Made by a program: the position numbers and the translations under genes. Under the pieces are notes generated by a model that saw only the letters and a list, made by a program, of their open reading frames with translations, had not been told where the DNA came from and did no database searches. From the NCBI GenBank assembly GCA_023653055.1, contig JAMNXR010000002.1, forward strand, positions 62,001 through 126,000: a stretch of DNA of 64,000 bases, read 5' to 3'. Numbering within the stretch: the first letter of the stretch is position 1; each line of letters opens with the position of its first letter. Shown piece after piece: positions 1-64,000 of the stretch. This DNA is from Burkholderiaceae bacterium. Its GTDB lineage: Bacteria > Pseudomonadota > Gammaproteobacteria > Burkholderiales > Burkholderiaceae_B.

Positions 1-68
1 AAGGAACATAGTGGGCATGTCGCAAGTGCTTCATTTCAAAAGCACAATAAAACATTCAGGAGATCGTT

Positions 69-1064
69 TTGAAAATATCCCGCCTAGGCTCTGCGCTGCC
101 CGCTTTATGTTCTTTAACACTCGCCTTGGGCGTACTGGGTGCCTCCGCCTCTGTATCGGCCCAAGAGTTCCCTAAAGGTCAGACCATCACGATCGTAGTG
201 GGTTTTGTACCCGGTGGCGGAACCGATACCGCTACACGGATTGTGGCGAAAGCTCTTTCGGCTAATTTAGGTCAACCCGTTGTCGTTGAAAACCGTGCCG
301 GAGCAGGTGGGGTGATTGCGACACAGGCGGTGGCTAATGCCAAGCCAGACGGCACGACTCTTTTGCTGGGTACGATTGGTCCAATGACTGTGTCACCCCA
401 TCTGATGAAGATGACGATTGATCCGCTCAAGGACCTCGCACCCATTACGATGGGCGTGAACTTTCCCAACGTTTTGGTGGTTCCACCCGAGTTAAAGGTG
501 AACTCTTTGGCTGAGTTGATCGCAGCAGCTAAAAAGGAACCAGGCAAGCTGACGTATGCGTCAACAGGTGTAGGCTCTGCGGCGCATTTGGCCGGTGAGT
601 TGTTTGCGCAGCGTGCCGGAGTGGAAATGATCCACGTGCCCTACAAGGGCGGAAGTGCAGCGATGCTTGATTTGCTGAGCGGTCGCATTGATGCGTATTA
701 CTCGACGCCAACGACAAGTATTCAGCATGTTCAGGCTAATAAGCTCAAGGCCTTAGCGACAACGGGTTTAAAGCGTACGGACCTGATGCCTGATGTCCCC
801 ACGATGGCAGAGTCTGGCTTCCCAGGCTTTAACGCGACCAACTGGTATGCGTTTGTGGCACCCGGCAAAACACCGGCCCCTATTCTCGATCGTTGGAACA
901 CTGAAATCGTCAAGGTACTCAACGATCCTGAAGTCCGTGCACAGCTCAATAAACATGGCCTGACCCCTGATCCCACCACGCGTCAGGAATTGGCTGACTT
1001 TATGGCCAAGGAGTCCGCAACCTGGAAAAAAGTCGTAACTGAGCGCAACATCAAGCTCGAATAA
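69..1064 (+). CDS. Bug-family tripartite tricarboxylate transporter receptor
   Basis: Periplasmic binding protein of the Bug (TctC-like) family, which captures carboxylates or other small organic ligands. The start is a TTG at 69; an AGGAGA at 58-63 with 5-base spacing supports it. A Sec signal peptide covers residues 1-31 (VSA before Gln32). Family motifs follow: the N-terminal VVGFVPGGGTDTATR ligand loop near residue 43, ENRAGAGG near 78, PDGTTLLLG near 93 and HVPYKGGSAA near 190. The 331-residue length is normal before processing. An MFS permease gene begins 8 bases after the stop, so the two are probably co-transcribed. No TctA/TctB membrane genes lie nearby, so the cognate transporter and ligand are unknown. 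Confidence 0.93.
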   Translation: MKISRLGSALPALCSLTLALGVLGASASVSAQEFPKGQTITIVVGFVPGGGTDTATRIVAKALSANLGQPVVVENRAGAGGVIATQAVANAKPDGTTLLLGTIGPMTVSPHLMKMTIDPLKDLAPITMGVNFPNVLVVPPELKVNSLAELIAAAKKEPGKLTYASTGVGSAAHLAGELFAQRAGVEMIHVPYKGGSAAMLDLLSGRIDAYYSTPTTSIQHVQANKLKALATTGLKRTDLMPDVPTMAESGFPGFNATNWYAFVAPGKTPAPILDRWNTEIVKVLNDPEVRAQLNKHGLTPDPTTRQELADFMAKESATWKKVVTERNIKLE

Positions 1065-1072
1065 ACGGCAGT

Positions 1073-2332
1073 ATGTCAGGTTCTTTTAGCAGCATGATGG
1101 CGTCTACACGCGCACCTTTTAAGGTGCGCAGTTTTCGCAATCAGTGGGCTGCCGATCTAGCGACCTCTTGGGCCTTAGAGATGGAGCTTATAGTGCTGGG
1201 CTGGTATGTACTGGTCGAGTCGGGCTCCGTGCTATTGCTGGTGATTTTTGGTGCCTTGCACTACACGGGTGCCTTGATTTCTCCATTTCTTGGTATCGCA
1301 GGTGACAGGGTCGGTTATCGCGTGCTCTTTATGTTGACCCGGGGACTGTATGCGTTGGCTGCAATGACGATTGCCATACTCGCATTTTTTGACAGCCTAA
1401 CCCCACTGAATGTCATTGTCATCGCGACTGTTGTCGGCATGATTCGTCCCTCTGATTTAATGATGCGCTATGCGTTGATTGGCCAGACGCAGCCAAGCGA
1501 TCAGCTGACCTCTGCCTTGGGTATTTCACGGATGACGTCAGACTCTGCGCGCGTCGCAGGTGCATTGGCAGGTGCGGGCATATTTGCACAATTCGGAATG
1601 ATCCCGGTCTATGTCTGTATCACCTTGCTGTATCTCATCAGTTTTTGTTTTTCTATGAGGGTCGCAGGTAAGCCCGCCCAAGTCATTGCGCACACCGCTC
1701 GTCCATCACCTTTTACAGATTTACAACACGCCTTTTCATACGTTTGGGGTAAGCCAGTCTTGCTTGGGTCGATGAGTATCGCTTTCCTTGTGAATTTTCT
1801 CGCTTTTCCGTTTTCGCTTGGTCTGTTGCCCTACATTGCCCGTACGGTCTATGAGGTCGGTCAGTCTGGTTTGGGTGTGTTAAGCGCGAGCTTCGCCTTT
1901 GGCGCTTTACTAGGGTCGCTGGTGCTGGGATCGAACCGCTTTTCTCTCGGTACGGGGCGAGCTTTATTGGTCGCGACGGGGATTTGGTTTGGACTGTTGA
2001 TGCTGTTTGGGCCCACTACGCATTTTGTATTAGGGGTCGCGCTTCTAATGTGTGCGGGTTTCGTACAAAGTATTGTTCTGGTCCCACTCGCAGCGGTGAT
2101 GTTGCGTGCGACTGAACCTCAGTACCGTGGTCGCATTATGGGTATGCGGATTTTGGCGATTTGGGGTTTGCCGGTTGGATTATTGATCGCAGGACCGCTA
2201 ATCGATACGCTAGGTTTTGTGTGGACAACTTTTTTATACACGTTGATGGGTGCGACCGCCACGTTAGCGATCGCACTCAAATGGCGTAAAGCTTTGTGGT
2301 GCCCATCAGCGCCCGCCAATCAACATGGCTAG
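1073..2332 (+). CDS. MFS transporter (MFS_3-like)
   Basis: Polytopic inner-membrane protein of 419 residues with about 12 hydrophobic segments, resembling the MFS_3 branch that contains EntS-type exporters. The loop after the second helix carries GDRVGYR, equivalent to the MFS motif A between helices 2 and 3. A second, weaker copy lies in the C-terminal half. The gene follows the Bug receptor by 8 bases and is probably in the same transcript. Substrate and direction of transport cannot be read from the sequence. No clear Shine-Dalgarno site precedes the ATG at 1073, so translation may be coupled to the upstream gene, or the start may lie at one of the internal Met codons near residues 8-9. 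Confidence 0.85.
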   Translation: MSGSFSSMMASTRAPFKVRSFRNQWAADLATSWALEMELIVLGWYVLVESGSVLLLVIFGALHYTGALISPFLGIAGDRVGYRVLFMLTRGLYALAAMTIAILAFFDSLTPLNVIVIATVVGMIRPSDLMMRYALIGQTQPSDQLTSALGISRMTSDSARVAGALAGAGIFAQFGMIPVYVCITLLYLISFCFSMRVAGKPAQVIAHTARPSPFTDLQHAFSYVWGKPVLLGSMSIAFLVNFLAFPFSLGLLPYIARTVYEVGQSGLGVLSASFAFGALLGSLVLGSNRFSLGTGRALLVATGIWFGLLMLFGPTTHFVLGVALLMCAGFVQSIVLVPLAAVMLRATEPQYRGRIMGMRILAIWGLPVGLLIAGPLIDTLGFVWTTFLYTLMGATATLAIALKWRKALWCPSAPANQHG

Positions 2333-2374
2333 CAGGCGCTTTAAACTGACTGACGTTTAGTCGCAATATCAGTC

Positions 2375-2668
2375 TCAGACGCCTTCGACGATACGGATAT
2401 CACGCTCTGCAGCGCCAGTGCCGAGTGCACGAATCGCCTCTTGGTACGCAGGGCTGTTGTAGGCCGCCAGTGCAGCATCAACACTTTCAAATTCAATCAG
2501 GACGGTGCGTTGCTTGACGCCTGCTTCTTTAATAGCGGCCGCTTCGTTACGGGCTAAAAATTTTCCGCCAGCTGCGGTGAGGGCGGGGCCTGCTAGCTTG
2601 GCGTAAGCCGCTAATGCTTCAGGGTTTGAAATAGAACGGTAGGCACTGATCCAATATGCTTTAGCCAT
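2375..2668 (-). CDS. DUF1330 domain protein
   Basis: Small cytoplasmic protein of 97 residues, nearly all of it one DUF1330 domain with the ferredoxin-like dimeric alpha/beta-barrel fold. Recognisable features are the start AKAYWISAYRSI, the central block VLIEFESVDAALAAYNSPAYQEA and the C-terminal RDIRIVEGV. Members are common beside catabolic genes but their biochemical role is unknown. It converges with the MFS gene ending at 2332 and diverges from the next MFS gene. A terminator-like hairpin lies in the divergent gap at 2781-2806. Confidence 0.85.
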   Translation of the reverse strand: MAKAYWISAYRSISNPEALAAYAKLAGPALTAAGGKFLARNEAAAIKEAGVKQRTVLIEFESVDAALAAYNSPAYQEAIRALGTGAAERDIRIVEGV

Positions 2669-2780
2669 GAGGGGTCTCTGTTTAAGTTTGGGTTGTTTCT
2701 AATTCAGTTGAGATGACACTATAGGCGTCTCTGCAAAAGAATGCTCTTTATGTTAGGGTTGATACCAATGCGAATAATAT

Positions 2781-2806
2781 AAAAAAATCCGACTGCTCGC
2801 TCGGAT
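2781..2806 (-). terminator. Terminator-like hairpin with T-run in divergent gap
   Basis: Read on the - strand, ATCCGA (2806-2801), an 8-base loop and TCGGAT (2792-2787) form a 6-bp stem followed directly by six T residues (2786-2781). It resembles a short intrinsic terminator, but it lies upstream of the DUF1330 gene rather than downstream of a - strand gene. It could stop antisense transcription from the MFS gene or act as a leader attenuator. The stem is short, so this is tentative. Confidence 0.35.
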
Positions 2807-2844
2807 CCTCGCTGTTGATAAATGTGGTCGCCCGGAGACAAACG

Positions 2845-4113
2845 GTGTTTGGCAAGAAGATTTTTTACGGCTGGAAAATGGTGTTTGCTGCAGCCTCGCT
2901 GCAGTTTATTCAGTCGATGATGCTGCATCAGGCTTTTGGAGCCTATGTCGCAGTCCTCATTCAGGACAAAGGATGGAGTAAAACCTCTGTCTCTGGCGCG
3001 TCGGCCATGATGTCAATGGAAGCGGCCGTGATTGGCCCGATTTTGGGCTGGTTTCTTGACCGGTTTGGCTCGCGAGGCGTAATAAAAGTCGGAGTCATTA
3101 TGTTTGGCATCGGCTTCATGCTACTGAGCCAAATTGACAGTTTATTGAGCTTTTATGGTGCAGTGATCGTGATTGCGATCGGCTCTTCAATGGCTGGATA
3201 CTTCCCCCTAAACGTAGGGGTTATTCAATGGTTTGAGAAAAAACGTGCACGCGCACTATCGATGGTGGGGTTAGGGCTCGCGCTGGGCGGTATGTTTGTG
3301 CCCGTCGTGGCCTGGAGTATTGAAAGCATTGGTTGGCGGGAGACCGCTTTTGGCTGCGGCGTACTGGCTATCGTAATCGGCTACCCGTTGGCCTGTGTTT
3401 TTCGTCGCCGGCCTGAGGATTTTGGTGAAACGGTCGATGGCCTGGGTGCACAGCGCGGCGCGGTTGACGTGTCAGGTGTTCAGCCCGAGACCAATGTGGA
3501 ACCCGAGTTTACGGCCAAACAAGCGCTCAGGACAAAGGCGTTTTGGCTGCTGTCGGCTGGTCACGGCGTGGCGCTAATCATTGTCACTGCCGTGAACACA
3601 CATGCCATCAATCATATGCGGATTTCCTTAGGATATACCATTGCCCAGGCGGCTTTTTACATCACACTCATGACCGGTTTTCAGGTGATTGGTGTATTGC
3701 TGGGTGGCGTATTGGGTGACAAATTACAAAAAAATAGGGTGGCGGCAGTCTGTATGACGATGCACATGGTGGGCATGTTGATGCTGACCTATGCGTTGGG
3801 ACCCGTGATGCTGGTGCTGTTTGCGGTATTTCATGGTTTGGCGTGGGGCATCCGGGGACCGTTTATGCAGGCGATTCGGGCGGACTACTTTGGAAGAAAA
3901 TCCATCGGCATGATTCTGGGCTTGTCTGCGATGTTGACGGCGGTGGGGCAGGTGTCTGGACCTTTGCTGGCAGGCATTATGGGTGATGCAACGGGCAATT
4001 ACGACCTCGGTTTTACTGTGCTGGCACTGATCGCGGGCGCCGGGACCTTTTTATTCTGGTTTGCCAAGCCACCCCCTCTGCCAGGAATGCCTGCGGGTGG
4101 CCAAGCAGCATGA
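2845..4113 (+). CDS. MFS transporter (oxalate/formate-antiporter or monocarboxylate type)
   Basis: Inner-membrane carrier of about 422 residues with 12 predicted helices, similar to the OFA/monocarboxylate group. The N-terminal FYGWKMVF, the GWFLDRFGSRGV motif-A loop and the C-terminal-half GGVLGDKLQKNR loop support the family. I place the start at the GTG at 2845 because a GGAG at 2834-2837 sits 7 bases upstream; the frame is open back to a TTG at 2815 without a comparable site. It lies between the divergent DUF1330 gene and the RND operon. The substrate is probably a small organic anion, inferred from the family only. Confidence 0.87.
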   Translation: MFGKKIFYGWKMVFAAASLQFIQSMMLHQAFGAYVAVLIQDKGWSKTSVSGASAMMSMEAAVIGPILGWFLDRFGSRGVIKVGVIMFGIGFMLLSQIDSLLSFYGAVIVIAIGSSMAGYFPLNVGVIQWFEKKRARALSMVGLGLALGGMFVPVVAWSIESIGWRETAFGCGVLAIVIGYPLACVFRRRPEDFGETVDGLGAQRGAVDVSGVQPETNVEPEFTAKQALRTKAFWLLSAGHGVALIIVTAVNTHAINHMRISLGYTIAQAAFYITLMTGFQVIGVLLGGVLGDKLQKNRVAAVCMTMHMVGMLMLTYALGPVMLVLFAVFHGLAWGIRGPFMQAIRADYFGRKSIGMILGLSAMLTAVGQVSGPLLAGIMGDATGNYDLGFTVLALIAGAGTFLFWFAKPPPLPGMPAGGQAA

Positions 4114-4145
4114 GGCTTTAAGTGTTTTTAGTCACATGGCTCAGT

Positions 4146-4151
4146 TATAAT
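4146..4151 (+). promoter_or_regulatory. Consensus -10 hexamer directly before RND operon start
   Basis: A perfect TATAAT ends 6 bases before the ATG at 4158. No convincing -35 box lies 16-18 bases upstream. If used, transcription would start at or next to the A of the start codon, giving a leaderless mRNA. That agrees with the absence of a Shine-Dalgarno site before this ATG. Confidence 0.35.
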
Positions 4152-4157
4152 CGCCAG

Positions 4158-5624
4158 ATGACTTATTTAAAAATTTTGGCCGCTCCTTTAGTGCTGTTTT
4201 TATCTGCCTGCATCACACTAGGGCCGGATTACGACCGCCAAGAATCGACAAAATGGGAAACTGAACCCCAAGTTTGGCAAGAACCTCTCCCCCATGAGGG
4301 TGAGCAGGTCACACTCGTGTCTTGGTGGGCACAGTTTAAAGATCCTGTATTGATTGAGCTTGTCGAGCAGTCACAAAAACAAAGCAACACCATGGCTCAG
4401 GCGGCCTTGCGTATCGCACAATCTCGCGCGTTATTAATCACGGCTGATGGCGCTGCTTTGCCTGTTTTAAACGCGACGGGGGGCGTATCTCGGGGCACCT
4501 ATCAATTGGGTGGTCCTGTCATTATCGCCACCACGACACAAGCGCAACTTCAGGCTGGCTGGGAAATCGACTTGTTTGGAGGCTTGGCACGCGCAAGCGA
4601 AGCTTCCCGCGCGCGCTTAGCCGCTCAAGTGGCAAACTGGCACGAGGCTCGGATTTCTGTGGCGGCCGATACAGCGAGTCTTTACACTAACTTTCGCGGA
4701 TGCGAGCAGCTTTCTCAACTTGCTGGCGCCGATGCGCAGTCGCGGGCACAGACAGCTCGGCTCACGCAGGAATTGGCACAGACTGGCTTTCAGTCACCCG
4801 CGGTTGCTGCGTTGGCACGTGCCAGTGCTGCCGAGGGCCAAAGCCGTGCGGTTGCGCAACGCGCCGAATGTGATTTGCTGATCAAGGCGATCGTCGCACT
4901 CACCGCCATTCCTGAACCTGAACTTAGAAGCCGATTAGCCAAAGGCACTCGGGTATTGCCTACGCCAGCCATGCCTGAAGTCAAGCGTATCCCTGCTCAA
5001 GTCTTGTTGCAACGTCCTGACGTCGCAGCGGCTGAGCGTGAGTTGGCTGCAGCGAGTGCAGACATTGGCGTGCGAGAAGCAGAGCGCTTTCCACGGCTAT
5101 CCTTGCTGGGCAATATCGGACCCTTGAGTTTTGAAACGGCTGTGGGATCGATCACCGCCACCTCTTGGTCGATTGGCCCTTCGCTGAGTTTGCCCATTTT
5201 TGATGGCGGCCGTCGGGCAGCCAACGTTGAAACTGCAAAGATTGCCTACGAAGTCGCGGCAACCCAATACAGGACCCAGGCACGGCGCGCCGTCAAAGAA
5301 GTTGAAGAGGCCTTGGTCCGACTCGATAGTCTTAATCAACGAGCCTCGGAAAGTTTGAAAGCCTCTAAGGGCTACCGCGAGTCACTTCAAGCGGCGCTAG
5401 ATCGTTACAAGTTTGGGTTGTCTAGCATCCTTGATCTAGAAGAAACGAGACGACTGTCTGTGAACGCAGACAACATTTTGGCGATTGTTCGACGTGAGCG
5501 TGTGAGTGCGTATATTGCACTTTACCGCGCGGTGGGAGGCGGCTGGGAGGCCAAGGATCTCGCTTCGGTCGTGCGCGCTGTGCAACAAAACCCAAGCGAT
5601 ATTTTGACAGGCAAGCTCCAATAA
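4158..5624 (+). CDS. RND efflux outer-membrane lipoprotein (NodT/OprM type)
   Basis: Outer-membrane channel component of a tripartite efflux pump, 488 residues from the ATG at 4158. A lipoprotein signal ends in the lipobox LSAC with Cys18 as the acylated residue, and GPDY follows as in OprM/NodT proteins. Two OEP domains follow, with the characteristic GWEIDLFGGLARASEASRA in the first repeat and PSLSLPIFDGGRRAANVE in the second. The frame extends upstream to a GTG at 4122, but the lipoprotein signal fits only the later start. It is first in an operon whose next gene overlaps its stop by one base, so it likely works with the adaptor and pump encoded downstream. Confidence 0.92.
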   Translation: MTYLKILAAPLVLFLSACITLGPDYDRQESTKWETEPQVWQEPLPHEGEQVTLVSWWAQFKDPVLIELVEQSQKQSNTMAQAALRIAQSRALLITADGAALPVLNATGGVSRGTYQLGGPVIIATTTQAQLQAGWEIDLFGGLARASEASRARLAAQVANWHEARISVAADTASLYTNFRGCEQLSQLAGADAQSRAQTARLTQELAQTGFQSPAVAALARASAAEGQSRAVAQRAECDLLIKAIVALTAIPEPELRSRLAKGTRVLPTPAMPEVKRIPAQVLLQRPDVAAAERELAAASADIGVREAERFPRLSLLGNIGPLSFETAVGSITATSWSIGPSLSLPIFDGGRRAANVETAKIAYEVAATQYRTQARRAVKEVEEALVRLDSLNQRASESLKASKGYRESLQAALDRYKFGLSSILDLEETRRLSVNADNILAIVRRERVSAYIALYRAVGGGWEAKDLASVVRAVQQNPSDILTGKLQ

Positions 5625-6742
5625 TGAAATCAATGACCCACTCAATTCGCGTTTGCTTATTGCGCCTGTCGATCATAGTAACGGGCCTAGCTGCTGTGAC
5701 GCCTTTGTCGCCAGTGTTTGCGCAAACGGGCCCAGCCCGACCTGCTTTAACCGTTTCTGTGACGCAACCCGTATTGACTGCGCTGCCTGCGACGATTCGC
5801 GCCAATGGCAATATTGCCGCCTGGCAAGATGCCTCTGTTGGGGCGCAGGTCGGCGGATTGCGTATTGCCGAGGTGCGGGTCAATGTCGGGGATCATGTCA
5901 AGAAAGGACAAGTGCTGGCGGTGTTTGCCAAAGACACAGTATTGGCGGATTTGGCGGTACAAAAAGCGCTCGAGTCTGAGGCTTTAGCAGCCCTTGCCGA
6001 TGCCGAGGCCAACGCCTCCCGTGCGCGTAGTCTAAAAACTTCAGGTGCATTGTCTGCGCAGCAGATTAGTCAGTATTTGACGGCACAACAGACTGCTGCC
6101 GCTCGGGTCGAAGCGGCGCGCGCGCATCGCCAATCCCAAGAGTTGCGTCTGACCTTCACGGAGGTGTTAGCCCCCGATGATGGGGTCATTTCAGCACGTA
6201 TGGCCAGTGTTGGCGCGGTGGTACCGCTAGGAGCAGAGCTTTTCAAAATGTTGCGACAAAATCGTCTCGAATGGCGTGCGGAAGTAGTGTCTGAAGAACT
6301 GAGCCGCATCAAGGTCGGTATGCCTGTTGATGTATTGCCTGCCAGTCTGCCTAAAGGGCTGCCTCCCATTGTTGGCAAGGTCCGTGTGATTGGGCCAACG
6401 GTAGATGCCCAAGCGCGTACGGCGATCGTGTATGTGGATTTACCCATTGCCTTGAATGATGAGCCACCCGTGCGTGCGGGGATGTTCGCAACCGGAGTCT
6501 TTAATCTCGGAGATAGTCAAGGCTTGACTGTTCCGCAAGAGTCCGTCGTGATGAGAGACGGCTTTAGTTATGTGTTTAAACTCGATGCCGCTAAGCGGAC
6601 TGAACAAACGCGTGTCCAGGTTGGGCGTCGCGTAGGCGCTCGCATCGAGGTCCTGGATGGACTGACCGCCTCGGATACGATTGTGGAGTCGGGCGCAGGC
6701 TTTTTGACCAATGGCGATTTGGTTTCGGTTGAGCGGCCATGA
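5624..6742 (+). CDS. RND efflux periplasmic adaptor (membrane fusion protein)
   Basis: Periplasmic adaptor of 372 residues linking the RND pump to the outer-membrane channel. A Sec signal peptide ends near residue 33 (VFA before Gln). The biotinyl-lipoyl half-motif GQVGGLRIAEVRVNVGDHVKKGQVL lies near residues 68-92, followed by an Ala-rich alpha-hairpin (about 105-165). The second lipoyl half (near 178-200), a beta-barrel and a membrane-proximal domain complete the HlyD/AcrA-like order. The start codon overlaps the previous stop by one base (TAATG) and the stop overlaps the pump start by four bases (ATGA), so the three genes are translationally coupled. Confidence 0.93.
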   Translation: MKSMTHSIRVCLLRLSIIVTGLAAVTPLSPVFAQTGPARPALTVSVTQPVLTALPATIRANGNIAAWQDASVGAQVGGLRIAEVRVNVGDHVKKGQVLAVFAKDTVLADLAVQKALESEALAALADAEANASRARSLKTSGALSAQQISQYLTAQQTAAARVEAARAHRQSQELRLTFTEVLAPDDGVISARMASVGAVVPLGAELFKMLRQNRLEWRAEVVSEELSRIKVGMPVDVLPASLPKGLPPIVGKVRVIGPTVDAQARTAIVYVDLPIALNDEPPVRAGMFATGVFNLGDSQGLTVPQESVVMRDGFSYVFKLDAAKRTEQTRVQVGRRVGARIEVLDGLTASDTIVESGAGFLTNGDLVSVERP

Positions 6743-9700
6743 ACTTTTCAGCCTTTTCTATTCGGCATCCGATTCCGGCGATTTTGCTGTTTATTTTGCT
6801 ATCGATCGCGGGTGTGTTGTCTTTCCGTGCGATCGGGGTACAGGACTTTCCTGATATTGAATTGCCGATGGTGACGGTTGAAGCAAGCCTGCCGGGTGCC
6901 GCACCTGCGACACTTGAGACGGAGGTTGCACGCAAACTCGAAAACTCGATTGCGACCTTGCAAGGCATCAAGAATATGTACACCAAGATTCTTGAAGGCA
7001 CGGTGGTGATTAATGTCGAATTCGTGCTCGAAAAGAATGCGATGGAAGCCGTTAATGATGTTAGAGATGCCGTGACACGCGTGCGGGCGGATTTGCCCTC
7101 TGATGTCCGTGACCCGACCATTTTGAGGACGACGACTGCAGGTCGGCCATTAATGACCTATGCGATTACTTCGTCCCGGTTGGACCAAGAGTCACTGTCT
7201 TGGCTGGTCGACAACACGATTGCGAAGCAACTTCTCACTGTGAATGGCGTCGGTCGCGTCAAACGCATGGGTGGCTTAAATCGAGAGATCCGAGTCGAGC
7301 TTGATCCTGCGCGGATGACGGCTTTGGGTGTGACGGCCGCCGATGTGTCGCGTCGACTGAGATTGATTCAGCAAGAAGCGCCGGGTGGACGAGGCGATAT
7401 CGGCGGGGCTGAGCAAGCCGTGCGAACAATCGCCATTGCTGAGTCTGCGCAAGACTTAGGCAAGATCGATCTGTCTTTACAAGATGGCCGTCGTGTGCGG
7501 TTAGATCAGATCGCGACTATTTACGATACGACTGCAGAACGCCGTTCGCTTGCACTCGTTGATGGTCAACCCGTTGTGGCGTTTGAAATTATGCGCAGCA
7601 AAGGCGCCAATGAGGTGACGGTTGCGCGCGATGTCCGACAAATCATTGATGGCTTGCAGGCAACGAACCAGGATGTTGCGTTTTCAGAGCAGATCGATAA
7701 CGTCAAGATGACCGAGGAAAACTTTGATGCCTCGATGAAGCTCTTATACGAAGGCGCGATTTTGGCAGTGTTGGTGGTGTGGTACTTTTTGCGAGACTGG
7801 CGCGCGACGATCGTTTCTGCTGCAGCACTGCCTTTGTCGATTCTCCCGGCTTTTCTCGGGATCTATTTATTTGGCTTTACGCTCAACATGGTCACCTTGA
7901 CCTCTTTAGCGTTAGTGGTGGGTATTTTGGTGGACGATGCCATCGTCGAAGTTGAAAACATTGCCCGTCATCTACAAATGGGTAAGACACCATTTCAGGC
8001 GGCCATGGATGCTGCCGATGAGATTGGTATGGCGGTAATCGCCACAACCTTTGCGTTGGTCGCGGTATTCTTGCCTACAGCGTTTATGGATGGGATACCT
8101 GGTAAGTTTTTCAAACAGTTTGGCTGGACCGCAGTGCTGGCGATTATGGCCTCTCTGGTGGTGGCGCGTTTGCTAACACCGATGATGGCTGCATATTTGA
8201 TGAAGCCTCTGGGCGTCAAGCATGCAGAGCCAAAGCCTGACAGCTGGGTGATGCAGCGTTATCTCAAACTGATGACGTGGTGTTTAAGCCATCGTCTCAT
8301 CACGATTATTCTTGCCTTAGTGTTTTTTGTAGGCTCGCTTGCCTTAGTGCCACTGCTACCCAAAGGCTTCGTGCCGCCGGCAGATCGGGGGCAAACCATG
8401 GTCAATATTGAGCGTGCTCCTGGCAGTACGCTCGAAGACACTATACGCGCAGCCGAGTCGGCCAAAGAAAAACTTTCCCAAGTTCCCGAAGTTCGCCGTG
8501 TGTTTAGCTCGGTCGGGGGAGGGGTCTCGGGTGATGTGTTTGCGCGTGGCTCAGCAGCTGAAGTGCGTAAGGCTACATTGACGGTGACGCTCAGTCATCG
8601 CTCGGAGCGTAGTAAGAACCAGCAAGAAGTCGAGGCAGATATCCGACGCGTGTTGGCACTTGAACCAGGCGTGCGGATTACCGTGGGTCCTCAGGATGCC
8701 GGTGCGAAAATGCAAATTGTGCTGCAAAGTGAGGATCCTGTTGCCTTGGGTAAGGCTGCACAAGCCGCTGAGCGTGATTTGCGGACTTTAAAAGATGTGG
8801 GTGGCGTCACCTCTTCTGCGAGTCTTGTGCGACCAGAGTTGATTGTGCGGCCTAATTTTGCGCGTGCGGCCGATCTTGGCGTGACAGCACAAAGCATTGC
8901 CGAAACTTTGCGGGTAGCGACCAGTGGCGATTATGACGTCAGTTTGGCCAAGCTTAATCTCGCCGAGCGACAGATCCCGATTCGTGTCAAGCTTCCTGAT
9001 GCGACACGGACAGACATTGCTGCGTTGGAGCGATTGATGGTGCCTGGACGCTATGGTCCTACGATGCTGGGTAATGTCGTGACGTTTACGATGGATAGTG
9101 GTCCGGCTCAGATTGACCGGCTTAATCGTAGTAGAAATGTGATTTTGGATGTGGAGTTGGGGGGGCGCCCGCTTGGTGAGGTATTCGCCGAGGCGATGGC
9201 TTTGCCGAGTTTGAGTGCTTTGCCTCCGGGCGTCACCTTGGCCGAGTTGGGCGACACAAAAGAAATGCAATCACTGTTCGCAAGCTTTGGTTTGGCGATG
9301 CTGATCGGGCTGTTATGCATCTATATGATTCTGGTGCTGTTATTTCACGACTTTTTACAGCCCATCACGATTCTGGGAGCGTTGCCACTTTCAATCGGCG
9401 GTGCATTCATCGGCTTGTTGCTGACAGGTAAAAGTTTTTCAATGCCGTCACTCATCGGACTGCTGATGTTGATGGGTGTGGTGACTAAAAACTCGATCCT
9501 GCTTGTAGAGTATGCCATCACGGCCAGGCGTCACGGAATGTTGCGTACCGAGGCCTTGATTGACGCTTGCCACAAGCGGGCGCGACCGATCGTGATGACC
9601 ACGATTGCGATGACGGCAGGCATGATACCGATCGCGATTGGTTGGGGCTCGGATCCGAGTTTCCGCTCGCCGATGGCGATTGCCGTGATTGGTGGCTTGA

Positions 9701-9867
9701 TGACCTCTACGCTATTGAGTCTACTTGTCATCCCAGCAGTGTTTACCTACGTGGATGATCTGGCGCAGTGGTTGCATAGTATGCGGGTCAAACTGTCTGG
9801 TCATAGACCTGCTTCAGAGTCTGCAGTTACTGAGGTCGCGACCGCTCAAGTTGACCGCAGCGTGTAA
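6739..9867 (+). CDS. RND efflux pump, inner-membrane transporter (AcrB/MdtB family)
   Basis: Proton-driven resistance-nodulation-division pump of 1042 residues, the normal length for the AcrB family. The proton-relay residues are present: adjacent aspartates at 399-400 in helix 4 (GILVDDAIVEVEN) and the helix-10 lysine at 917 (GVVTKNSILLVEYA). The N-terminal SIRHPIPA and two large periplasmic loops fit the duplicated 6+6 helix architecture. It completes an operon with the lipoprotein channel and adaptor. The last 22 bases (9846-9867) overlap the end of the convergent binding-protein gene. Exported substrates cannot be predicted, and no repressor gene accompanies the operon. Confidence 0.95.
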   Translation: MNFSAFSIRHPIPAILLFILLSIAGVLSFRAIGVQDFPDIELPMVTVEASLPGAAPATLETEVARKLENSIATLQGIKNMYTKILEGTVVINVEFVLEKNAMEAVNDVRDAVTRVRADLPSDVRDPTILRTTTAGRPLMTYAITSSRLDQESLSWLVDNTIAKQLLTVNGVGRVKRMGGLNREIRVELDPARMTALGVTAADVSRRLRLIQQEAPGGRGDIGGAEQAVRTIAIAESAQDLGKIDLSLQDGRRVRLDQIATIYDTTAERRSLALVDGQPVVAFEIMRSKGANEVTVARDVRQIIDGLQATNQDVAFSEQIDNVKMTEENFDASMKLLYEGAILAVLVVWYFLRDWRATIVSAAALPLSILPAFLGIYLFGFTLNMVTLTSLALVVGILVDDAIVEVENIARHLQMGKTPFQAAMDAADEIGMAVIATTFALVAVFLPTAFMDGIPGKFFKQFGWTAVLAIMASLVVARLLTPMMAAYLMKPLGVKHAEPKPDSWVMQRYLKLMTWCLSHRLITIILALVFFVGSLALVPLLPKGFVPPADRGQTMVNIERAPGSTLEDTIRAAESAKEKLSQVPEVRRVFSSVGGGVSGDVFARGSAAEVRKATLTVTLSHRSERSKNQQEVEADIRRVLALEPGVRITVGPQDAGAKMQIVLQSEDPVALGKAAQAAERDLRTLKDVGGVTSSASLVRPELIVRPNFARAADLGVTAQSIAETLRVATSGDYDVSLAKLNLAERQIPIRVKLPDATRTDIAALERLMVPGRYGPTMLGNVVTFTMDSGPAQIDRLNRSRNVILDVELGGRPLGEVFAEAMALPSLSALPPGVTLAELGDTKEMQSLFASFGLAMLIGLLCIYMILVLLFHDFLQPITILGALPLSIGGAFIGLLLTGKSFSMPSLIGLLMLMGVVTKNSILLVEYAITARRHGMLRTEALIDACHKRARPIVMTTIAMTAGMIPIAIGWGSDPSFRSPMAIAVIGGLMTSTLLSLLVIPAVFTYVDDLAQWLHSMRVKLSGHRPASESAVTEVATAQVDRSV

Positions 9868-11426
9868 AAAACGGGTCCTTGAGCTTGGAAGTGTTGCCAG
9901 TTTTTTCTGATCGCACTGAGGTTATAGTTGGCGCCAAGCGGAATGTATGGGACCTGATCAAGAACCTCGACCTGGATAGCTTGGCAGATTTTTTGTCGTG
10001 CTTGCAGTGTGTCAGCAAAAAACCAATCCATCCTCAAGGCTTCAAGCGTGGGGTTGGTTGGCCAGCCAAACCAGCCCTGGTTGCCCGTTCCGCGCATACC
10101 GAGATTGGAGGCTGGATCGAGGTTGCTCGTACCCGTAAGCGCAGTAAAGGCAACGTTCCAACCTCCAGCCTGCGGCAGGTCTTGATTGTTACGACGTTGC
10201 AAATACGTGCCCCAATTCATCGGTCGCAATTCTGTCTTGAGACCTAACTGCTTGAATAAATCTTCTGTGACCAGTGCACAGGCGTGATAGGGCGCGGCAT
10301 CGACGGGATCCAGAATAACGATGGTCTCCCCTTTGTATCCGGATTCTTTAATGCGCTTGCGTGCACGTGCCATGTCGCGCTTGCCGTTGAGCTTCTCCAT
10401 ACCGGCTTCGGAGGCCATCGGCGTTCCTGGCGCAAAGACACCACATTGGGCATTCCAGTATTCGGGAAAATCCGCACCATTGGCTGCCATCATAAAGTCA
10501 GACTGACTGATCACTGACAAAATGGCGCGACGCATCTCCACGTTGTCAAAAGGCGCGTGCAGATGATTAAAACGCATGATGAAAATCGAAGGTAGCGCGC
10601 TTTTAATCAATTCGATGCGGGGGTTTTTGCGCAGCATCGGGATAAAGTCGTTATCAACTAACTCAATGCCATCGACTTCGTTATTTTGAAGCGCCGCAAC
10701 GGCGGTGGCACGATCGGGGATGATGAGCCATTTAAGCGAGTCGATATGCGTGATCTTTGGGCCTGCAGTGTTGCTGGCGATACCATCGGGCCGTGGCACA
10801 TAGTCAGAGGCTTTGGTGTATTCGACCTTAGAGCCTGAGACCCATTGTTCGGGCAAAAACCTGAATGGACCACTACCCACCATTTCCTTGATTGCGACAT
10901 TGTCCGGGGTGTTGGCCAGTCGTTCAGGCATGACGGAGGCAGAGGCGGAGGCGAGGGTGTAGGGCAGCAGTGAAAACGGTCTGCTTAGAGATATTTTTAC
11001 AGTCGTGGCGTCGCTTGCCACAATCTCTGTCACGAGACTAAAAAGCGTTTGCCCCAGCAAATTACGTTTACCAAATCTTTTTAGGCTAGCCACAACATCT
11101 TGGGCCTCAACTGGACTGCCGTCGTGAAAGCGCAAGGCCTGACGCAAGGTCAATGTCCATTGGAGCCGATTTCCACTGAGTTCAACACGCTCAACCATCT
11201 GTGGCTGAGGCTGATATTGAGCATCGAGACCAAATAGCGTGTCAAACACCTGCATAGCATGACAGGCCGTAATCGCTGCGGTCGTGAAAACAGGATCCAA
11301 CACTGAGAGGTCAGTCGAAGGCACCCAGCGAAAGGTGACGGTCGGTGTTTGTGCGGATAGCTTGAATGGCGAACTCAACAGGCCCGCTGTAGTGCCTGTT
11401 GTGGTGAGAAAAGTGCGGCGATCCAT
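9846..11426 (-). CDS. ABC transporter substrate-binding protein, family 5 (orphan, Tat-type signal)
   Basis: Extracytoplasmic peptide/nickel-type binding protein (SBP_bac_5) of 526 residues. The N-terminus MDRRTFLTTTGTTAGLL resembles a Tat signal (RR-x-F-L). Family 5 features include WTLTLRQALRFHDGSPVEAQDVVASLKR near residue 100 and NNEVDGIELV near 230. It is closely related along its whole length to the binding protein at 26516-28114, sharing for example the blocks ATAVAAL, NNEVDG, RFNHLHAPF, GYKGET and ILDPVD. No permease or ATPase gene is adjacent, so it may feed the importer encoded at 22.8-26.5 kb. Its 3' end overlaps the RND pump gene by 22 bases on the opposite strand. Confidence 0.9.
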   Translation of the reverse strand: MDRRTFLTTTGTTAGLLSSPFKLSAQTPTVTFRWVPSTDLSVLDPVFTTAAITACHAMQVFDTLFGLDAQYQPQPQMVERVELSGNRLQWTLTLRQALRFHDGSPVEAQDVVASLKRFGKRNLLGQTLFSLVTEIVASDATTVKISLSRPFSLLPYTLASASASVMPERLANTPDNVAIKEMVGSGPFRFLPEQWVSGSKVEYTKASDYVPRPDGIASNTAGPKITHIDSLKWLIIPDRATAVAALQNNEVDGIELVDNDFIPMLRKNPRIELIKSALPSIFIMRFNHLHAPFDNVEMRRAILSVISQSDFMMAANGADFPEYWNAQCGVFAPGTPMASEAGMEKLNGKRDMARARKRIKESGYKGETIVILDPVDAAPYHACALVTEDLFKQLGLKTELRPMNWGTYLQRRNNQDLPQAGGWNVAFTALTGTSNLDPASNLGMRGTGNQGWFGWPTNPTLEALRMDWFFADTLQARQKICQAIQVEVLDQVPYIPLGANYNLSAIRKNWQHFQAQGPVFYTLRST

Positions 11427-11465
11427 AAGGACTCTGCTAAAAATGTGATGCGATAAAGGCTCAAA

Positions 11466-13145
11466 CTAAGGCGCAAGGCTCCAAAGATTGCCAGTCAGCG
11501 TGGCACGTGCTTCGATACGTAATTTTTCCAAATGTGCCAACAAGGATTTTTGCGCAACCGCATGCAAACGCTCTGGTGTGTCCTCATATGCGATTTTGAC
11601 TAAGACCTCTAGTGGCGCAGGTTGTCCCGCACGTTTGAGTGCAGCCATCACTTTATTTTCACGCTCTTGTCTGTGAATCAAAATACGGTCAACATTTTCG
11701 GCAGACTTGTCCATTAGAAAACCATGGCCTGGCGCGAGGTAGTCTATTTTGTAATCAAGTAGCAACCGTAAGGAGGCCAGATATTCAATCATGTCTCCAT
11801 CCGGCGGGCTGATGACCACCGTGGAGCCTTGCATAATGTGGTCACCCGTAAATAAAAGATTTTGTGACTCCAGCAAAAAGCAGACTTGATTCGAGGCGTG
11901 ACCCGGCGTGTGCAGGACACGAATCGCATGGCCCGCGATATCGAGTCGTTCCTGGTGCGTGACAACGTGATCAGGCCTGAAGGTCTGATCTTGATTGGGA
12001 AAAGCGGGCGCAGGCATGCCATAGACTGCTGCGCCTGTACGCTGCTTAAGCAAGGCGGCAGCGGGCGAGTGATCTAAATGCGTATGCGTGCACAAAATCC
12101 ATCGGATTGGACCTGGCGCGGCTGTGATCAAGGCCTCAATGTGTGTCTCGAGCAGCGGACCAGGGTCGATGACGGCGACGCCTTGTTCGGCATTGCCGAT
12201 CAGATAGCTGTTGGTGCCAGGCCCTGTCATCATGCCGGGATTGGCAGCGGTTAAACGCAAGACGTCTTGTCCGATCGTCACAGCTTGACCCGGTTCGATA
12301 AACGCGCGAAGGGTACCTTGATTGTCGAGGTCGAGCTTTTTAATTTCGGCGTAGGCAAAGTCCCCCGGAATCAACGTGTGCGATACACCTGAGCGATCAA
12401 CCCCAGTCACGGGTGCCATCACCTGTTTTGGACGGGGCTTGCGCGCGTACTCTAGTAATTCCTCAACATATTTAAATGGAGCCAAGCTTTCGAGCGTTTT
12501 AATTGTGGGGAACATCAGATTGAGTGTGCCCGACCTATGCAAGTCAATGGCTTGATCGGGACGTACCCAGAGTTGTCCAACCGTTTCATGGTTATCTTGA
12601 AGGGCTGTTTGTCCCTCAGGGGCTTGAGCCACAAAAAATCGCGTGTCGTAACGTCTTGGACGTCCGGCTTGGGTGACCCAATGACTGTAATAGGCGATAC
12701 GGTCAGTCGCTGCTTGAACTTGCTCTTGCAGCAAAATATCCATAAAAGACAACTTGCTCTGTGCCATATCCACGCGCAGCGCAGCCAGACGTTCCGCTTC
12801 GTGTGCGGCTAGTTGTAGGAGTTGGTCGCTGCCGCGATAACCCAGCAGCAAGCCCGACTCTTCAAAACACTCTCTAATTGCTGCAATCCAGTAGGCCAGA
12901 CCGCCTTGCTCAATACCGAGTGTTTCGCTAGCCGCTTTGTCATCTAGTCCGACGCAAAGAGAAGCGATCTCAGGATGGTGGTCAGCGCGATCGAGTGCAC
13001 CTCCCGGAAAAACATGCATGCCCTTGGCAAACTCAACGGCGGTGGTGCGTTCCATCATGAAGACTTCGATGCCATCGCTGACATTGCGTGCGAGAATGAC
13101 AGTGGCGGCGGGGCGGGGGACGGCTGGAGGCGTTGTGCTACTCAT
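11466..13145 (-). CDS. NUDIX hydrolase-metallo-beta-lactamase fusion protein
   Basis: Two-domain protein of 559 residues from the ATG at 13145. The N-terminal part (about 1-240) is NUDIX-like, with PAATVILAR, the GMHVFPGGALD segment and a Nudix-box core RECFEESGLLLG. The C-terminal part (about 260-480) is a metallo-beta-lactamase fold of the LACTB2/glyoxalase II group, with the zinc motif THTHLDHS, then HTPGHASNQVCF, FTGDHIMQG and APGHG. A winged-helix-like tail follows, as in LACTB2 relatives. The ATG lies one base after the stop of the nitrile hydratase-like alpha gene, which argues for co-transcription. An in-frame upstream Met at 13175 would overlap that gene and is less likely. Substrate unknown; hydrolysis of nucleotide, CoA or thioester compounds is possible. 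Confidence 0.88.
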   Translation of the reverse strand: MSSTTPPAVPRPAATVILARNVSDGIEVFMMERTTAVEFAKGMHVFPGGALDRADHHPEIASLCVGLDDKAASETLGIEQGGLAYWIAAIRECFEESGLLLGYRGSDQLLQLAAHEAERLAALRVDMAQSKLSFMDILLQEQVQAATDRIAYYSHWVTQAGRPRRYDTRFFVAQAPEGQTALQDNHETVGQLWVRPDQAIDLHRSGTLNLMFPTIKTLESLAPFKYVEELLEYARKPRPKQVMAPVTGVDRSGVSHTLIPGDFAYAEIKKLDLDNQGTLRAFIEPGQAVTIGQDVLRLTAANPGMMTGPGTNSYLIGNAEQGVAVIDPGPLLETHIEALITAAPGPIRWILCTHTHLDHSPAAALLKQRTGAAVYGMPAPAFPNQDQTFRPDHVVTHQERLDIAGHAIRVLHTPGHASNQVCFLLESQNLLFTGDHIMQGSTVVISPPDGDMIEYLASLRLLLDYKIDYLAPGHGFLMDKSAENVDRILIHRQERENKVMAALKRAGQPAPLEVLVKIAYEDTPERLHAVAQKSLLAHLEKLRIEARATLTGNLWSLAP

Positions 13146-13146
13146 T

Positions 13147-13839
13147 TCAAGCGAGCGCTGGAGTCGATGCGGCACTCAGCGGAAGCGACGTCCCAATCAT
13201 CGAGTCGCGCGTGACAAGCGCAGCCAACTCAGCCTCACTGAACCCCTCGGTGCCTGCTGGTTGATAGGGCAACACTAAAAATCTTAAGTCAGCTGTGCTG
13301 TCCGAGACGCGGACCTCGACATCATCGGGTAAATGCGTGCCAAACTCAGCGAGCACCTTGCGTGGTTCGACGACAACGCGCGAGCGATAGTCGATTGACT
13401 TGTACCAAGCTGGTGGAATGCCAAGCAGCATACGCGGGTAGCAAGAACACAGCGTGCAGACCACTACGTTGTGAACCGTTGGTGTGTTTTCCAACACGAC
13501 GAGATCAAGCGGCGTTGTGATGTCTAGCTCAAAAGATTCGTTGATCGTCTTGAGGGGGTCGGCCAGCAATTTCTTTTTAAACACAGGATCAAGCCAAGCT
13601 TTGGCGACGATTTTTCCGCCAATAGCAGGCGTCAAGCTATCCTGATAGTCAATTTGTCTGTGTAGCGCATCGGCAGTGATGATGCCTTTTTCATCCAGTA
13701 ATTCTCGAATGGCTGTTTGAAGCAAAACCTCGTAACGATCGTACTGGTCATCGTCGTCGGGAGCCGGTGGCGAGTGAGGATGTGCATGATCGTGATCGTG
13801 ATCATGGTGATCATGGTGGTGGCTGTGTGAAGAACTCAT
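13147..13839 (-). CDS. Cobalt-type nitrile hydratase alpha / thiocyanate hydrolase gamma-like subunit
   Basis: Metal-binding catalytic subunit of 230 residues. The claw motif C128-T-L-C131-S-C133 followed by Tyr-Pro-Arg136 is the cobalt-type signature (iron enzymes have C-S-L-C-S-C). The rest matches the alpha fold: GGKIVAKAWLDP near residue 70, PPAWYKS, YRSRVV and EPRKVLAEFG after the claw, and PAGTEGFSEAELAALVTRD near 205. Arg after CYP, rather than the Trp usual in cobalt nitrile hydratases, is a feature I associate with thiocyanate hydrolase gamma. The first 22 residues contain 11 histidines. The start overlaps the preceding gene by four bases. The reaction could be hydration of a nitrile to an amide or hydrolysis of thiocyanate; the sequence alone does not decide. 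Confidence 0.88.
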   Translation of the reverse strand: MSSSHSHHHDHHDHDHDHAHPHSPPAPDDDDQYDRYEVLLQTAIRELLDEKGIITADALHRQIDYQDSLTPAIGGKIVAKAWLDPVFKKKLLADPLKTINESFELDITTPLDLVVLENTPTVHNVVVCTLCSCYPRMLLGIPPAWYKSIDYRSRVVVEPRKVLAEFGTHLPDDVEVRVSDSTADLRFLVLPYQPAGTEGFSEAELAALVTRDSMIGTSLPLSAASTPALA

Positions 13840-14159
13840 ACTTTTTTTACTCCAGCGATGGGGTCAAGCCAGTGCTCGAAAATATCGGCGACGACGGTGT
13901 CATTGGGACCGCCTGTGTATTCTGGCCAGACGTCTTTTTGTTTAAAGCGGACGCGATACAGCACCCGCATCGGTAAACCTGGCTTGTGAAACGCTAACAA
14001 TGAGGGGTCCCGAAAGCATCCACGTACTTCAGCGATTTCTCCGATCGCACCTCTTAAATAAAAGGGCGTACGGCAGTGGACTTCCGGAGGTTGCTTGCGT
14101 ATGACAACAGGTGTACCCGCAGGTAAGGCTTGTCCAGGACGAGGTTCAATCGCGTTCAT
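13836..14159 (-). CDS. Nitrile hydratase beta C-terminal (SH3-like) / thiocyanate hydrolase alpha-like subunit
   Basis: Protein of 107 residues that corresponds only to the C-terminal SH3-like half of a nitrile hydratase beta chain. Recognisable blocks are the RTPFYLRGAIGEI segment near residues 34-46, with the conserved Arg in RTPxYxRG, then VLYRVRFKQKDVWPEY and DTVVADIFEHWLDP. Start and stop each overlap the neighbouring genes by four bases (ATGA), giving tight translational coupling. In ordinary nitrile hydratases this half is fused to the N-terminal half encoded here by the upstream gene. Separate genes are typical of thiocyanate hydrolase (scnB-scnA-scnC order) and of three-subunit nitrile hydratases. 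Confidence 0.85.
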   Translation of the reverse strand: MNAIEPRPGQALPAGTPVVIRKQPPEVHCRTPFYLRGAIGEIAEVRGCFRDPSLLAFHKPGLPMRVLYRVRFKQKDVWPEYTGGPNDTVVADIFEHWLDPIAGVKKV

Positions 14160-14482
14160 AACGTGCCCGTTTGTTTAAAGCGTTCTCGCAAGACCTCGAT
14201 GCGGTCATCGATTTCTTTTGCCGTCAATAATTGTTGCTCGATGACGAGGTCGCGCACAGCGCGGATCCATTTGTCGTAATACAACATGCTTTTGTAGTCT
14301 GCTTCGGTGTTGGACTCAATGGCGCGTCGCATGGCGTCAGACGTAAAGGCCTGTAATTTTCCGCCAGTCAAAAGTTTTTGCAGGGCATCGACACGCTTTT
14401 CATGGAGCGTGCTGGGATGCTCGTCAAGACAGACCGGCCCTGCCGGTTGTCCACCTAGGTCATTTACCTTTCTTTCAGTCAT
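14156..14482 (-). CDS. Nitrile hydratase beta N-terminal / thiocyanate hydrolase beta-like subunit
   Basis: Protein of 108 residues matching the N-terminal helical half of nitrile hydratase beta. It has NDLGGQPAGPV at residues 7-17, a helix ending in MRRAIESNTEADY, and the YYDKWIRAVRDLVIEQQLLT block near 68-87, which parallels the family pattern YYexWlxAlexllvekgvlt. It is the first gene of the four-gene - strand operon and ends with a four-base overlap with the SH3-half gene. A weak GAGAG lies before the ATG at 14482. Nitrile hydratase accessory proteins are distant homologues of this fold, so an activator role is an alternative, though the gene order favours a structural subunit. Confidence 0.8.
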   Translation of the reverse strand: MTERKVNDLGGQPAGPVCLDEHPSTLHEKRVDALQKLLTGGKLQAFTSDAMRRAIESNTEADYKSMLYYDKWIRAVRDLVIEQQLLTAKEIDDRIEVLRERFKQTGTL

Positions 14483-14639
14483 TCTGGACTCTCATATCAA
14501 CATGCTGAGGATAGAAGCTATTTTTACACCTATTTAGCCTAGACTGTCTTGTGGTTTGGTGGTTGTTGAGCAAAATATTTATGCTAAAAGATCACAGCAA
14601 TCACCCCATTTCAGAATTGAATCTTTTGAGGATGTCTCC

Positions 14640-15281
14640 GTGAGCGATTATTTTTACGAACCCAGCAAAGGCCATGGCCTGCCACATAACCCTTTTAAAG
14701 CCATCGTGGCGCCACGTCCGATCGGCTGGATCTCCAGTATTGATCTGCAGGGTCGTGTCAATCTCGCGCCATATAGCTTTTTTAATGCTTTTGCTGAAAC
14801 ACCACCTGTGATTGGTTTCTGTACCAGCCATGTCCGCAAAGACAGCGTCAACAATATTGATGCAACAGGCGAGTTTGTCGCGAACTTCTGCGGTGCAGAG
14901 CTCGCTCAAGAAATGAACATTAGCTCAGCTTCTGTTGACCCGGGCGTGGATGAGATGAAATTGGCAGGCCTCGATGCGGCTGCCTCTACGCTGGTCAAAC
15001 CGCCGCGTATCGCGCGTGCGATTGCTGCGCTTGAATGTAAGCTGATTAGTACGACTCAGCTCAAAAATGCCAAAGGCGAATTGATCGATACATGGCTCAC
15101 ACTAGGTGAAGTGGTCGGTGTGCACATTAATGATGAGTTTCTTAAGGACGGCATCTTTGATACCGCTGCAGCTCGGCCACTCGGTCGTTGTGGCTACAAG
15201 GGTGACTATGTCGAGGTCAATACCTTGTTTGAGATGATTCGTCCAAAAGAGTACACCCCTGCGAAGTCATCAGGCGGTTGA
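14640..15281 (+). CDS. Flavin reductase-like FMN-binding protein
   Basis: Cytoplasmic flavoprotein of about 213 residues in the flavin reductase/DIM6-NTAB family (split-barrel FMN binding). Supporting segments are IVAPRPIGWISS near residue 24, NLAPYSFFNAFAETPPVIGF near 42 and GEFVANFCGAELA. I choose the GTG at 14640 because GAGGA at 14628-14632 is spaced 7 bases away and the protein then starts just before the conserved fold; the frame extends to 14556. It is divergent from the nitrile hydratase-like operon and convergent with the TauE gene. The redox partner is unknown. Confidence 0.87.
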   Translation: MSDYFYEPSKGHGLPHNPFKAIVAPRPIGWISSIDLQGRVNLAPYSFFNAFAETPPVIGFCTSHVRKDSVNNIDATGEFVANFCGAELAQEMNISSASVDPGVDEMKLAGLDAAASTLVKPPRIARAIAALECKLISTTQLKNAKGELIDTWLTLGEVVGVHINDEFLKDGIFDTAAARPLGRCGYKGDYVEVNTLFEMIRPKEYTPAKSSGG

Positions 15282-15286
15282 GTGTG

Positions 15287-15316
15287 TGAAAAGATTAGCC
15301 TGGGATCAGGCTAATC
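15287..15316 (-). terminator. Intrinsic terminator overlapping the TauE/SafE stop
   Basis: A perfect 10-bp inverted repeat, GATTAGCCTG (15293-15302) and CAGGCTAATC (15307-15316), has a 4-base loop and is followed on the - strand by CTTTTC. The stem includes the last codons and the TAA stop of the TauE/SafE gene. It should end that transcript in the short gap before the convergent flavin reductase gene. Confidence 0.75.
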
Positions 15317-16053
15317 GCTCTAAAGGCGGTCGCGGCACCCAGTAGGAGTAGGCTAATAAAGAAGTAGCGGCGAAACTGCTCCTGCGGAATTTTCTTTCTT
15401 AGAAACTGCCCCACAAATACGCCTATAAATGCAGGCGCTAAGGCCAGTAACGAGGCCGTGGCGATCTCGACCTCATATTCACCGGTGATCAACAGACCGA
15501 TTGCGAGGGCGAGCGAGGCGACCGTAAACCCCAAGCCAAGCGCTTGAATGAGTTCATCGCGTTTGAGCTCAAGTGCCGTGAAGTACGGTGCGAGGGGCAG
15601 GGCGGCAATGCCTGTCGCGCCAGATAATACCCCGGTCATCAGGCCCATGAGCGGTGAGGACCATCGCTCTGCGCGCGTAGAGACCTTGATCCGCGCAGCG
15701 GATAAGCCATAGAGTCCATACGCCATCAGCACAAACCCCAGACCAGCGGTCACGATGGCTGTTTGACCACTCACGATAAAACTCACGCCAAAAGGTGTGC
15801 CGCAACAAATGCCTAGCAACAGAAATTTAAATCTTTTGAGCAACGCGATAAAGTTAGGGCCTGAGAACAGCTGCCAAATATTGGTGATGAGTGAGGGCAG
15901 TACCAGCATCGCGGCGGCCTCAACAGGCGCGACGATCAGTCCGAGGAGTCCAATGGCAATGGTCGGCAGCCCCATGCCGATGACGCCTTTGACGAGTCCG
16001 GCAAGGATAAAAATGAAAGCGACAAGGGTCAGTGAAAGAATCGAGTCAGTCAT
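15295..16053 (-). CDS. TauE/SafE-family membrane permease
   Basis: Integral membrane protein of 252 residues with about 7-8 hydrophobic helices. It belongs to the TauE/SafE (former DUF81) family, members of which export sulfite, sulfoacetate or other organic anions. Typical features are the early FILAGLVKGVIGMGLP segment and its repeat in the second half, LMGLMTGVLSGATGIAALPL, reflecting the internal duplication. The gene is divergent from a TauD-like dioxygenase, so a link to sulfonate metabolism is possible. The family is broad, however, and the substrate is unproven. Its 3' end forms part of a strong terminator hairpin. Confidence 0.88.
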   Translation of the reverse strand: MTDSILSLTLVAFIFILAGLVKGVIGMGLPTIAIGLLGLIVAPVEAAAMLVLPSLITNIWQLFSGPNFIALLKRFKFLLLGICCGTPFGVSFIVSGQTAIVTAGLGFVLMAYGLYGLSAARIKVSTRAERWSSPLMGLMTGVLSGATGIAALPLAPYFTALELKRDELIQALGLGFTVASLALAIGLLITGEYEVEIATASLLALAPAFIGVFVGQFLRKKIPQEQFRRYFFISLLLLGAATAFRAISLIPG

Positions 16054-16135
16054 TATAATTAGTGTCAGTCTTCAATAGCGTCGAAGTCAACGCTTACGAT
16101 AGCACCCTTTCTGAATGCCCTTTTTTAGGATACCT

Positions 16136-17191
16136 ATGCTGATCGATGCTTTGCCTCCAGAGATTGTGGGTCCAAGCGCTTGGTTAGGGCCTGAGGCGTG
16201 CGCGTCTGACCGTTGGATTCATCATCTCAATGATGACGAACTCAGAGAGCTCGAACAAGCCGCGCAACATGCCTTGGCGACCCTTCCAGATATTGCGGCG
16301 ATTCGGCGAGAAAACTTTGTTTTGCCAACGCTCGGTTCTCGGTTGGCGCGGTTGCATGACGAGTTGATCCACGGAAGCGGTTTTGCGTTGGTGCGAGCCT
16401 TGCCTGTAAACGAATGGTCGCGCGAAGTCACGGCCGCTGCATTTTTTGGCTTAGGATGTCATCTCGGTAATCCCCGTCCACAAAATTCTAAAGGGCATGT
16501 GTTGGGTCATGTGATGGATTTGGGCCTCAATGCCGACGATCCAAAAGTGAGGATCTATCAGACACATGAGCGTCAAACTTTCCATACGGATTCGAGTGAT
16601 ATCGTGGGCTTAGTATGTTTACACCAAGCCAAATCTGGTGGTGATTCGGCGCTCGTCTCTTCGAATACGATCTACAACGTGATGCGTCGTGGCTATCCTG
16701 CGCTTGCGGCTGCGTTATTTGATCCGATTGCGACTGATCGGCGTGGCGATGTGGCGCCAGGGCAAAAGCCCTTTTTTGAAATCCCCGTGTTTTCTTGGCA
16801 TGCGCAACTCATGTCGACGATCTATCAACGTCAATACATCGACTCCGCCCAGCGTTTCGATGATGCCATGCGTCTGTCGCCCTTGCATGTTGAAGCCCTT
16901 GACTGTTTTGATGCGCTGTCTAACGATGCCAGCTTAAATTTTCTGATGCGACTCGAAGCGGGTGATATGCAGTTTGTCCACAACCATACCTTGCTGCACG
17001 ATCGCACTGCGTTCGAGGACTGGCAAGAGCCTGCGCGCAAACGGCATCTGTTGAGATTATGGTTGTCTTCACCTCAGGCTCGGCCGCTCGCGCCAGTATG
17101 GGCTGAGCGCTATGGCACGATCGAGCCAGGTGTGCGAGGCGGGGTCATGGTGCCCGCCGCCTCGTGGATCGCCCCTCTTGAGCCAAACTAG
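16136..17191 (+). CDS. TauD/TfdA-family Fe(II)/2-oxoglutarate-type dioxygenase
   Basis: Predicted non-heme iron oxygenase of 351 residues. The metal triad is visible as HTDSSD (first His and Asp, near residue 150) and a distal His in VHNHTLLHDR near 290. The RKRHLLRLWLS block after it supplies the usual Arg region for 2-oxoglutarate. The start is the ATG at 16136 with AGGA at 16127-16130; an in-frame ATG seven codons upstream lacks a comparable site. It is divergent from the TauE/SafE gene and convergent with the class II aldolase. Substrate unknown; this longer TauD-like branch is not clearly taurine-specific. Confidence 0.87.
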   Translation: MLIDALPPEIVGPSAWLGPEACASDRWIHHLNDDELRELEQAAQHALATLPDIAAIRRENFVLPTLGSRLARLHDELIHGSGFALVRALPVNEWSREVTAAAFFGLGCHLGNPRPQNSKGHVLGHVMDLGLNADDPKVRIYQTHERQTFHTDSSDIVGLVCLHQAKSGGDSALVSSNTIYNVMRRGYPALAAALFDPIATDRRGDVAPGQKPFFEIPVFSWHAQLMSTIYQRQYIDSAQRFDDAMRLSPLHVEALDCFDALSNDASLNFLMRLEAGDMQFVHNHTLLHDRTAFEDWQEPARKRHLLRLWLSSPQARPLAPVWAERYGTIEPGVRGGVMVPAASWIAPLEPN

Positions 17192-17200
17192 GACCTTGAT

Positions 17201-17968
17201 TTAGTCCGCGTAGCCCGGCAGCTCACGGTCCAGCACACGCATCATCGCTTCAAAGTACATGTTGTCGCGACCTGCACGTGTGTGACGATCATTAACAGGC
17301 GGCTTTTGTACCGCTGCGACCACCTCATCTGACAAAATCTGGATAGGCTTACCTGTACTCATCGCCAACACTTGTGCGCGACAGACGCGTTCGAGTTTGT
17401 ACAGACGCTTGTAGGCTTGCGCCACCGTGTCTCCTACGACTAAGACGCCATGGTTTTTCATAAACAGGATCTTCTTATCACCAATCGCATGGGCGAGACG
17501 TTCGCCTTCAGAAAGAAAATCAGCGGTACCCGTATACGTATCGTCATACGCGATCAAGCCATGAAAAAAGGCAGCAGTCTGGCTGGCCGGCAACAGGCGA
17601 TTATCTTGCAGCATGTTGAGTGTCACGGCCCAGTTTTGATGGGTATGTAACACGACGTTTGCACCTGTGATCCGGTGCACGGGTGCGTGAATACACTGAG
17701 CGGAGAGTTCGACGATGCCTTCTCCCTCGAGCGTCTCACCTTTCTCATTAAACACAACCATGTCGCTTGCGCGAGCCTCAGACCAGTGCATACCGAATGG
17801 CAAAATCAGATAGCGATCGGTGGCGCCCGGTACGGACATCGTAAAGTGGTTATCAATGCCTTCGTGCAAATCATCCAGCACGGCGAGTCTGTTGGCCGCA
17901 GCAAGATGAATTTTTGCCTGTTGAATCGCATCGACTTGTGGCTTTGTTTTGAGATTGTGCACGGACAT
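17201..17968 (-). CDS. Class II aldolase/adducin-family protein
   Basis: Zinc-type class II aldolase/epimerase fold of 255 residues, as in L-fuculose-phosphate aldolase relatives. Supporting motifs are the N-terminal GIDNHFTMSVPG, the metal-binding HTHQNWAV near residue 108 and the later KNHGVLVVGDTVAQAY with its conserved His. The start is taken as the ATG at 17968, preceded on the - strand by AAAAGG with 6-base spacing; a longer frame reaches 18049 but would consume the gap before the divergent porin. Members act as aldolases, decarboxylases or dehydratases, so the substrate cannot be stated. Confidence 0.88.
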   Translation of the reverse strand: MSVHNLKTKPQVDAIQQAKIHLAAANRLAVLDDLHEGIDNHFTMSVPGATDRYLILPFGMHWSEARASDMVVFNEKGETLEGEGIVELSAQCIHAPVHRITGANVVLHTHQNWAVTLNMLQDNRLLPASQTAAFFHGLIAYDDTYTGTADFLSEGERLAHAIGDKKILFMKNHGVLVVGDTVAQAYKRLYKLERVCRAQVLAMSTGKPIQILSDEVVAAVQKPPVNDRHTRAGRDNMYFEAMMRVLDRELPGYAD

Positions 17969-18060
17969 GACGAACCTTTTAAAATAGGTGTTATTAGAGG
18001 TATTCTTGTAAAGATTACTCCGCTTCATTAGACCCTGCAACATCATCACAAGGCTCTGTC

Positions 18061-19302
18061 GTGCTTCGTCTTCGCTTGCTTAAAAATGCCCAGCACTATT
18101 TGATCGGTGCTGCAGTGGTTTGCTTTGGATTTTTCAGTTCATTCGCTGCAGCGCAGCAAAATGGTGTCACCCTGTATGGGATTATTGATCTGGGTCTTGA
18201 ATTTGATCACGTGCGTCAATACGCGTTCTCGGGAGGCCTACCGCAAGGGGCACTCAATCAAAAATTTCTGGGTATGTCGAATGGCGTCCAATCAGGGTCA
18301 CGTTTCGGTCTGCGCGGCAACGAGGATCTCGGCGGCGGGTTCGCGGTCAACTTCGTCCTTGAAAACGGTTTTAACCCTGCGCAAGGGACGCTTGGTCAAG
18401 GCGGACTCTTATTCGGTCGTCAGTCGACGGTGGGGATGACCTTGCGTCAAACAGGAAGTATCGATTTTGGGCGTCAGATCAATCTTGCTTCCAATTACTT
18501 TTTATCGATTGATCCTTTTCAAGAGGGGTTTGGTCAGGCCAATATTGGTTCTTCCTTTGGTTCCACAAACACCTCACGATTGGGCAATATGGTCCTTTTA
18601 CAGGCAATGCCTGTTACAGGCTTGACGGTGGGTGCAGGGTATTCGTTTGCCACGGGAATATCAGCAATCTATGCAGGAGATCTGGTCTGTATTAGTACCC
18701 AGTCCTGTCCTACTAGTTCAGGTGGCTATAACTTTAACTCCAGCCAAAATATGCGTGCGCTGACCCTTGGCGTGCAATACAAGCGCGGACCCCTGGATCT
18801 GGCTGCTGGCTTTGACAGGTTGTATGGGGATCCCTCTCTACAAGTCAGTGGACCCAATCCTAGCATTTGGGTGCTTGGCGGCGCCTACGATTTCAAGGTG
18901 GTCAAACTCTCACTCGCGTTGGGACAGTCTCTAGATGGTTTTGGGAACGGACAGACTCAAGGCACAGGAGCCACATCATCGTCGGTGTTGACCACCACTT
19001 CCTGGACGCCCGGTGCCGTGTTGTTTTTACCTGGTGCGCGCGCCACTTCATACCTATTCGGCGTTACGGCACCATTGACATCACAAGTCACGCTGTTAGC
19101 TTCTTGGCAGATGATGCAACCGCAAGGGATATTGACGAGTGATACACAGTTCAAAGCACAGCAAATCTTGAGTGCCGCATTGACGCAACAACTTTCTGCA
19201 CGGACCAATCTTTATACATATATCTCCTACGGACAAAATTTTGGAATGATCAATACCGCAGAGAGTTTTGTCTTCGGTGTAGGAATGCGTCATCAGTTCT
19301 GA
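18061..19302 (+). CDS. Gram-negative trimeric porin
   Basis: Outer-membrane general porin of 413 residues typical of Betaproteobacteria. A signal peptide ends near residue 31 (AAA before QQ). The mature N-terminus GVTLYGIIDLGLEF is the classic porin strand 1, SRFGLRGNEDLGGG lies near residue 80, and the C-terminal residue is phenylalanine (GMRHQF), the BAM recognition signal. The start is a GTG at 18061, with AAGG about 8 bases upstream. The long Ser/Thr/Gly-rich loops fit extracellular loops. It is divergent from the class II aldolase gene and likely serves uptake of small hydrophilic solutes. Confidence 0.92.
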   Translation: MLRLRLLKNAQHYLIGAAVVCFGFFSSFAAAQQNGVTLYGIIDLGLEFDHVRQYAFSGGLPQGALNQKFLGMSNGVQSGSRFGLRGNEDLGGGFAVNFVLENGFNPAQGTLGQGGLLFGRQSTVGMTLRQTGSIDFGRQINLASNYFLSIDPFQEGFGQANIGSSFGSTNTSRLGNMVLLQAMPVTGLTVGAGYSFATGISAIYAGDLVCISTQSCPTSSGGYNFNSSQNMRALTLGVQYKRGPLDLAAGFDRLYGDPSLQVSGPNPSIWVLGGAYDFKVVKLSLALGQSLDGFGNGQTQGTGATSSSVLTTTSWTPGAVLFLPGARATSYLFGVTAPLTSQVTLLASWQMMQPQGILTSDTQFKAQQILSAALTQQLSARTNLYTYISYGQNFGMINTAESFVFGVGMRHQF

Positions 19303-19336
19303 GTGTCCAAACAATGCGCAGGTTGAATGCGATCCT

Positions 19337-20599
19337 TCAGGCCAGTGCGGACGAGCGGTAGCGTTCTTTTTCTTTAGTCATATCCGGTAAGAACCAGGCG
19401 ACGACACCCAGGATTGGCAGAAAGGAACAGATCTTGTACACAACGGCAATGCCATACACATCTGCAAGACCTCCCATCACTGCAGCACCCAAGCCTCCAA
19501 GTCCAAAAGCAAAACCAAAGAACATACCCGACACAAAGCCGATACGTCCGGGCATGACTTCGTGTGCATACACCAGCACAGCCGGAAAGGCAGATGCCGT
19601 CAGTAAGCCAATGATGATCGTCAGCACACCTGTCCAAAACAGATCAGCATAAGGCATCGCCATCGTAAAGGGCAACACACCAAGTATAGAAATCCAGATC
19701 ATGGGACGACGACCAATACGATCGGTGAGTGCGCCGCCCACTAGCGTTCCGACAGCAATCGCAGCCATAAAAATAAATAGCTGCACTTGCGCAGCCTGCA
19801 CGGGTAGATCAAAGCGTTCGATCAAATAAAAAGTAAAAAAGGAAGTGAGGCTTGAGGTATAGACGTTTTTGGAAAACAACAGCACCATCAGGACTGTAAT
19901 GAGAAAAAGCACGCGCGCGCGAGGAATGCCAGAGTCTTTAGATTCTATTGTGTCTCGGACGGCTTTGATGGTTGGACGTAGATTCGCCCCGTACCACATG
20001 CCGACTCGAGTTAAAAATGCCATCGCAACTAAGGCTGCCATCGACACCCAGGCGATCGCGCCCTGACCGTATGGCAAGATGATGAAAGCTGCGAGTAAGG
20101 GGCCAATAGCTTGCCCTGCATTGCCGCCTACTTGAAACAACGCTTGAGCAGTGCCGTAGCGACCACCCGAAGCCATGCGTGCCACGCGGGAAGCTTCTGG
20201 ATGAAATATGGCCGAGCCCGTCCCGACCAACGCTGCTGCGATCAGGACCATGGTGTAGCTGCCCGCGACCGATAGCAGCAACAAACCAATCAACGTAGAA
20301 CCCATGCCGATTGCTAAAGAATAAGGCTGTGGTTTTTTGTCAGTGTAAAAGCCAACTGTTGGCTGAAGTAAGGATGCGGTTAATTGAAACGCAAGCGTGA
20401 TAAGCCCAATCTGTGCAAAGTCGAGATTAAATTCTGTTTTGAGCAGAGGGTATAGCGCGGGGATAAGCGATTGAATGAGGTCATTGAGCAAATGACAAAA
20501 ACTCAAAGACAGCAAAATCGGCATCGTCGCCGCCTGTGCACTCACAGTGTTTGACGCGGTGAGGGGAGCTTCTGCAGGGGCGGCGACGGTCTTAGTCAT
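19337..20599 (-). CDS. MFS transporter (Fsr/fosmidomycin-resistance type)
   Basis: Inner-membrane carrier of 420 residues with 12 helices. The N-terminal LSFCHLLNDLIQSLIPALYPLL is characteristic of the Fsr branch, and motif A loops are GFYTDKKPQPY in the first half and GGALTDRIGRRPMIW in the second. It is last in a probable three-gene operon, 21 bases after the Bug gene and downstream of a D-cysteine desulfhydrase-like gene. Members have been linked to fosmidomycin and other drug export, but in this context import or export of a metabolite is equally possible. Confidence 0.88.
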   Translation of the reverse strand: MTKTVAAPAEAPLTASNTVSAQAATMPILLSLSFCHLLNDLIQSLIPALYPLLKTEFNLDFAQIGLITLAFQLTASLLQPTVGFYTDKKPQPYSLAIGMGSTLIGLLLLSVAGSYTMVLIAAALVGTGSAIFHPEASRVARMASGGRYGTAQALFQVGGNAGQAIGPLLAAFIILPYGQGAIAWVSMAALVAMAFLTRVGMWYGANLRPTIKAVRDTIESKDSGIPRARVLFLITVLMVLLFSKNVYTSSLTSFFTFYLIERFDLPVQAAQVQLFIFMAAIAVGTLVGGALTDRIGRRPMIWISILGVLPFTMAMPYADLFWTGVLTIIIGLLTASAFPAVLVYAHEVMPGRIGFVSGMFFGFAFGLGGLGAAVMGGLADVYGIAVVYKICSFLPILGVVAWFLPDMTKEKERYRSSALA

Positions 20600-20620
20600 G
20601 ATGAGACGGATGGTAAAAAA

Positions 20621-21586
20621 TTATTGAGCAGTAACCTTGGCTGTTTTGATGACAGTGCCCCACTTGTCGACTTCAGCCGCCAGAAATTTGCCAGTTTCGG
20701 CTGGGTTGAGCCCCATCGGTACGATACCCAGTTCGGTAAAGCGGGCAGTGATCTCAGGAGACTTGACCGCCTCGTGGACAGCTTTTGATAGCTTGTCAAC
20801 GATGGCTGCTGGTGTGCCAGGAGGCGCAAAGAACATCACCCAGCTTGACGACTCAATGGCAGGGCCACCGGATTCTTTTATCGTTGGTACGTCTGGTGCG
20901 CTGGGTAAGCGCTGATTTGAAAACATCGCGAGGGCATTCACTTTGCCGCCCTTGACATGAGGCATCATTGAGCTCGGTACGTCCACCAGCATTTGGATGT
21001 TGTTTGCCATTAAATCGGCGAGAGCAGGTGCGGTACCTTTATAGGGCACATGAATCATATTGACCCCTGCTGTGGCTTGTAGCAACTCTGAGGTCAGATG
21101 AGCAGCTGAACCTACACCCGAGGAACCATACGCCAGCTTGCCAGGGTTTGCCTTGGCATAGGCGAGCAGCTCGCTGATATTTTTGACTGGAAATTGCTTG
21201 CTTGTTGTCAAAATCAAAGGTGAAACTGCGACTAAAGAAACGGGCGCAAGCGCTTTGTGATCAAAGGGTAGTTTGCCTTCATAGAGTGTCGCATTCGCAG
21301 CGTGTGCCGTGATCACAGTCAGGATGGTGTAACCATCGGGCGCTGCTTTGGCGACAAAGTCTGCACCAATGATCGAGTTCGCACCTGGTTTGTTTTCAAT
21401 AATGATGGGCTGACCCAAAATCGTCTGGACTTTTGCGGTCACCATGCGTGTCACGTTATCTGTGTAGCCACCTGGTGTGTAGGGGACGACCCAGCGAATC
21501 GGTTTGGTTGGATAACTCTGGGCAAAGGCACTGACGGACAATGTGGCCAGTGCAGCCGCTAGCAGACCTGCTTTCAGTATTTTCAT
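20621..21586 (-). CDS. Bug-family tripartite tricarboxylate transporter receptor
   Basis: Periplasmic binding protein of 321 residues. The signal peptide ends near residue 22 (AFA before Gln). Bug motifs are present in order: PIRWVVPYTPGGYTDNVTR near 28-46, IIIENKPGANSIIGAD near 56, APDGYTILT near 78, YGSSGVGSAAHLTSELL near 148 and MIHVPYKGTAPALADLM. It lies 53 bases after the PLP enzyme gene and 21 bases before the MFS gene on the same strand. It may deliver the substrate of that enzyme, which is inference from gene order. Ligand unknown. Confidence 0.92.
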   Translation of the reverse strand: MKILKAGLLAAALATLSVSAFAQSYPTKPIRWVVPYTPGGYTDNVTRMVTAKVQTILGQPIIIENKPGANSIIGADFVAKAAPDGYTILTVITAHAANATLYEGKLPFDHKALAPVSLVAVSPLILTTSKQFPVKNISELLAYAKANPGKLAYGSSGVGSAAHLTSELLQATAGVNMIHVPYKGTAPALADLMANNIQMLVDVPSSMMPHVKGGKVNALAMFSNQRLPSAPDVPTIKESGGPAIESSSWVMFFAPPGTPAAIVDKLSKAVHEAVKSPEITARFTELGIVPMGLNPAETGKFLAAEVDKWGTVIKTAKVTAQ

Positions 21587-21639
21587 GTCTCCACCATTTA
21601 ATAAGTGTTTATTTTTTAATATTTAGGCTGATGATACGA

Positions 21640-22656
21640 CTATTTAGCGTCAGCGGGATCGCCAAGAATGACAGACTCGTAAGCATGCAGAGAGGTTGCA
21701 CCGCCCGTATGCAAGAAAAGAACGTTATCGGTCGGTTTAAAGTAGCCTTGGCGACTCAAGCCGATCAGTCCCGCCATAATTTTTCCTGTGTAAACCGGGT
21801 CGAGCAGGATCGCTTCAGTGCGCGCGAGCAACTGAACCGCTTCGACCATTGCGGGATTAGGAATCGAGTATTTAGGACGCCACCAGTCTCCATAAGACAC
21901 CACAGCCTCTGCCGGGACTTGAATGCCTGTTTCAAGTAAGTCCATGATGGCTTGCGCTTCTTTGTGCACCAAAGGATTTTGGTCTTTGGGGTCGCGACTG
22001 ACGCCGATTCCTACCAGGGGGATCTTGATGTTGTTGCCTAAAAATCCTGCCACCAAGCCGCCGTGGGTGCCCGAGCTTCCCGAACCGACCACAATGTGAT
22101 CCATGGGTTGTCCCATCTCAAACAATTGCTGTTGGATTTCTTGTGCACAGGCAACATAGCCCAAGCCGCCGATTGCGTTGGAACCACCGCCTGGAATGAT
22201 GTAGGGTGTGCGACCTTGCGCACGCGCTTCTTGTGCGGCAGCTTCCATTGCTTGCGCCATATTGGAGCCACCGGGCACCACAGTGATGCTTTCGACGCCG
22301 AGTAGTCGAAACATAAAGTTGTTACCGCTGGCTTCAGGGTTGTAGCTACCTGGCACGCGCTCCTCAATCACAAAGCGACACTTCAGTCCCTCTTTGACGG
22401 CTGCGGCCAAGGTGATGCGGCAGTGGTTGGATTGCGGCGCACCGCACGTAATCAGCGTGTCTGCACCTTTTGCGAGGGCATCGCCCATCAGAAACTCAAG
22501 CTTGCGGGTTTTGTTTCCGCCGGGCGCCAAGCCAAGCATATCGTCACGCTTGATCCAGACTTTAGGACCTCCTAGAGCCTTGGTGAAGTTTGGCAAAAAC
22601 TCAATAGGTGAAGCACCTACTGTGTATTGACGGCGTGCGAAGCGGCTCAAATCCAT
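21640..22656 (-). CDS. D-cysteine desulfhydrase / ACC deaminase-family PLP enzyme
   Basis: Fold-type II PLP enzyme of 338 residues. The PLP lysine lies in PGGNKTRKLEFLMGDAL near residue 50 and the following CGAPQSNHCR matches the substrate-binding SNH motif. The glycine-rich phosphate loop is GSGSSGTHGGL near 192, and the C-terminal FLHTGGATSLHAY is typical. D-cysteine desulfhydrases, ACC deaminases and L-cysteate sulfo-lyases share this architecture. The overall pattern fits the desulfhydrase/sulfo-lyase branch, giving pyruvate, ammonia and sulfide or sulfite. It begins the operon with a Bug receptor and an MFS carrier. A 14-bp palindrome lies just upstream of its ribosome site. Confidence 0.87.
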   Translation of the reverse strand: MDLSRFARRQYTVGASPIEFLPNFTKALGGPKVWIKRDDMLGLAPGGNKTRKLEFLMGDALAKGADTLITCGAPQSNHCRITLAAAVKEGLKCRFVIEERVPGSYNPEASGNNFMFRLLGVESITVVPGGSNMAQAMEAAAQEARAQGRTPYIIPGGGSNAIGGLGYVACAQEIQQQLFEMGQPMDHIVVGSGSSGTHGGLVAGFLGNNIKIPLVGIGVSRDPKDQNPLVHKEAQAIMDLLETGIQVPAEAVVSYGDWWRPKYSIPNPAMVEAVQLLARTEAILLDPVYTGKIMAGLIGLSRQGYFKPTDNVLFLHTGGATSLHAYESVILGDPADAK

Positions 22657-22668
22657 GCATCTCTCCTG

Positions 22669-22682
22669 ATTATTTGAATAAT
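22669..22682. promoter_or_regulatory. 14-bp palindrome upstream of PLP enzyme operon
   Basis: ATTATT-TG-AATAAT forms a perfect 6+2+6 inverted repeat 12 bases before the start codon at 22656, immediately upstream of its AGGAGAG ribosome site. Position and symmetry suggest an operator, but AT-rich palindromes also arise by chance and no regulator gene is nearby. Confidence 0.3.
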
Positions 22683-22754
22683 TTCAATATTTGGACTGTC
22701 TGTGTCGCACAATGTACGCCTGCGCTCGCATGTTGCCAAGTCAAAAATAATCTG

Positions 22755-22783
22755 TTGACGGGCAGAGCATCAGTCGATAGCAT
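22755..22783 (+). promoter_or_regulatory. Putative sigma-70 promoter for the peptide ABC operon
   Basis: TTGACG (22755-22760) and TAGCAT (22778-22783) are separated by 17 bases and precede the ATG at 22821. The -35 box matches 5 of 6 consensus bases and the -10 box 4 of 6. The expected transcript would start near 22790, inside a 7-bp inverted repeat AGATCAC (22785-22791) / GTGATCT (22812-22818) that could form a leader hairpin or operator. Confidence 0.45.
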
Positions 22784-22820
22784 CAGATCACATTGTGGCT
22801 TTTCAGGACACGTGATCTAG

Positions 22821-23762
22821 ATGTTTGCATACACCATCCGCCGTTTACTGTTGACATTGCCTGTCATGCTTGTGGTCGCATTGTTTGTGTATGGGCTACT
22901 CGATTTGGCGCCTGGCGATCCGGCGGTTTTTCTTGCTGGTGAGGAAGCTTCCCTCGAAGACATTGCCCGCATCAGACAGACGCTAGGTCTGGACCAGCCT
23001 TTCTATTATCGATTCACGCTGTGGCTGTTCAATGTTCTTCAGGGTGATCTGGGCAACTCCCTTTTTACAGGTGTTCCTGTTTCACAAATGATCGTGCAAC
23101 GGATGGCCCCCACGTTTACCCTAATGGTCATGACGTTGTGTATGTCTGTCTTGATCGCGATTCCCTTGGGGGCCTTGGCCGCTTGGCGACATAACAGTTC
23201 CTACGATCGCGGTGTCATGATGGTGGCCGTTTTAAGCTTTTCCATTCCGACTTTTGTAGTGGGATATATGCTGGCCTGGGCGCTGGGGATCGAAATGCGC
23301 TGGCTGCCTGTACAGGGCTATGTCCCGTATTCACAAGGCATTTGGAGCTCAATCAGGACGCTGATTCTTCCGACGTTGGCGTTGAGCAGTGTGTATGTGG
23401 CGCTCATTACACGCATTACGCGTGCCACATTACTCGAGACACTTTCACAGGATTACATCAGGACAGCCCGATCGAAAGGCGTGGGCAATCAAAATATTCT
23501 TTTTAAGCACGCACTTAAAAACGCAGCGATTCCTGTGATTACCGTGATTGGCAGTGGTGTGGCCTTACTCATCAGTGGTGCGGTCGTGACTGAGACTGTA
23601 TTTTCAATTCCTGGCTTGGGTCGTCTAACGGTTGATGCCATCCTGCGTCGCGATTATCCCATTATTCAAGGCGTGATTCTGCTCTTCAGTTTTTTATACG
23701 TCATGGTCAATCTTTTGATCGATCTGCTTTACCGTGTTTTTGATCCAAGGATTAAATACTGA
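22821..23762 (+). CDS. Peptide-type ABC transporter permease (DppB/OppB family)
   Basis: Inner-membrane permease of 313 residues with about six helices. The N-terminal MFAYTIRRLLLTLPVM is typical of OppB/DppB proteins. LAPGDPAVFLAGEEA follows helix 1. The cytoplasmic EAA loop near residue 205-225 reads QDYIRTARSKGVGNQNILFKHAL, which docks to the ATPase. It starts the five-gene operon; its stop overlaps the next start by one base (TGATG). Together with the DppC-like permease it forms the channel of a peptide, nickel or opine-type importer. Confidence 0.93.
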   Translation: MFAYTIRRLLLTLPVMLVVALFVYGLLDLAPGDPAVFLAGEEASLEDIARIRQTLGLDQPFYYRFTLWLFNVLQGDLGNSLFTGVPVSQMIVQRMAPTFTLMVMTLCMSVLIAIPLGALAAWRHNSSYDRGVMMVAVLSFSIPTFVVGYMLAWALGIEMRWLPVQGYVPYSQGIWSSIRTLILPTLALSSVYVALITRITRATLLETLSQDYIRTARSKGVGNQNILFKHALKNAAIPVITVIGSGVALLISGAVVTETVFSIPGLGRLTVDAILRRDYPIIQGVILLFSFLYVMVNLLIDLLYRVFDPRIKY

Positions 23763-24595
23763 TGAGGCGAACGTTTAAATTCTTGAGGCAATACCCAACC
23801 ATCGCGGTGGGAGGGACGTTATTATTTTTGCTCATCCTCATGGCGATTTTTGCGCCCTGGATTGCTGACAAAGATCCGATGGCACTATCGCCTATCCATC
23901 GTGCGCGGGTGCCAAGTGAAAGATTTTGGTTTGGGACGGACTTGCTTGGACGCGACGTGTTTGCCCGCGTGGTGTATGGGGCCCGTATTTCTCTTGTGGT
24001 GGGCTTTACCGTTGCCTTTTTGTCGGCGGTGATTGGCACCATTATTGGCTTGACCTCAGGCTTTGTGCGGTGGATCGATGCCATTGTGATGCGGGTGATG
24101 GATGGCTTGATGTCCATTCCTACGATTTTGCTCGCGATTGCCTTGATCGCGTTGACGCGCGCTTCCCTTGAAAATGTGATTATCGCCATCACCATTGCCG
24201 AAGTGCCCCGGGTTGTGCGTTTGGTGAGAGGCTTAGCGCTCTCTCTTCGTGAACAGCCCTACGTCGAAGCCGCCATCGCGGCGGGTGCTTCGCCAATAAG
24301 AGTGGTGTTCAAACATATCTTTCCAAATACTGTTGCCGCGTTGACGGTTCAAACTACCTATATTTGTGGCTTGGCTATTTTGGCTGAAGCGAGTTTGTCT
24401 TTTATCGGAGCGGGTGTGCCGCCATCGATTCCTTCGTGGGGCAACATTATGGCTGAAGGGCGTGCGCTCTGGCAGATCAAGCCGCATATGATCGCGTTTC
24501 CCGCTTTGTTCTTGTCCATCACGATCCTGGCAATCAATATGTTAGGTGATGGTTTGCGCGATGCCATTGATCCGCGCATGGCCAAGAGAATTTGA
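23762..24595 (+). CDS. Peptide-type ABC transporter permease (DppC/OppC family)
   Basis: Second inner-membrane permease, 277 residues, with the OppC_N segment at the start ([14 protein letters not shown]), [22 protein letters not shown] near residue 58, and the EAA loop [21 protein letters not shown] near 170. The C-terminal part carries [18 protein letters not shown], diagnostic of DppC/OppC proteins. It overlaps the DppB-like gene by one base and is followed, after a one-base gap, by the ATPase gene. It should pair with the DppB-like permease in the membrane. Confidence 0.94.
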
Positions 24596-24596
24596 T

Positions 24597-26492
24597 ATGA
24601 CACATACACCTTCACACTCCAGCAATTCGCACCGACGTGTATTAGATGTCACAGATTTGTCAGTCGTGTTCGGAACCGGCCCCAATCAAGTGCAGGCAGT
24701 CAAATCGCTGAATTTGCATGTTGACCGTGGCGAGACCTTAGCTATTGTGGGCGAGTCGGGCTCGGGCAAATCTGTAACGTCGCTTGCGCTAATGCGACTG
24801 ATTGAGTTTGGTGGTGGCACGATTACAAATGGTGAAATTCTATTTCACCGCCCGGATGGCGAGACTGTGGATATCCGGCGGGCACCCGAAGCGTTGATGA
24901 GAAGCATGCGTGGAAAAGACCTCAGCATGATTTTTCAGGAGCCGATGACCTCTTTAAATCCTGTCTTTACAGTGGGCTCTCAGATCACTGAGGCCATCGT
25001 ATTGCATCAGCGGTGTGAACAGGCTCAGGCCGATTCTGCGGCCATTCGCATCCTTGATCAGGTGCGTATTCCCGATGCAGCGGCCATGATGAAGCGCTAT
25101 CCGCATGAGTTATCGGGCGGTATGCGTCAGCGCGTGATGATTGCGATGGCGCTTTCTTGTCAGCCTTCAGTGTTGATTGCGGACGAGCCCACCACAGCGC
25201 TAGATGTCACGATACAGGCGCAGATCTTACAGTTGATCGCCGAGCTCCAAAAAGAAATGGACATGGGCGTGATCTTTATCACGCATGATATGGGGGTGGT
25301 TGCTGAAATCGCTGATCGCGTCATGGTGATGCGGCGTGGCGAAGTGGTCGAGGAAAACAATGTCTTTAATTTGTTTGCGGCGCCTCAGCATATTTATACC
25401 CAGACACTTTTGGCTGCGGTACCCAAGCTGGGTTCGATGCGAGGTATTTCACAACCCACCCGCTTCGATCTACCCATGCAAGAAGATCAAGCACAAGCAA
25501 GGCTAGCGTCAGAGCGGGCGATCAAGCACGCAACGCGCTCTGCTGATGGCACGCTTGATAGTCCTGTGATCTTAGGGGTACGTGATTTGGTGACGCGTTT
25601 CGATATTCGAGGCGGTATTTTTTCACGTGTACAGCGACGTGTTCATGCTGTTGAACACGTTTCTTTTGATTTACATGAGGGTGAAACGCTTTCCTTGGTT
25701 GGTGAGTCAGGTTGCGGCAAAACTACGACTGGACGCTCTTTGATGGGGCTGACTAAAGTCACGGGCGGGCAGGTGATTTTTGAGGGCGTACCTGTCAACT
25801 TGGCGCATGCACGTTCTTTGAAAAGCTTGCGACGCAATATGCAGTTTGTTTTTCAAGACCCCTTTGCCTCGCTCAATCCCCGGATGCGCGTGGGCGAATG
25901 TATTGCAGAGCCCATGGTCATTCAAGGGCTGGCCAGCGGCGCAGAAGCTTCGAGAAGAGTGGCGGCTTTGATGGAGCGTGTCGGCTTAGATCCCTCCACC
26001 GTTCAGCGTTGGCCGCATGAGTTTTCAGGTGGACAGCGTCAACGTATCTGTATCGCCCGCGCATTGTCGGTCAATCCCAAGGTCCTGATTGCAGACGAAG
26101 CCGTCTCTGCTTTAGATGTCTCTATTCGTGCGCAGATTGTGAATTTATTGATTGATTTGCAAGATGATCTCGGGATTTCATATCTATTTATCTCGCATGA
26201 CATGGCGGTGGTTGAACGGGTGAGTCATCGTGTGGCGGTCATGTATCTCGGACAAATTGTCGAGATCGGACCAAGACGTGCGATCTTTGAAAATCCTCAG
26301 CATCCGTATACGAAAAAATTGATGGCGGCCGTCCCGATTGCGGACCCTCTCGTCCGACGTCAACACAAACTCGAAGTTTCTGAAATTCCCAGCCCTGTCA
26401 GAGGCGTGGGTGAAAAGCCCCTTGTCGCACCGCTCGTTAGGGTGGGAGAAGGCCATTTCGTTGCAACCCATCAAGTGGGTGGCATGTATTGA
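24597..26492 (+). CDS. Double ABC ATPase (fused DppD-DppF type)
   Basis: Cytoplasmic protein of 631 residues containing two complete ABC nucleotide-binding domains. Domain 1 (about 15-280) has GESGSGKS, signature LSGGMRQR and Walker [13 protein letters not shown]. Domain 2 (about 320-590) has GESGCGKTT, signature FSGGQRQR and Walker [13 protein letters not shown]. Each is followed by the oligopeptide-transporter C-terminal extension, for example [12 protein letters not shown] in domain 2. The start is the ATG at 24597, one base after the upstream stop; the frame is open to 24546. The fusion replaces the separate DppD and DppF chains and powers the importer. Confidence 0.94.
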
Positions 26493-26515
26493 TGTGAGTT
26501 CTTAGGAGACTAATG

Positions 26516-28114
26516 ATGGATCGCAGAAAATTCTTGGTGACGTCATCCGCTACTGCAGCCGCGTTAAACTTGCCAGCAGCGTTTAAAGTCCATGCTGCTG
26601 CACCTGCAAAATTGTTTCGTTGGGTGCCGCACGCAGATTTGACGATTTTGGATCCGATGTTCAGTACGGTGTTCATCACCAACATCCATTCCCAACTCAT
26701 TTTCGACACGCTTTACGGCTTGGATAATCAGTATCAGCCGCATCCTCAGATGGCTTCGGGTCACGAGGTCGACAGCACGGGACTTATTTGGACGATCAAG
26801 CTGCGCGAGGGATTGAAGTTTCATGACGGTTCGCCCGTGCGTGCGCAGGATGCGGTCGCAAGTTTGAAGCGTTGGTCCAAAAAAGATCTAATGGGCCGCT
26901 CCTTATTTGATTCTACTGAATCCTTGACTGCACTCGATGACAAGACGCTTCAGTTCAAGCTCAAGAAACCCTTTCCATTGATACTGAATGCTATTGCTCG
27001 CCCGACAGGTAGTATGGCTTGCATCATGCCTGAAAAACTTGCAATGACGCCTGATAACGTCCAGGTCAAAGTGATGAATGGTTCAGGCCCCTTTAAGTTT
27101 GTACATGATCAGTGGGTGTCAGGCTCTCAGGCCGTTTATCAAAAGTTTAATGAATACGTACCGAGCAGTAATAAGCTCAAACCGGAGTTCACGTCAGGTC
27201 CCAAGCTTGTGCATATCGAGCAGGTGAAATGGCAAATCATCCCTGATAGTGCAACCGCAGTCGCCGCTCTTCGCAATAACGAGGTCGATGGCGTCGAGCA
27301 TATTGATGCTGACTTTTTGCCTGTTCTGAAAAAAGATCGCAACATTACACTTATCAAGCGGACCTTGCCGTCGATTTCCTTGATGCGTTTCAATCACCTG
27401 CATGCGCCGTTTAATAACAAATTGATGCGACAAGCAATTTTGTCTGTCGTCAGTCAGACCGAATACATGATGGCGATGAATGGCCCTGACTTTCCGGAGT
27501 TCTGGAACGATAAGTGCGGCGTGTTTGTCCCCGATTCACCTATGAGTAGTGATGGTGGGATGGAAAAGCTGTTGGGTAAGCGCGATCTCAATAAAGCGCG
27601 CGCGATGATCAAAGAAGCCGGCTACAAAGGCGAGACGGTCGTCATTCTTGATCCTGTTGATTACCCAGCATTTCACACGGCAGCACTTGTCACAGCAGAT
27701 TTGTTTAAACAACTAGGGATCAAAACAGATGTGCAGGCGATGAACTGGGGCACGCTCATGCAGCGGCGCAATAGTCAGGAGCCGCCCTCAGCAGGGGGAT
27801 GGAATGTTGCGTTTACCGCGACAACGGGCCCCAACAATCTGGATCCCGCAGGTCATCTCGCGATTCGAGGCCTTGGACTCAAAAGTTGGTTTGGTTGGCC
27901 GACCAGTGAACGTATCGAGCAGTTGCGCACCGACTGGTTTAACGCCACATCGCTCCAGGAACAAAAGCGAATTTGTCGCGAGCTACAAATCCAAGTGTTT
28001 GAGGATGTGCCATACATTCCTTTGGGCGCCACATATCCTGTTTCGGCGATCCGTAAGGAATGGGTAGACTTTCAGCCTCAGATGCCACTTTTTTATACCT
28101 TGCGTAAAGTTTAA
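26516..28114 (+). CDS. ABC transporter substrate-binding protein, family 5 (Tat-type signal)
   Basis: Binding component of the peptide-type importer, 532 residues. I place the start at the second of two adjacent ATG codons (26516) because AGGAGA at 26504-26509 is then 6 bases away; the first (26513) is only 3 bases away. MDRRKFLVTSSATAAAL resembles a Tat signal, which implies export in folded form. Family 5 hallmarks are LREGLKFHDGSPVRAQDAVASLKR near residue 100 and NNEVDGVEHI near 260. It is 23 bases after the ATPase and precedes an M81 metallopeptidase, so the ligand may be a peptide or peptide-like compound. It has a close paralogue at 9846-11426. Confidence 0.93.
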   Translation: MDRRKFLVTSSATAAALNLPAAFKVHAAAPAKLFRWVPHADLTILDPMFSTVFITNIHSQLIFDTLYGLDNQYQPHPQMASGHEVDSTGLIWTIKLREGLKFHDGSPVRAQDAVASLKRWSKKDLMGRSLFDSTESLTALDDKTLQFKLKKPFPLILNAIARPTGSMACIMPEKLAMTPDNVQVKVMNGSGPFKFVHDQWVSGSQAVYQKFNEYVPSSNKLKPEFTSGPKLVHIEQVKWQIIPDSATAVAALRNNEVDGVEHIDADFLPVLKKDRNITLIKRTLPSISLMRFNHLHAPFNNKLMRQAILSVVSQTEYMMAMNGPDFPEFWNDKCGVFVPDSPMSSDGGMEKLLGKRDLNKARAMIKEAGYKGETVVILDPVDYPAFHTAALVTADLFKQLGIKTDVQAMNWGTLMQRRNSQEPPSAGGWNVAFTATTGPNNLDPAGHLAIRGLGLKSWFGWPTSERIEQLRTDWFNATSLQEQKRICRELQIQVFEDVPYIPLGATYPVSAIRKEWVDFQPQMPLFYTLRKV

Positions 28115-28134
28115 TTTCCGGAGTATTGCTTAAC

Positions 28135-29661
28135 ATGAAAAAGAACCCTAAGGTCGCCATTGCTGGCTTTGCACTGGAGGCGAATAGCTTTTCGCCAGTT
28201 TCTACGAGAGAGGATTTTGAAAAGTCATGTTGGCATGAGGGCGCCATCATCACCGAACTCGCTCGTCAGACCAGTAATTTGCCTGCGGAGGTGACGGGGT
28301 TTTATGCGCGTATGGATGAAAAGGGTCCCTGGACGCCGGTTCCCACTATTGTGATTGGTGCGCCACCAGGAGGGCCTGTTGTCGAAGCCGTATGGACCGA
28401 GTTCATGGAAAAACTCGAACACAGTCTGCGCGCAGCCCTGCCACTGGATGCCGTCTATGTGTCGAATCATGGTGCCTCAAGTGCCGAGCATCTCGACGAT
28501 ACCGAAGGCGACATGATGACTTTGATCCGAGGCATCGTTGGACCAGATGTTCCTGTGATCGCCACACATGATTTGCACTGCAATGTTTCTGAGCGCACGG
28601 TCGATGCGTTGGATGCTCTGATTAGCTACCGAACGAATCCTCACGTTGATCAGCGAGAGCGGGCGGCAGAAGCTGCGGATCTGTTAGAAGAAATGCTAGG
28701 TGGGATGAAAACGCAAAAGGCATTTATTCGCATGCCAATTACGCCACCCTCCGTGACCTTGCTGACTGCACGCGGACCGTATGCGGATCTCGTCAATATG
28801 GGCACAGCGATGATGCAAACGCCTGCGCAGGGGCCAATTGCTAACGTGTCCGTTTCGGCTGGCTTTGTCTTTTCTGATTTGCCAAAGTGTGGTATGACGA
28901 TTTGCGTGACGTCGCGTGGAAATTTGGCGGCGGCTCAAGCCTGCGCGCTAAAGCTTGCACGTGCAGCGTGGGCAGATCGTGCGCGTTATGTGCCGGATAT
29001 GCTAGAGATTCCTGAGGCGATCAACAAAGCGCAACACACCACGGTACCGCTTTTATTTGCAGATGTTGCAGATAATCCCGGTGGTGGTGGTCGTGGCAAT
29101 ACCTCTTGGCTGTTGGCAGCCTTTAATGCAGCCAAGATCCCAGGTGTGTTGTTGGGTGTTTTCATCGATACCGAGCTTGCACAACAGGCTCACCAGGCGG
29201 GCGTGGGACGTGAATTCGACGCCGTCTTCAATGCGACGGAAAGCCAGTTTTCAAAGCGTTTCACTGGACGTGCGCGGGTGCTCAAGCTCACCGACGGTGA
29301 GGGCTTGGGGCGTCGCGGTATTTTGCGAGGCAAAAAGTTTTCGTTAGGACCCTCTGCGCTGATTGAGTTGGTCGACACCGGTACGCGGGTAGTGGTTGGA
29401 AGTTTGCGACGACAGCTCTGTGATCCAGCCATGCTTGAAATGCACGGAATTGATATCGCAACCGTCAGGATACTCATTGTCAAGAGTCGCGGCCATTACA
29501 GAGCCGGCTTTGATGAGTTCTTCCCGGAGTCGCAGATTTTTGACGTTGACAGCCCCGGATTGACAACGCCGAATCTTAAAAACGTGGACTTTAAACGTTT
29601 GCCCAGACCAGTGTTTCCGATCGATCAAGATGCCACGTGGACAGAACCCGCTTGGTCTTAA
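28135..29661 (+). CDS. M81-family metallopeptidase (microcystinase C, MlrC-like)
   Basis: Predicted zinc peptidase of 508 residues in the M81 family. MlrC of this family cleaves the linear and tetrapeptide products of microcystin. Features are the N-terminal AIAGFALEANSFSP, NHGASSAEHLDDTEGDMM near residue 105-122, and the putative metal ligands in ATHDLHCNVSE and SYRTNPHVDQRERA near 145-180. DVADNPGGGGRGNT near 308 is a family signature. The start is the ATG at 28135, preceded by CCGGAG, rather than a TTG at 28126. It ends the importer operon, suggesting intracellular cleavage of the imported compound. Many homologues sit in ordinary catabolic clusters, so microcystin is not implied. Confidence 0.9.
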   Translation: MKKNPKVAIAGFALEANSFSPVSTREDFEKSCWHEGAIITELARQTSNLPAEVTGFYARMDEKGPWTPVPTIVIGAPPGGPVVEAVWTEFMEKLEHSLRAALPLDAVYVSNHGASSAEHLDDTEGDMMTLIRGIVGPDVPVIATHDLHCNVSERTVDALDALISYRTNPHVDQRERAAEAADLLEEMLGGMKTQKAFIRMPITPPSVTLLTARGPYADLVNMGTAMMQTPAQGPIANVSVSAGFVFSDLPKCGMTICVTSRGNLAAAQACALKLARAAWADRARYVPDMLEIPEAINKAQHTTVPLLFADVADNPGGGGRGNTSWLLAAFNAAKIPGVLLGVFIDTELAQQAHQAGVGREFDAVFNATESQFSKRFTGRARVLKLTDGEGLGRRGILRGKKFSLGPSALIELVDTGTRVVVGSLRRQLCDPAMLEMHGIDIATVRILIVKSRGHYRAGFDEFFPESQIFDVDSPGLTTPNLKNVDFKRLPRPVFPIDQDATWTEPAWS

Positions 29662-29662
29662 C

Positions 29663-31210
29663 TTATTGACTGACGGCCGTGAGTGTCGGATAGGGACCAT
29701 CCGCGAGCGTATGCGTTTCTAGGACCATCCGGCTGACGTGACGGCGACTGATTTTTCCTTGTGGATTACGTGGAAGTGCAGTGACTGCCACGTATAGGCG
29801 AGGGCGCTTGTGTTTAGACATGCCTGCCACGAGCTGTTCGCATACTTCCTGCCAGCCGGCTTGGGTGCCTTCGCCGACGGCAATGATGATCTCTCCCCAA
29901 TAGTCCGAAGCAAGTGAGGTGACACAAATTTGCCCACACAGTGCATTCGAGGCGAGGTCGGCTTCAATCTCGTCTGGATTAACGCGATAACCGCCTGTTT
30001 TGATGACGTCGGCGACGCGCCCGGTCAAGATGACACGTCCAGCGGTATCGATATAGCCGAGATCGCCGGTATTGTGCCAACCCTCAGGAGTGTGTGGTCT
30101 GAAACCGTTTGCATCAATGAGCCCTGCCGACATATGGGGTGAGCGGAGCCAGACTTCACCGTGCGGCTCGTCTGCTGAAGTGGGCGCTTCAATTTTAATT
30201 TCGACACCTGTCGCAGGCCAGCCGACACAGGCGCCTGCAGGGACATCAGACTGAGAAAAGTAATGGTGCGTGTCCGCGCGATCCAGAATCGTGATGGGAT
30301 TGACGCATTCCGATTTTCCAAACGTGATCCGCACTTTCGCACCGAACATGGCATAAGCCCGCTGATAGAGCGCGGGCGTGAGGGGTTGGGTCCCGGTAAA
30401 GATGCACTGAACGGACGGGAATTGTTGGGGTGCCAAGGCGCCAGTGATTTTTGCCAACACAGTGGGCGGTGCAAAAATCGCGGCGAGTGATTCACGCTCC
30501 AGCAGAGGCGCGATCCGATCAATATTGACCCCGTCGTGGAGCACAATCGTGCCACCATGATCCAACCAAGCAAAGGTCAATAGTGAAGAGCCGTGAACAA
30601 AGGGCGTCATCAGCAGGATGCGCGCACCACGCTCAGGCACAAAGGGCAGGGATGCCTTGAGTAATTGTTCACCCTGCCAGCGTGCTCCATGGGTGTAGCG
30701 CACGCCCTTGGGTTTGCCTGTCGTGCCGGAGGTAAAGAGAATTCTTCCCGATATTTCGCTCTGCACCGCAGGAAGCGGACTGGCCAAGGACATTGTTTGT
30801 TGCGCAGAGATCGAAGCCGTGTCGAAAAAAGTTAACCCCAGCGCGGCCAGACCTTCCTCACGGCTTTGAAGAGAAATGACATGTTTAAACTGAGCGATTT
30901 GCGCGCACCACTCGATTTCGTCTTGGGTATAGCTCCAGCTCAATGGTGTTTCACAGGCGCCGGCCAAACGCACGCCATACGACACCCAAACAGCATCCAC
31001 GCTATTGGGCATGAGGGTCGCAACAGGATCGCCAGGCTTAAGGCCGCGTAAGAGCAGCGCTGTGGCAAGGGCGTGCGCGCGGCTATTCAATTCAGTATAG
31101 GAAAGTGTCTGATTTTGTCCGTCAAGCGCCGCTAGGCCATCCCCAAACCTTTTAGCGAGCGTGTGTAAGCTACTGGACCAGGATATTGGCATGTTGGAGT
31201 GACTTTCCAT
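29663..31210 (-). CDS. AMP-dependent acyl-CoA synthetase/ligase
   Basis: ANL-superfamily adenylating enzyme of about 515 residues. It contains the P-loop ILFTSGTTGKPKGV near residue 168, the NTGDLGYIDTAGRVILTGRVAD hinge region near 385-406, GGYRVNPDEIEADL just after it, and the catalytic C-terminal lysine in RNPQGKISRR. It activates a carboxylic acid to an acyl-CoA through an acyl-adenylate. The start is uncertain: ATG at 31210 or 31192; the frame is open to 31432 but that would overlap the divergent Bug gene. The stop is one base from the convergent M81 gene. The divergent Bug gene suggests, by position only, that they share a substrate. Confidence 0.88.
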   Translation of the reverse strand: MESHSNMPISWSSSLHTLAKRFGDGLAALDGQNQTLSYTELNSRAHALATALLLRGLKPGDPVATLMPNSVDAVWVSYGVRLAGACETPLSWSYTQDEIEWCAQIAQFKHVISLQSREEGLAALGLTFFDTASISAQQTMSLASPLPAVQSEISGRILFTSGTTGKPKGVRYTHGARWQGEQLLKASLPFVPERGARILLMTPFVHGSSLLTFAWLDHGGTIVLHDGVNIDRIAPLLERESLAAIFAPPTVLAKITGALAPQQFPSVQCIFTGTQPLTPALYQRAYAMFGAKVRITFGKSECVNPITILDRADTHHYFSQSDVPAGACVGWPATGVEIKIEAPTSADEPHGEVWLRSPHMSAGLIDANGFRPHTPEGWHNTGDLGYIDTAGRVILTGRVADVIKTGGYRVNPDEIEADLASNALCGQICVTSLASDYWGEIIIAVGEGTQAGWQEVCEQLVAGMSKHKRPRLYVAVTALPRNPQGKISRRHVSRMVLETHTLADGPYPTLTAVSQ

Positions 31211-31305
31211 AGGGGTATGTAATGATTGCAAAGTTTTGATTATTTTGACAATATACTTAAGGTTACTATCCGAAATTGTTAATTTATTTGTGTACAGGGG
31301 TTGAG

Positions 31306-32319
31306 ATGAAAAATAACGAACATAATCGCACACGTCGCTCGCTATTAGGCGTTGCAGGTGTGTCTCTAATTGGCGGTGCGTTTGGTTGGTCACCAGCGGC
31401 CTTATCCCAAGCAGCCTATCCAACCAAGCCAATTAGGATTGTGATTCCTTGGCCTCCAGGACAGGCAACGGATTTGGCGGGTCGCGCCATGGCAGCGGGC
31501 TTGACCAAGTTACTGGGTCAAACCGTGATCGCCGACAACAAAGCCGGCGCAGGTGGCATGATCGGTACCGACATGGTGGCGAAGGCGGCGCCTGATGGCT
31601 ACACCTTGCTAGCAGGCTCGAGCGGTCCAATTTCTGTGGCCCCTTTGCTTCAAAAGACACCCTATGACGTGCAAAAAGATTTCACTCCGATTGCAATGGC
31701 CGGCTTGTCACCTTATGTTTTAACGGTTAACCCGAAGTTTCCCGCCAAGGACATCAAAGAATTTATTGCTTTAGTCAAAGCAAATCCTGACAAATACACG
31801 TTTGCCTCTTCTGGAACCGGTGCAACAGCGCACTTGGTAGCCGAAGCCTTTAATGCCGCGTTAGGCTTAAAAGCTGTTCACGTTCCTTACAAGGGTTCAA
31901 TTCCTGCACTCTCCGATATTTTGGCGGGTCGTGTGGACTATTGTCTGGAGACAGCGGCTGCAACAATGCCCTTTGTGCGCGATGGTCGTCTGAAAGCACT
32001 GGGTGTTTCGCTCGAAAAAGGCAGCATCGTGACGCCCGGCGTCCCCGCGATTGCCACAGCCGCCAATCTGCCTGGTTTTAACCTGGGTGCTTGGATTGGT
32101 TTGGTGGGTCCTGCAGGTATGCCAAAAAATGTAGTGGTCACTCTTGAAAAAGCAATGCGCGAGATTATGGCATCTAAAGAATCGCGTGATGTGTTTGAGC
32201 GAAGCGGACTAGAGCCCCAGTTCAGAGAGGGTGCAGACTTTTTGGCTTATCTCGAAAGCTCGCGTGTTCAGTTCACTGATGTGATCAAGAAAAACAACAT
32301 TAAGATTGATCCGGTCTGA
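31306..32319 (+). CDS. Bug-family tripartite tricarboxylate transporter receptor
   Basis: Periplasmic binding protein of 337 residues from the ATG at 31306. The N-terminus NRTRRSLLGVAGVSLIGGAF has a twin arginine at 10-11 and may be Tat or Sec exported, with cleavage near residue 35. Bug motifs include PIRIVIPWPPGQATDLAGR, IADNKAGAGGMIGTD, APDGYTLLAGSSGPISV and HVPYKGSIPALSDILAGRVDY. An in-frame ATG at 31276 exists but would add an unlikely extension. A strong terminator at 32352-32388 follows, so the gene is probably monocistronic and separate from the molybdenum hydroxylase operon that starts at 32528. Confidence 0.92.
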   Translation: MKNNEHNRTRRSLLGVAGVSLIGGAFGWSPAALSQAAYPTKPIRIVIPWPPGQATDLAGRAMAAGLTKLLGQTVIADNKAGAGGMIGTDMVAKAAPDGYTLLAGSSGPISVAPLLQKTPYDVQKDFTPIAMAGLSPYVLTVNPKFPAKDIKEFIALVKANPDKYTFASSGTGATAHLVAEAFNAALGLKAVHVPYKGSIPALSDILAGRVDYCLETAAATMPFVRDGRLKALGVSLEKGSIVTPGVPAIATAANLPGFNLGAWIGLVGPAGMPKNVVVTLEKAMREIMASKESRDVFERSGLEPQFREGADFLAYLESSRVQFTDVIKKNNIKIDPV

Positions 32320-32351
32320 TAATTAATATCCGGATTGATTTATTTTAAATT

Positions 32352-32388
32352 AATACCCCGCCTTAATTTTAAGGTGGGGTATTTTTTT
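32352..32388 (+). terminator. Strong intrinsic terminator after Bug gene
   Basis: AATACCCCGCCTTAA pairs with TTAAGGTGGGGTATT (one G-T wobble) to make a long stem with a very small loop, followed by a run of seven T. It lies 32 bases after the Bug stop codon and should separate this gene from the downstream operon. Confidence 0.88.
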
Positions 32389-32527
32389 AGTGTCCGCATT
32401 GCGTTTTTTGATATGAATAATCAAGTCTGTTCTCAGGGTAAGTGCTTTGACAAAAGTCACCTTGAATAGAATAGAATGGTTCACCAAATGAATGAAAAAG
32501 GTTCAGACAAATGACCGGGGAAGCGAG

Positions 32528-33397
32528 ATGAGTGAAATGCGTTTTGAACGGCCCAAAACAGCTGAGGCTGCCGCTGTGTTGTTGGCCGGTACCGAAGGTA
32601 TAGCCAAAGTGTTATCAGGCGGAACCGACCTGATGATTCACATGCGTAATGGCAATGTGAAACCAGAGTTGGTCTTAGATATCAAAGGAATTGCCGAGAT
32701 GAATACGATTGCCGTCGAAGACGGCGGTTATCGTTTTGGCGCTGCAGTTTCTTGTATGGAGCTGCTTGAGCATGAGGCTTTCGCTCAGACATGGCCAGGT
32801 GTGATTGACAGTGCTAATTTGGTCGGTTCAATTCAGGTTCGCGGACGCGCGACCGTTGCCGGTAATTTATGCACCGCTTCGCCTGCTGCGGATACAGTCC
32901 CCGCAATGATTGCTGCAGGTGCGATTGCTCGCGTCGTAGGACCCAACGGTCGCCGGGAGGTACCTGTAGAGGATATCCCCGCAGGACCCGGTAAAACAAC
33001 GCTTGCCAAGGGTGAACTGATCGTTTCATTTTTCTTGCCAAAGCGCGCACCACACTCGGGTGATGCCTATCTGCGTTTCACCCCACGTTCAGAAATGGAT
33101 ATTGCTGTTGTGGGTGTCGGGCTGTGCTTAACGCTGGATGCGAACGGTATCTGCACGCATGCGCGCGTAAGCCTGGGTGCTGTGGCTGAACGTGCCTTGT
33201 TGGTGCCTGAGGCGGCCGCGGCCCTGATCGGTACCAAGGTCGATGAGGCCGCACTCACCAAACTGGCGGCAGCCGCAAGTGCAGCTGCACGTCCAATTGA
33301 CGACAAGCGTGGCACCAAGGTGTTTCGTATCAAATTAGCAGGTGTTTTGGCTCGCCGTGCGGCCGAGAAGGCACTTAGCAGAGCGAAGGGGATTTAA
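32528..33397 (+). CDS. Molybdenum hydroxylase FAD-binding subunit (CoxM/XdhB-like)
   Basis: Medium subunit of a xanthine dehydrogenase-family molybdenum hydroxylase, 289 residues. FAD-binding motifs are AKVLSGGTDLMIHMRNG near residue 27-43 and the second site VGSIQVRGRATVAGNLCTASPAADTVPAMIA near 99-128. The C-terminal CO_deh_flav domain covers about 175-280. The start is the ATG at 32528, preceded by GGGGAAG; a longer frame begins at 32492. It opens the operon, three bases before the iron-sulfur subunit. A TTGACA at 32447-32452 may be part of its promoter, though the -10 spacing is not ideal. Confidence 0.93.
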   Translation: MSEMRFERPKTAEAAAVLLAGTEGIAKVLSGGTDLMIHMRNGNVKPELVLDIKGIAEMNTIAVEDGGYRFGAAVSCMELLEHEAFAQTWPGVIDSANLVGSIQVRGRATVAGNLCTASPAADTVPAMIAAGAIARVVGPNGRREVPVEDIPAGPGKTTLAKGELIVSFFLPKRAPHSGDAYLRFTPRSEMDIAVVGVGLCLTLDANGICTHARVSLGAVAERALLVPEAAAALIGTKVDEAALTKLAAAASAAARPIDDKRGTKVFRIKLAGVLARRAAEKALSRAKGI

Positions 33398-33400
33398 CTC

Positions 33401-33877
33401 ATGTCAAAGCAACACGTCACCACCGTGATTAACGGTGACCCAGTAGAATTTTTGTGTTCAGCAAATCAGTCCTTATTGGATGTACTGCGTAACAACTTGA
33501 ACATGACCGGCTCCAAAGAGGGCTGTGGCACGGGCGACTGTGGTTCCTGTAGTGTCACGCTGGATGATCGTCTGGTTTGTTCTTGTCTGGTGCTCGGCGT
33601 TGAAGCCGAAGGCAAGTCTATTCAAACCATTGAAGGCATGGCCAATGGTGAACATTTACATGTATTGCAACAGAAATTTCTGGAACATGCGGCATTGCAA
33701 TGCGGTATCTGTACGCCAGGAATTTTGATTGCTGCACGTTCATTGTTAGAGCGCAACCCTGACCCAACCGAAAAAGAAGTGCGCTTCTGGCTCGCCGGCA
33801 ATCTTTGCCGCTGTACGGGCTACAACAAAATCATTGAAGCGGTGCTGGATGCCGCGCGCGAAATGCGGGGAGCCTGA
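33401..33877 (+). CDS. Molybdenum hydroxylase 2Fe-2S subunit (CoxS-like)
   Basis: Small iron-sulfur subunit of 158 residues carrying two [2Fe-2S] clusters. The plant-ferredoxin cluster uses GCGTGDCGSC and the following VCSC near residues 43-62. The helical cluster uses LQCGICTPG near 104 and NLCRCTGY near 137. It passes electrons from the molybdenum site to the FAD subunit. Spacing is 3 bases from the FAD subunit gene and 2 bases to the large subunit gene, so the three are clearly one operon. Confidence 0.95.
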   Translation: MSKQHVTTVINGDPVEFLCSANQSLLDVLRNNLNMTGSKEGCGTGDCGSCSVTLDDRLVCSCLVLGVEAEGKSIQTIEGMANGEHLHVLQQKFLEHAALQCGICTPGILIAARSLLERNPDPTEKEVRFWLAGNLCRCTGYNKIIEAVLDAAREMRGA

Positions 33878-33879
33878 TC

Positions 33880-36156
33880 ATGTTGACCAACACTAAAAAC
33901 ACTGAGCAAACGTTCAAATCGGTTGGTACGAGCCCGATTCGTCCTGATGGTGTGCCAAAAGTGACCGGAATGGCACAGTATGGCGCTGACTACTCATTAC
34001 CGGGTATGTTGTGGGCCAAGATTTTGCGGTCTCCACATGCCCATGCCCGCATCCGTTCGATCAATACCTCTAAAGCTGAAGCCTTACCAGGCGTCAAGGC
34101 GGTATTGACTTCAGCTGATTTGCCAGCCCAGCCTTTTGACTACATCGGTCCCGAGCGCGTCGCGGTGAATTATTGGCACATGACACGCAACATCTTGGCG
34201 CGCGAAAAAGCTTTGTATGAAGGTCATGCGATTGCGGCTGTTGCGGCAACGACTGCAGCGATTGCCGCTGAGGCGATCGCCCTGATCGAGGTTGACTATG
34301 AAGTCTTGCCCCACGTCATTGATGTGGATGAGGCCATGCATCCCGACGCGCCAGTGCTGTTCGAAGACATGATCACGCGCGGCGTCGAACCCGCTCCGAC
34401 TAAGCCTTCAAATATCACCAAGCGTCTCGAATTTAAAGTGGGTGATTTGGATGCTGGCTTTGCTGAGGCCGATGAAATCGTCGAGATGAGTTTCAAGACG
34501 GCCGCTGTGCATCAAGGCTATATCGAGCCGCATTCTTGTTTGGCACGTTACGGTGCTGACGGTCAGTGCGAATTGTGGTCGGCCAGTCAAGGTCACTTTG
34601 TCGTGCGTGCTTACACCGCCAAGTTGTTGGGTATGGAGATCGGTAATTTGGTGGTCCATCCCGCAGAAATCGGTGGCGGCTTTGGTGGCAAGACCGTGGT
34701 CTATGTTGAACCTATCGCTGTGGCGCTCTCGCGCAAGACGGGTCATCCTGTAAAAATTATGATGAGCCGTGAAGATGTGTTCAAGGCAACAGGCCCGACG
34801 TCTGGCGGATCAATGACGGTCAAGATCGGCGTTAAAAAAGACGGTACCCTCGTTGCCGCCGATGGTGTGTTTAAGCTCCAGGCGGGTGCATTCCCAGGCT
34901 CTCCCGTGATGAATGCCGCGATGTGTGCGTTCGCGCCTTACATCATTCCTAATGTTCGCTCAGTGGGTTTTGATGTGGTGTGTAATCGTCCTAAGTCTGC
35001 TGCCTATCGCGCACCAGGCTCACCAATCTCTGCGTTCGGCGTAGAAAGCGTGCTGGATATTTTGGCCCAAAAGATCGGTATGGATCCTTTAAAGCTGCGC
35101 CTAAAAAACGCAGTCAAAGCCGGTTCACCCACAGCTTATGGACCCAAGCATTCTCATGACGGTTTTGCTGAAACGATTCAGGTATTGCTCGACCATCCTG
35201 ACTACAACAAACCCTTAGGCAAAAACCAAGGTCGCGGCGTCGCTTCTGGTTTCTGGTTCAACGGTGGTGGCGAATCGACTGCGTCGATCCACATCAACGA
35301 GGACGGCACTGTGGTGTTAGCGACAGGCAGTATGGACGTGGGTGGTTCGCGTGCTTCGATGGCCTTGATGGCTGCCGAGACATTAGGTGTATCGTATGCG
35401 TCTGTGCGTTCAACAGTGGCTGATACCGCCTCGATTGGTTACAACCATGTCACCGGTGGTTCGCGCGTGACGTTTGCGACAGGTCTTGCCGTGGTTGAAG
35501 CCTGCAACAAAATTATCGAGCAGTTACGACTACGTGCCTCCATTATGTGGGACGTCGATGTGAAAGGCGTCGTCTGGGAAGATGGTTTTGCCAAACCCGC
35601 TGATAAGAGTGTGGGCGAGTTCGAGCCCTTGTCTCTCAAGGCTATTGCGGCCAAGCGCGCTGTCACAGGTGGTCCGATCGTGACCGAAGCGGCTGTCAAC
35701 GCCGGCGGTCAGGCTCCAGGCTTTTCGACACAGTTTTGCGATGTCGAAGTTGATCCGGAAACAGGTGCGGTCAAGATCTTGCGCTTTGTTGCCGCCCAGG
35801 ACGTCGGTCGTGCCATTCATCCCAAGTACTGCGAAGGCCAAATCCATGGTGGCGTGGTGCAGGGGATCGGTTGGGCATTGAATGAGGAATACATCTACGA
35901 CAAACAAGGACGCCTTGCTAACGCGGGTTTCCTTGACTATCGTATTCCTGTTGCCTCAGACCTGCCGATGATCGAAGCGATTCTGGTTGAGGTCCCTAAC
36001 CCGAATCACCCTTATGGTGTGAAAGGCGTCGGCGAAGCAAACATCGTTCCTCCCATGGCTGCGATTGCAAATGCGATTCAGCAGGCTACAGGCAAGCGTC
36101 TGACTGAATTGCCAATGGCACCTCATAAAGTGCTTGCTGCAATTGATGCAGTTTAG
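33880..36156 (+). CDS. Molybdenum hydroxylase molybdopterin-binding subunit (CoxL/XdhA-like)
   Basis: Catalytic large subunit of 758 residues in the xanthine dehydrogenase family. Diagnostic motifs are IGGGFGGK near residue 265, AYRAPGSP with Arg377, and GVGE with the predicted catalytic Glu719. The active-site loop AYRAPGSP is not the VAYXCSFR loop of form I CO dehydrogenase, so oxidation of carbon monoxide is unlikely; hydroxylation of an N-heterocycle or aldehyde fits better. The operon includes a MoaD/ThiS-like gene and a 2-keto-4-pentenoate hydratase-like gene, which suggests degradation of a ring compound. The substrate cannot be named from the sequence. Confidence 0.94.
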   Translation: MLTNTKNTEQTFKSVGTSPIRPDGVPKVTGMAQYGADYSLPGMLWAKILRSPHAHARIRSINTSKAEALPGVKAVLTSADLPAQPFDYIGPERVAVNYWHMTRNILAREKALYEGHAIAAVAATTAAIAAEAIALIEVDYEVLPHVIDVDEAMHPDAPVLFEDMITRGVEPAPTKPSNITKRLEFKVGDLDAGFAEADEIVEMSFKTAAVHQGYIEPHSCLARYGADGQCELWSASQGHFVVRAYTAKLLGMEIGNLVVHPAEIGGGFGGKTVVYVEPIAVALSRKTGHPVKIMMSREDVFKATGPTSGGSMTVKIGVKKDGTLVAADGVFKLQAGAFPGSPVMNAAMCAFAPYIIPNVRSVGFDVVCNRPKSAAYRAPGSPISAFGVESVLDILAQKIGMDPLKLRLKNAVKAGSPTAYGPKHSHDGFAETIQVLLDHPDYNKPLGKNQGRGVASGFWFNGGGESTASIHINEDGTVVLATGSMDVGGSRASMALMAAETLGVSYASVRSTVADTASIGYNHVTGGSRVTFATGLAVVEACNKIIEQLRLRASIMWDVDVKGVVWEDGFAKPADKSVGEFEPLSLKAIAAKRAVTGGPIVTEAAVNAGGQAPGFSTQFCDVEVDPETGAVKILRFVAAQDVGRAIHPKYCEGQIHGGVVQGIGWALNEEYIYDKQGRLANAGFLDYRIPVASDLPMIEAILVEVPNPNHPYGVKGVGEANIVPPMAAIANAIQQATGKRLTELPMAPHKVLAAIDAV

Positions 36157-36181
36157 GCATGAGGTTCAAGCTTAGTCTCAA

Positions 36182-36463
36182 GTGAAAACCGACACACAAG
36201 CCGTTGCGCCTCAAACCGTCCGGGTCATGTTGACCGGCGGTTTTAGCCGGCGGTATACCGAAGGTATACGCGAATTTGAAATCGAAGCACGAACGGTCCG
36301 TGGTGTGATTAGCGCCATGGACCGTTTATATCCTGGTCTAGGTGAGCACCTCGAAGAGGAAACTTCACTGGCCGTCAATGGCGTCATCCACGAAGTGGTT
36401 TATACGCAGATTATCCCTGCGGATGCCGAAGTATTTTTTATTCCTCGAATCGAGGGCGGTTAA
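36182..36463 (+). CDS. MoaD/ThiS-family ubiquitin-like sulfur-carrier protein
   Basis: Small protein of 93 residues with a beta-grasp fold pattern and a C-terminal Gly-Gly (PRIEGG), the tail that is adenylated and thiocarboxylated in MoaD and ThiS. The segment SLAVNGVIHEVVYTQIIPADAEVFFIPRI matches the last strands of the family. The start is a GTG at 36182. It lies 25 bases after the molybdopterin subunit gene and 6 bases before the hydratase gene. It could serve molybdopterin synthesis or cofactor sulfuration for this operon, or donate sulfur elsewhere; no MoaE or MoeB gene is adjacent. Confidence 0.85.
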   Translation: MKTDTQAVAPQTVRVMLTGGFSRRYTEGIREFEIEARTVRGVISAMDRLYPGLGEHLEEETSLAVNGVIHEVVYTQIIPADAEVFFIPRIEGG

Positions 36464-36469
36464 TTCCCC

Positions 36470-37282
36470 ATGAAGATTGAACAAACGAATCAGGCTGTGG
36501 CGCAATTGCTGCCTGCCTGGCAAGCGCACGCACGCTTCGATGGTCTTGCGCCCCAGTATCGCCCGACGAGTCGCACAGAGGGCTATCAGATTCAACGCGC
36601 GCTGTTTGAGGCGACAGGTGAACCCGCACTCGGCTGGAAAATCGCTGCCACTAGTCTGGCAGGTCAGCAACATATTGGTGTCAGCGGACCGTTGGCAGGA
36701 CGCTTGTCCGCTTCCCGTTGTTTGGCGGATAACAGCGAGTTGTCCCTCGCGCACAACTACATGTCCGTGATCGAAGCAGAGTTTGCGTTTTTAATGGGTC
36801 GTGATGTAGGTCGTGAGCTTGCAGCTGGCGCGGGACGTGCAGACCTGCCGCTTACCCTGTCACAGGTGATGGACTGTGTCGCGGGCTTACATATCGCGAT
36901 CGAGGTACCTAACTCGCGCTACATCGATTTTGTCGCTGCGGGAGAAGCGCAGCTCATCGCTGATTTTGCGTGTGCCTGCTATGTGGTGTTGGGACCTCGC
37001 GTACCCGATCAATGGCGTGATACAGACTTGAGTCAACACGCGGTTACTGTCCGTCGTGGTAACGAGACTGTTGCGACCGGGAGCGGTGCCAACGTCCTTG
37101 GGGATCCGCGCATTGGTTTGACTTGGCTCGCCAACGAGTTGTTATCTCAAGGACAACAGCTCAAGGCTGGCGAGGTGGTCATGACGGGCACGTGTGTGGT
37201 GCCGGTTCCTGTTTCTGCAGGTGACGCGATGACCGCTGATTTTGGTCAGTTCGGTCAGGTCCGCGCGCGCTTTAAAGCCTAG
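36470..37282 (+). CDS. 2-keto-4-pentenoate hydratase-like protein (FAH superfamily)
   Basis: Protein of 270 residues resembling MhpD-type hydratases and 2-oxo-acid decarboxylases of meta-cleavage pathways. GWKIAATS near residue 55 and the metal-binding VIEAEFAFLMGRDV near 98-111 support this. VMDCVAGLHIAIEVPNSRY near 127-145 and the C-terminal GEVVMTGTCVVPVPV also fit. The enzyme class hydrates 2-hydroxypenta-2,4-dienoate-like intermediates. Its place at the end of the molybdenum hydroxylase operon suggests that ring hydroxylation and later side-chain processing are encoded together, although no ring-opening dioxygenase is present in the window. Confidence 0.88.
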   Translation: MKIEQTNQAVAQLLPAWQAHARFDGLAPQYRPTSRTEGYQIQRALFEATGEPALGWKIAATSLAGQQHIGVSGPLAGRLSASRCLADNSELSLAHNYMSVIEAEFAFLMGRDVGRELAAGAGRADLPLTLSQVMDCVAGLHIAIEVPNSRYIDFVAAGEAQLIADFACACYVVLGPRVPDQWRDTDLSQHAVTVRRGNETVATGSGANVLGDPRIGLTWLANELLSQGQQLKAGEVVMTGTCVVPVPVSAGDAMTADFGQFGQVRARFKA

Positions 37283-37361
37283 CATCGATACGAGGATTGA
37301 CGCTACATTCTCGTCTCAAGCTGCACGCGTTAGCGTGGCCCAATTTTAAACATCCGTCTTT

Positions 37362-39086
37362 TTACGCCGCTACAGGTGCCTTTTGTGCGCCCCGAATAAG
37401 CTTGCCCGGTAAGTTTCCTGTGGGTGTTCCATTTTTGTACGTCACTACACCTGACACGATGGTGGCGCGGAATCCCTCTGCTGTCTGGCCCAGGCGCCTG
37501 CCGCCTGCGGGCAAGTCGTAAACGATCTTAGGTGCGTGAAGCTTAAGTCCTTCAAAATCGATAATGTTGACGTCAGCCTTATAACCTGGACGCAAAATGC
37601 CACGGTCGTTTAGTCCAACCGTTGCGGCGGTGTCTTGCGATTGCCATTTCACCAAGAGCTCGAGTGGAATCCTCTCTCCGCGACTACGATCCCGTGCCCA
37701 ATGCGTCAGTAGATAGGTTGGAAAACTCGCGTCGCAGATGTAACCATAATGCGCACCCCCATCGCTCAACCCAGGCACCGTGTCGCGATCCATCAGCATT
37801 TCACGTAACACTTCATGGTCGCGATCGGCGTAGTTATAAAGCGGGCGATACAGCATCGCCGTGCCATCATTCTCTAACAGATAGTCATAAGCGAACGCTG
37901 TGGGATCCACGCCTGCACGTTCTGCACGCGCCGCAATACTATCCTCTGGCTTGGGCTCATAGTCTGGTGGATCACCAAGTGGATAGAGGTTGTCAAAGTT
38001 CGCTACGCGGCGCTTATACATCGCTTCGCTATGTTCTTCGGACAAAATCTTAGCGCGCACTTCTGGGTCACGTAGTTTTTTCAGACGCTCCTCAGGGCTT
38101 AGGTCGCGCAAGGCTTCAAAGCTTGGCAGTTGCGTGAAAGGGCATAGTGAAAGCGCAAAGCTCAGAATCAAGGCGACCGGTCGGGCACCAACCTGAGCCT
38201 TCATTTTTAAACCTGCATCAGTGGCGGCATGCATATGTTCCATCACACGACGCCAGCGATCGGGCAAATGCTCGTGTTGGAGTAGCGTGAGTGAAAGTGG
38301 ACGCCCAGACGTTTCGACAATGCGGCGCAGCATGGCGAACTCTTCATCCACATCATCAAAGTCTGTGACCAATTGCAACACCCCCAGACCGGCCTCGCCG
38401 AGCCCTTTTGCAATCGCAGTGAGTTCGCCTTCAGCGGCACCCAGAGAAGGGGTAGGACTACCATCACTGCTACGGTGCAAAATGGTTCTGGAGGTGGTGA
38501 AGCCTAACGCACCAGCTTTGATCGCCTCTACAGCTAGTGCAGTCATTTGAGTACGATCTGCGTCGGTCGAGGGCTCGCGATTCGCCCCTCGATCTCCCAT
38601 CACATTGATGCGTATGGGCGCATGACCAACTTGGGTCGCCACGTCTATATCAAACTGACGAGCCTCTAGTGCATCTAGATACTCAGGAAATGTATTCCAG
38701 TTCCAAGGTAAGCCTTCTTGCAGCACCACACCGGGAATGTCCTCGACACCTTCCATGAGCTTCATGGTGATCTCGCGATCTTCTGGTTTGCAGGGGGCGA
38801 AACCTACACCGCAGTTTCCCATGACGACGGTGGTCACACCCAGCTGCGAAGAGGAGCCAACCTTGTTACTCCAGGTCACTTGGCCATCGTAGTGGGTGTG
38901 GATATCCACAAACCCAGGCGTCACGAGCATCCCCTTGGCATCAATCTCTTGATCGGCGCTGCCATTGACCTGACCGACTTCTTTGATCAGTCCATCGACG
39001 ATTTTGATGTCGCCGATAAACGGTTTTGCGCCTGTGCCGTCGACAATCGTACCGTTACGAATAATGAGGGAGCCAGTGTGTGCCAT
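37362..39086 (-). CDS. N-acyl-D-amino-acid deacylase-type amidohydrolase
   Basis: Amidohydrolase-superfamily enzyme of 574 residues resembling D-aminoacylases and N-acyl-D-Glu/Asp deacylases. The metal-binding HTHYDGQVTW near residue 62 follows GFVDI, and VMGNCGVGFAPC near 88 carries the family Cys. SDGGAHYG near 460 gives the late Asp/His. The C-terminal composite domain ends with GVVTYKNGTPTGNLPGKLIRG. It is predicted to be cytoplasmic, with no signal peptide. It follows the M20 peptidase gene with a 73-base gap that holds a perfect inverted repeat just upstream of the ATG. Substrate unknown. Confidence 0.87.
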   Translation of the reverse strand: MAHTGSLIIRNGTIVDGTGAKPFIGDIKIVDGLIKEVGQVNGSADQEIDAKGMLVTPGFVDIHTHYDGQVTWSNKVGSSSQLGVTTVVMGNCGVGFAPCKPEDREITMKLMEGVEDIPGVVLQEGLPWNWNTFPEYLDALEARQFDIDVATQVGHAPIRINVMGDRGANREPSTDADRTQMTALAVEAIKAGALGFTTSRTILHRSSDGSPTPSLGAAEGELTAIAKGLGEAGLGVLQLVTDFDDVDEEFAMLRRIVETSGRPLSLTLLQHEHLPDRWRRVMEHMHAATDAGLKMKAQVGARPVALILSFALSLCPFTQLPSFEALRDLSPEERLKKLRDPEVRAKILSEEHSEAMYKRRVANFDNLYPLGDPPDYEPKPEDSIAARAERAGVDPTAFAYDYLLENDGTAMLYRPLYNYADRDHEVLREMLMDRDTVPGLSDGGAHYGYICDASFPTYLLTHWARDRSRGERIPLELLVKWQSQDTAATVGLNDRGILRPGYKADVNIIDFEGLKLHAPKIVYDLPAGGRRLGQTAEGFRATIVSGVVTYKNGTPTGNLPGKLIRGAQKAPVAA

Positions 39087-39100
39087 GAGTAAATATGTGC

Positions 39101-39138
39101 CGTGTGGTGAGACAAGTCTCAGTTGTACTCACCACACG
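39101..39138. repeat. Perfect 11-bp inverted repeat upstream of deacylase
   Basis: CGTGTGGTGAG (39101-39111) and CTCACCACACG (39128-39138) form a perfect 11-bp inverted repeat with a 16-base spacer, 14 bases before the deacylase start on the - strand. No T-run follows, so it is a poor intrinsic terminator. It could be an operator dyad or a 5'-leader hairpin affecting ribosome access. Confidence 0.6.
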
Positions 39139-39159
39139 CAGGCATGTCAAGCCAGTTGC

Positions 39160-40626
39160 TTATTGCTCAGGTACCTGTGCGATGACCTGTGCCACAGCAG
39201 CGGTGAGTTTCTTGGCATAGGGCACATGCAGAAACTCATTCGGTCCGTGCGCGTTGGACTGAGGCCCCAGTACACCGCAAACCATCATTTGTGCTTTGGG
39301 GAAGCCCGTACTGAGCAGTTTCATCAACGGGATCGTGCCACCTTGGCCGATAAAGCCAACCGGCGCCTTAAAGTGCGCCAGGCTGGCGTCGTTGAGGGCC
39401 TGCTCAAACCAAGGAGCCGTGCTCGGTGCATTCCAACCGCTCGAGGTACTTTCTGAGTGAAAAGTGACCTTGGCTTGATAAGGGGCATTATCCTCAAGCA
39501 GTGTTTTAAGTTCTGCAACAGCCGCAGCCGCATCGATCAGTGGCGGCAATCTCAGGCTGAGCTTAAAGGCGGTGTAAGGACGCAGCACATTACCGGCATC
39601 TTTGAGTGCCGGAAAGCCTTCGGCACCCGTGACGCTCAAGGTCGGTTTCCAAGTCCGACGAATCAGCGCTTCGACCGGATCGAGTGTTGTAGGAAGCGCA
39701 ACCAAACTTGAGCCACCACAATCATGATGCGCCCAGGGAAAGCGCTTGTAGATGGCATCACCTAAGATACCTGCCGTTGCTTGCGCTTGCGCCAGACGCT
39801 CGGCCGGGATCTCGCAGTGAAAGCTCTTGGGTAGTAGCCGACCCGTCTCACTGTCTTCGAGACGGTCCAGCACATGGCGCATGATCCGAAAACTAGAGGG
39901 CACCAGACCAGACGCGTCGCCTGAGTGGATACCTTCAGTCAAGATCTCCACCTTCAGCACACCGGCCGCCATGCCGCGTAAGCTTGTCGTGAGCCAGAGT
40001 TGGTCATAATTGCCGGCACCACTATCAAGGCAAATCACCAGTCCCACATCACCCAGACGCGTTTTCAACACGTCGATGTAGGGCAGCAAATCGGGAGAGC
40101 CACTTTCTTCGCAGGTTTCAATTAAACCCACGATACGCGGGTGGGCAACCTTTTGCTCTTTGAGGGCCTGGATGGCTGTGATCGCAGCATAGGCCGCGTA
40201 GCCATCATCCGCACCACCACGGCCATACAACTTGCCATCTAGATACTTAGGCGTCCAAGGGCCAAGGCCATTGCGCCAGCCGTCAAACTCAGGCTGCTTA
40301 TCCAGGTGACCGTACATCAGGACTGTTTGACGATTCGTACTTTGCGCGCGCGTAGAAGCCACCTCAAAAAACAGCACGGGTGTGCGTCCGGGCAGACGAA
40401 TAATTTCTAGTGTGAGGCCCGAAACTTTTTGCGCCTCAATCCAAGCCGCAGTGCGTTCAATGACTTTGTCCAAATAGCCCGCTTGCGCCCAATTGGCATC
40501 AAAGGCGGGGGATTTAGCGGGGATCTCGATGTAGTCGCTGAGCTGATCAACGAGATCCTCGTCCCAAGCTCGCGTGACAGTTGAGAGGACCTGTGCGGTA
40601 TCAAGCATGGGGACGGGTGCGTTCAT
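39160..40626 (-). CDS. M20-family metallopeptidase
   Basis: Di-zinc exopeptidase-fold protein of 488 residues. Zinc and catalytic residues appear in VLMYGHLDKQPEF near residue 86, GRGGADDGYAAY near 116 and IETCEESGSPDL near 148, with a later His in GPNEFLHVPY near 467. The dimerisation domain sits in the middle. The ATG at 40626 overlaps the malate synthase stop by one base (TAATG), so translation is coupled; the frame is open upstream to 40653. Members cleave dipeptides, N-acyl amino acids or carbamoyl compounds. Cytoplasmic; specific substrate unknown. Confidence 0.9.
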   Translation of the reverse strand: MNAPVPMLDTAQVLSTVTRAWDEDLVDQLSDYIEIPAKSPAFDANWAQAGYLDKVIERTAAWIEAQKVSGLTLEIIRLPGRTPVLFFEVASTRAQSTNRQTVLMYGHLDKQPEFDGWRNGLGPWTPKYLDGKLYGRGGADDGYAAYAAITAIQALKEQKVAHPRIVGLIETCEESGSPDLLPYIDVLKTRLGDVGLVICLDSGAGNYDQLWLTTSLRGMAAGVLKVEILTEGIHSGDASGLVPSSFRIMRHVLDRLEDSETGRLLPKSFHCEIPAERLAQAQATAGILGDAIYKRFPWAHHDCGGSSLVALPTTLDPVEALIRRTWKPTLSVTGAEGFPALKDAGNVLRPYTAFKLSLRLPPLIDAAAAVAELKTLLEDNAPYQAKVTFHSESTSSGWNAPSTAPWFEQALNDASLAHFKAPVGFIGQGGTIPLMKLLSTGFPKAQMMVCGVLGPQSNAHGPNEFLHVPYAKKLTAAVAQVIAQVPEQ

Positions 40627-42833
40627 TATTTTGCCTTGACCTTGAGGCGCCACGCATGCAACAGTGGCTCTGTGTAGCCGCTTGGTTGCTCGAGACCCTT
40701 GAGGACCAAATCACGCGCGGCACGATAGGCATAAGAGTCTTCAAAATTCGGCGCCATGGGCTGATAAAGTGGATCTCCTGCGTTTTGACCATCAACGACT
40801 TTGGCCATGCGCTGCAAGGTCTCGTGCACTTGCGCTTCGGTCACGATGCCATGCAACAACCAGTTGGCGATGTGCTGACTCGAGATGCGCAACGTTGCGC
40901 GGTCTTCCATCAGTCCAACGTTATGGATATCGGGTACTTTTGAGCAACCCACACCTTGATCGATCCAGCGCACCACATAGCCCAAAATGCCTTGGGCATT
41001 ATTGTCCAGCTCTTGCTGAATCTCGGCGGCACTCCAGTTTGGTTTGACGGCCACCGGGACTTGAAGAATTTCACTAAGCAGTCGATCAATTTCTGCCGGG
41101 GCATCGACTTTTTCAAGTGCTGTCTGTACGTCTGCGACACTGACTTGATGGTAGTGCAGGGCATGTAGCGTTGCGGCAGTCGGGGAGGGAACCCACGCAG
41201 TATTCGCACCTGCTTTGGGGTGGGCGATTTTCTGTTCGAGCATCGCTGCCATCAGATCTGGCATGGCCCACATTCCCTTACCGATCTGTGCACGTCCACG
41301 CAGTCCGCAGGCCAAGCCCGTCAAGACGTTGCTGCGTTCGTAAGCCGACAACCAGGCGCTTGATTTCATGTCGCCTTTACGGATCATCGGACCGGCGTGC
41401 ATCGCGGTATGCATTTCGTCGCCGGTACGGTCCAAAAAGCCTGTGTTGATGAAAGCCACGCGCGCGGGCGCTTCGTTGATACATGCTTTGAGGTTCACAC
41501 TGGTGCGACGTTCCTCGTCCATGATGCCAAGCTTAACGGTATTGGGCGCGAGACCAAGCATGCCCTCTACACGACCAAACAGTTGGTTGGCAAAAGCGAC
41601 TTCGGCAGGTCCATGCATTTTTGGTTTGACGATGTAGACCGAACCCGTGCGTGAGTTACCGTATTTGTGCGCTTGATTGCGCTTAAGATCGTGCAGTGCA
41701 ATCGTGACGGTCACGACGGCATCCAAGATGCCTTCAAAAATTTCCTGACCGTTGCCATCGAGGATGGCAGGATTGGTCATCAAGTGTCCTACGTTACGTA
41801 GAAACAGCAAGGAGCGGCCATGCAAGGTCACTACGCCATCTTTGGCTTGCTTGACGCCCGCAGCCGCCGTGTAATGACGATCCTGATTAAGGGTGCGATC
41901 AAACGTCTTGCCACCTTTGGTGACGCTTTCAACGAGCGTACCTTTCAGGATGCCGAGCCAGTTACGATAGGCCAGTACCTTGTCGTCTGCATCCACCACG
42001 GCAACGGAGTCTTCGAGATCGAGAATGGTGGAAAGTGCGGACTCGAGCACGATGTCATTGACACCTGCGGGATCGTCTTTGCCAATCCCTTTACTGGCAT
42101 CAATCTGAATATCGATATGCAAGCCGTTGTTGACTAACAAAATAGAGGAGGGCGCAGTCGCAGCGCCTTGGTAGCCAACAAACTTTTCTGGGGCCGCCAA
42201 GGCTGTGACCGTACCGTCCTTGAGCGTGACGACGAGTTGTCCCTCTTTAACCGCATAAGACGTCGCATCTGCGTGCGAGCCTTTGGCAAGCTTGACGGAT
42301 TGATCAAGAAATTGTCGGCCAAAGGCAATCACTTTGGCGCCGCGAATCGGGTTGTAGCCGCCTGCTCTGGTGGCACCATCGGTTTCAGCAATCGCATCCG
42401 TGCCGTACAGTGCATCGTAAAGTGATCCCCAACGCGCATTCGCAGCATTCAAGGCGTAACGTGCATTGAGTACGGGCACCACGAGTTGCGGGCCGGCCTG
42501 CAGCGCCAGCTCTGCATCAACCTGAGTCGTGGTAGCTTGTGCGTTAGCGGGCACGGGGGCCAGGTAACCGATTTTTGTCAGAAAGGCACGATAGGCCTGC
42601 ATATCTTGAATCGGACCGGGGTGCTGACGGTGCCAGCTATCCATCTCTGTTTGAATACGATCACGCTCTGCCAAGAGTGCTGTATTCGCAGGTGTCAGGT
42701 CATGCACCAGTGCATCAAAGCCCTTCCAAAAACTCGCACTGTCGATCCCGGAGCCGGGCAGCACCTCTGTTTCGATAAATTGATACAAAGGGGTTGCGAC
42801 GTTGAGACGATGGCAAACGGTACGAGCAGTCAT
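40626..42833 (-). CDS. glcB: Malate synthase G
   Basis: Malate synthase isoform G, which condenses glyoxylate with acetyl-CoA to malate. The length of 735 residues fits the monomeric G form (about 720) rather than the shorter A form. Recognisable blocks are [22 protein letters not shown] near residue 272, [20 protein letters not shown] near 400, [18 protein letters not shown] near 435 and [16 protein letters not shown] near 462. It contains the G-type insert of about 135-260. No isocitrate lyase or glycolate oxidase gene is adjacent. A nested dyad at 42849-42895 lies directly upstream. The stop overlaps the M20 peptidase start. Confidence 0.95.
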
Positions 42834-42848
42834 ATTGGCGAGACCTCA

Positions 42849-42895
42849 GAGAAATTCGGTTTGTGAAAACAGATCACATAGTTTACCGATTTCTC
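42849..42895. promoter_or_regulatory. Nested inverted repeats upstream of malate synthase G
   Basis: The gap between the CphA-like gene and glcB holds an outer repeat, GAGAAATTCGGT (42849-42860) with ACCGATTTCTC (42885-42895), differing by one extra T. Inside it lies TGTGA-N7-TCACA (42862-42878), similar to a CRP/FNR-type or GntR-type site but one base longer than the CRP N6 spacing. It ends 16 bases before the glcB ATG. It may be an operator controlling glcB, or a transcription pause/terminator hairpin of the upstream gene without a good T-run. Confidence 0.5.
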
Positions 42896-45062
42896 ACGCA
42901 AAAGATCGTATTGCGCCCTTGATGACCTCTTGAGAAACGCCGAGTCCCCAAGCGGCCGCGATTGAGGCCAACACTTCACCTGTTGAGGAGGCATCCTGAG
43001 GTGTTTCGGATAGATTGAGGTCAGAAAGCGAGGCCAGGGATTGTTGCGATGCACCATCGGCAAGTACAACAACATTTTGCTCAAGAAAAACGGCGCGCTT
43101 GCCTTGGGCACGGTGCGCAGCGACCACAAGCGAGTCAGGATACACACTATAAAAGGTGATGGCGCCATCGCAATATTGCGCCATGGTCGCAACGTTGGCA
43201 TCGTCTGCATTGAGCACACCAACACCATGCGGCCAGACCACATCGACTTGGCAGCGGTAAACCTTGATCAAATCTTCAGCTGTTTCAAAGGCGTGATAGG
43301 CCACCTTGGGTTGCTTGAAGGCGCTCGAGTAAGCAATGTCCGTCACAATCCCGACCGTACAACGATCATAGGCAAGCCCCGTTGTCAGAATTTCCATCCC
43401 GTCGTTTTCAATGACCGCGGCTTCGACTTCGCGGTTCAGCAGCAAGCGTCTGGCTTGGTGCCAGTTTGCCGCATTGCCTGCGAAAAGCTGACGTGTGCCG
43501 ACAGAGAGTCCCTCGGTGTTTGCCAAGCCGGTCCGCCAACCATGTGCATTGAGGATGTGGTGAGTCAAGCGTGCAATGCGCGTTGTCCCGTGACTTCCGG
43601 TGACGCCAACTAAAGGAATAATGCCGTTTTCGTTACTAGGAAAAATATGATCGATGATCGCCTGACCGACTGGCCGTGATTGGCCCTCGGCAGGCTTGAG
43701 GTGCATAAGTAAGCCAGGACCCGCATTGACTTCAACAATTGCACCACCTTGAGCATGAAGGGGTTTTGAGATGTCTTCAGCGACCAAATCGATACCCGCG
43801 ACATCAAGTCCGACCGCTTTAGCCGCTAAAGCAGCCATCGCGATCACGTCTGGATGGACCTCGTCCGTGCAGTCAAAGGCCACGTTACCATTGCGTTGAA
43901 TCAGGACCTCACGACCGAGCGGGATAACGCTCTCGGCATCAAAACCTTGGCGTGTCAATTCAAGCCGTGCAGCAGAGTCGATCCGAACAGGGTTTAGTGG
44001 TTGATCTTCACCGCGGCCTCTGCGTGGATCGGAGTTAATCTGGCTGGCAATCAATTCCAATACAGTTTGTTTGCCGTCCCCAACAACGCTTGCGGTTTGT
44101 CCCTTTGCTGCGGCGGCGAGTTTGCCTCCGACAATCAATAGTCGGTGTTCGTTACCACGAATAAAGCGTTCAACTAACACGCCGGAACCTTCGTCCACAG
44201 CAACGTCGTAGGCCGCCTCGATCTCTGCGCGTGTCTCAAGGTTAATAAATACGCCACGTCCATGATTGCCATCAACGGGTTTGACCACCACGGGTAAACC
44301 GAGATCCTGCGCGGCATCCCAAGCATCGGCGGCGCTGTCGACTGCTCGGCCATTTGGAATGGGGACACCGCAGGTTTCGAGAATCTCTTTTGTCAGACCC
44401 TTGTCACGCGAAATGGTTTCAGCGATTGCACTGGTCTGATCTGTTTCAGCAGTCCAGATCCGTCGTTGTTTGGCACCGTAGCCAAATTGCACCAGGTTGC
44501 CTTGGCTGAGTCGAATGGCGGGAATGGTGCGTTCGTCCGCAGCGAGCACCATCGACGCTGTACTGGGACCCAGACAAAGATCTTGTGCAAGATCTTTGAG
44601 CTTTTCAAGCTCACCTTCAAGGTCATAGGGCAGATCATCAATCGCAGCCATCACGAGGTCACGCCCCATGTAAAGTGCTGCAAGCGTGACTTTTTCCTCC
44701 CAGCCACTGACCATGACTTTATAGACGCCACGCGTTTCCGTTTCGCGAGCTCGACCAAAGCCGTATCCAGGCACCCCTGCCAGATCCTGAAGGGCAAGAG
44801 TCACGTGCTCCAAAATGTGACAAGGCCACGTGCCTTCCTTGAGACGCATCAAAAATCCGCCTCGTACACCTGGACTGCACCGGTGTTCGACCAAACTTGG
44901 GAGCCACTCCGTCAGGCGTTCGTAGAGGCCTGGCACGGTATCGGAGGGGCTGTCTTCGAGATCACCGATATCGATGACCGCTTCGATAATGGCGCAGTAT
45001 GTCCAGATGTTAGGACCCCGCAAGTAGTTGGTACTTTTGATAACGATGTCGCGCGTGTTCAT
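42894..45062 (-). CDS. Short cyanophycin synthetase-like protein (CphA2-like, degenerate Mur-ligase P-loop)
   Basis: Protein of about 722 residues, shorter than the 850-900 of CphA1. Order: CphA N-terminal domain (LRGPNIWTY near 15), ATP-grasp domain (about 200-470) with VVVKPVDGNHGRGVF and EVNAGPGLLMHLKP, then a Mur-ligase domain. The Mur-ligase ATP loop reads GSHGTT at 489-494, whereas CphA1 has G-T-N-G-K-T-T. The P-loop lysine is therefore absent and the C-terminal ligase domain is shortened. This resembles CphA2, which polymerises beta-aspartyl-arginine dipeptides with one active site. No long CphA or cyanophycinase gene lies in the window. Start ATG 45062; a TTG at 45066-45068 is an alternative. 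Confidence 0.85.
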   Translation of the reverse strand: MNTRDIVIKSTNYLRGPNIWTYCAIIEAVIDIGDLEDSPSDTVPGLYERLTEWLPSLVEHRCSPGVRGGFLMRLKEGTWPCHILEHVTLALQDLAGVPGYGFGRARETETRGVYKVMVSGWEEKVTLAALYMGRDLVMAAIDDLPYDLEGELEKLKDLAQDLCLGPSTASMVLAADERTIPAIRLSQGNLVQFGYGAKQRRIWTAETDQTSAIAETISRDKGLTKEILETCGVPIPNGRAVDSAADAWDAAQDLGLPVVVKPVDGNHGRGVFINLETRAEIEAAYDVAVDEGSGVLVERFIRGNEHRLLIVGGKLAAAAKGQTASVVGDGKQTVLELIASQINSDPRRGRGEDQPLNPVRIDSAARLELTRQGFDAESVIPLGREVLIQRNGNVAFDCTDEVHPDVIAMAALAAKAVGLDVAGIDLVAEDISKPLHAQGGAIVEVNAGPGLLMHLKPAEGQSRPVGQAIIDHIFPSNENGIIPLVGVTGSHGTTRIARLTHHILNAHGWRTGLANTEGLSVGTRQLFAGNAANWHQARRLLLNREVEAAVIENDGMEILTTGLAYDRCTVGIVTDIAYSSAFKQPKVAYHAFETAEDLIKVYRCQVDVVWPHGVGVLNADDANVATMAQYCDGAITFYSVYPDSLVVAAHRAQGKRAVFLEQNVVVLADGASQQSLASLSDLNLSETPQDASSTGEVLASIAAAWGLGVSQEVIKGAIRSFA

Positions 45063-45101
45063 GTGCAAGAAACCTTGATGACCAAGCGCTCATTATCACC
45101 G

Positions 45102-45133
45102 CAAAACAGGTCTTCAGTCAGTCTGATGACCTG
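45102..45133 (-). terminator. Intrinsic terminator after aldo/keto reductase
   Basis: On the - strand CAGGTC (45133-45128) pairs with GACCTG (45112-45107). An inner TCAG/CTGA stem extends the hairpin past one mismatch, and TTTT (45106-45103) follows. It lies between the aldo/keto reductase stop at 45156 and the CphA-like start, so it likely separates the two transcripts. Confidence 0.6.
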
Positions 45134-45155
45134 CCTAACGGCGCCCTCAAGAGGC

Positions 45156-46175
45156 TTAACGTGGTTTGCGTCCTTTGATGGGATATTGAGGATCTACAAA
45201 ACCATGCGTGGACGCATAACCAGGGGGTACCAGTTGATCAACGAGGGTCTCATCCTCTGGCAGGAGCTTGACATCCAGCGCTGCAACGTAGTCCTTCCAC
45301 TGATCCAGCGTGCGCGGACCGCCGATAACGCCACTTAACAAACGATTGTTCAAGGCCCAGGCAATGGCAAATTGTGTCGGGCTCAGGCCACGGTTTTGGG
45401 CATGTGCCTTGAGGGCATTGGCGATTTCGAGTGACTCAGGTCGAAACTCAGTCTGATGCATGCGGCGATCGCCTCGTCCGGCACGGCTCTCGGGATCCGG
45501 CTTGATGCTTGGGTCGTACTTGCCTGTCAGCACGCCACGCGCAAGCGGGCTATAGGCCACAACGCCTACGCCATAATGATCACAAGCTGGAATCACTTCT
45601 GTTTCGATCAGTCGCGTCACGGCACTGTAAGGTGGCTGGCAAACGATCGGTTGAGGAATACCCATACGGCGTGCTGTTTCGACCATACGCGCTACGCGCC
45701 AACCCCTGAAATTAGAAATCCCGTAGTAACGGATTTTTCCCATCTCGATCAGGCGGGCAAAACTCGACAGCGTTTCTTCAATCGGAGTCGTTTCATCATC
45801 TTTGTGCATGTAATACACATCGATCCAGTCGGTATTGAGGCGTTTCAGGCTGTTTTCGACCTCTTGCATGATCCAGCGACGGGATAAGCCCTTGTCATTG
45901 GGCTCTTTACCAATTGGGTTGGCGACTTTAGTTGCAAGCACCCAACGTGAGCGATCTTGTGCAATGAGTTTTCCAACAATACGTTCAGACTCGCCGCCAG
46001 CATAGTTGTCTGCGCTATCAATCGCATTCAGACCCGCATCACGGGTCACTGCGACCATTTCCCGTGCAACGGTTTCGTCCGTCTGATCACCAAACATCAT
46101 TGAGCCGAGCCAGAGGCGCGGAACCATTAAGCCACTATTACCCAGTGGGTTGTATTGAGGTGCGTTTTGAACCAT
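45156..46175 (-). CDS. Aldo/keto reductase
   Basis: NAD(P)H-dependent aldo/keto reductase of 339 residues with a TIM-barrel fold. The catalytic tetrad is visible: Asp and Tyr in AIDSADNYAGGESE near residue 52-65, Lys in WVLATKVANP near 83 and His in VYYMHKDDE near 120. GISNFRGWRVARM, then YSPLARGVLTGKY and RTLDQWKD, match the YghZ/Tas-like group. It lies 65 bases after the MmgE/PrpD gene and is followed by a terminator-like hairpin. The physiological carbonyl substrate is unknown. Confidence 0.92.
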   Translation of the reverse strand: MVQNAPQYNPLGNSGLMVPRLWLGSMMFGDQTDETVAREMVAVTRDAGLNAIDSADNYAGGESERIVGKLIAQDRSRWVLATKVANPIGKEPNDKGLSRRWIMQEVENSLKRLNTDWIDVYYMHKDDETTPIEETLSSFARLIEMGKIRYYGISNFRGWRVARMVETARRMGIPQPIVCQPPYSAVTRLIETEVIPACDHYGVGVVAYSPLARGVLTGKYDPSIKPDPESRAGRGDRRMHQTEFRPESLEIANALKAHAQNRGLSPTQFAIAWALNNRLLSGVIGGPRTLDQWKDYVAALDVKLLPEDETLVDQLVPPGYASTHGFVDPQYPIKGRKPR

Positions 46176-46240
46176 TTGTATTGTTACCGTTTAAATTTAA
46201 AAAATAAAAGAGAGCTGGCTTTGGCGAGAGAGCAGGGTAT

Positions 46241-47629
46241 TCAGTTAGTGCGCATCAGTGTGCTGATCTGACGAATATCCTTAACGCTTTCAAGGTTCTC
46301 AAGCGCATCGAAAAGGGGGCGAATCAGTGGGGCGTCCAAGGACCGCTGCGCGCAGTCAGAGAACTTTTCCCATAACTCATCCGTTGAGAGTGGGTGATCT
46401 CCCCCTCGACCAATCAGGCTATTAACTCTTCTAGAAAGCTGCACGCCTGACTTGAGTGTGATGATGACTTCGGCACCAAATTGCTCTGGGGAGTCTTCGG
46501 GCATGTCAGGATGCGCGCGAGCAATCGTTTTTGCCATAAGCGAGCGAACCTCGGGATCAAAATGCGCAGTGCCTTCAAAGTCGTTGAGCTTCGGTGCGCC
46601 TTTTAGTAATGCTAAACATACTGCATATTGAACAGAAAATTTTGCTGCGAGCGGACTTTGCGGATCAGGATTGTTGGTGTGAGGCAGTCGCCGTTTGTGC
46701 GGCAGAATTTCAATCTTTTCAATTTCCACTATTTCAAGCGGTTCTTCATAACGCAGTTGCAACGCCATGGCGACAGCAGGAATGGCACTGCCGCAACAAG
46801 GAAACTGTTTGAGACCCATGCTTGGGCTGAGCACCTCAAGCGGGTGAGCCCAGTCTTTAAATATCAGGTCAGCATTGAAATTGCCAGGACCGTTAAAGGC
46901 ATTAAAAAATCCCTGCTGATGCTCAAGGGCGGCTGGGTTGGCATCGTAGCCGACCTGGGCCATCAATGTAGCCAACAGACCGTTGCGTGCGCATTGGCCG
47001 ACATGGAGTGGTTTAACCATGGTGCCAAAGTTTGCTTTTAATCCCGACGCAAACGAAGCCGCAATCGCCATCGCCGTAGAAACTTGCTTTGGACTTAATC
47101 CCAGCAGATGTGCACTCGCAGCCGCCGCACCAAACACCCCTAACGTCGCGGTGGGATGCCAGCCTTTATCGTAATGATAAAAATTGACTGCACGTGCCAA
47201 ACGAATTTCTGTCTCGATGCCAACAATGTAGGACTGCAGGAGTTGCAGACCTGACAAGCCACGCTCTTCGGCAATTGCCATGAGTGGTGCGACTAAAGGC
47301 GCTGACTGATGGCCGCCCATCGGTTGACTGAAATCGTCATAATCCAACGCGTGGGACGCTGTACCGTTGATGAAAGTGGCATCCAGCGCAGAGGTCTGAC
47401 GCGACGTCCCAAAAATTGAACATGTTCCTGGTGCAGTGGCCACGCCAGGGGTATCAAGCAGCAACGTCGTACAGGGTTCAGACACACCTGCAATCGTGAC
47501 ACCCAGCGTATCGATAATCGCCGTTTTTGCCAAGCGGTAAGCCTCTGGCGAAATAGCGTTTAAATCAAAGTCGCATATTCGCGCGGCTAGTTGCTCAAGA
47601 ATCGAGTCCTGAGAGGTTGCTGCTGTCAT
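46241..47629 (-). CDS. MmgE/PrpD-family protein
   Basis: Protein of 462 residues in the MmgE/PrpD family, which contains 2-methylcitrate dehydratase, cis-aconitate decarboxylase and many uncharacterised lyases or epimerases. Typical segments are TLGVTIAGVSEPCTT near residue 42, INGTASHALDYDD near 88-100, GGHQSAPLVAPLMAIAEERG near 105 and VKPLHVGQCARNGLLA near 205. Only the family, not the reaction, can be claimed. A Bug gene lies upstream on the same strand, but the terminator at 47673-47709 separates their transcripts. Confidence 0.88.
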   Translation of the reverse strand: MTAATSQDSILEQLAARICDFDLNAISPEAYRLAKTAIIDTLGVTIAGVSEPCTTLLLDTPGVATAPGTCSIFGTSRQTSALDATFINGTASHALDYDDFSQPMGGHQSAPLVAPLMAIAEERGLSGLQLLQSYIVGIETEIRLARAVNFYHYDKGWHPTATLGVFGAAAASAHLLGLSPKQVSTAMAIAASFASGLKANFGTMVKPLHVGQCARNGLLATLMAQVGYDANPAALEHQQGFFNAFNGPGNFNADLIFKDWAHPLEVLSPSMGLKQFPCCGSAIPAVAMALQLRYEEPLEIVEIEKIEILPHKRRLPHTNNPDPQSPLAAKFSVQYAVCLALLKGAPKLNDFEGTAHFDPEVRSLMAKTIARAHPDMPEDSPEQFGAEVIITLKSGVQLSRRVNSLIGRGGDHPLSTDELWEKFSDCAQRSLDAPLIRPLFDALENLESVKDIRQISTLMRTN

Positions 47630-47672
47630 GCCAAATTCCTCAGTTTTGCGGGCCGTTCAAATGCCCTTATGC

Positions 47673-47709
47673 AAAAACGCCTCAGACTTTGCAATAAGTG
47701 TCTGAGGCG
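47673..47709 (-). terminator. Intrinsic terminator after Bug gene
   Basis: A perfect 10-bp stem, CGCCTCAGAC (47678-47687) with GTCTGAGGCG (47700-47709) and a 12-base loop, is followed on the - strand by TTTTT (47677-47673). It lies 43 bases beyond the Bug stop codon and should end that transcript before the MmgE/PrpD gene. Confidence 0.85.
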
Positions 47710-47752
47710 CAGTCAAGAAAGTGTTACAGCTAACCAAGGTCAGTGCAAGAGA

Positions 47753-48736
47753 TTAAAGCTCAATCTTTGCGGTTTTGGCAACGATGCGCCACTTTTCAAT
47801 TTCTGAGCGGACGTACTTTTTGAACTCTTCAGGTGTGCTTCCGACTGGAATAGCACCCATCCCCTCGAGTTGTTTACGTACATCTGGGGAGCTGAAAATC
47901 TCAGTGATTGCCTTAGAAATCGTATTGATGATTTCTGGTGGGGTCCCTTTTGGGGCGAACAAGCCACTCCATGAGCTCACCTCAAAGTCTTTAAATCCGA
48001 GCTCTTCCAACGTTGGTACATTAGGAAGTTGGGGCAAGCGTGTGCTGCTGGCGATGGCAAGCGGTCTGAGACGACCCGCTTGGATAGTGCTGGTCACACC
48101 AGAGGCTGTTTTGAAACCCATCGATACGGTGCCACCCATGACATCGTTCATTGCGGGCGCAGCACCTTTGTAGGGGATATGCAAGGCATCAATGCCTGCG
48201 CGCTGTTTCAGCATTTCACCGGCCAAATGTGGTGAGCCCCCTGCGCCTGACGAGGCATAGGAGAGTTTGCCTGGGTTAGCTTTTGCGTAGGCAATTAGCT
48301 CAGCTAAGGTTTTAACGGGCAGGTCGTTGTTGACGACAAGCACACTCGGAGACGAAACGAGTTGGCTGATTGGGACGAAATCGCGCTCAGTGTCGTAACT
48401 GAGGTTTTTGTAGACCGACATGTTGGTCGCGTTGGCGATAGTGCCTAGAAAAAGCGTATAACCATCTGGCTTGGCACGGGCGGCTTCAGCAGAGGCAATA
48501 TTCGAGCCTCCACCGGGTTTGTTTTCGACGATGACAGGTTGGCCGAGGGCTTTTTCCAAGCGGGCGCCCACAAACCTTGCCACGATGTCGGTGGGTCCGC
48601 CTGCCGCAAAGCCGACAATGAGTTTGATGGGTTTGTCAGGATATTTGGCTTGGGCGAAGGCATTTGTTCCAAACCCTGTCATTAAAACAAGTGCGCCCAA
48701 TAGTGCGCGTCGAGTGCGTTTGATTGCGTAGGTCAT
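47753..48736 (-). CDS. Bug-family tripartite tricarboxylate transporter receptor
   Basis: Periplasmic binding protein of 327 residues. The signal peptide (KRTRRALLGALVLMTGFGTNAFA) ends near residue 28 and contains an Arg pair at 9-10. Bug motifs are PIKLIVGFAAGGPTDIVARFV, IVENKPGGGSNIAS, KPDGYTLFLGTI, YASSGAGGSPHLAGEML and HIPYKGAAPAMNDVMGG, in the usual order. It is followed by a strong terminator and is divergent from an aminotransferase gene, so it is probably a single-gene transcript. Ligand unknown. Confidence 0.92.
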   Translation of the reverse strand: MTYAIKRTRRALLGALVLMTGFGTNAFAQAKYPDKPIKLIVGFAAGGPTDIVARFVGARLEKALGQPVIVENKPGGGSNIASAEAARAKPDGYTLFLGTIANATNMSVYKNLSYDTERDFVPISQLVSSPSVLVVNNDLPVKTLAELIAYAKANPGKLSYASSGAGGSPHLAGEMLKQRAGIDALHIPYKGAAPAMNDVMGGTVSMGFKTASGVTSTIQAGRLRPLAIASSTRLPQLPNVPTLEELGFKDFEVSSWSGLFAPKGTPPEIINTISKAITEIFSSPDVRKQLEGMGAIPVGSTPEEFKKYVRSEIEKWRIVAKTAKIEL

Positions 48737-48942
48737 GTCAAGAACTCCTTATTTTTTGGCACGATACCATGGCAGCAAAGCCCTGTGGAAAATTTGATAC
48801 ATCAGCATGCTTATCCATGCAATCTTTCATGGAACAGCCTCTCCTTCAATCCCTCGCTAGGCGCCGTGGGTTATATTTATCCGGTTATGTGTGGGCCTGC
48901 CTAAACCAACCCGCCAACCGTCTACTTTTTCTGGAGTCAACC

Positions 48943-50154
48943 ATGAGTGCAGCGTTACTTTCGCCCCGAATGTCCTTAGTCAAGCCTTCGCCCACACTGG
49001 CGATTACAGATAATGCAAAGGCGATGAAGGCGAGAGGAATGGACGTGATTGCATTGGCGCAAGGTGAGCCCGATATGGATACACCCGCTAATATTTGTGA
49101 AGCGGCCATCAAGGCGATTAAGGGCGGTCAAACGCGGTACACCGCAGTCAATGGCACAGCAGAGCTCAAGCGCGCGATCGCCAGAAAATTTCTTCGTGAT
49201 CACGAGATGACCATCAATCCAGATGACGTCATTGTGTGCACAGGTGGAAAACAGGTTTTGTTTAACGCGCTGGTCGCCACCATTGGCGAGGGCGATGAGG
49301 TGCTTATCCCCGCACCGTATTGGGTGAGCTACCCCGATATGGTGTTGTTAGCGGGCGGAAAGTCAGTATCCGTCGAATGCGACGCTTCGGTTGGTTTCAA
49401 GCTGACCCCTGAGTTGCTTCAAAAAGCCATTACACCCCGAACAAAATGGCTGATTCTGAACTCACCTTCCAATCCAACTGGCTCGGTCTACACTGCCGCC
49501 GATTTAAAAGCACTCGGACAGGTCCTCAAGGCACATCCTAATGTGCTCGTGATGGTGGACGATATGTACGAAAAGCTCTTGTTTGATGGCGCGCAGTTCG
49601 CGACGTTGGCTCAGGTTGCTCCCGAAATTGCTGACCGAGTCTTGACGATTAACGGCGTATCAAAAGCGTATTGCATGACTGGCTGGCGCATTGGCTATGG
49701 TCATGGTCCAAGCTGGTTGATTGGTGCCATGTCCGCCATTCAGTCCCAGTCGACCTCCAATCCGTCCTCGATCAGTCAGGCCGCAGCGCTCGAGGCGCTC
49801 GACGGACCCCAGGATTTCATCGCAGATCACAATGTTATTTTCCAGCGTCGTAGGGATATGGTTGTACGCTTGCTCAATGAGTGTGAGGGGATTACTTGCA
49901 TGAAGCCACAGGGTGCATTCTATGTGTATCCGAGTTGCGCGGGTACCCTTGGCAAGACCACACCAAAGGGTGTCAAAATCAATAGTGATTTTGATTTCGC
50001 CAATGCTTTGTTAGACGAAAAGATGGTTGCAGTCGTACCCGGCTCTGCGTTTGGGTTAGCACCTTATTTCCGGATTTCTTACGCCACCTCAGACGACATT
50101 TTGAAAGATGCCTGCGAGCGCATCAAAGCGTTCTGCGCTTCACTCAAAGATTGA
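48943..50154 (+). CDS. Class I PLP-dependent aminotransferase (aspartate aminotransferase type)
   Basis: Fold-type I aminotransferase of 403 residues. ALAQGEPDMDTP near residue 35, NSPSNPTGSVY near 170 with the conserved Asn, and the PLP lysine in VSKAYCMTGWRIGYG near 242 are all present. The C-terminal PGSAFGLAPYFRISYA gives the carboxylate-binding Arg. The start is the ATG at 48943 with GGAG 7 bases upstream; the frame is open far upstream but that part has no protein-like features. It likely transfers the amino group between aspartate (or a related amino acid) and 2-oxoglutarate. Confidence 0.93.
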   Translation: MSAALLSPRMSLVKPSPTLAITDNAKAMKARGMDVIALAQGEPDMDTPANICEAAIKAIKGGQTRYTAVNGTAELKRAIARKFLRDHEMTINPDDVIVCTGGKQVLFNALVATIGEGDEVLIPAPYWVSYPDMVLLAGGKSVSVECDASVGFKLTPELLQKAITPRTKWLILNSPSNPTGSVYTAADLKALGQVLKAHPNVLVMVDDMYEKLLFDGAQFATLAQVAPEIADRVLTINGVSKAYCMTGWRIGYGHGPSWLIGAMSAIQSQSTSNPSSISQAAALEALDGPQDFIADHNVIFQRRRDMVVRLLNECEGITCMKPQGAFYVYPSCAGTLGKTTPKGVKINSDFDFANALLDEKMVAVVPGSAFGLAPYFRISYATSDDILKDACERIKAFCASLKD

Positions 50155-50184
50155 TTGGGCGCAGTATTTGGCACAATCGTTGCG

Positions 50185-50805
50185 TTAACGTGGGGGCTTA
50201 AAGGCCCCCATTTCTTCGAGCATCTCCTGAACCAAATCCAGGCGCAAACGTGGATTTTCCATTGCCAAGAGGTGCTGTTTTTGCGAGGCAGGAATATTGA
50301 GGAGCTCTGCCCATCGATTGGCAATCCAGCCACAGTCATTCAGACGAAACGGTTCATAAAAAGGTCGCTCTGCTGGATCGACTTCTTGCTCTTCAAAAGA
50401 CGTGATCAGCCGTGCGAGCGCTTGAGAGGTTGGCGTGAGTTCGGGAGGAATATCAACTTCCGGATCATCATCCATCAACTCAATTTCAGCGGACCATGCA
50501 CCGTTAGGGCCCACCTGACGTTCTAAAATTTTAAAGCGTCTGGTGCCACGGCAGCGCAACATAAACAAGCTAGGTTGAACCGCATCAAAGTCCATGATGT
50601 GCGCGAGCGTCCCTATGTCTGAAAATTCAACGTCTTGACTCGGCACACGCACTTCAGGTCCTTCAGTCAGGCTCACCACGCCAAAGGGGCTTTGCTGTTT
50701 AAAGCAAGTTTTAGTCATGTCCAAGTAGCGCACTTCAAAGATTTTGAGTGCCAATAAACCATCTGGAAAGAGCGTTGATCCGAGCGGAAATAGGGGAATA
50801 TTCAT
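50185..50805 (-). CDS. Lon protease N-terminal-domain protein (LON substrate-binding domain)
   Basis: Cytoplasmic protein of 206 residues consisting of a Lon_substr_bdg (LAN/PUA-like) domain without the ATPase or protease parts. Typical features are the start MNIPLFPLGSTLFPDGLLALKIFEVRY, FGVVSLTEG and the C-terminal helical bundle ending ENPRLRLDLVQEMLEEMG. The start is the ATG at 50805; a longer frame overlaps the ArfB gene. It lies 43 bases after arfB on the same strand. Stand-alone proteins of this kind are widespread but their function is unknown. Its last codons form a hairpin that may terminate the opposite gene. Confidence 0.9.
   Translation of the reverse strand: MNIPLFPLGSTLFPDGLLALKIFEVRYLDMTKTCFKQQSPFGVVSLTEGPEVRVPSQDVEFSDIGTLAHIMDFDAVQPSLFMLRCRGTRRFKILERQVGPNGAWSAEIELMDDDPEVDIPPELTPTSQALARLITSFEEQEVDPAERPFYEPFRLNDCGWIANRWAELLNIPASQKQHLLAMENPRLRLDLVQEMLEEMGAFKPPR
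50191..50217 (+). terminator. Intrinsic terminator after aminotransferase, inside Lon-N coding end
   Basis: TGGGGGC (50191-50197), a 6-base loop and GCCCCCA (50204-50210) form a perfect 7-bp GC-rich stem followed by TTTCTT on the + strand. It lies 36 bases after the aminotransferase stop, within the final codons of the convergent Lon-N domain gene. Confidence 0.6.
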
Positions 50806-50848
50806 TTGCGATGCCTGTCGTTTGATTCGACCATTGTGACCCAAGTGG

Positions 50849-51253
50849 TTATAGCGCGGATTTACCGCGCAGAGCCTTAGTTTCGGAATGTTTACGTTTT
50901 GTGTCGAGTCGTCTCTGCCGAGAGCCAAACGTAGGCTTGGTAGCATGGCGCGTTTTGGGGGGACGCGCCACACTATTGACCAATTCGTGGAGTCTAGCAA
51001 AGGCATCGCTACGGTTGAGCTCCTGGCTGCGGTGCGCCTGTGCTTTGATGATAATTGCACCCTCTCTATTGATACGGGAATCTCTCAGCGCGAGTAATCG
51101 AACCTTGACATCTGCTGGCAGGCTTGAATTTGGAATATGAAAGCGCAAGTGAATCGCGCTAGAAACTTTGTTGACGTTTTGGCCGCCTGCACCCTGGGCG
51201 CGCATCGCGGAGACCTCTACTTCGGATTCGAGAACATGCAGTGTGGTGAGCAT
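50849..51253 (-). CDS. arfB: Alternative ribosome-rescue factor ArfB (peptidyl-tRNA hydrolase)
   Basis: Small ribosome-rescue hydrolase of 134 residues. It carries the catalytic GGQ in the segment AQGAGGQNVNKVSSAIHLRF near residues 20-39, which releases nascent chains on stalled ribosomes. A basic C-terminal tail (RQRRLDTKRKHSETKALRGK) is the part that enters the empty mRNA channel. Length and layout match ArfB/YaeJ. It is divergent from the 49-residue basic protein gene and precedes the Lon-N domain gene by 43 bases. Confidence 0.93.
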   Translation of the reverse strand: MLTTLHVLESEVEVSAMRAQGAGGQNVNKVSSAIHLRFHIPNSSLPADVKVRLLALRDSRINREGAIIIKAQAHRSQELNRSDAFARLHELVNSVARPPKTRHATKPTFGSRQRRLDTKRKHSETKALRGKSAL

Positions 51254-51312
51254 TGGGTTTTTTGCTGAGAGACCTGTACACTAGTTTATCGTTAATTTAT
51301 CGGAGAATGATC

Positions 51313-51462
51313 ATGGCCAAAGGTCAGCAAAAAACAAACAAAGAAACAAAGAAACCAAAAAAAGACACCTCAACGCCCAAGCCCGCCTCAGGATTGAGTG
51401 AGCCTGTGCGTGCAACAGTCGTCAACACGGTATACACAAAGATCAAACAAAAAGATCGTTAA
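51313..51462 (+). CDS. Small basic protein of unknown function
   Basis: Protein of 49 residues from the ATG at 51313, preceded by CGGAGA at 51301-51306 with 6-base spacing. The N-terminal half is very rich in Lys, Gln, Thr and Pro (MAKGQQKTNKETKKPKKD) and probably disordered; the C-terminal half (SEPVRATVVNTVYTKIKQKD) may form a helix. It resembles short conserved hypothetical proteins of Proteobacteria beginning MAKGQ. It ends 4 bases before the TPR/OGT-like gene, so the two are probably co-transcribed. Function unknown; nucleic-acid or ribosome association is a guess from composition. Confidence 0.75.
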   Translation: MAKGQQKTNKETKKPKKDTSTPKPASGLSEPVRATVVNTVYTKIKQKDR

Positions 51463-51466
51463 TCTG

Positions 51467-53491
51467 ATGGCTTCAACGGGACGCGAGGTATCCGCTGTTG
51501 ATGCCATGAAAGCGCACAGCAGGTTTCAAGAGGCGCTTGCCTTGCATCAGCAAGGTGAGCTCAAGGAAGCGCGCGTGCTGTACGAACGTGCGCTCAAATG
51601 GCAACCCAGTCATTTTGATGCCTGTCATATGCTCGCCACATTGATGTATCAGACAGGACAGCTTGATCGCGCTGAAGCGTTGTTTGTTAAGGCACTCAAG
51701 ATCGATCCCGAGGCGATCCATGCCCTCAACAATTACGGCAATTTGCTTCAAGACCTTAAGAAATATAAATCTGCACTCGCATGTTTCGACAAGGCGTTAG
51801 CGCTAGATGCGCACTATGTTGAAGCGCACAATAATCGTGGGGATCTCCTTCAGCAACTTGGCCGATGGACAGAGGCCCTTGAAAGTTATGAGCGCGCGAT
51901 CACGTTGGCTCCGAAATATGCCGCGGCTTATTACAACCGCGGCAATGTCTTGGGGATGATGGGCCGATTTGAAGAGGCCGTTGCCAGTCATACTGCCGCA
52001 ATCGATATTGATCCCCACTTCGCGCAAGCTTTTATGAATCGTGGCAATGCTCTAAACGAACTTGGTCAGCTTGCTCAAGCCGTCGAGAGCTTTGAGCGTG
52101 CCATTGCATTGGCACCGGATATTCCTTACCTGCTCGGTACACGCTTGCATGTCAATATGCAGATGTGCGATTGGCGTCATTATCAAGAGCATCTCGCTAC
52201 GCTATTAGCGGCCATTAAGAGTGATCAGCCGGCTAGTTTGCCTTTTCCACTGCTTGCACTGACCGATGATCCAGCCTTACAACAGCGTGCTGCACAGAAT
52301 TGGATTCGCACCGCGCATTCTTCACCTAAACAGACGTTGCCGTTTACTAAGCGCGCGACCAAAGACAGGTTAAGGATCGGATATTTTTCAGCGGACTTTA
52401 GGCATCATCCCGTTGCACAGTTGATTGCGGGTTTATTCGAAGCGCATGATCGGTCGAAGTTTGAAATCTATGCTTTGTCTTCTGGCCCCAATACGGGTGA
52501 TGAAATGCGACTGCGTCTTGAGCAGAGCTTTGAACATTTTATTGACGTCAAAGCTGAAACGGATGATCAGGTTGTTGCGCGCGCCAGAGCACTTGAGCTT
52601 GATATTGCTGTGGACTTAAGTGGGCTGACAACAGGATGTCGCCCCAGCCTTTTTGCCGCTCGCGTTGCACCCATACAGATTAATTATCTCGGTCATCCAG
52701 GCACAATGGGTGCGCCTTACATGGATTACATCCTTGCGGATATGACGATCATTACCTCTGAGTCAGAGCCGTATTTTTCTGAAAAAGTGATTTATTTACC
52801 TCACAGTTATCAACCGAACGATCGCCGTCGCTCTGTATCGTCTCACGTCTACACACGTGCTGAGCTTGGCTTACCAACGGACGCCTTTATTTTTTGCTGC
52901 TTTAACAACAATTTCAAAATCACGCCCGAAACGTTTGATCACTGGATGGCCATCTTGCGTGCGGTGCCTGGCAGTGTGTTGTGGCTATTAAAGGCGAGTG
53001 CGCAAACTGAGGATAATCTTCGTCGTGAGGCCACTCACCGAGGCGTCAGTGCAGATCGACTGTTCTTTGCACCAAAGTTGCCGATGGATCAACATCTGGC
53101 GCGTCAAAAATGTGCAGACCTATTCCTAGATTCACTACCTTACAACGCACACACTACCACTAGCGATGCATTGTGGGTCGGTCTTCCAGTCTTGACGTGC
53201 ATGGGCGAGGCGTTTGCAAGTCGTGTCGCAGCTAGTCTCTTGCGTGCAATTGATTTGCCTGAGCTGGTAACAACAGATGGTCAGGCGTTCGAAGCGCGCG
53301 CGATTGAGTTGGCTACCGATCAAGCACAACTCAAGGCGTTGCGTGATCGACTCACGGCCAATCGGATGCAGGCGCCCTTGTTTGATATTGAGCGTTTGGC
53401 GAGGTCAATCGAAAGTGCTTATGAGCAGGTTCATGCGCGTCGACAAGCGGCTCTGCCGCCTGTGACGCTCCGTATCGCCGACACGCATTGA
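51467..53491 (+). CDS. TPR-O-GlcNAc transferase-like protein (SPINDLY/OGT family)
   Basis: Protein of about 674 residues. About six tetratricopeptide repeats span residues 15-235 (for example PEAIHALNNYGNLLQDL and KYAAAYYNRGNVLGMMGRFEEA). A GT41 catalytic region follows: DRLRIGYFSADFRHHPVAQLI near 305, NYLGHPGTMGAPYMDYILAD near 400, CCFNNNFKITPETFDHW near 480 with the UDP-binding Lys, and YNAHTTTSDALW near 565. These match the eukaryotic OGT motifs CFN-K, HTT and ASRVAAS. It likely glycosylates proteins in the cytoplasm. The start is taken as ATG 51467; no clear ribosome site is visible, so translation may be coupled to the small gene before it. Confidence 0.9.
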   Translation: MASTGREVSAVDAMKAHSRFQEALALHQQGELKEARVLYERALKWQPSHFDACHMLATLMYQTGQLDRAEALFVKALKIDPEAIHALNNYGNLLQDLKKYKSALACFDKALALDAHYVEAHNNRGDLLQQLGRWTEALESYERAITLAPKYAAAYYNRGNVLGMMGRFEEAVASHTAAIDIDPHFAQAFMNRGNALNELGQLAQAVESFERAIALAPDIPYLLGTRLHVNMQMCDWRHYQEHLATLLAAIKSDQPASLPFPLLALTDDPALQQRAAQNWIRTAHSSPKQTLPFTKRATKDRLRIGYFSADFRHHPVAQLIAGLFEAHDRSKFEIYALSSGPNTGDEMRLRLEQSFEHFIDVKAETDDQVVARARALELDIAVDLSGLTTGCRPSLFAARVAPIQINYLGHPGTMGAPYMDYILADMTIITSESEPYFSEKVIYLPHSYQPNDRRRSVSSHVYTRAELGLPTDAFIFCCFNNNFKITPETFDHWMAILRAVPGSVLWLLKASAQTEDNLRREATHRGVSADRLFFAPKLPMDQHLARQKCADLFLDSLPYNAHTTTSDALWVGLPVLTCMGEAFASRVAASLLRAIDLPELVTTDGQAFEARAIELATDQAQLKALRDRLTANRMQAPLFDIERLARSIESAYEQVHARRQAALPPVTLRIADTH

Positions 53492-53498
53492 ACGAACC

Positions 53499-54071
53499 TT
53501 AGATGGCTTCTGGAAAGGGCAGGGTTTTGCCCTCTGGAATGGGTTCTTCACCCAGACTCAGCAGCATAGCAATCGTCACATAGGTTCCGCTCACCGCGAT
53601 CAGATCGACGAGTTGCTGCTCACCCAGTACTTTTTTGGCGTGTTGAAAGAGTTCTTCGCTGATTTTGTGATTTTTGCTCATATTCATACAGACGTCATAG
53701 ACAGCATCTTCGTCCGGTTGCATATTGCGTGGACGAATGTTTTGCTTGAGATCATCTGCAACATGTGCGGGCAAGTCATGACGTAAGGCGATTGGATAAT
53801 GCGCCACCCATTCCACTTGCGAACTCCAGAGGCGAGCTTGGATCAAAATGGCAAACTCACTCAGACGCATAGGCAGAGAGTTATTAAATCTGAGGTAATC
53901 GAGTAGGCGCTTCATACGATCCGCAAATACGGGGCTGCGCAACATCACGTTGTAGGGGCCCGCCAGACCGAGGCTGGATATATCCAAAATTTCTTGTGCG
54001 AGACCGCGTGACTCTTGTGGCAAAGTCTCAAGCGTGACTTGAGGAAATCTTTTTTGTTTTGCGTTTGACAT
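53499..54071 (-). CDS. Carboxymuconolactone decarboxylase-family protein
   Basis: Protein of 190 residues with the all-helical AhpD/CMD-like fold. The conserved segment WSSQVEWVAHYPIALRHDLP near residue 85-104 contains the Glu and His typical of the family. I see no CxxC pair, so an AhpD-like thiol peroxidase role is unlikely. The start is the ATG at 54071 rather than the upstream Met at 54149. It lies downstream of the Bug gene and probably ends the amidase-dioxygenase-Bug operon. Decarboxylation of a lactone intermediate is possible but unproven. Confidence 0.85.
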   Translation of the reverse strand: MSNAKQKRFPQVTLETLPQESRGLAQEILDISSLGLAGPYNVMLRSPVFADRMKRLLDYLRFNNSLPMRLSEFAILIQARLWSSQVEWVAHYPIALRHDLPAHVADDLKQNIRPRNMQPDEDAVYDVCMNMSKNHKISEELFQHAKKVLGEQQLVDLIAVSGTYVTIAMLLSLGEEPIPEGKTLPFPEAI

Positions 54072-54168
54072 ATCAAATCCGAAGTGATGTGGAACTAAAA
54101 AGTAGTCTAGCTCGATCGAGCAAATTAATTCATTCTCGCCAGAGCACAACAGGTTTTATAGCCTAGAT

Positions 54169-55143
54169 TTAACGAATAGACGTTTGCGTGCGCTGCAGCA
54201 ATTCTTTGTATTGCGCAGCATCAGTCTCCAGGCGGGCTTTAAATTCCGCAGGCGAGGAGGTCTGCACTTCCATGCCTTGTGCGGCTAATTTCTCGTAAAA
54301 CTTAGGGGATGAGGCTACTTTTTTAATCGCAGCATTGAGCTGATTCACCACTGCAGGCGGCGTATTGGCAGGTGCGATCACTCCTTGCCACGTATAGGCT
54401 TCATACCCTGGCAGCGTTTGCGCAATAGTCGGGACATCCGGTGTGGCTGTACTACGTTTAATACCTGTCGTCGCCGCGAGCGTGAGTCGACCCTCTTTAA
54501 TGTGCTCTGTATTGCCGACGAGCGAGGTAAACATGATGTCTACGCGACCGGCTAACAAATCAATAAGAGCCGGGCCTGCGCCTTTATAGGGCACATGCAC
54601 CAAATCGATACCCGCGGCAACACGAAAAGACTCACCCGCCAGATGTTGAGCAGAACCATTTCCTGAGGAAGCAAAGTTCAACTTTCCCGGATTCTTTTTG
54701 GCATAGTCGATCAACTGCTCGACGGTTTTAATATTGAGTCCTGGCGTCACAAATAATCCGAGTGGTTGAATGGTTGTGAGCGAAACTGGTGAAAAGTCTT
54801 TGACGGGATCATAAGTCGGGGTATTGTGAAGCAGGGGCGTTATGACAAAAGCATTGGTGCCAAACAGTAAGCTGTAACCGTCGGGACTTGCACGCTTAAT
54901 AGAATCTGTGCCAACCAGCGTCCCTCCGCCCGCCCGGTTTTCCACAATCACGGACTGCCCCATGAGCGCTGTGAGTTCTTGGGAGAGCATGCGCGCGACG
55001 ATGTCGGTCGCACCGCCGGGCGCGTATGCCACAATCAGTCGGATCGGTTTGTCAGGGAATGTGTTGTTGCTTTGAGCAAGTACTGCATTGCTGATGAGGC
55101 AAACAAGGGCGAATAGCCCACTTAAAAAATGTCTCTTATTCAT
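54169..55143 (-). CDS. Bug-family tripartite tricarboxylate transporter receptor
   Basis: Periplasmic binding protein of 324 residues. The signal peptide ends near residue 23 (VLA before Gln). Motifs appear in order: PIRLIVAYAPGGATDIVARML, IVENRAGGGTLVGTD, SPDGYSLLFGTNA, FASSGNGSAQHLAGESF and HVPYKGAGPALIDLLAGRVDI. It begins 2 bases after the dioxygenase stop codon, which gives strong evidence for shared transcription with the amidase and dioxygenase genes. The ligand may be the substrate of those enzymes. Confidence 0.93.
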   Translation of the reverse strand: MNKRHFLSGLFALVCLISNAVLAQSNNTFPDKPIRLIVAYAPGGATDIVARMLSQELTALMGQSVIVENRAGGGTLVGTDSIKRASPDGYSLLFGTNAFVITPLLHNTPTYDPVKDFSPVSLTTIQPLGLFVTPGLNIKTVEQLIDYAKKNPGKLNFASSGNGSAQHLAGESFRVAAGIDLVHVPYKGAGPALIDLLAGRVDIMFTSLVGNTEHIKEGRLTLAATTGIKRSTATPDVPTIAQTLPGYEAYTWQGVIAPANTPPAVVNQLNAAIKKVASSPKFYEKLAAQGMEVQTSSPAEFKARLETDAAQYKELLQRTQTSIR

Positions 55144-55145
55144 TT

Positions 55146-56054
55146 TTATATCCTTGCCTTAAAAAGTAAAGGTTCACGTGTGCCGCCAGGACCAAACAAG
55201 CGATCGGCCATCACTTGACAACGTTGCATATAGCGATGCTCATCAGGCCCATAATCTGCAACAGCGTTGTGTGTTGTGCCAATGTTGTCCCACATCAGAA
55301 CGGAGTCTTTGCTCCATTGATGTGAATATAGATACTTTTCTTCGAGTTGAAGTGTAAATAAAGCCTCCAGTACTTCGTCGCTCTGCGCCTGAGATAAACC
55401 GTTGATGGCGATCGCATAACCTGGGTTCGCGTACAGCACCTTTTTGCCCGTCAGTGGGTGGGTTAAAAACGCAGGGTGACTGACTGGTGGTCTTGCATTT
55501 CTTTCTTTGTCGCTCAAGGGTGGGCGCGTGCTGCCCGGACGCGCCCGCATCATGTCCCAGAATTTATTGAAATCGTGGGTGATCGTCTTATCAGCTAAAA
55601 GCGTTTTGAGGTTCTCTGGGAGATCGTCATACACCGCATGCATATTTCTAAATTGTGTCGCACCCAGAGGTTTTCCATCACGATGGGGTATCTGCGTCCC
55701 ATACAGGATGTTCGCCAGTGCGATCACGGGTGCATACGACATATCCGTGTGCCAAGATTGGCCCGCGTCTTTCAGCCCAAGCGCTTGACCATTTTCGACA
55801 ATATTTGAGAGAACCATCACCTCCGGAAAGCCGGGCACTTGTGCGCGACCGCCGGGGCTGATGTAGAGCGTACCAAAACTTTGGCTAAACGACTTGAGCT
55901 GAGCGGTGGTGAGAGATTGCTTTGGAAACTCGAGCACACCATAACGACCGAATGCTAGCAACAGCGAATCTGTTTGTTCGGCACTCAAGGGTTGAGATAA
56001 ATCGAGATCTTCAACCCGTGCACCGAGTATTTCAGGCATCGGAGTGATTTTCAA
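55146..56054 (-). CDS. TauD/TfdA-family Fe(II)/2-oxoglutarate dioxygenase
   Basis: Predicted 2-oxoglutarate-dependent oxygenase of 302 residues, close to the length of TauD and TfdA. The first two iron ligands lie in SWHTDMSYAP (His and Asp near residues 102-104), the third His in DNIGTTHNAVADY near 255, and the 2-oxoglutarate Arg in the following HRYMQRCQVMADR. GARVEDLDLSQPLSAEQ at the start is typical of the TauD group. It lies between the amidase and Bug genes in one operon. The substrate is unknown; sulfonates or aryloxyalkanoates are known for relatives. Confidence 0.92.
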   Translation of the reverse strand: MKITPMPEILGARVEDLDLSQPLSAEQTDSLLLAFGRYGVLEFPKQSLTTAQLKSFSQSFGTLYISPGGRAQVPGFPEVMVLSNIVENGQALGLKDAGQSWHTDMSYAPVIALANILYGTQIPHRDGKPLGATQFRNMHAVYDDLPENLKTLLADKTITHDFNKFWDMMRARPGSTRPPLSDKERNARPPVSHPAFLTHPLTGKKVLYANPGYAIAINGLSQAQSDEVLEALFTLQLEEKYLYSHQWSKDSVLMWDNIGTTHNAVADYGPDEHRYMQRCQVMADRLFGPGGTREPLLFKARI

Positions 56055-56089
56055 CGTGTTGTCTCCTTATGTTTGATTGAATCAAGCGA

Positions 56090-57499
56090 TTAGACAGAGG
56101 GGCACGCTTGATGCCAGGTCGTGTCGCGTTGATACGCATCTGCAATGTTCAGGATGATACGTTCTTCAAAGGGTTTACCCACCAGTTGAAATGCTAAAGG
56201 CATTTTGCGGTTTGAAAAGCCAGCGGGCACACTCATCGCCGGAAGTCCTAAATAATTAATCGCCCGATTCGTATAGGTCAGCTGACTGATAGACTGAAGA
56301 ACATTGTCGAGATCGCCTGAAGTTGTTGCCGCGATTGTGGGCATATGTGCGCGTGCAACCGGGATATGCAAGGCATCACAGTCCCCTAGGCACAAGTGCA
56401 TGTACTCTTTCAAGAATTGATCTCTGGCACGGAGCGCTTCGACATATGCAATGCCGGATTGTTGAAAACCCGGCGCAATACGAGCGCGCACTTGATCACT
56501 ATAGTCTTCGGGCCGTTGCTCAAACCATTTTTGATGGATCTGTCCGGCTTCGGCCGTCAAGACAATCGCAATCATGTCGTGCATACGCAGCATGTCAGGC
56601 ACCTTGACCGCAACAAGTGTGGCGCCACGGCCTTTTAACACTTCCAAACTGTCTTCCAACGCTGCTGCCATTTCAGGCTCTAAATTTTCACGATAAAAGT
56701 CTTGTGGAACGCCAATCCGCATGCCCTTCAAATCCCCCGTCAAGGCATCTTCATAATCTTCATTTTGACGCTGCGTACACCAGGGATCATTCGGGTTTGG
56801 ACGACTGATCTGTGTCAATAATCGGGCACAGTCGCGGGCAGATTGCGCCAGAGGTCCGACGCAGTCCAAGGTATGTGAAAGGGGAAACACACCGTCGATA
56901 CTGACGCGTTTTGAGGTGGGTTTAATTCCCGTGACACCGCACATAAAAGCCGGTTGTCGAATGGAGCCCCCTGTATCACTGCCAAGAGAACCAAAGACGA
57001 GTCTAGCTGCCACAGCAATCCCTGAGCCGCTCGATGACCCGCCACAGGGATAGTCAGGATTCCATGGATTCAAACCATGGCCGTAATGACCGTTAAATCC
57101 TGTTGGACTCATTGCAAATTCAGCCATGTGCAGACTGCCCAGGTTGACTTGACCCGCTGCGTCCAGCTCATCGATGACCCAGGCGTTTTTCTTTGCAATA
57201 TTACCTTTCAAAATTTTGGAGCCGGCATGCATTTCTTTGCCTGCGACTTCAATAAGATCTTTGTGCGCCAAGGGGACACCGTGCAGAGGGCCTAGGATGA
57301 GACCACTCGCTTGGAGCGCGTCAAGTGCCTTTGCGCGCTGGAGTGCTTCTTCATGATCAATCCGAAAAACTGCATTGTATTGACGACCAATTGTTTCTAA
57401 TCTGTTGAGCGACCATGTCGTCAATTCAGTGGAAGTGAATTCTTTTTTCGCAATACCATCTGCTGCATGCACAAGGTCTAAATGTTCAAACTGACTCAT
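56090..57499 (-). CDS. Amidase-signature-family amidohydrolase
   Basis: Amidase of 469 residues with the Ser-cisSer-Lys triad. The Lys is in VPLAHKDLIEVAGKEMHAGS near residue 80, the Ser region is CGGSSSGSGIAVAA near 152, and the nucleophile loop is GSDTGGSIRQPAFMCGVTGIKPT near 172-194. It hydrolyses an amide to acid plus ammonia; GatA also belongs here, but the gene context is catabolic and no gatB or gatC is present. It is first in the operon, 35 bases before the dioxygenase. An inverted repeat lies upstream at 57529-57551. Confidence 0.93.
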   Translation of the reverse strand: MSQFEHLDLVHAADGIAKKEFTSTELTTWSLNRLETIGRQYNAVFRIDHEEALQRAKALDALQASGLILGPLHGVPLAHKDLIEVAGKEMHAGSKILKGNIAKKNAWVIDELDAAGQVNLGSLHMAEFAMSPTGFNGHYGHGLNPWNPDYPCGGSSSGSGIAVAARLVFGSLGSDTGGSIRQPAFMCGVTGIKPTSKRVSIDGVFPLSHTLDCVGPLAQSARDCARLLTQISRPNPNDPWCTQRQNEDYEDALTGDLKGMRIGVPQDFYRENLEPEMAAALEDSLEVLKGRGATLVAVKVPDMLRMHDMIAIVLTAEAGQIHQKWFEQRPEDYSDQVRARIAPGFQQSGIAYVEALRARDQFLKEYMHLCLGDCDALHIPVARAHMPTIAATTSGDLDNVLQSISQLTYTNRAINYLGLPAMSVPAGFSNRKMPLAFQLVGKPFEERIILNIADAYQRDTTWHQACPSV

Positions 57500-57528
57500 G
57501 AATACTTTCCTGTTGTATGTGTCGTCGT

Positions 57529-57551
57529 GAAGTTTAAAATTTTCTTAAACT
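57529..57551. promoter_or_regulatory. Inverted repeat upstream of amidase operon
   Basis: AGTTTAA (57531-57537) and TTAAACT (57545-57551) form a perfect 7-bp inverted repeat with a 7-base spacer, about 30 bases before the amidase start on the - strand. A second GAAGTT/AACTTC pair flanks it. It could be an operator, though its AT-rich content makes chance symmetry plausible. Confidence 0.3.
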
Positions 57552-57617
57552 GAACTTCAATGCTTAGCATAGCGCTGAATGTGAGGCTTGAGCCGTGTTG
57601 TTTCTCTATGTGGGCGC

Positions 57618-58769
57618 TTATTCAAAAGGTAAATCAGGCTGATGGCCCACAGGCGCTTGATTCAAAGAAGAAATAGGTAACAAACTGCCCGCCCGTACAC
57701 CGAGCAGACGAATTCTTTGATCAAGCGGTATTCGACGTAAACACTCTGTCGCGGCATTTCTAATGGATGTTCCGTGATGTAGCGCATCCGGCACGGTCAA
57801 ATCTCGGGTGACCACTTGAAAATCAGCATACTTAACTTTTATACCAATCGTTTTTGCAGCATATCCTTTGCGAGCAAGATCCTCTGCCAAACGGTGGCAA
57901 AGTTCTGTAAATACTTCAGATAAGCGCGTTCGATCTTGCTTGACGTGCAAGTCACGCTCAAAAGTGGTTTCTCGGCTCAGTGATTTAGGTTCAGAAGTCG
58001 TCACGACAGGTCGATCGTCGATACCATGTGCCGCCTGATGCAGCCACTGCCCCGTTGATCGGCCAAAATGTTCGATCAACATCTCTGGCGCAGCGAGTGC
58101 AAGCTCACCGATCGTATGGATACCTAACTTATCGAGTTTCTCATTCGCCTTGGGACCAATGCCGTTGATTTTTTTTGCAGCCAAAGGCCAGATTCTGGTA
58201 GCAAGCTCTGTAGAAGCCAAAATAGTGATTCCATTTGGCTTATCCAAGTCGGAGCAAATTTTTGACAATAACTTATTTGGGCTCACACCAATTGAACAGC
58301 TTAGCCCTGTAGCTTGAGAGACTGCATTTTTAATTCGTTTGGCGAGTGATTCAGTTTCTTCGTCAATGTCTGAGAGATCGATATAAATTTCATCGATGCC
58401 TCGATCTTCAATTAAAGGCGCAATACTGGCGACGGTTGCCTTAAACAGCCTCGAGTAATGACGATAGGCTTCAAAATTGGCAGGTAAAAGAATGGCCTCG
58501 GGTGCGAGAACGGCAGATTTCATCAAACCCATACCGGAAAATACACCTAACGCTCGCGCTTCGTAGGTTGAAGTCGTAATCACGCCTCGCCCGACATAAT
58601 CTCGGAGGCGGGCGTACGTTCTTTCGCCTTGTGCATTGATGCTAGGTGCTTCCGTACTTCGGCCGCCTACGACAACAGCATGCCCCTTGAGTTCTGGGTA
58701 ACTCAATAACTCTACGGATGCAAAAAATGCATCCATATCAAGGTGAGCAATTCGGCGGCTAGACGGCAT
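57618..58769 (-). CDS. dinB: DNA polymerase IV (Y-family translesion polymerase)
   Basis: Y-family DNA polymerase of 383 residues used in translesion synthesis. The first metal motif is HLDMDAFFASVE (residues 9-20), and the second is GIDEIYIDL with Asp126 and Glu127; the usual Ser or Thr before I/L-D-E is Gly here. A stretch of about 20 extra residues (roughly 39-62) separates the VVVGG strand from GVITTSTYEARALGV compared with the E. coli protein. The helix-hairpin-helix KINGIGPKANEKLDKLGI near 195 and the little-finger domain follow. It is divergent from the DAHP synthase gene. I found no LexA-like CTG-N10-CAG site upstream. Confidence 0.93.
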   Translation of the reverse strand: MPSSRRIAHLDMDAFFASVELLSYPELKGHAVVVGGRSTEAPSINAQGERTYARLRDYVGRGVITTSTYEARALGVFSGMGLMKSAVLAPEAILLPANFEAYRHYSRLFKATVASIAPLIEDRGIDEIYIDLSDIDEETESLAKRIKNAVSQATGLSCSIGVSPNKLLSKICSDLDKPNGITILASTELATRIWPLAAKKINGIGPKANEKLDKLGIHTIGELALAAPEMLIEHFGRSTGQWLHQAAHGIDDRPVVTTSEPKSLSRETTFERDLHVKQDRTRLSEVFTELCHRLAEDLARKGYAAKTIGIKVKYADFQVVTRDLTVPDALHHGTSIRNAATECLRRIPLDQRIRLLGVRAGSLLPISSLNQAPVGHQPDLPFE

Positions 58770-58887
58770 TTTTTAAGTGTATTTGAAACTTACAGGTTTT
58801 GAGAGGAGTCTCCAGATCAAATGTCTTAAACTAGGAATACCGTATTGTTTGTGCCTCCTTTTGGCGCATCACCTAACTCTAAACATC

Positions 58888-59961
58888 ATGAATACTGTTT
58901 CTTCTGACTCTTCAACTGAAAATCTACATATTGATGGTTTTCTTGCGATGCCTACACCGCAGCAGCTCCATGATCAGCTGCCGCTAAACGCACAGGCTGC
59001 AAAGACGATTAAAGTCGGTCGCGAATCGCTTAATAAAATCTTGCGCGGCGAAGACAAACGTAGGTTTGTTGTAGTGGGTCCGTGTTCGATTCATGATCCG
59101 ATCGCTGGCATGGACTATGCCCGCCGCTTGAAAGTGTTGGCAGATGAGGTCTCAGATGTTTTATTGATTGTGATGCGGGTGTACTTTGAAAAGCCACGTA
59201 CAACTGTCGGCTGGAAAGGCTATATCAACGATCCGCACATGGATGATTCCTTCCGGATTGACGAAGGGATGTCCTTGGCACGCAAGTTTTTGCTCGAAGT
59301 CAATGAGTTGGGTTTGCCGGCAGGTTCCGAAGCCCTTGACCCAATTTCGCCTCAATATTTGGGTGATCTGATTGCATGGAATGCCATTGGTGCGCGGACA
59401 ACTGAATCGCAAACCCATCGCGAAATGTCCTCCGGTTTATCGACGCCAGTTGGTTTTAAAAATGCCACAAATGGTGACACAATGGTTGCCGTCAATGCTA
59501 TTTTGTCTGCAGCTAGACCGCATCGCTTTCTAGGTATCAGCGCTCAGGGACAGGTATCGATTGTCCACACGACCGGTAACCCGTATGGCCATTTGGTTTT
59601 GCGGGGTGGCGATGGTCGCCCCAACTATGACACCGTGTCGATCTCCTTGGCAGAGCAGTCAATGATGAAAGCAAAAATTCAACCCAATATTGTGGTCGAC
59701 TGTTCGCACGCTAATAGCTTTAAAAAGCCTGAGTTACAACCGTTAGTTATGTCAGATGTTGTGAGTCAAATCGTTGCAGGCAATCGTTCCATTGTCGGGG
59801 TAATGATCGAGTCTAATCTCGTGGCGGGTAATCAATCCATTCAGGCGGATCACAGCAAAATGACCTATGGTTGTTCCGTCACAGACGGCTGCGTCGATTG
59901 GGCGACAACCGAGTCTATGATCAAAGAGGCTGCGCAGCGCTTACGTCCAGTACTCGCCTAA
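58888..59961 (+). CDS. aroG: 3-deoxy-7-phosphoheptulonate synthase (class I DAHP synthase)
   Basis: First enzyme of the shikimate pathway, joining phosphoenolpyruvate and erythrose 4-phosphate. 357 residues, the AroF/G/H type. Signature blocks are VVGPCSIHDP near 58-67, RVYFEKPRTTVGWKGYINDP near 92-111, GARTTESQTHREMSSGLSTPVGFKN near 170-194 and VDCSHANSFKKP near 270. The start is the ATG at 58888; an upstream in-frame ATG at 58777 would add an atypical extension. The 3' end overlaps the convergent amidohydrolase gene by 4 bases. Which aromatic amino acid inhibits this isozyme cannot be judged here, so the symbol is approximate. Confidence 0.93.
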   Translation: MNTVSSDSSTENLHIDGFLAMPTPQQLHDQLPLNAQAAKTIKVGRESLNKILRGEDKRRFVVVGPCSIHDPIAGMDYARRLKVLADEVSDVLLIVMRVYFEKPRTTVGWKGYINDPHMDDSFRIDEGMSLARKFLLEVNELGLPAGSEALDPISPQYLGDLIAWNAIGARTTESQTHREMSSGLSTPVGFKNATNGDTMVAVNAILSAARPHRFLGISAQGQVSIVHTTGNPYGHLVLRGGDGRPNYDTVSISLAEQSMMKAKIQPNIVVDCSHANSFKKPELQPLVMSDVVSQIVAGNRSIVGVMIESNLVAGNQSIQADHSKMTYGCSVTDGCVDWATTESMIKEAAQRLRPVLA

Positions 59962-60851
59962 TTCTCAAACCCGTACAGCTCTGCGGGGTTATGTACTAAT
60001 ATTTTTTTTATGGTGTCGTGATCTTGGGTCCAAGTATTTAGGCGATCCATCATTTTTGCATCATCTGGCTTGTGTGCCTCGGTAGGATGTGGCCAGTCGC
60101 TGCCCCAGACTAGACGATCGGGCGCTTGGGCAATCCAGTGACGCGCCACTGCATCCACATCACTAAAATCATTCGCCTCTCCGACTTGACTGTCTAGATA
60201 CGCACCGGAAAGCTTAATCCACGTATCACCTTTGTTGAGCAGTTGCTCAATGAGTTTGACTGCAGGGTGGTGTAAACCGAGAGGTTGGGGCAGTCTGCCC
60301 ATGTGGTCGAGCACAAGCGGGCAGGGTAGTCGCCATAACATCTCGGCGTGTTCCACAAATTGATCTGCCGTCCAATGCAATTGCAAATGCCAGCCAAGCC
60401 GATGAATACGGTTGGCGAGAGACTCGACCATATCAAAACTTGCCGCTGCATTTTTGGGGGTGTACAGTGAAAACCGAATGCCGCGTATGCCCGCGCGATC
60501 AAGTTCATCCATGGTCTGATCTGTCGCATCGCTTCGCAATACAGCGACGCCGCGAGCATTGCTGAGGCCTAACTGTGCAATCGCATCCACTGTTACGCGG
60601 TTGTCCGTGCCATAACTGCGAGGTGTCACAATGACCGCACGACTTGTGCCCAAGCGTTTTTGTAAGAGTTGATACTGATGCACTGTCGCAAGCGCGAGAC
60701 CGGCAGCCGCATCGACTGCCTGTGGAAAGCGGTCATCATAAATATGAAGATGCGCATCGCAGGCATTCATCGGAACATGCATATTCGGACGATCCGATCC
60801 CGCACTATTGGGGACTGGCGTACAAGTAGCCGCTGTATTGATATGTGTCAT
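59958..60851 (-). CDS. Amidohydrolase-2-family (PDC hydrolase/LigI-like) protein
   Basis: TIM-barrel amidohydrolase of 297 residues similar to 2-pyrone-4,6-dicarboxylate hydrolase and other lactonases of the amidohydrolase-2 family. The first metal motif is CDAHLHIYDDRFP near residue 31-43. Later segments LVLDHMGRLPQPLG near 183 and LVWGSDWPHPTEAHKPDD near 250 carry the His and Asp ligands. The annotated start at 60851 leaves about 25 extra residues before the conserved domain, so a downstream Met (MHVPMNACDAH) is possible. It is last in an operon with a CoA transferase, a Bug receptor and a CitE-like lyase. Confidence 0.88.
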   Translation of the reverse strand: MTHINTAATCTPVPNSAGSDRPNMHVPMNACDAHLHIYDDRFPQAVDAAAGLALATVHQYQLLQKRLGTSRAVIVTPRSYGTDNRVTVDAIAQLGLSNARGVAVLRSDATDQTMDELDRAGIRGIRFSLYTPKNAAASFDMVESLANRIHRLGWHLQLHWTADQFVEHAEMLWRLPCPLVLDHMGRLPQPLGLHHPAVKLIEQLLNKGDTWIKLSGAYLDSQVGEANDFSDVDAVARHWIAQAPDRLVWGSDWPHPTEAHKPDDAKMMDRLNTWTQDHDTIKKILVHNPAELYGFEN

Positions 60852-60862
60852 GCGATCAGTCT

Positions 60863-62083
60863 TTATAGTTTCTTCTTAAGTAGACGAAGCCTGTGCGCTT
60901 CTGCCTCAATGAGTGCCGTATGTTGGCCGAGCGTAGGTGCAGCAAAGGGTTCGGGTCCAGGGGTGCGCTCAAAACGTACGCCGCGCTTAAGGCCCCGATA
61001 CCGTCCGACGACGGGATGCTGGTAGGTGGCAATCATCCCTTGGCTCTGCACTTGAGGATGATCAAACATGTCTTCTACGGAGCGCGCAGCTGCACAGGGC
61101 ACTTCTTCTCCAAATGAAGTCTCCCATTCAAGGGCAGTTTTTTTGGCAAGCGCTTGATGTAGGGTGGGCACTATTTCAGGTTGATGCAATGCACGTTTGC
61201 GAACAGTGTCGTAACGCTCATTTCCTAAAAATTCTGTCATCCCTGTTTTTTCACATAACGCATTCCAGAAATGCGGTGTATTGGCGGAAATGTATAGATA
61301 GCCTTCTTTGGTAGGATGAATGCCAGTAATGCCGCCTGAGCGCATGTCACGACCAACCTCTCGGCCTTCATTTTCCGCCCAGACTAGACGACCCGTTTGC
61401 AGCGTCATCGCAGCCGCTAACAATGACACACCTACAAATTGACCCAAGCCAGAGCGTTCGCGCTCATACAGTGCTGATGAAACAGCACCTGCCACAAGCG
61501 CGGAGGCATAGTAGTCAACAATTGATCCATATAAAATTTCAGGCGGTCCTTCTTTCTTTCCCTGCAGGGTTGCCATCCCCGTCATGGTTTGCAAAACTTG
61601 ATCAAATCCTGCTTTGTCTTTTAAGGGACCCGATTCACCATAACCACTCACTGCACAATAAATAAGTCGTGGATTTCGCGCTTGTAATTGTTCGTAGCCA
61701 ATTCCAATGCGCGGAGCAACCGTGGGTCGAAAGTTGTGGACGAGTACATCAGCACTGTCAATCAGGGTCAGAAGTGTTTCCAGATCTTGTGGATGTTTAA
61801 TATCCAACACCGCTGCTAATTTGCTTCGATTCACACCTAAAAAAGCACGGCTCTCAGTTTCCAGCGTGGAAGGATATTTGCGAAGATTGTCACCTGTTGG
61901 GGGCTCAATCTTAATAATTTCTGCGCCCTGATCTGCGAGCAGAGAGCAACCGTATGGCCCCGCGATATAGGCCGACATATCTATCACTCTTATACCAGAG
62001 AGGGGACCGACTGGTCCCGTCCGCTTGGGTAGGTCCGAAGATCGTTGAGTCTGGTCGGACGGAGTCTCTGATTGCATTGTCAT
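60863..62083 (-). CDS. CaiB/BaiF-family (type III) CoA transferase
   Basis: Class III CoA transferase of about 406 residues. It begins with GPLSGIRVIDMSAYIAGPYG near residues 26-45 and contains GAEIIKIEPPTGDNLRKYP. The predicted catalytic Asp is in KAGFDQVLQTMTGM near 150-163. The enzyme moves CoA between carboxylic acids. The start is taken as the ATG at 62083, 7 bases after the Bug stop; the frame is open to 62140 but that would overlap the Bug gene. With the CitE-like lyase in the same operon, an activate-then-cleave route for a dicarboxylate or hydroxyacid is plausible. Confidence 0.9.
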   Translation of the reverse strand: MTMQSETPSDQTQRSSDLPKRTGPVGPLSGIRVIDMSAYIAGPYGCSLLADQGAEIIKIEPPTGDNLRKYPSTLETESRAFLGVNRSKLAAVLDIKHPQDLETLLTLIDSADVLVHNFRPTVAPRIGIGYEQLQARNPRLIYCAVSGYGESGPLKDKAGFDQVLQTMTGMATLQGKKEGPPEILYGSIVDYYASALVAGAVSSALYERERSGLGQFVGVSLLAAAMTLQTGRLVWAENEGREVGRDMRSGGITGIHPTKEGYLYISANTPHFWNALCEKTGMTEFLGNERYDTVRKRALHQPEIVPTLHQALAKKTALEWETSFGEEVPCAAARSVEDMFDHPQVQSQGMIATYQHPVVGRYRGLKRGVRFERTPGPEPFAAPTLGQHTALIEAEAHRLRLLKKKL

Positions 62084-62090
62084 TGCTTCA

Positions 62091-63056
62091 TTATTCCGCT
62101 TGAATGTTTGCGGCTGCAGCAACGCGTTTCCAACGGGCAAGCTCGGTTGAGAGGTATGTACTGAATTCTGCTGGAGTCATCGCAACAGGGCTGGCGCCTT
62201 GCTTGAGGAAAAATGCTTTCATTTCCTCTGAAGCAATGATTTTGTTAATCGTTGTGTTGAGCTTTTGAACAACGTCCGTAGGTGTTCCGGCTGGTGCAAG
62301 TACACCCCACCATAAGTCTACGGCACCCGCCCCATAACCGTAGTCACCTAAGGAAGGGATTTTTGGTGCAATTTCGGAACGTTTAACCGTTGTAACGGCT
62401 AATCCACGAATTTTTTCATTGTTAACATGATTCAAAAGTGAGGGGGCACTCGCAATAATCATATCAATCTGACCGCTCATCAGATCATTCACTGCAGGCC
62501 CCATGCCTTTGTATGGGACATGGGTCATTTTGATTTTTGCGACATCTGAAAAAATTTCGCTCGCAAACTGATTAATGCTACCCACTCCCGAAGTACCAAA
62601 ATTCAGTTTTCCGGGATTGGCTTTCGCAAACGTGACGAGTTCAGGTAATGTTTTAAAGGACGTATTGTTGCCCACAGTAATTAACAGCGGGCCTTTGGCC
62701 AACATGGAAACAGGCGCGAAGCTTTTGACTGCATCGTATTGCAGATTATTTCTAACTGCTGCACCGGTAGTAAACGTTGAAGACAACACAACAAGGGTGT
62801 AGCCATCAGGAGTTGCTTTAGCCACGAGAGTGTTGGCAAGCACACCACCCGAAGCAGGTTTGTTTTCAACGACAACAGAAACGCCCAGCGCGTCCTGCAT
62901 GTGCTTACCGATCGTTCGGGCAAAGATATCGTTTGATCCGCCAGGTGCGCTACCGACTAAAAGTGTGATTGGCTTAGTGGGAAAGCTTGCTTGAGCCATC
63001 ACCGTTGCTGGAATCAGGCTTGCGAAGCAAAGTAATTGAAGGATTTTTTTCATCAT
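62091..63056 (-). CDS. Bug-family tripartite tricarboxylate transporter receptor
   Basis: Periplasmic binding protein of 321 residues (320 if the second ATG is used). The signal peptide ends near residue 22 (VMA before Gln). Motifs in order are PITLLVGSAPGGSNDIFAR, VVENKPASGGVLANT, TPDGYTLVVLSS, FGTSGVGSINQFASEIF and HVPYKGMGPAVNDLMSGQIDM. It sits between the CitE-like and CoA transferase genes on the same strand, with gaps of 17 and 7 bases, so it is part of a four-gene operon and may bind the acid processed by those enzymes. Confidence 0.92.
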   Translation of the reverse strand: MMKKILQLLCFASLIPATVMAQASFPTKPITLLVGSAPGGSNDIFARTIGKHMQDALGVSVVVENKPASGGVLANTLVAKATPDGYTLVVLSSTFTTGAAVRNNLQYDAVKSFAPVSMLAKGPLLITVGNNTSFKTLPELVTFAKANPGKLNFGTSGVGSINQFASEIFSDVAKIKMTHVPYKGMGPAVNDLMSGQIDMIIASAPSLLNHVNNEKIRGLAVTTVKRSEIAPKIPSLGDYGYGAGAVDLWWGVLAPAGTPTDVVQKLNTTINKIIASEEMKAFFLKQGASPVAMTPAEFSTYLSTELARWKRVAAAANIQAE

Positions 63057-63073
63057 ATTTCCGTAAAAAAAAG

Positions 63074-63949
63074 TTAGATTAAACCGAGTCTTTTTGCGTG
63101 TTCCACTAATTTGACCGCACTTTTGTAGAAAGGCGGGTCGATCATCTTTCCATCAACCACATAGGCGCCTATGCCTTGCGCGTCGGCCTCTTTGGCCGCA
63201 TCCAGGATACGAAGGGCATGGGCGATTGCTACATCACTCGGACGAAAGGCTTCATTGGCCATGGCGACTTGGCTAGGATGTATACAACTCTTTCCTGTAA
63301 AGCCTAGTCTTGCGGCAAAGCCTGCCACTAGCGCAAACCCCTCAGTATTCTTAATGTCTGCAAAAGCAGCATCGTAAGCATCAACACCCGCCTCGCCTGC
63401 GGCCAATTTCACCTGCATCATTGCGTATTGAACAGCAAAGATTTCTTTGCGAGACACGTTGATCGGCTCAAATAAGTCAGCCAAGCCAAGTTGCAGACCT
63501 GCTACGCGAGGGTGTGCGCTGGCTAAATCAAAAGCAGTCCTCAAGGCTTTTGCTGTTTCGATATTAAGCAAAATACGAATAGGCCTTTTTCCGTCAAGGT
63601 TGACACCATTTTGACGTTCGGCCCGTTCAATTGCTGTCACAGCTTGGCGGACAGCCTCAGGGCTCTCCGGCTTGGGAAGATTGATCATATCTAGGCCGGC
63701 TCGTACGCATTGCACAACATCTTGCTCAAAGTGACGGGTGTCCATGCCATTGACACGCACAATGATCGTTTTTTTGCTGACGCGCACACTCTCTGCATCC
63801 ATCCACGCACCCAGATTGGAGCGCGCTTCGTCTTTTTTTGATTCCGCCACAGCATCTTCAAGATCAAAGGATAGACCATCAGCCGGACTATTCAGCGCCT
63901 TATCAAATAGTTCTGGGCGCGATCCGGGTACGAAGAGTTTGCTTCTCAT
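63074..63949 (-). CDS. CoA ester lyase (HpcH/HpaI, CitE-like family)
   Basis: CitE/Mcl1-like lyase of 291 residues with a TIM-barrel fold. It begins RSKLFVPGSRPELFDKAL and has the metal-binding FDLEDAVAESKKDEAR near residues 29-44, IIVRVNGMDTRHFEQDV near 61, NLPKPESPEAVRQAV near 90 and a C-terminal SCIHPSQVAMANEAF near 226-240. Relatives cleave citramalyl-CoA, malyl-CoA or similar 3-hydroxyacyl-CoA esters to acetyl-CoA plus a 2-oxo acid. It heads the operon with Bug, CoA transferase and amidohydrolase genes, supporting a catabolic route through a CoA thioester. The upstream 51 bases to the window edge show no gene. Confidence 0.9.
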   Translation of the reverse strand: MRSKLFVPGSRPELFDKALNSPADGLSFDLEDAVAESKKDEARSNLGAWMDAESVRVSKKTIIVRVNGMDTRHFEQDVVQCVRAGLDMINLPKPESPEAVRQAVTAIERAERQNGVNLDGKRPIRILLNIETAKALRTAFDLASAHPRVAGLQLGLADLFEPINVSRKEIFAVQYAMMQVKLAAGEAGVDAYDAAFADIKNTEGFALVAGFAARLGFTGKSCIHPSQVAMANEAFRPSDVAIAHALRILDAAKEADAQGIGAYVVDGKMIDPPFYKSAVKLVEHAKRLGLI

Positions 63950-64000
63950 AGTGATAATTAAATGTTTAGGGATGAAAAATGATGAACATAAACCGTTGAA

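Follow-up and report, generated by a model that had tools for sequence, protein, structure and literature searches.

A further probable three-subunit nitrile hydratase in a Burkholderiaceae genome, and Arg136 as a mark of its whole branch rather than of thiocyanate hydrolases

To our knowledge, the natural substrate is still open for many nitrile hydratases. The toyocamycin nitrile hydratase ToyJKL acts on toyocamycin in antibiotic biosynthesis. The ToyJKL enzyme of Streptomyces rimosus is an (alpha beta gamma)2 hexamer with subunits of 21.2, 10 and 11.4 kDa (PMC8574189), and ToyJ alone has been reported to be active (PMC7329996). The same paper describes ScNHase of Streptomyces canus CGMCC 13662, a cobalt enzyme encoded in the order anhD-anhE-anhA, in which AnhD and AnhE represent the N and C parts of a beta chain, no activator gene is present and AnhD acts as a chaperone (PMC7329996). 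Its subunits are given there as 10.41, 11.35 and 21.33 kDa and its substrates as acetamiprid, thiacloprid and BN, which we read as benzonitrile, while the two-subunit enzyme of Pseudomonas putida is stated to need the activator P14K (PMC7329996).

A gene cluster with the same general plan was found in a Burkholderiaceae genome (G000; 2.84 Mb in 30 contigs, 95% complete), in a stretch of 64,000 nucleotides (G000:C4:62001-126000) referred to here as the window, the features of which are as follows.

14482-14156, minus strand: bN, 108 aa, separate protein corresponding to the helical N-terminal half of a nitrile hydratase beta chain (scnB / anhD position)
14159-13836, minus strand: bC, 107 aa, SH3-like C-terminal half of a nitrile hydratase beta chain (scnA / anhE position)
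13839-13147, minus strand: catalytic alpha/gamma-type subunit (alpha), 230 aa
13432-13458, minus strand: codons of the metal claw and Y-P-R (C128 to R136), read from the sequence
11466-13175, minus strand: NUDIX/metallo-beta-lactamase fusion, downstream of alpha
14556-15281, plus strand: flavin-reductase-domain gene, divergent

The initial annotation had proposed a beta chain encoded as two proteins with ATGA overlaps, and this holds: the bN/bC and bC/alpha junctions are two 4-base ATGA overlaps, and the products match NHase_beta_N (PF21006, 1.1e-13), NHase_beta_C (PF02211, 1.3e-19) and NHase_alpha (PF02979, 3.9e-74), each family having its single match in the genome within this cluster. Likewise, the order N-half, C-half, catalytic subunit is that of scnB-scnA-scnC, as had been noted, and it recurs in the thiocyanate hydrolase (SCNase) loci L057-L063. 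The catalytic subunit has a His/Asp-rich N-terminus and carries the claw CTLCSCYPR, or C128-T-L-C131-S-C133-Y134-P135-R136; the three cysteines had been annotated as such, and their numbering is identical to that of SCNase gamma in PDB 2dd4_C, in comparison with which PDB 3vyg_C has Trp at 136.

The same three genes are present in Zwartia hollandica, Zwartia vadi and uncultured relatives. PF02979 matches occur in 11 genomes of the genus, counting the window genome: six have the split type with Arg (G000, G060, G108, G127, G144, G159), two the Trp type (G086, G173) and one the Fe type (G026), and two show short fragments only (G184, G194). Genes 88-91% identical to the window alpha also occur in a metagenome-assembled genome (MAG) record titled Bordetella parapertussis (L037, L055), a label that is probably wrong.

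The genes around the cluster are partly shared with these relatives. The flavin-reductase-domain gene stands beside it in most Zwartia-type loci. A possible ATG of the NUDIX/lactamase gene lies at 13145, one base past the alpha stop, and this gene directly follows alpha in L030-L033 as well; it may be co-transcribed with alpha and is a candidate neighbour whose membership in the system is putative. Alpha and the NUDIX/lactamase gene are separated by about 3.7 kb with ABC genes in L029 (6769-9196) and L046; these have a phosphonate-like look and are absent from the window. Farther along the window, a D-cysteate sulfo-lyase CuyA is encoded at 22656-21640 on the minus strand (483.6 bits against an NCBIfam cut-off of 450), near an MFS transporter gene (19337-20599) and a receptor-like gene (20621-21586), and a TauE/SafE gene is present at 15295-16053; this suggests sulfonate use beside the hydratase genes. 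The plus-strand stretch 22821-29661 holds peptide-type ABC transporter genes, with SBP_bac_5 at 26513-28114 and with permeases and an ATPase identified from the list of ORFs, and then an M81/MlrC-like metallopeptidase gene at 28126-29661.

We consider it likely that bN-bC-alpha encodes a cobalt nitrile hydratase with three subunits and no activator, of the type represented by ToyJKL and AnhDEA. The window alpha scores higher against the nitrile hydratase alpha family TIGR01323 (238.8 bits, cut-off 249.85) than against the thiocyanate hydrolase gamma family TIGR03887 (212.5 bits, cut-off 291.45), and neither curated NCBIfam equivalog accepts it; the TIGR01323 cut-off may not be a defining limit for enzymes such as ToyJKL and AnhDEA. 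TIGR03889, the activator family of two-subunit enzymes, exceeds its cut-off in the Trp-type genomes G086 and G173; it had no match in G000 or G127 and only a weak match, on the bN gene, in G159. This family is blind to P15K, as it gave no match in the P15K-bearing genome G248; a separate P15K query matched in G248 and G275 and gave no match in G000, G127 or G159. With G000 being 95% complete, an activator gene could be missed there.

By the chemistry of the family, alpha would coordinate Co(III) with its three claw cysteines together with two amides of the backbone, the conserved arginines of bN (Arg52) and bC (in HCR) would hold the oxidised cysteines, and, as we infer, metal-activated water would hydrate R-CN to R-CONH2. 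Because no activator gene was found, bN probably also serves as a chaperone for metal and subunit swapping, the function reported for AnhD. A role of bN as a mere stand-alone activator was ruled out, as the genome has no other beta-N match and a beta chain cannot be made from bC alone.

The phylogeny of the catalytic subunit places the window protein outside the two-subunit enzymes. In a tree of 106 catalytic subunits, the rows of which came from Burkholderiales genomes, relatives found with the window protein and plasmid hits and thus represent no census, 77 rows with Arg or Lys at position 136 split from 29 Trp or Fe-type rows with support 99/90, the bootstrap being not quite settled (0.988). 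Because these classes are named by residue 136 itself, independent support comes from the gene order, described below, and from a tree with position 136 masked and seven long rows removed, in which 72 Arg/Lys rows again separate from 27 others (support 96/95). The window falls within a 22-row clade (support 100/98; the window row and L001 are the same locus), and the Arg/Lys branch also holds L087, a locus on a Streptomyces plasmid. The SCNases form a clade of their own on a long stem, comprising seven loci over the SCNase cut-off and 2dd4_C (support 100/100), with the window outside.

The presence of Arg136 after Cys-Tyr-Pro in place of Trp had been taken as a feature of thiocyanate hydrolase gamma. 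Arginine is indeed found here in 8/8 SCNases, but it also occupies the position in 67 of the other 69 rows of the branch (Lys in the remaining two), so the argument fails, while all 23 non-Fe rows outside the Arg/Lys branch have Trp. Because the 77-row branch holds only eight SCNases, Arg136 is a mark of the whole three-subunit branch and not of SCNases. As a mark of thiocyanate hydrolysis it was rejected: 8/77 branch rows are SCNases, and the branch stands with position 136 masked. Literature searches on thiocyanate hydrolase with Arg136, and with substrate pocket or arginine, returned nothing on the residue or on the enzyme, respectively. Genes of the Arg branch should not, then, be named thiocyanate hydrolases from the residue after Cys-Tyr-Pro. 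In eight annotated plasmid relatives, SH3-like domain-containing protein is the sole name given to 15 of the 16 beta halves. We make no claim that Arg136 occurs in all three-subunit enzymes, since S. canus may have Leu there. The docking residues Tyr108, Lys121 and Arg160 named for that enzyme (PMC7329996) would fit Y134, K147 and R186 of the window alpha at an offset of 26, which would put Leu110 of S. canus at position 136.

Operons of some relatives offer a testable route to the natural substrate. In three loci from one genus of the same family (L122, L126, L129), genes for a solute-binding protein, two permease-like ORFs and an ABC ATPase precede bN-bC-alpha, and a gene for an isochorismatase-fold hydrolase lies immediately 3' of alpha. 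A Ferrovibrio MAG (L039) has the hydrolase 0.9 kb downstream, with only the ABC ATPase identified upstream; L034 has it 3.7 kb upstream of the cluster; and L038 retains the transporter, with a binding protein that shares 72% identity with that of L126. A tally of ABC ATPases across loci was set aside, because the probe can match any ABC ATPase. The hydrolase was seen with 5/22 window-clade rows, several other loci ending short, and the five proteins are mutually 55-75% identical. That of L126 (5342-5974) is nearest to N-carbamoylsarcosine amidohydrolase (7e-53), with no NCBIfam model over its cut-off; the binding protein of the same locus (10100-11182) is distantly like PotD and 2-aminoethylphosphonate binders, far under the cut-offs. 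A literature search on nitrile hydratase with N-carbamoylsarcosine found nothing. In these relatives, the amide would be hydrolysed by the isochorismatase-fold amidohydrolase (nitrile to amide to acid), a pathway that would gain nitrogen from an imported nitrile. It may not be ancestral, since the hydrolase accompanies only 5/22 rows and L040 and L041, the first branch of the window clade, have housekeeping genes downstream.

No such ABC transporter or hydrolase gene lies beside the cluster in the window. The best isochorismatase relative in the window genome shares 34-37% identity with those hydrolases, and a search there with the L038 binding protein, run without a positive control, gave no match, so the window lineage appears to lack those partners. 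A search of the same genome for CbiM found none. It could be speculated that a PF01425 amidase encoded at 56090-57499 of the window serves as amide hydrolase.

Residues of the presumed pocket bear on the kind of nitrile. Beta position 92 (window Arg53) is Arg in 8/8 SCNases and in 56/67 other split rows, with Lys in a further six, and is never Arg in Trp or Fe rows. Judged by the extra arginines at alpha 136 and beta 92, the substrate is probably a nitrile of polar or anionic character. A broader proposal, which we regard as rather doubtful, is that the enzymes with a split beta constitute a single ancient branch, with a pocket that, through arginines at alpha 136 and beta 92, would accept anionic nitriles such as cyano-carboxylates, some members feeding a carboxylate-amide hydrolase, and that thiocyanate hydrolase would be a late member that added the beta 90 arginine and P15K. 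If this were true, the window enzyme would be the entry to a cyano-acid pathway of freshwater bacteria that has so far gone uncharacterised.

Thiocyanate hydrolysis by the window enzyme itself is possible but not favoured. Arg136 would then hold SCN-, with carbonyl sulfide and ammonia as products, and the enzyme would be an SCNase or would act on thiocyanate and nitriles alike. Gene order and Arg136 are the same as in SCNases, the beta 92 arginine is shared, and an AU test did not reject the window clade and the SCNases as one clade (p = 0.295). We nevertheless judge this reading improbable, as alpha falls short of the TIGR03887 cut-off by 79 bits and bN, at 108 aa, is shorter than 2dd4_B with its 157 aa. 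At beta position 90, Arg occurs in 8/8 SCNases, in 0/67 other split rows (one gapped), in 0/21 Trp and in 0/6 Fe rows, and the window has Met51 in its place. Beta Arg90 and alpha/gamma Arg136 presumably shape the thiocyanate pocket, and we take beta Arg90 to have a role in selectivity. A P15K-like gene lies downstream in 6/7 loci over the SCNase cut-off (L057-L062), whereas the P15K query had no match in the window genome; the seventh locus, L063, shows none within its 3.6 kb, so P15K is not universal in SCNases. Moreover, an amide-cleaving enzyme, as encoded in some relatives, would suit a nitrile hydratase and be of no use to an SCNase, because the SCNase product is carbonyl sulfide. The initial annotation had left thiocyanate hydrolysis and a three-subunit nitrile hydratase side by side; the nitrile hydratase is now the best supported, by its branch and the lack of an activator hit, and thiocyanate the weaker, by TIGR03887, Met51 and the lack of P15K.

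Hydration of a very small compound, e.g., of cyanamide to urea or of hydrogen cyanide to formamide, in a detoxifying or nitrogen-gaining role, appears less probable still. An aquaporin-like gene adjoins the three-subunit genes in 8/49 Arg/Lys loci with flanks (L045, L087, L088, L089, L091, L132, L134, L135) and in 0/11 Trp loci, some genomes counting twice; mostly it comes with a cobalt transporter (HoxN or CbtA/CbtB), in some cases with DUF302. An aquaporin could pass small neutral solutes, and its presence points to such a solute in that branch; a small substrate would also be in keeping with the hydrolase seen in some relatives, whose closest match is an N-carbamoyl amidohydrolase. However, the aquaporin loci belong to another branch, no aquaporin match was found in window-clade loci, and the relatives' transporter with its solute-binding protein points to a larger solute.

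The initial annotation had named a sequencing error as a conceivable cause of the split beta chain. In a gene-order survey of 76 Arg/Lys-type rows (seven SCNase loci included, the window locus counted twice as its own row and L001, and weak bN-profile matches on alpha taken as noise), a fused beta gene was found in 0/76. Three separate adjacent genes were found in 71, a count that includes L120, whose order is unsure, and L091, read with its annotation; the other five comprise two loci cut by a contig edge (L037, L078), two bN-alpha fusions (L047, L050) and one unresolved locus (L119). Between the window and L029, dN/dS is 0.017 for bN, 0.032 for bC and 0.026 for alpha, synonymous sites being mostly saturated in more distant pairs; the three genes are under strong purifying selection. 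Because relatives share the split and the genes are so constrained, the split is no sequencing error.

Trp-type loci (n = 20) have a fused beta in 17 cases and a split beta in three, and Fe-type loci a fused beta in 6/6. The three exceptions, L048 (6739-7400), L115 (5303-5961) and L116 (6598-7256), combine a split beta with Trp136 and an activator-like gene; they contradict the rule that every split beta is accompanied by Arg, and the split seems to have arisen, or to have been undone, more than once. In two Roseomonas loci, L047 (5485-6552) and L050 (5245-6552), bN and alpha are fused as one protein with no bC adjoining; the apparent bC-less enzyme there is partly explained by the single bC that each of these genomes holds elsewhere, in a regular bN-bC-alpha cluster. 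A frameshift or sequencing error that broke the beta gene of an ordinary two-subunit nitrile hydratase, for which the split genes within the Trp branch might speak, is already refuted by the conservation of three adjacent genes and their low dN/dS, and the window alpha moreover lies outside the Trp branch.

Compared with known systems, the cluster shares with ScnBAC of Thiobacillus thioparus (PDB 2dd4) the split beta, the gene order, the claw, Arg136 and beta Arg91 and Arg92, whereas ScnBAC differs in having beta Arg90, an insert in alpha ahead of the claw and a bN of greater length, and the P15K-like gene carried by its relatives L057-L062 was not found in the window genome. The two-subunit cobalt enzyme of Pseudomonas putida (PDB 3qxe) belongs to the same family, with the claw CTLCSCYP and a conserved beta arginine in common, but it has Trp at 136 and a fused beta; neither a fused beta nor an activator was found in the window genome. 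ToyJKL, compared by its published description, has three subunits of similar sizes. ScNHase, likewise compared by description, agrees in its three subunits, the order N-half, C-half, catalytic subunit and the lack of an activator gene, although it is actinobacterial. The window enzyme is thus a further example, as judged from its genes, of a known three-subunit kind, and the fresh point is the corrected meaning of Arg136.
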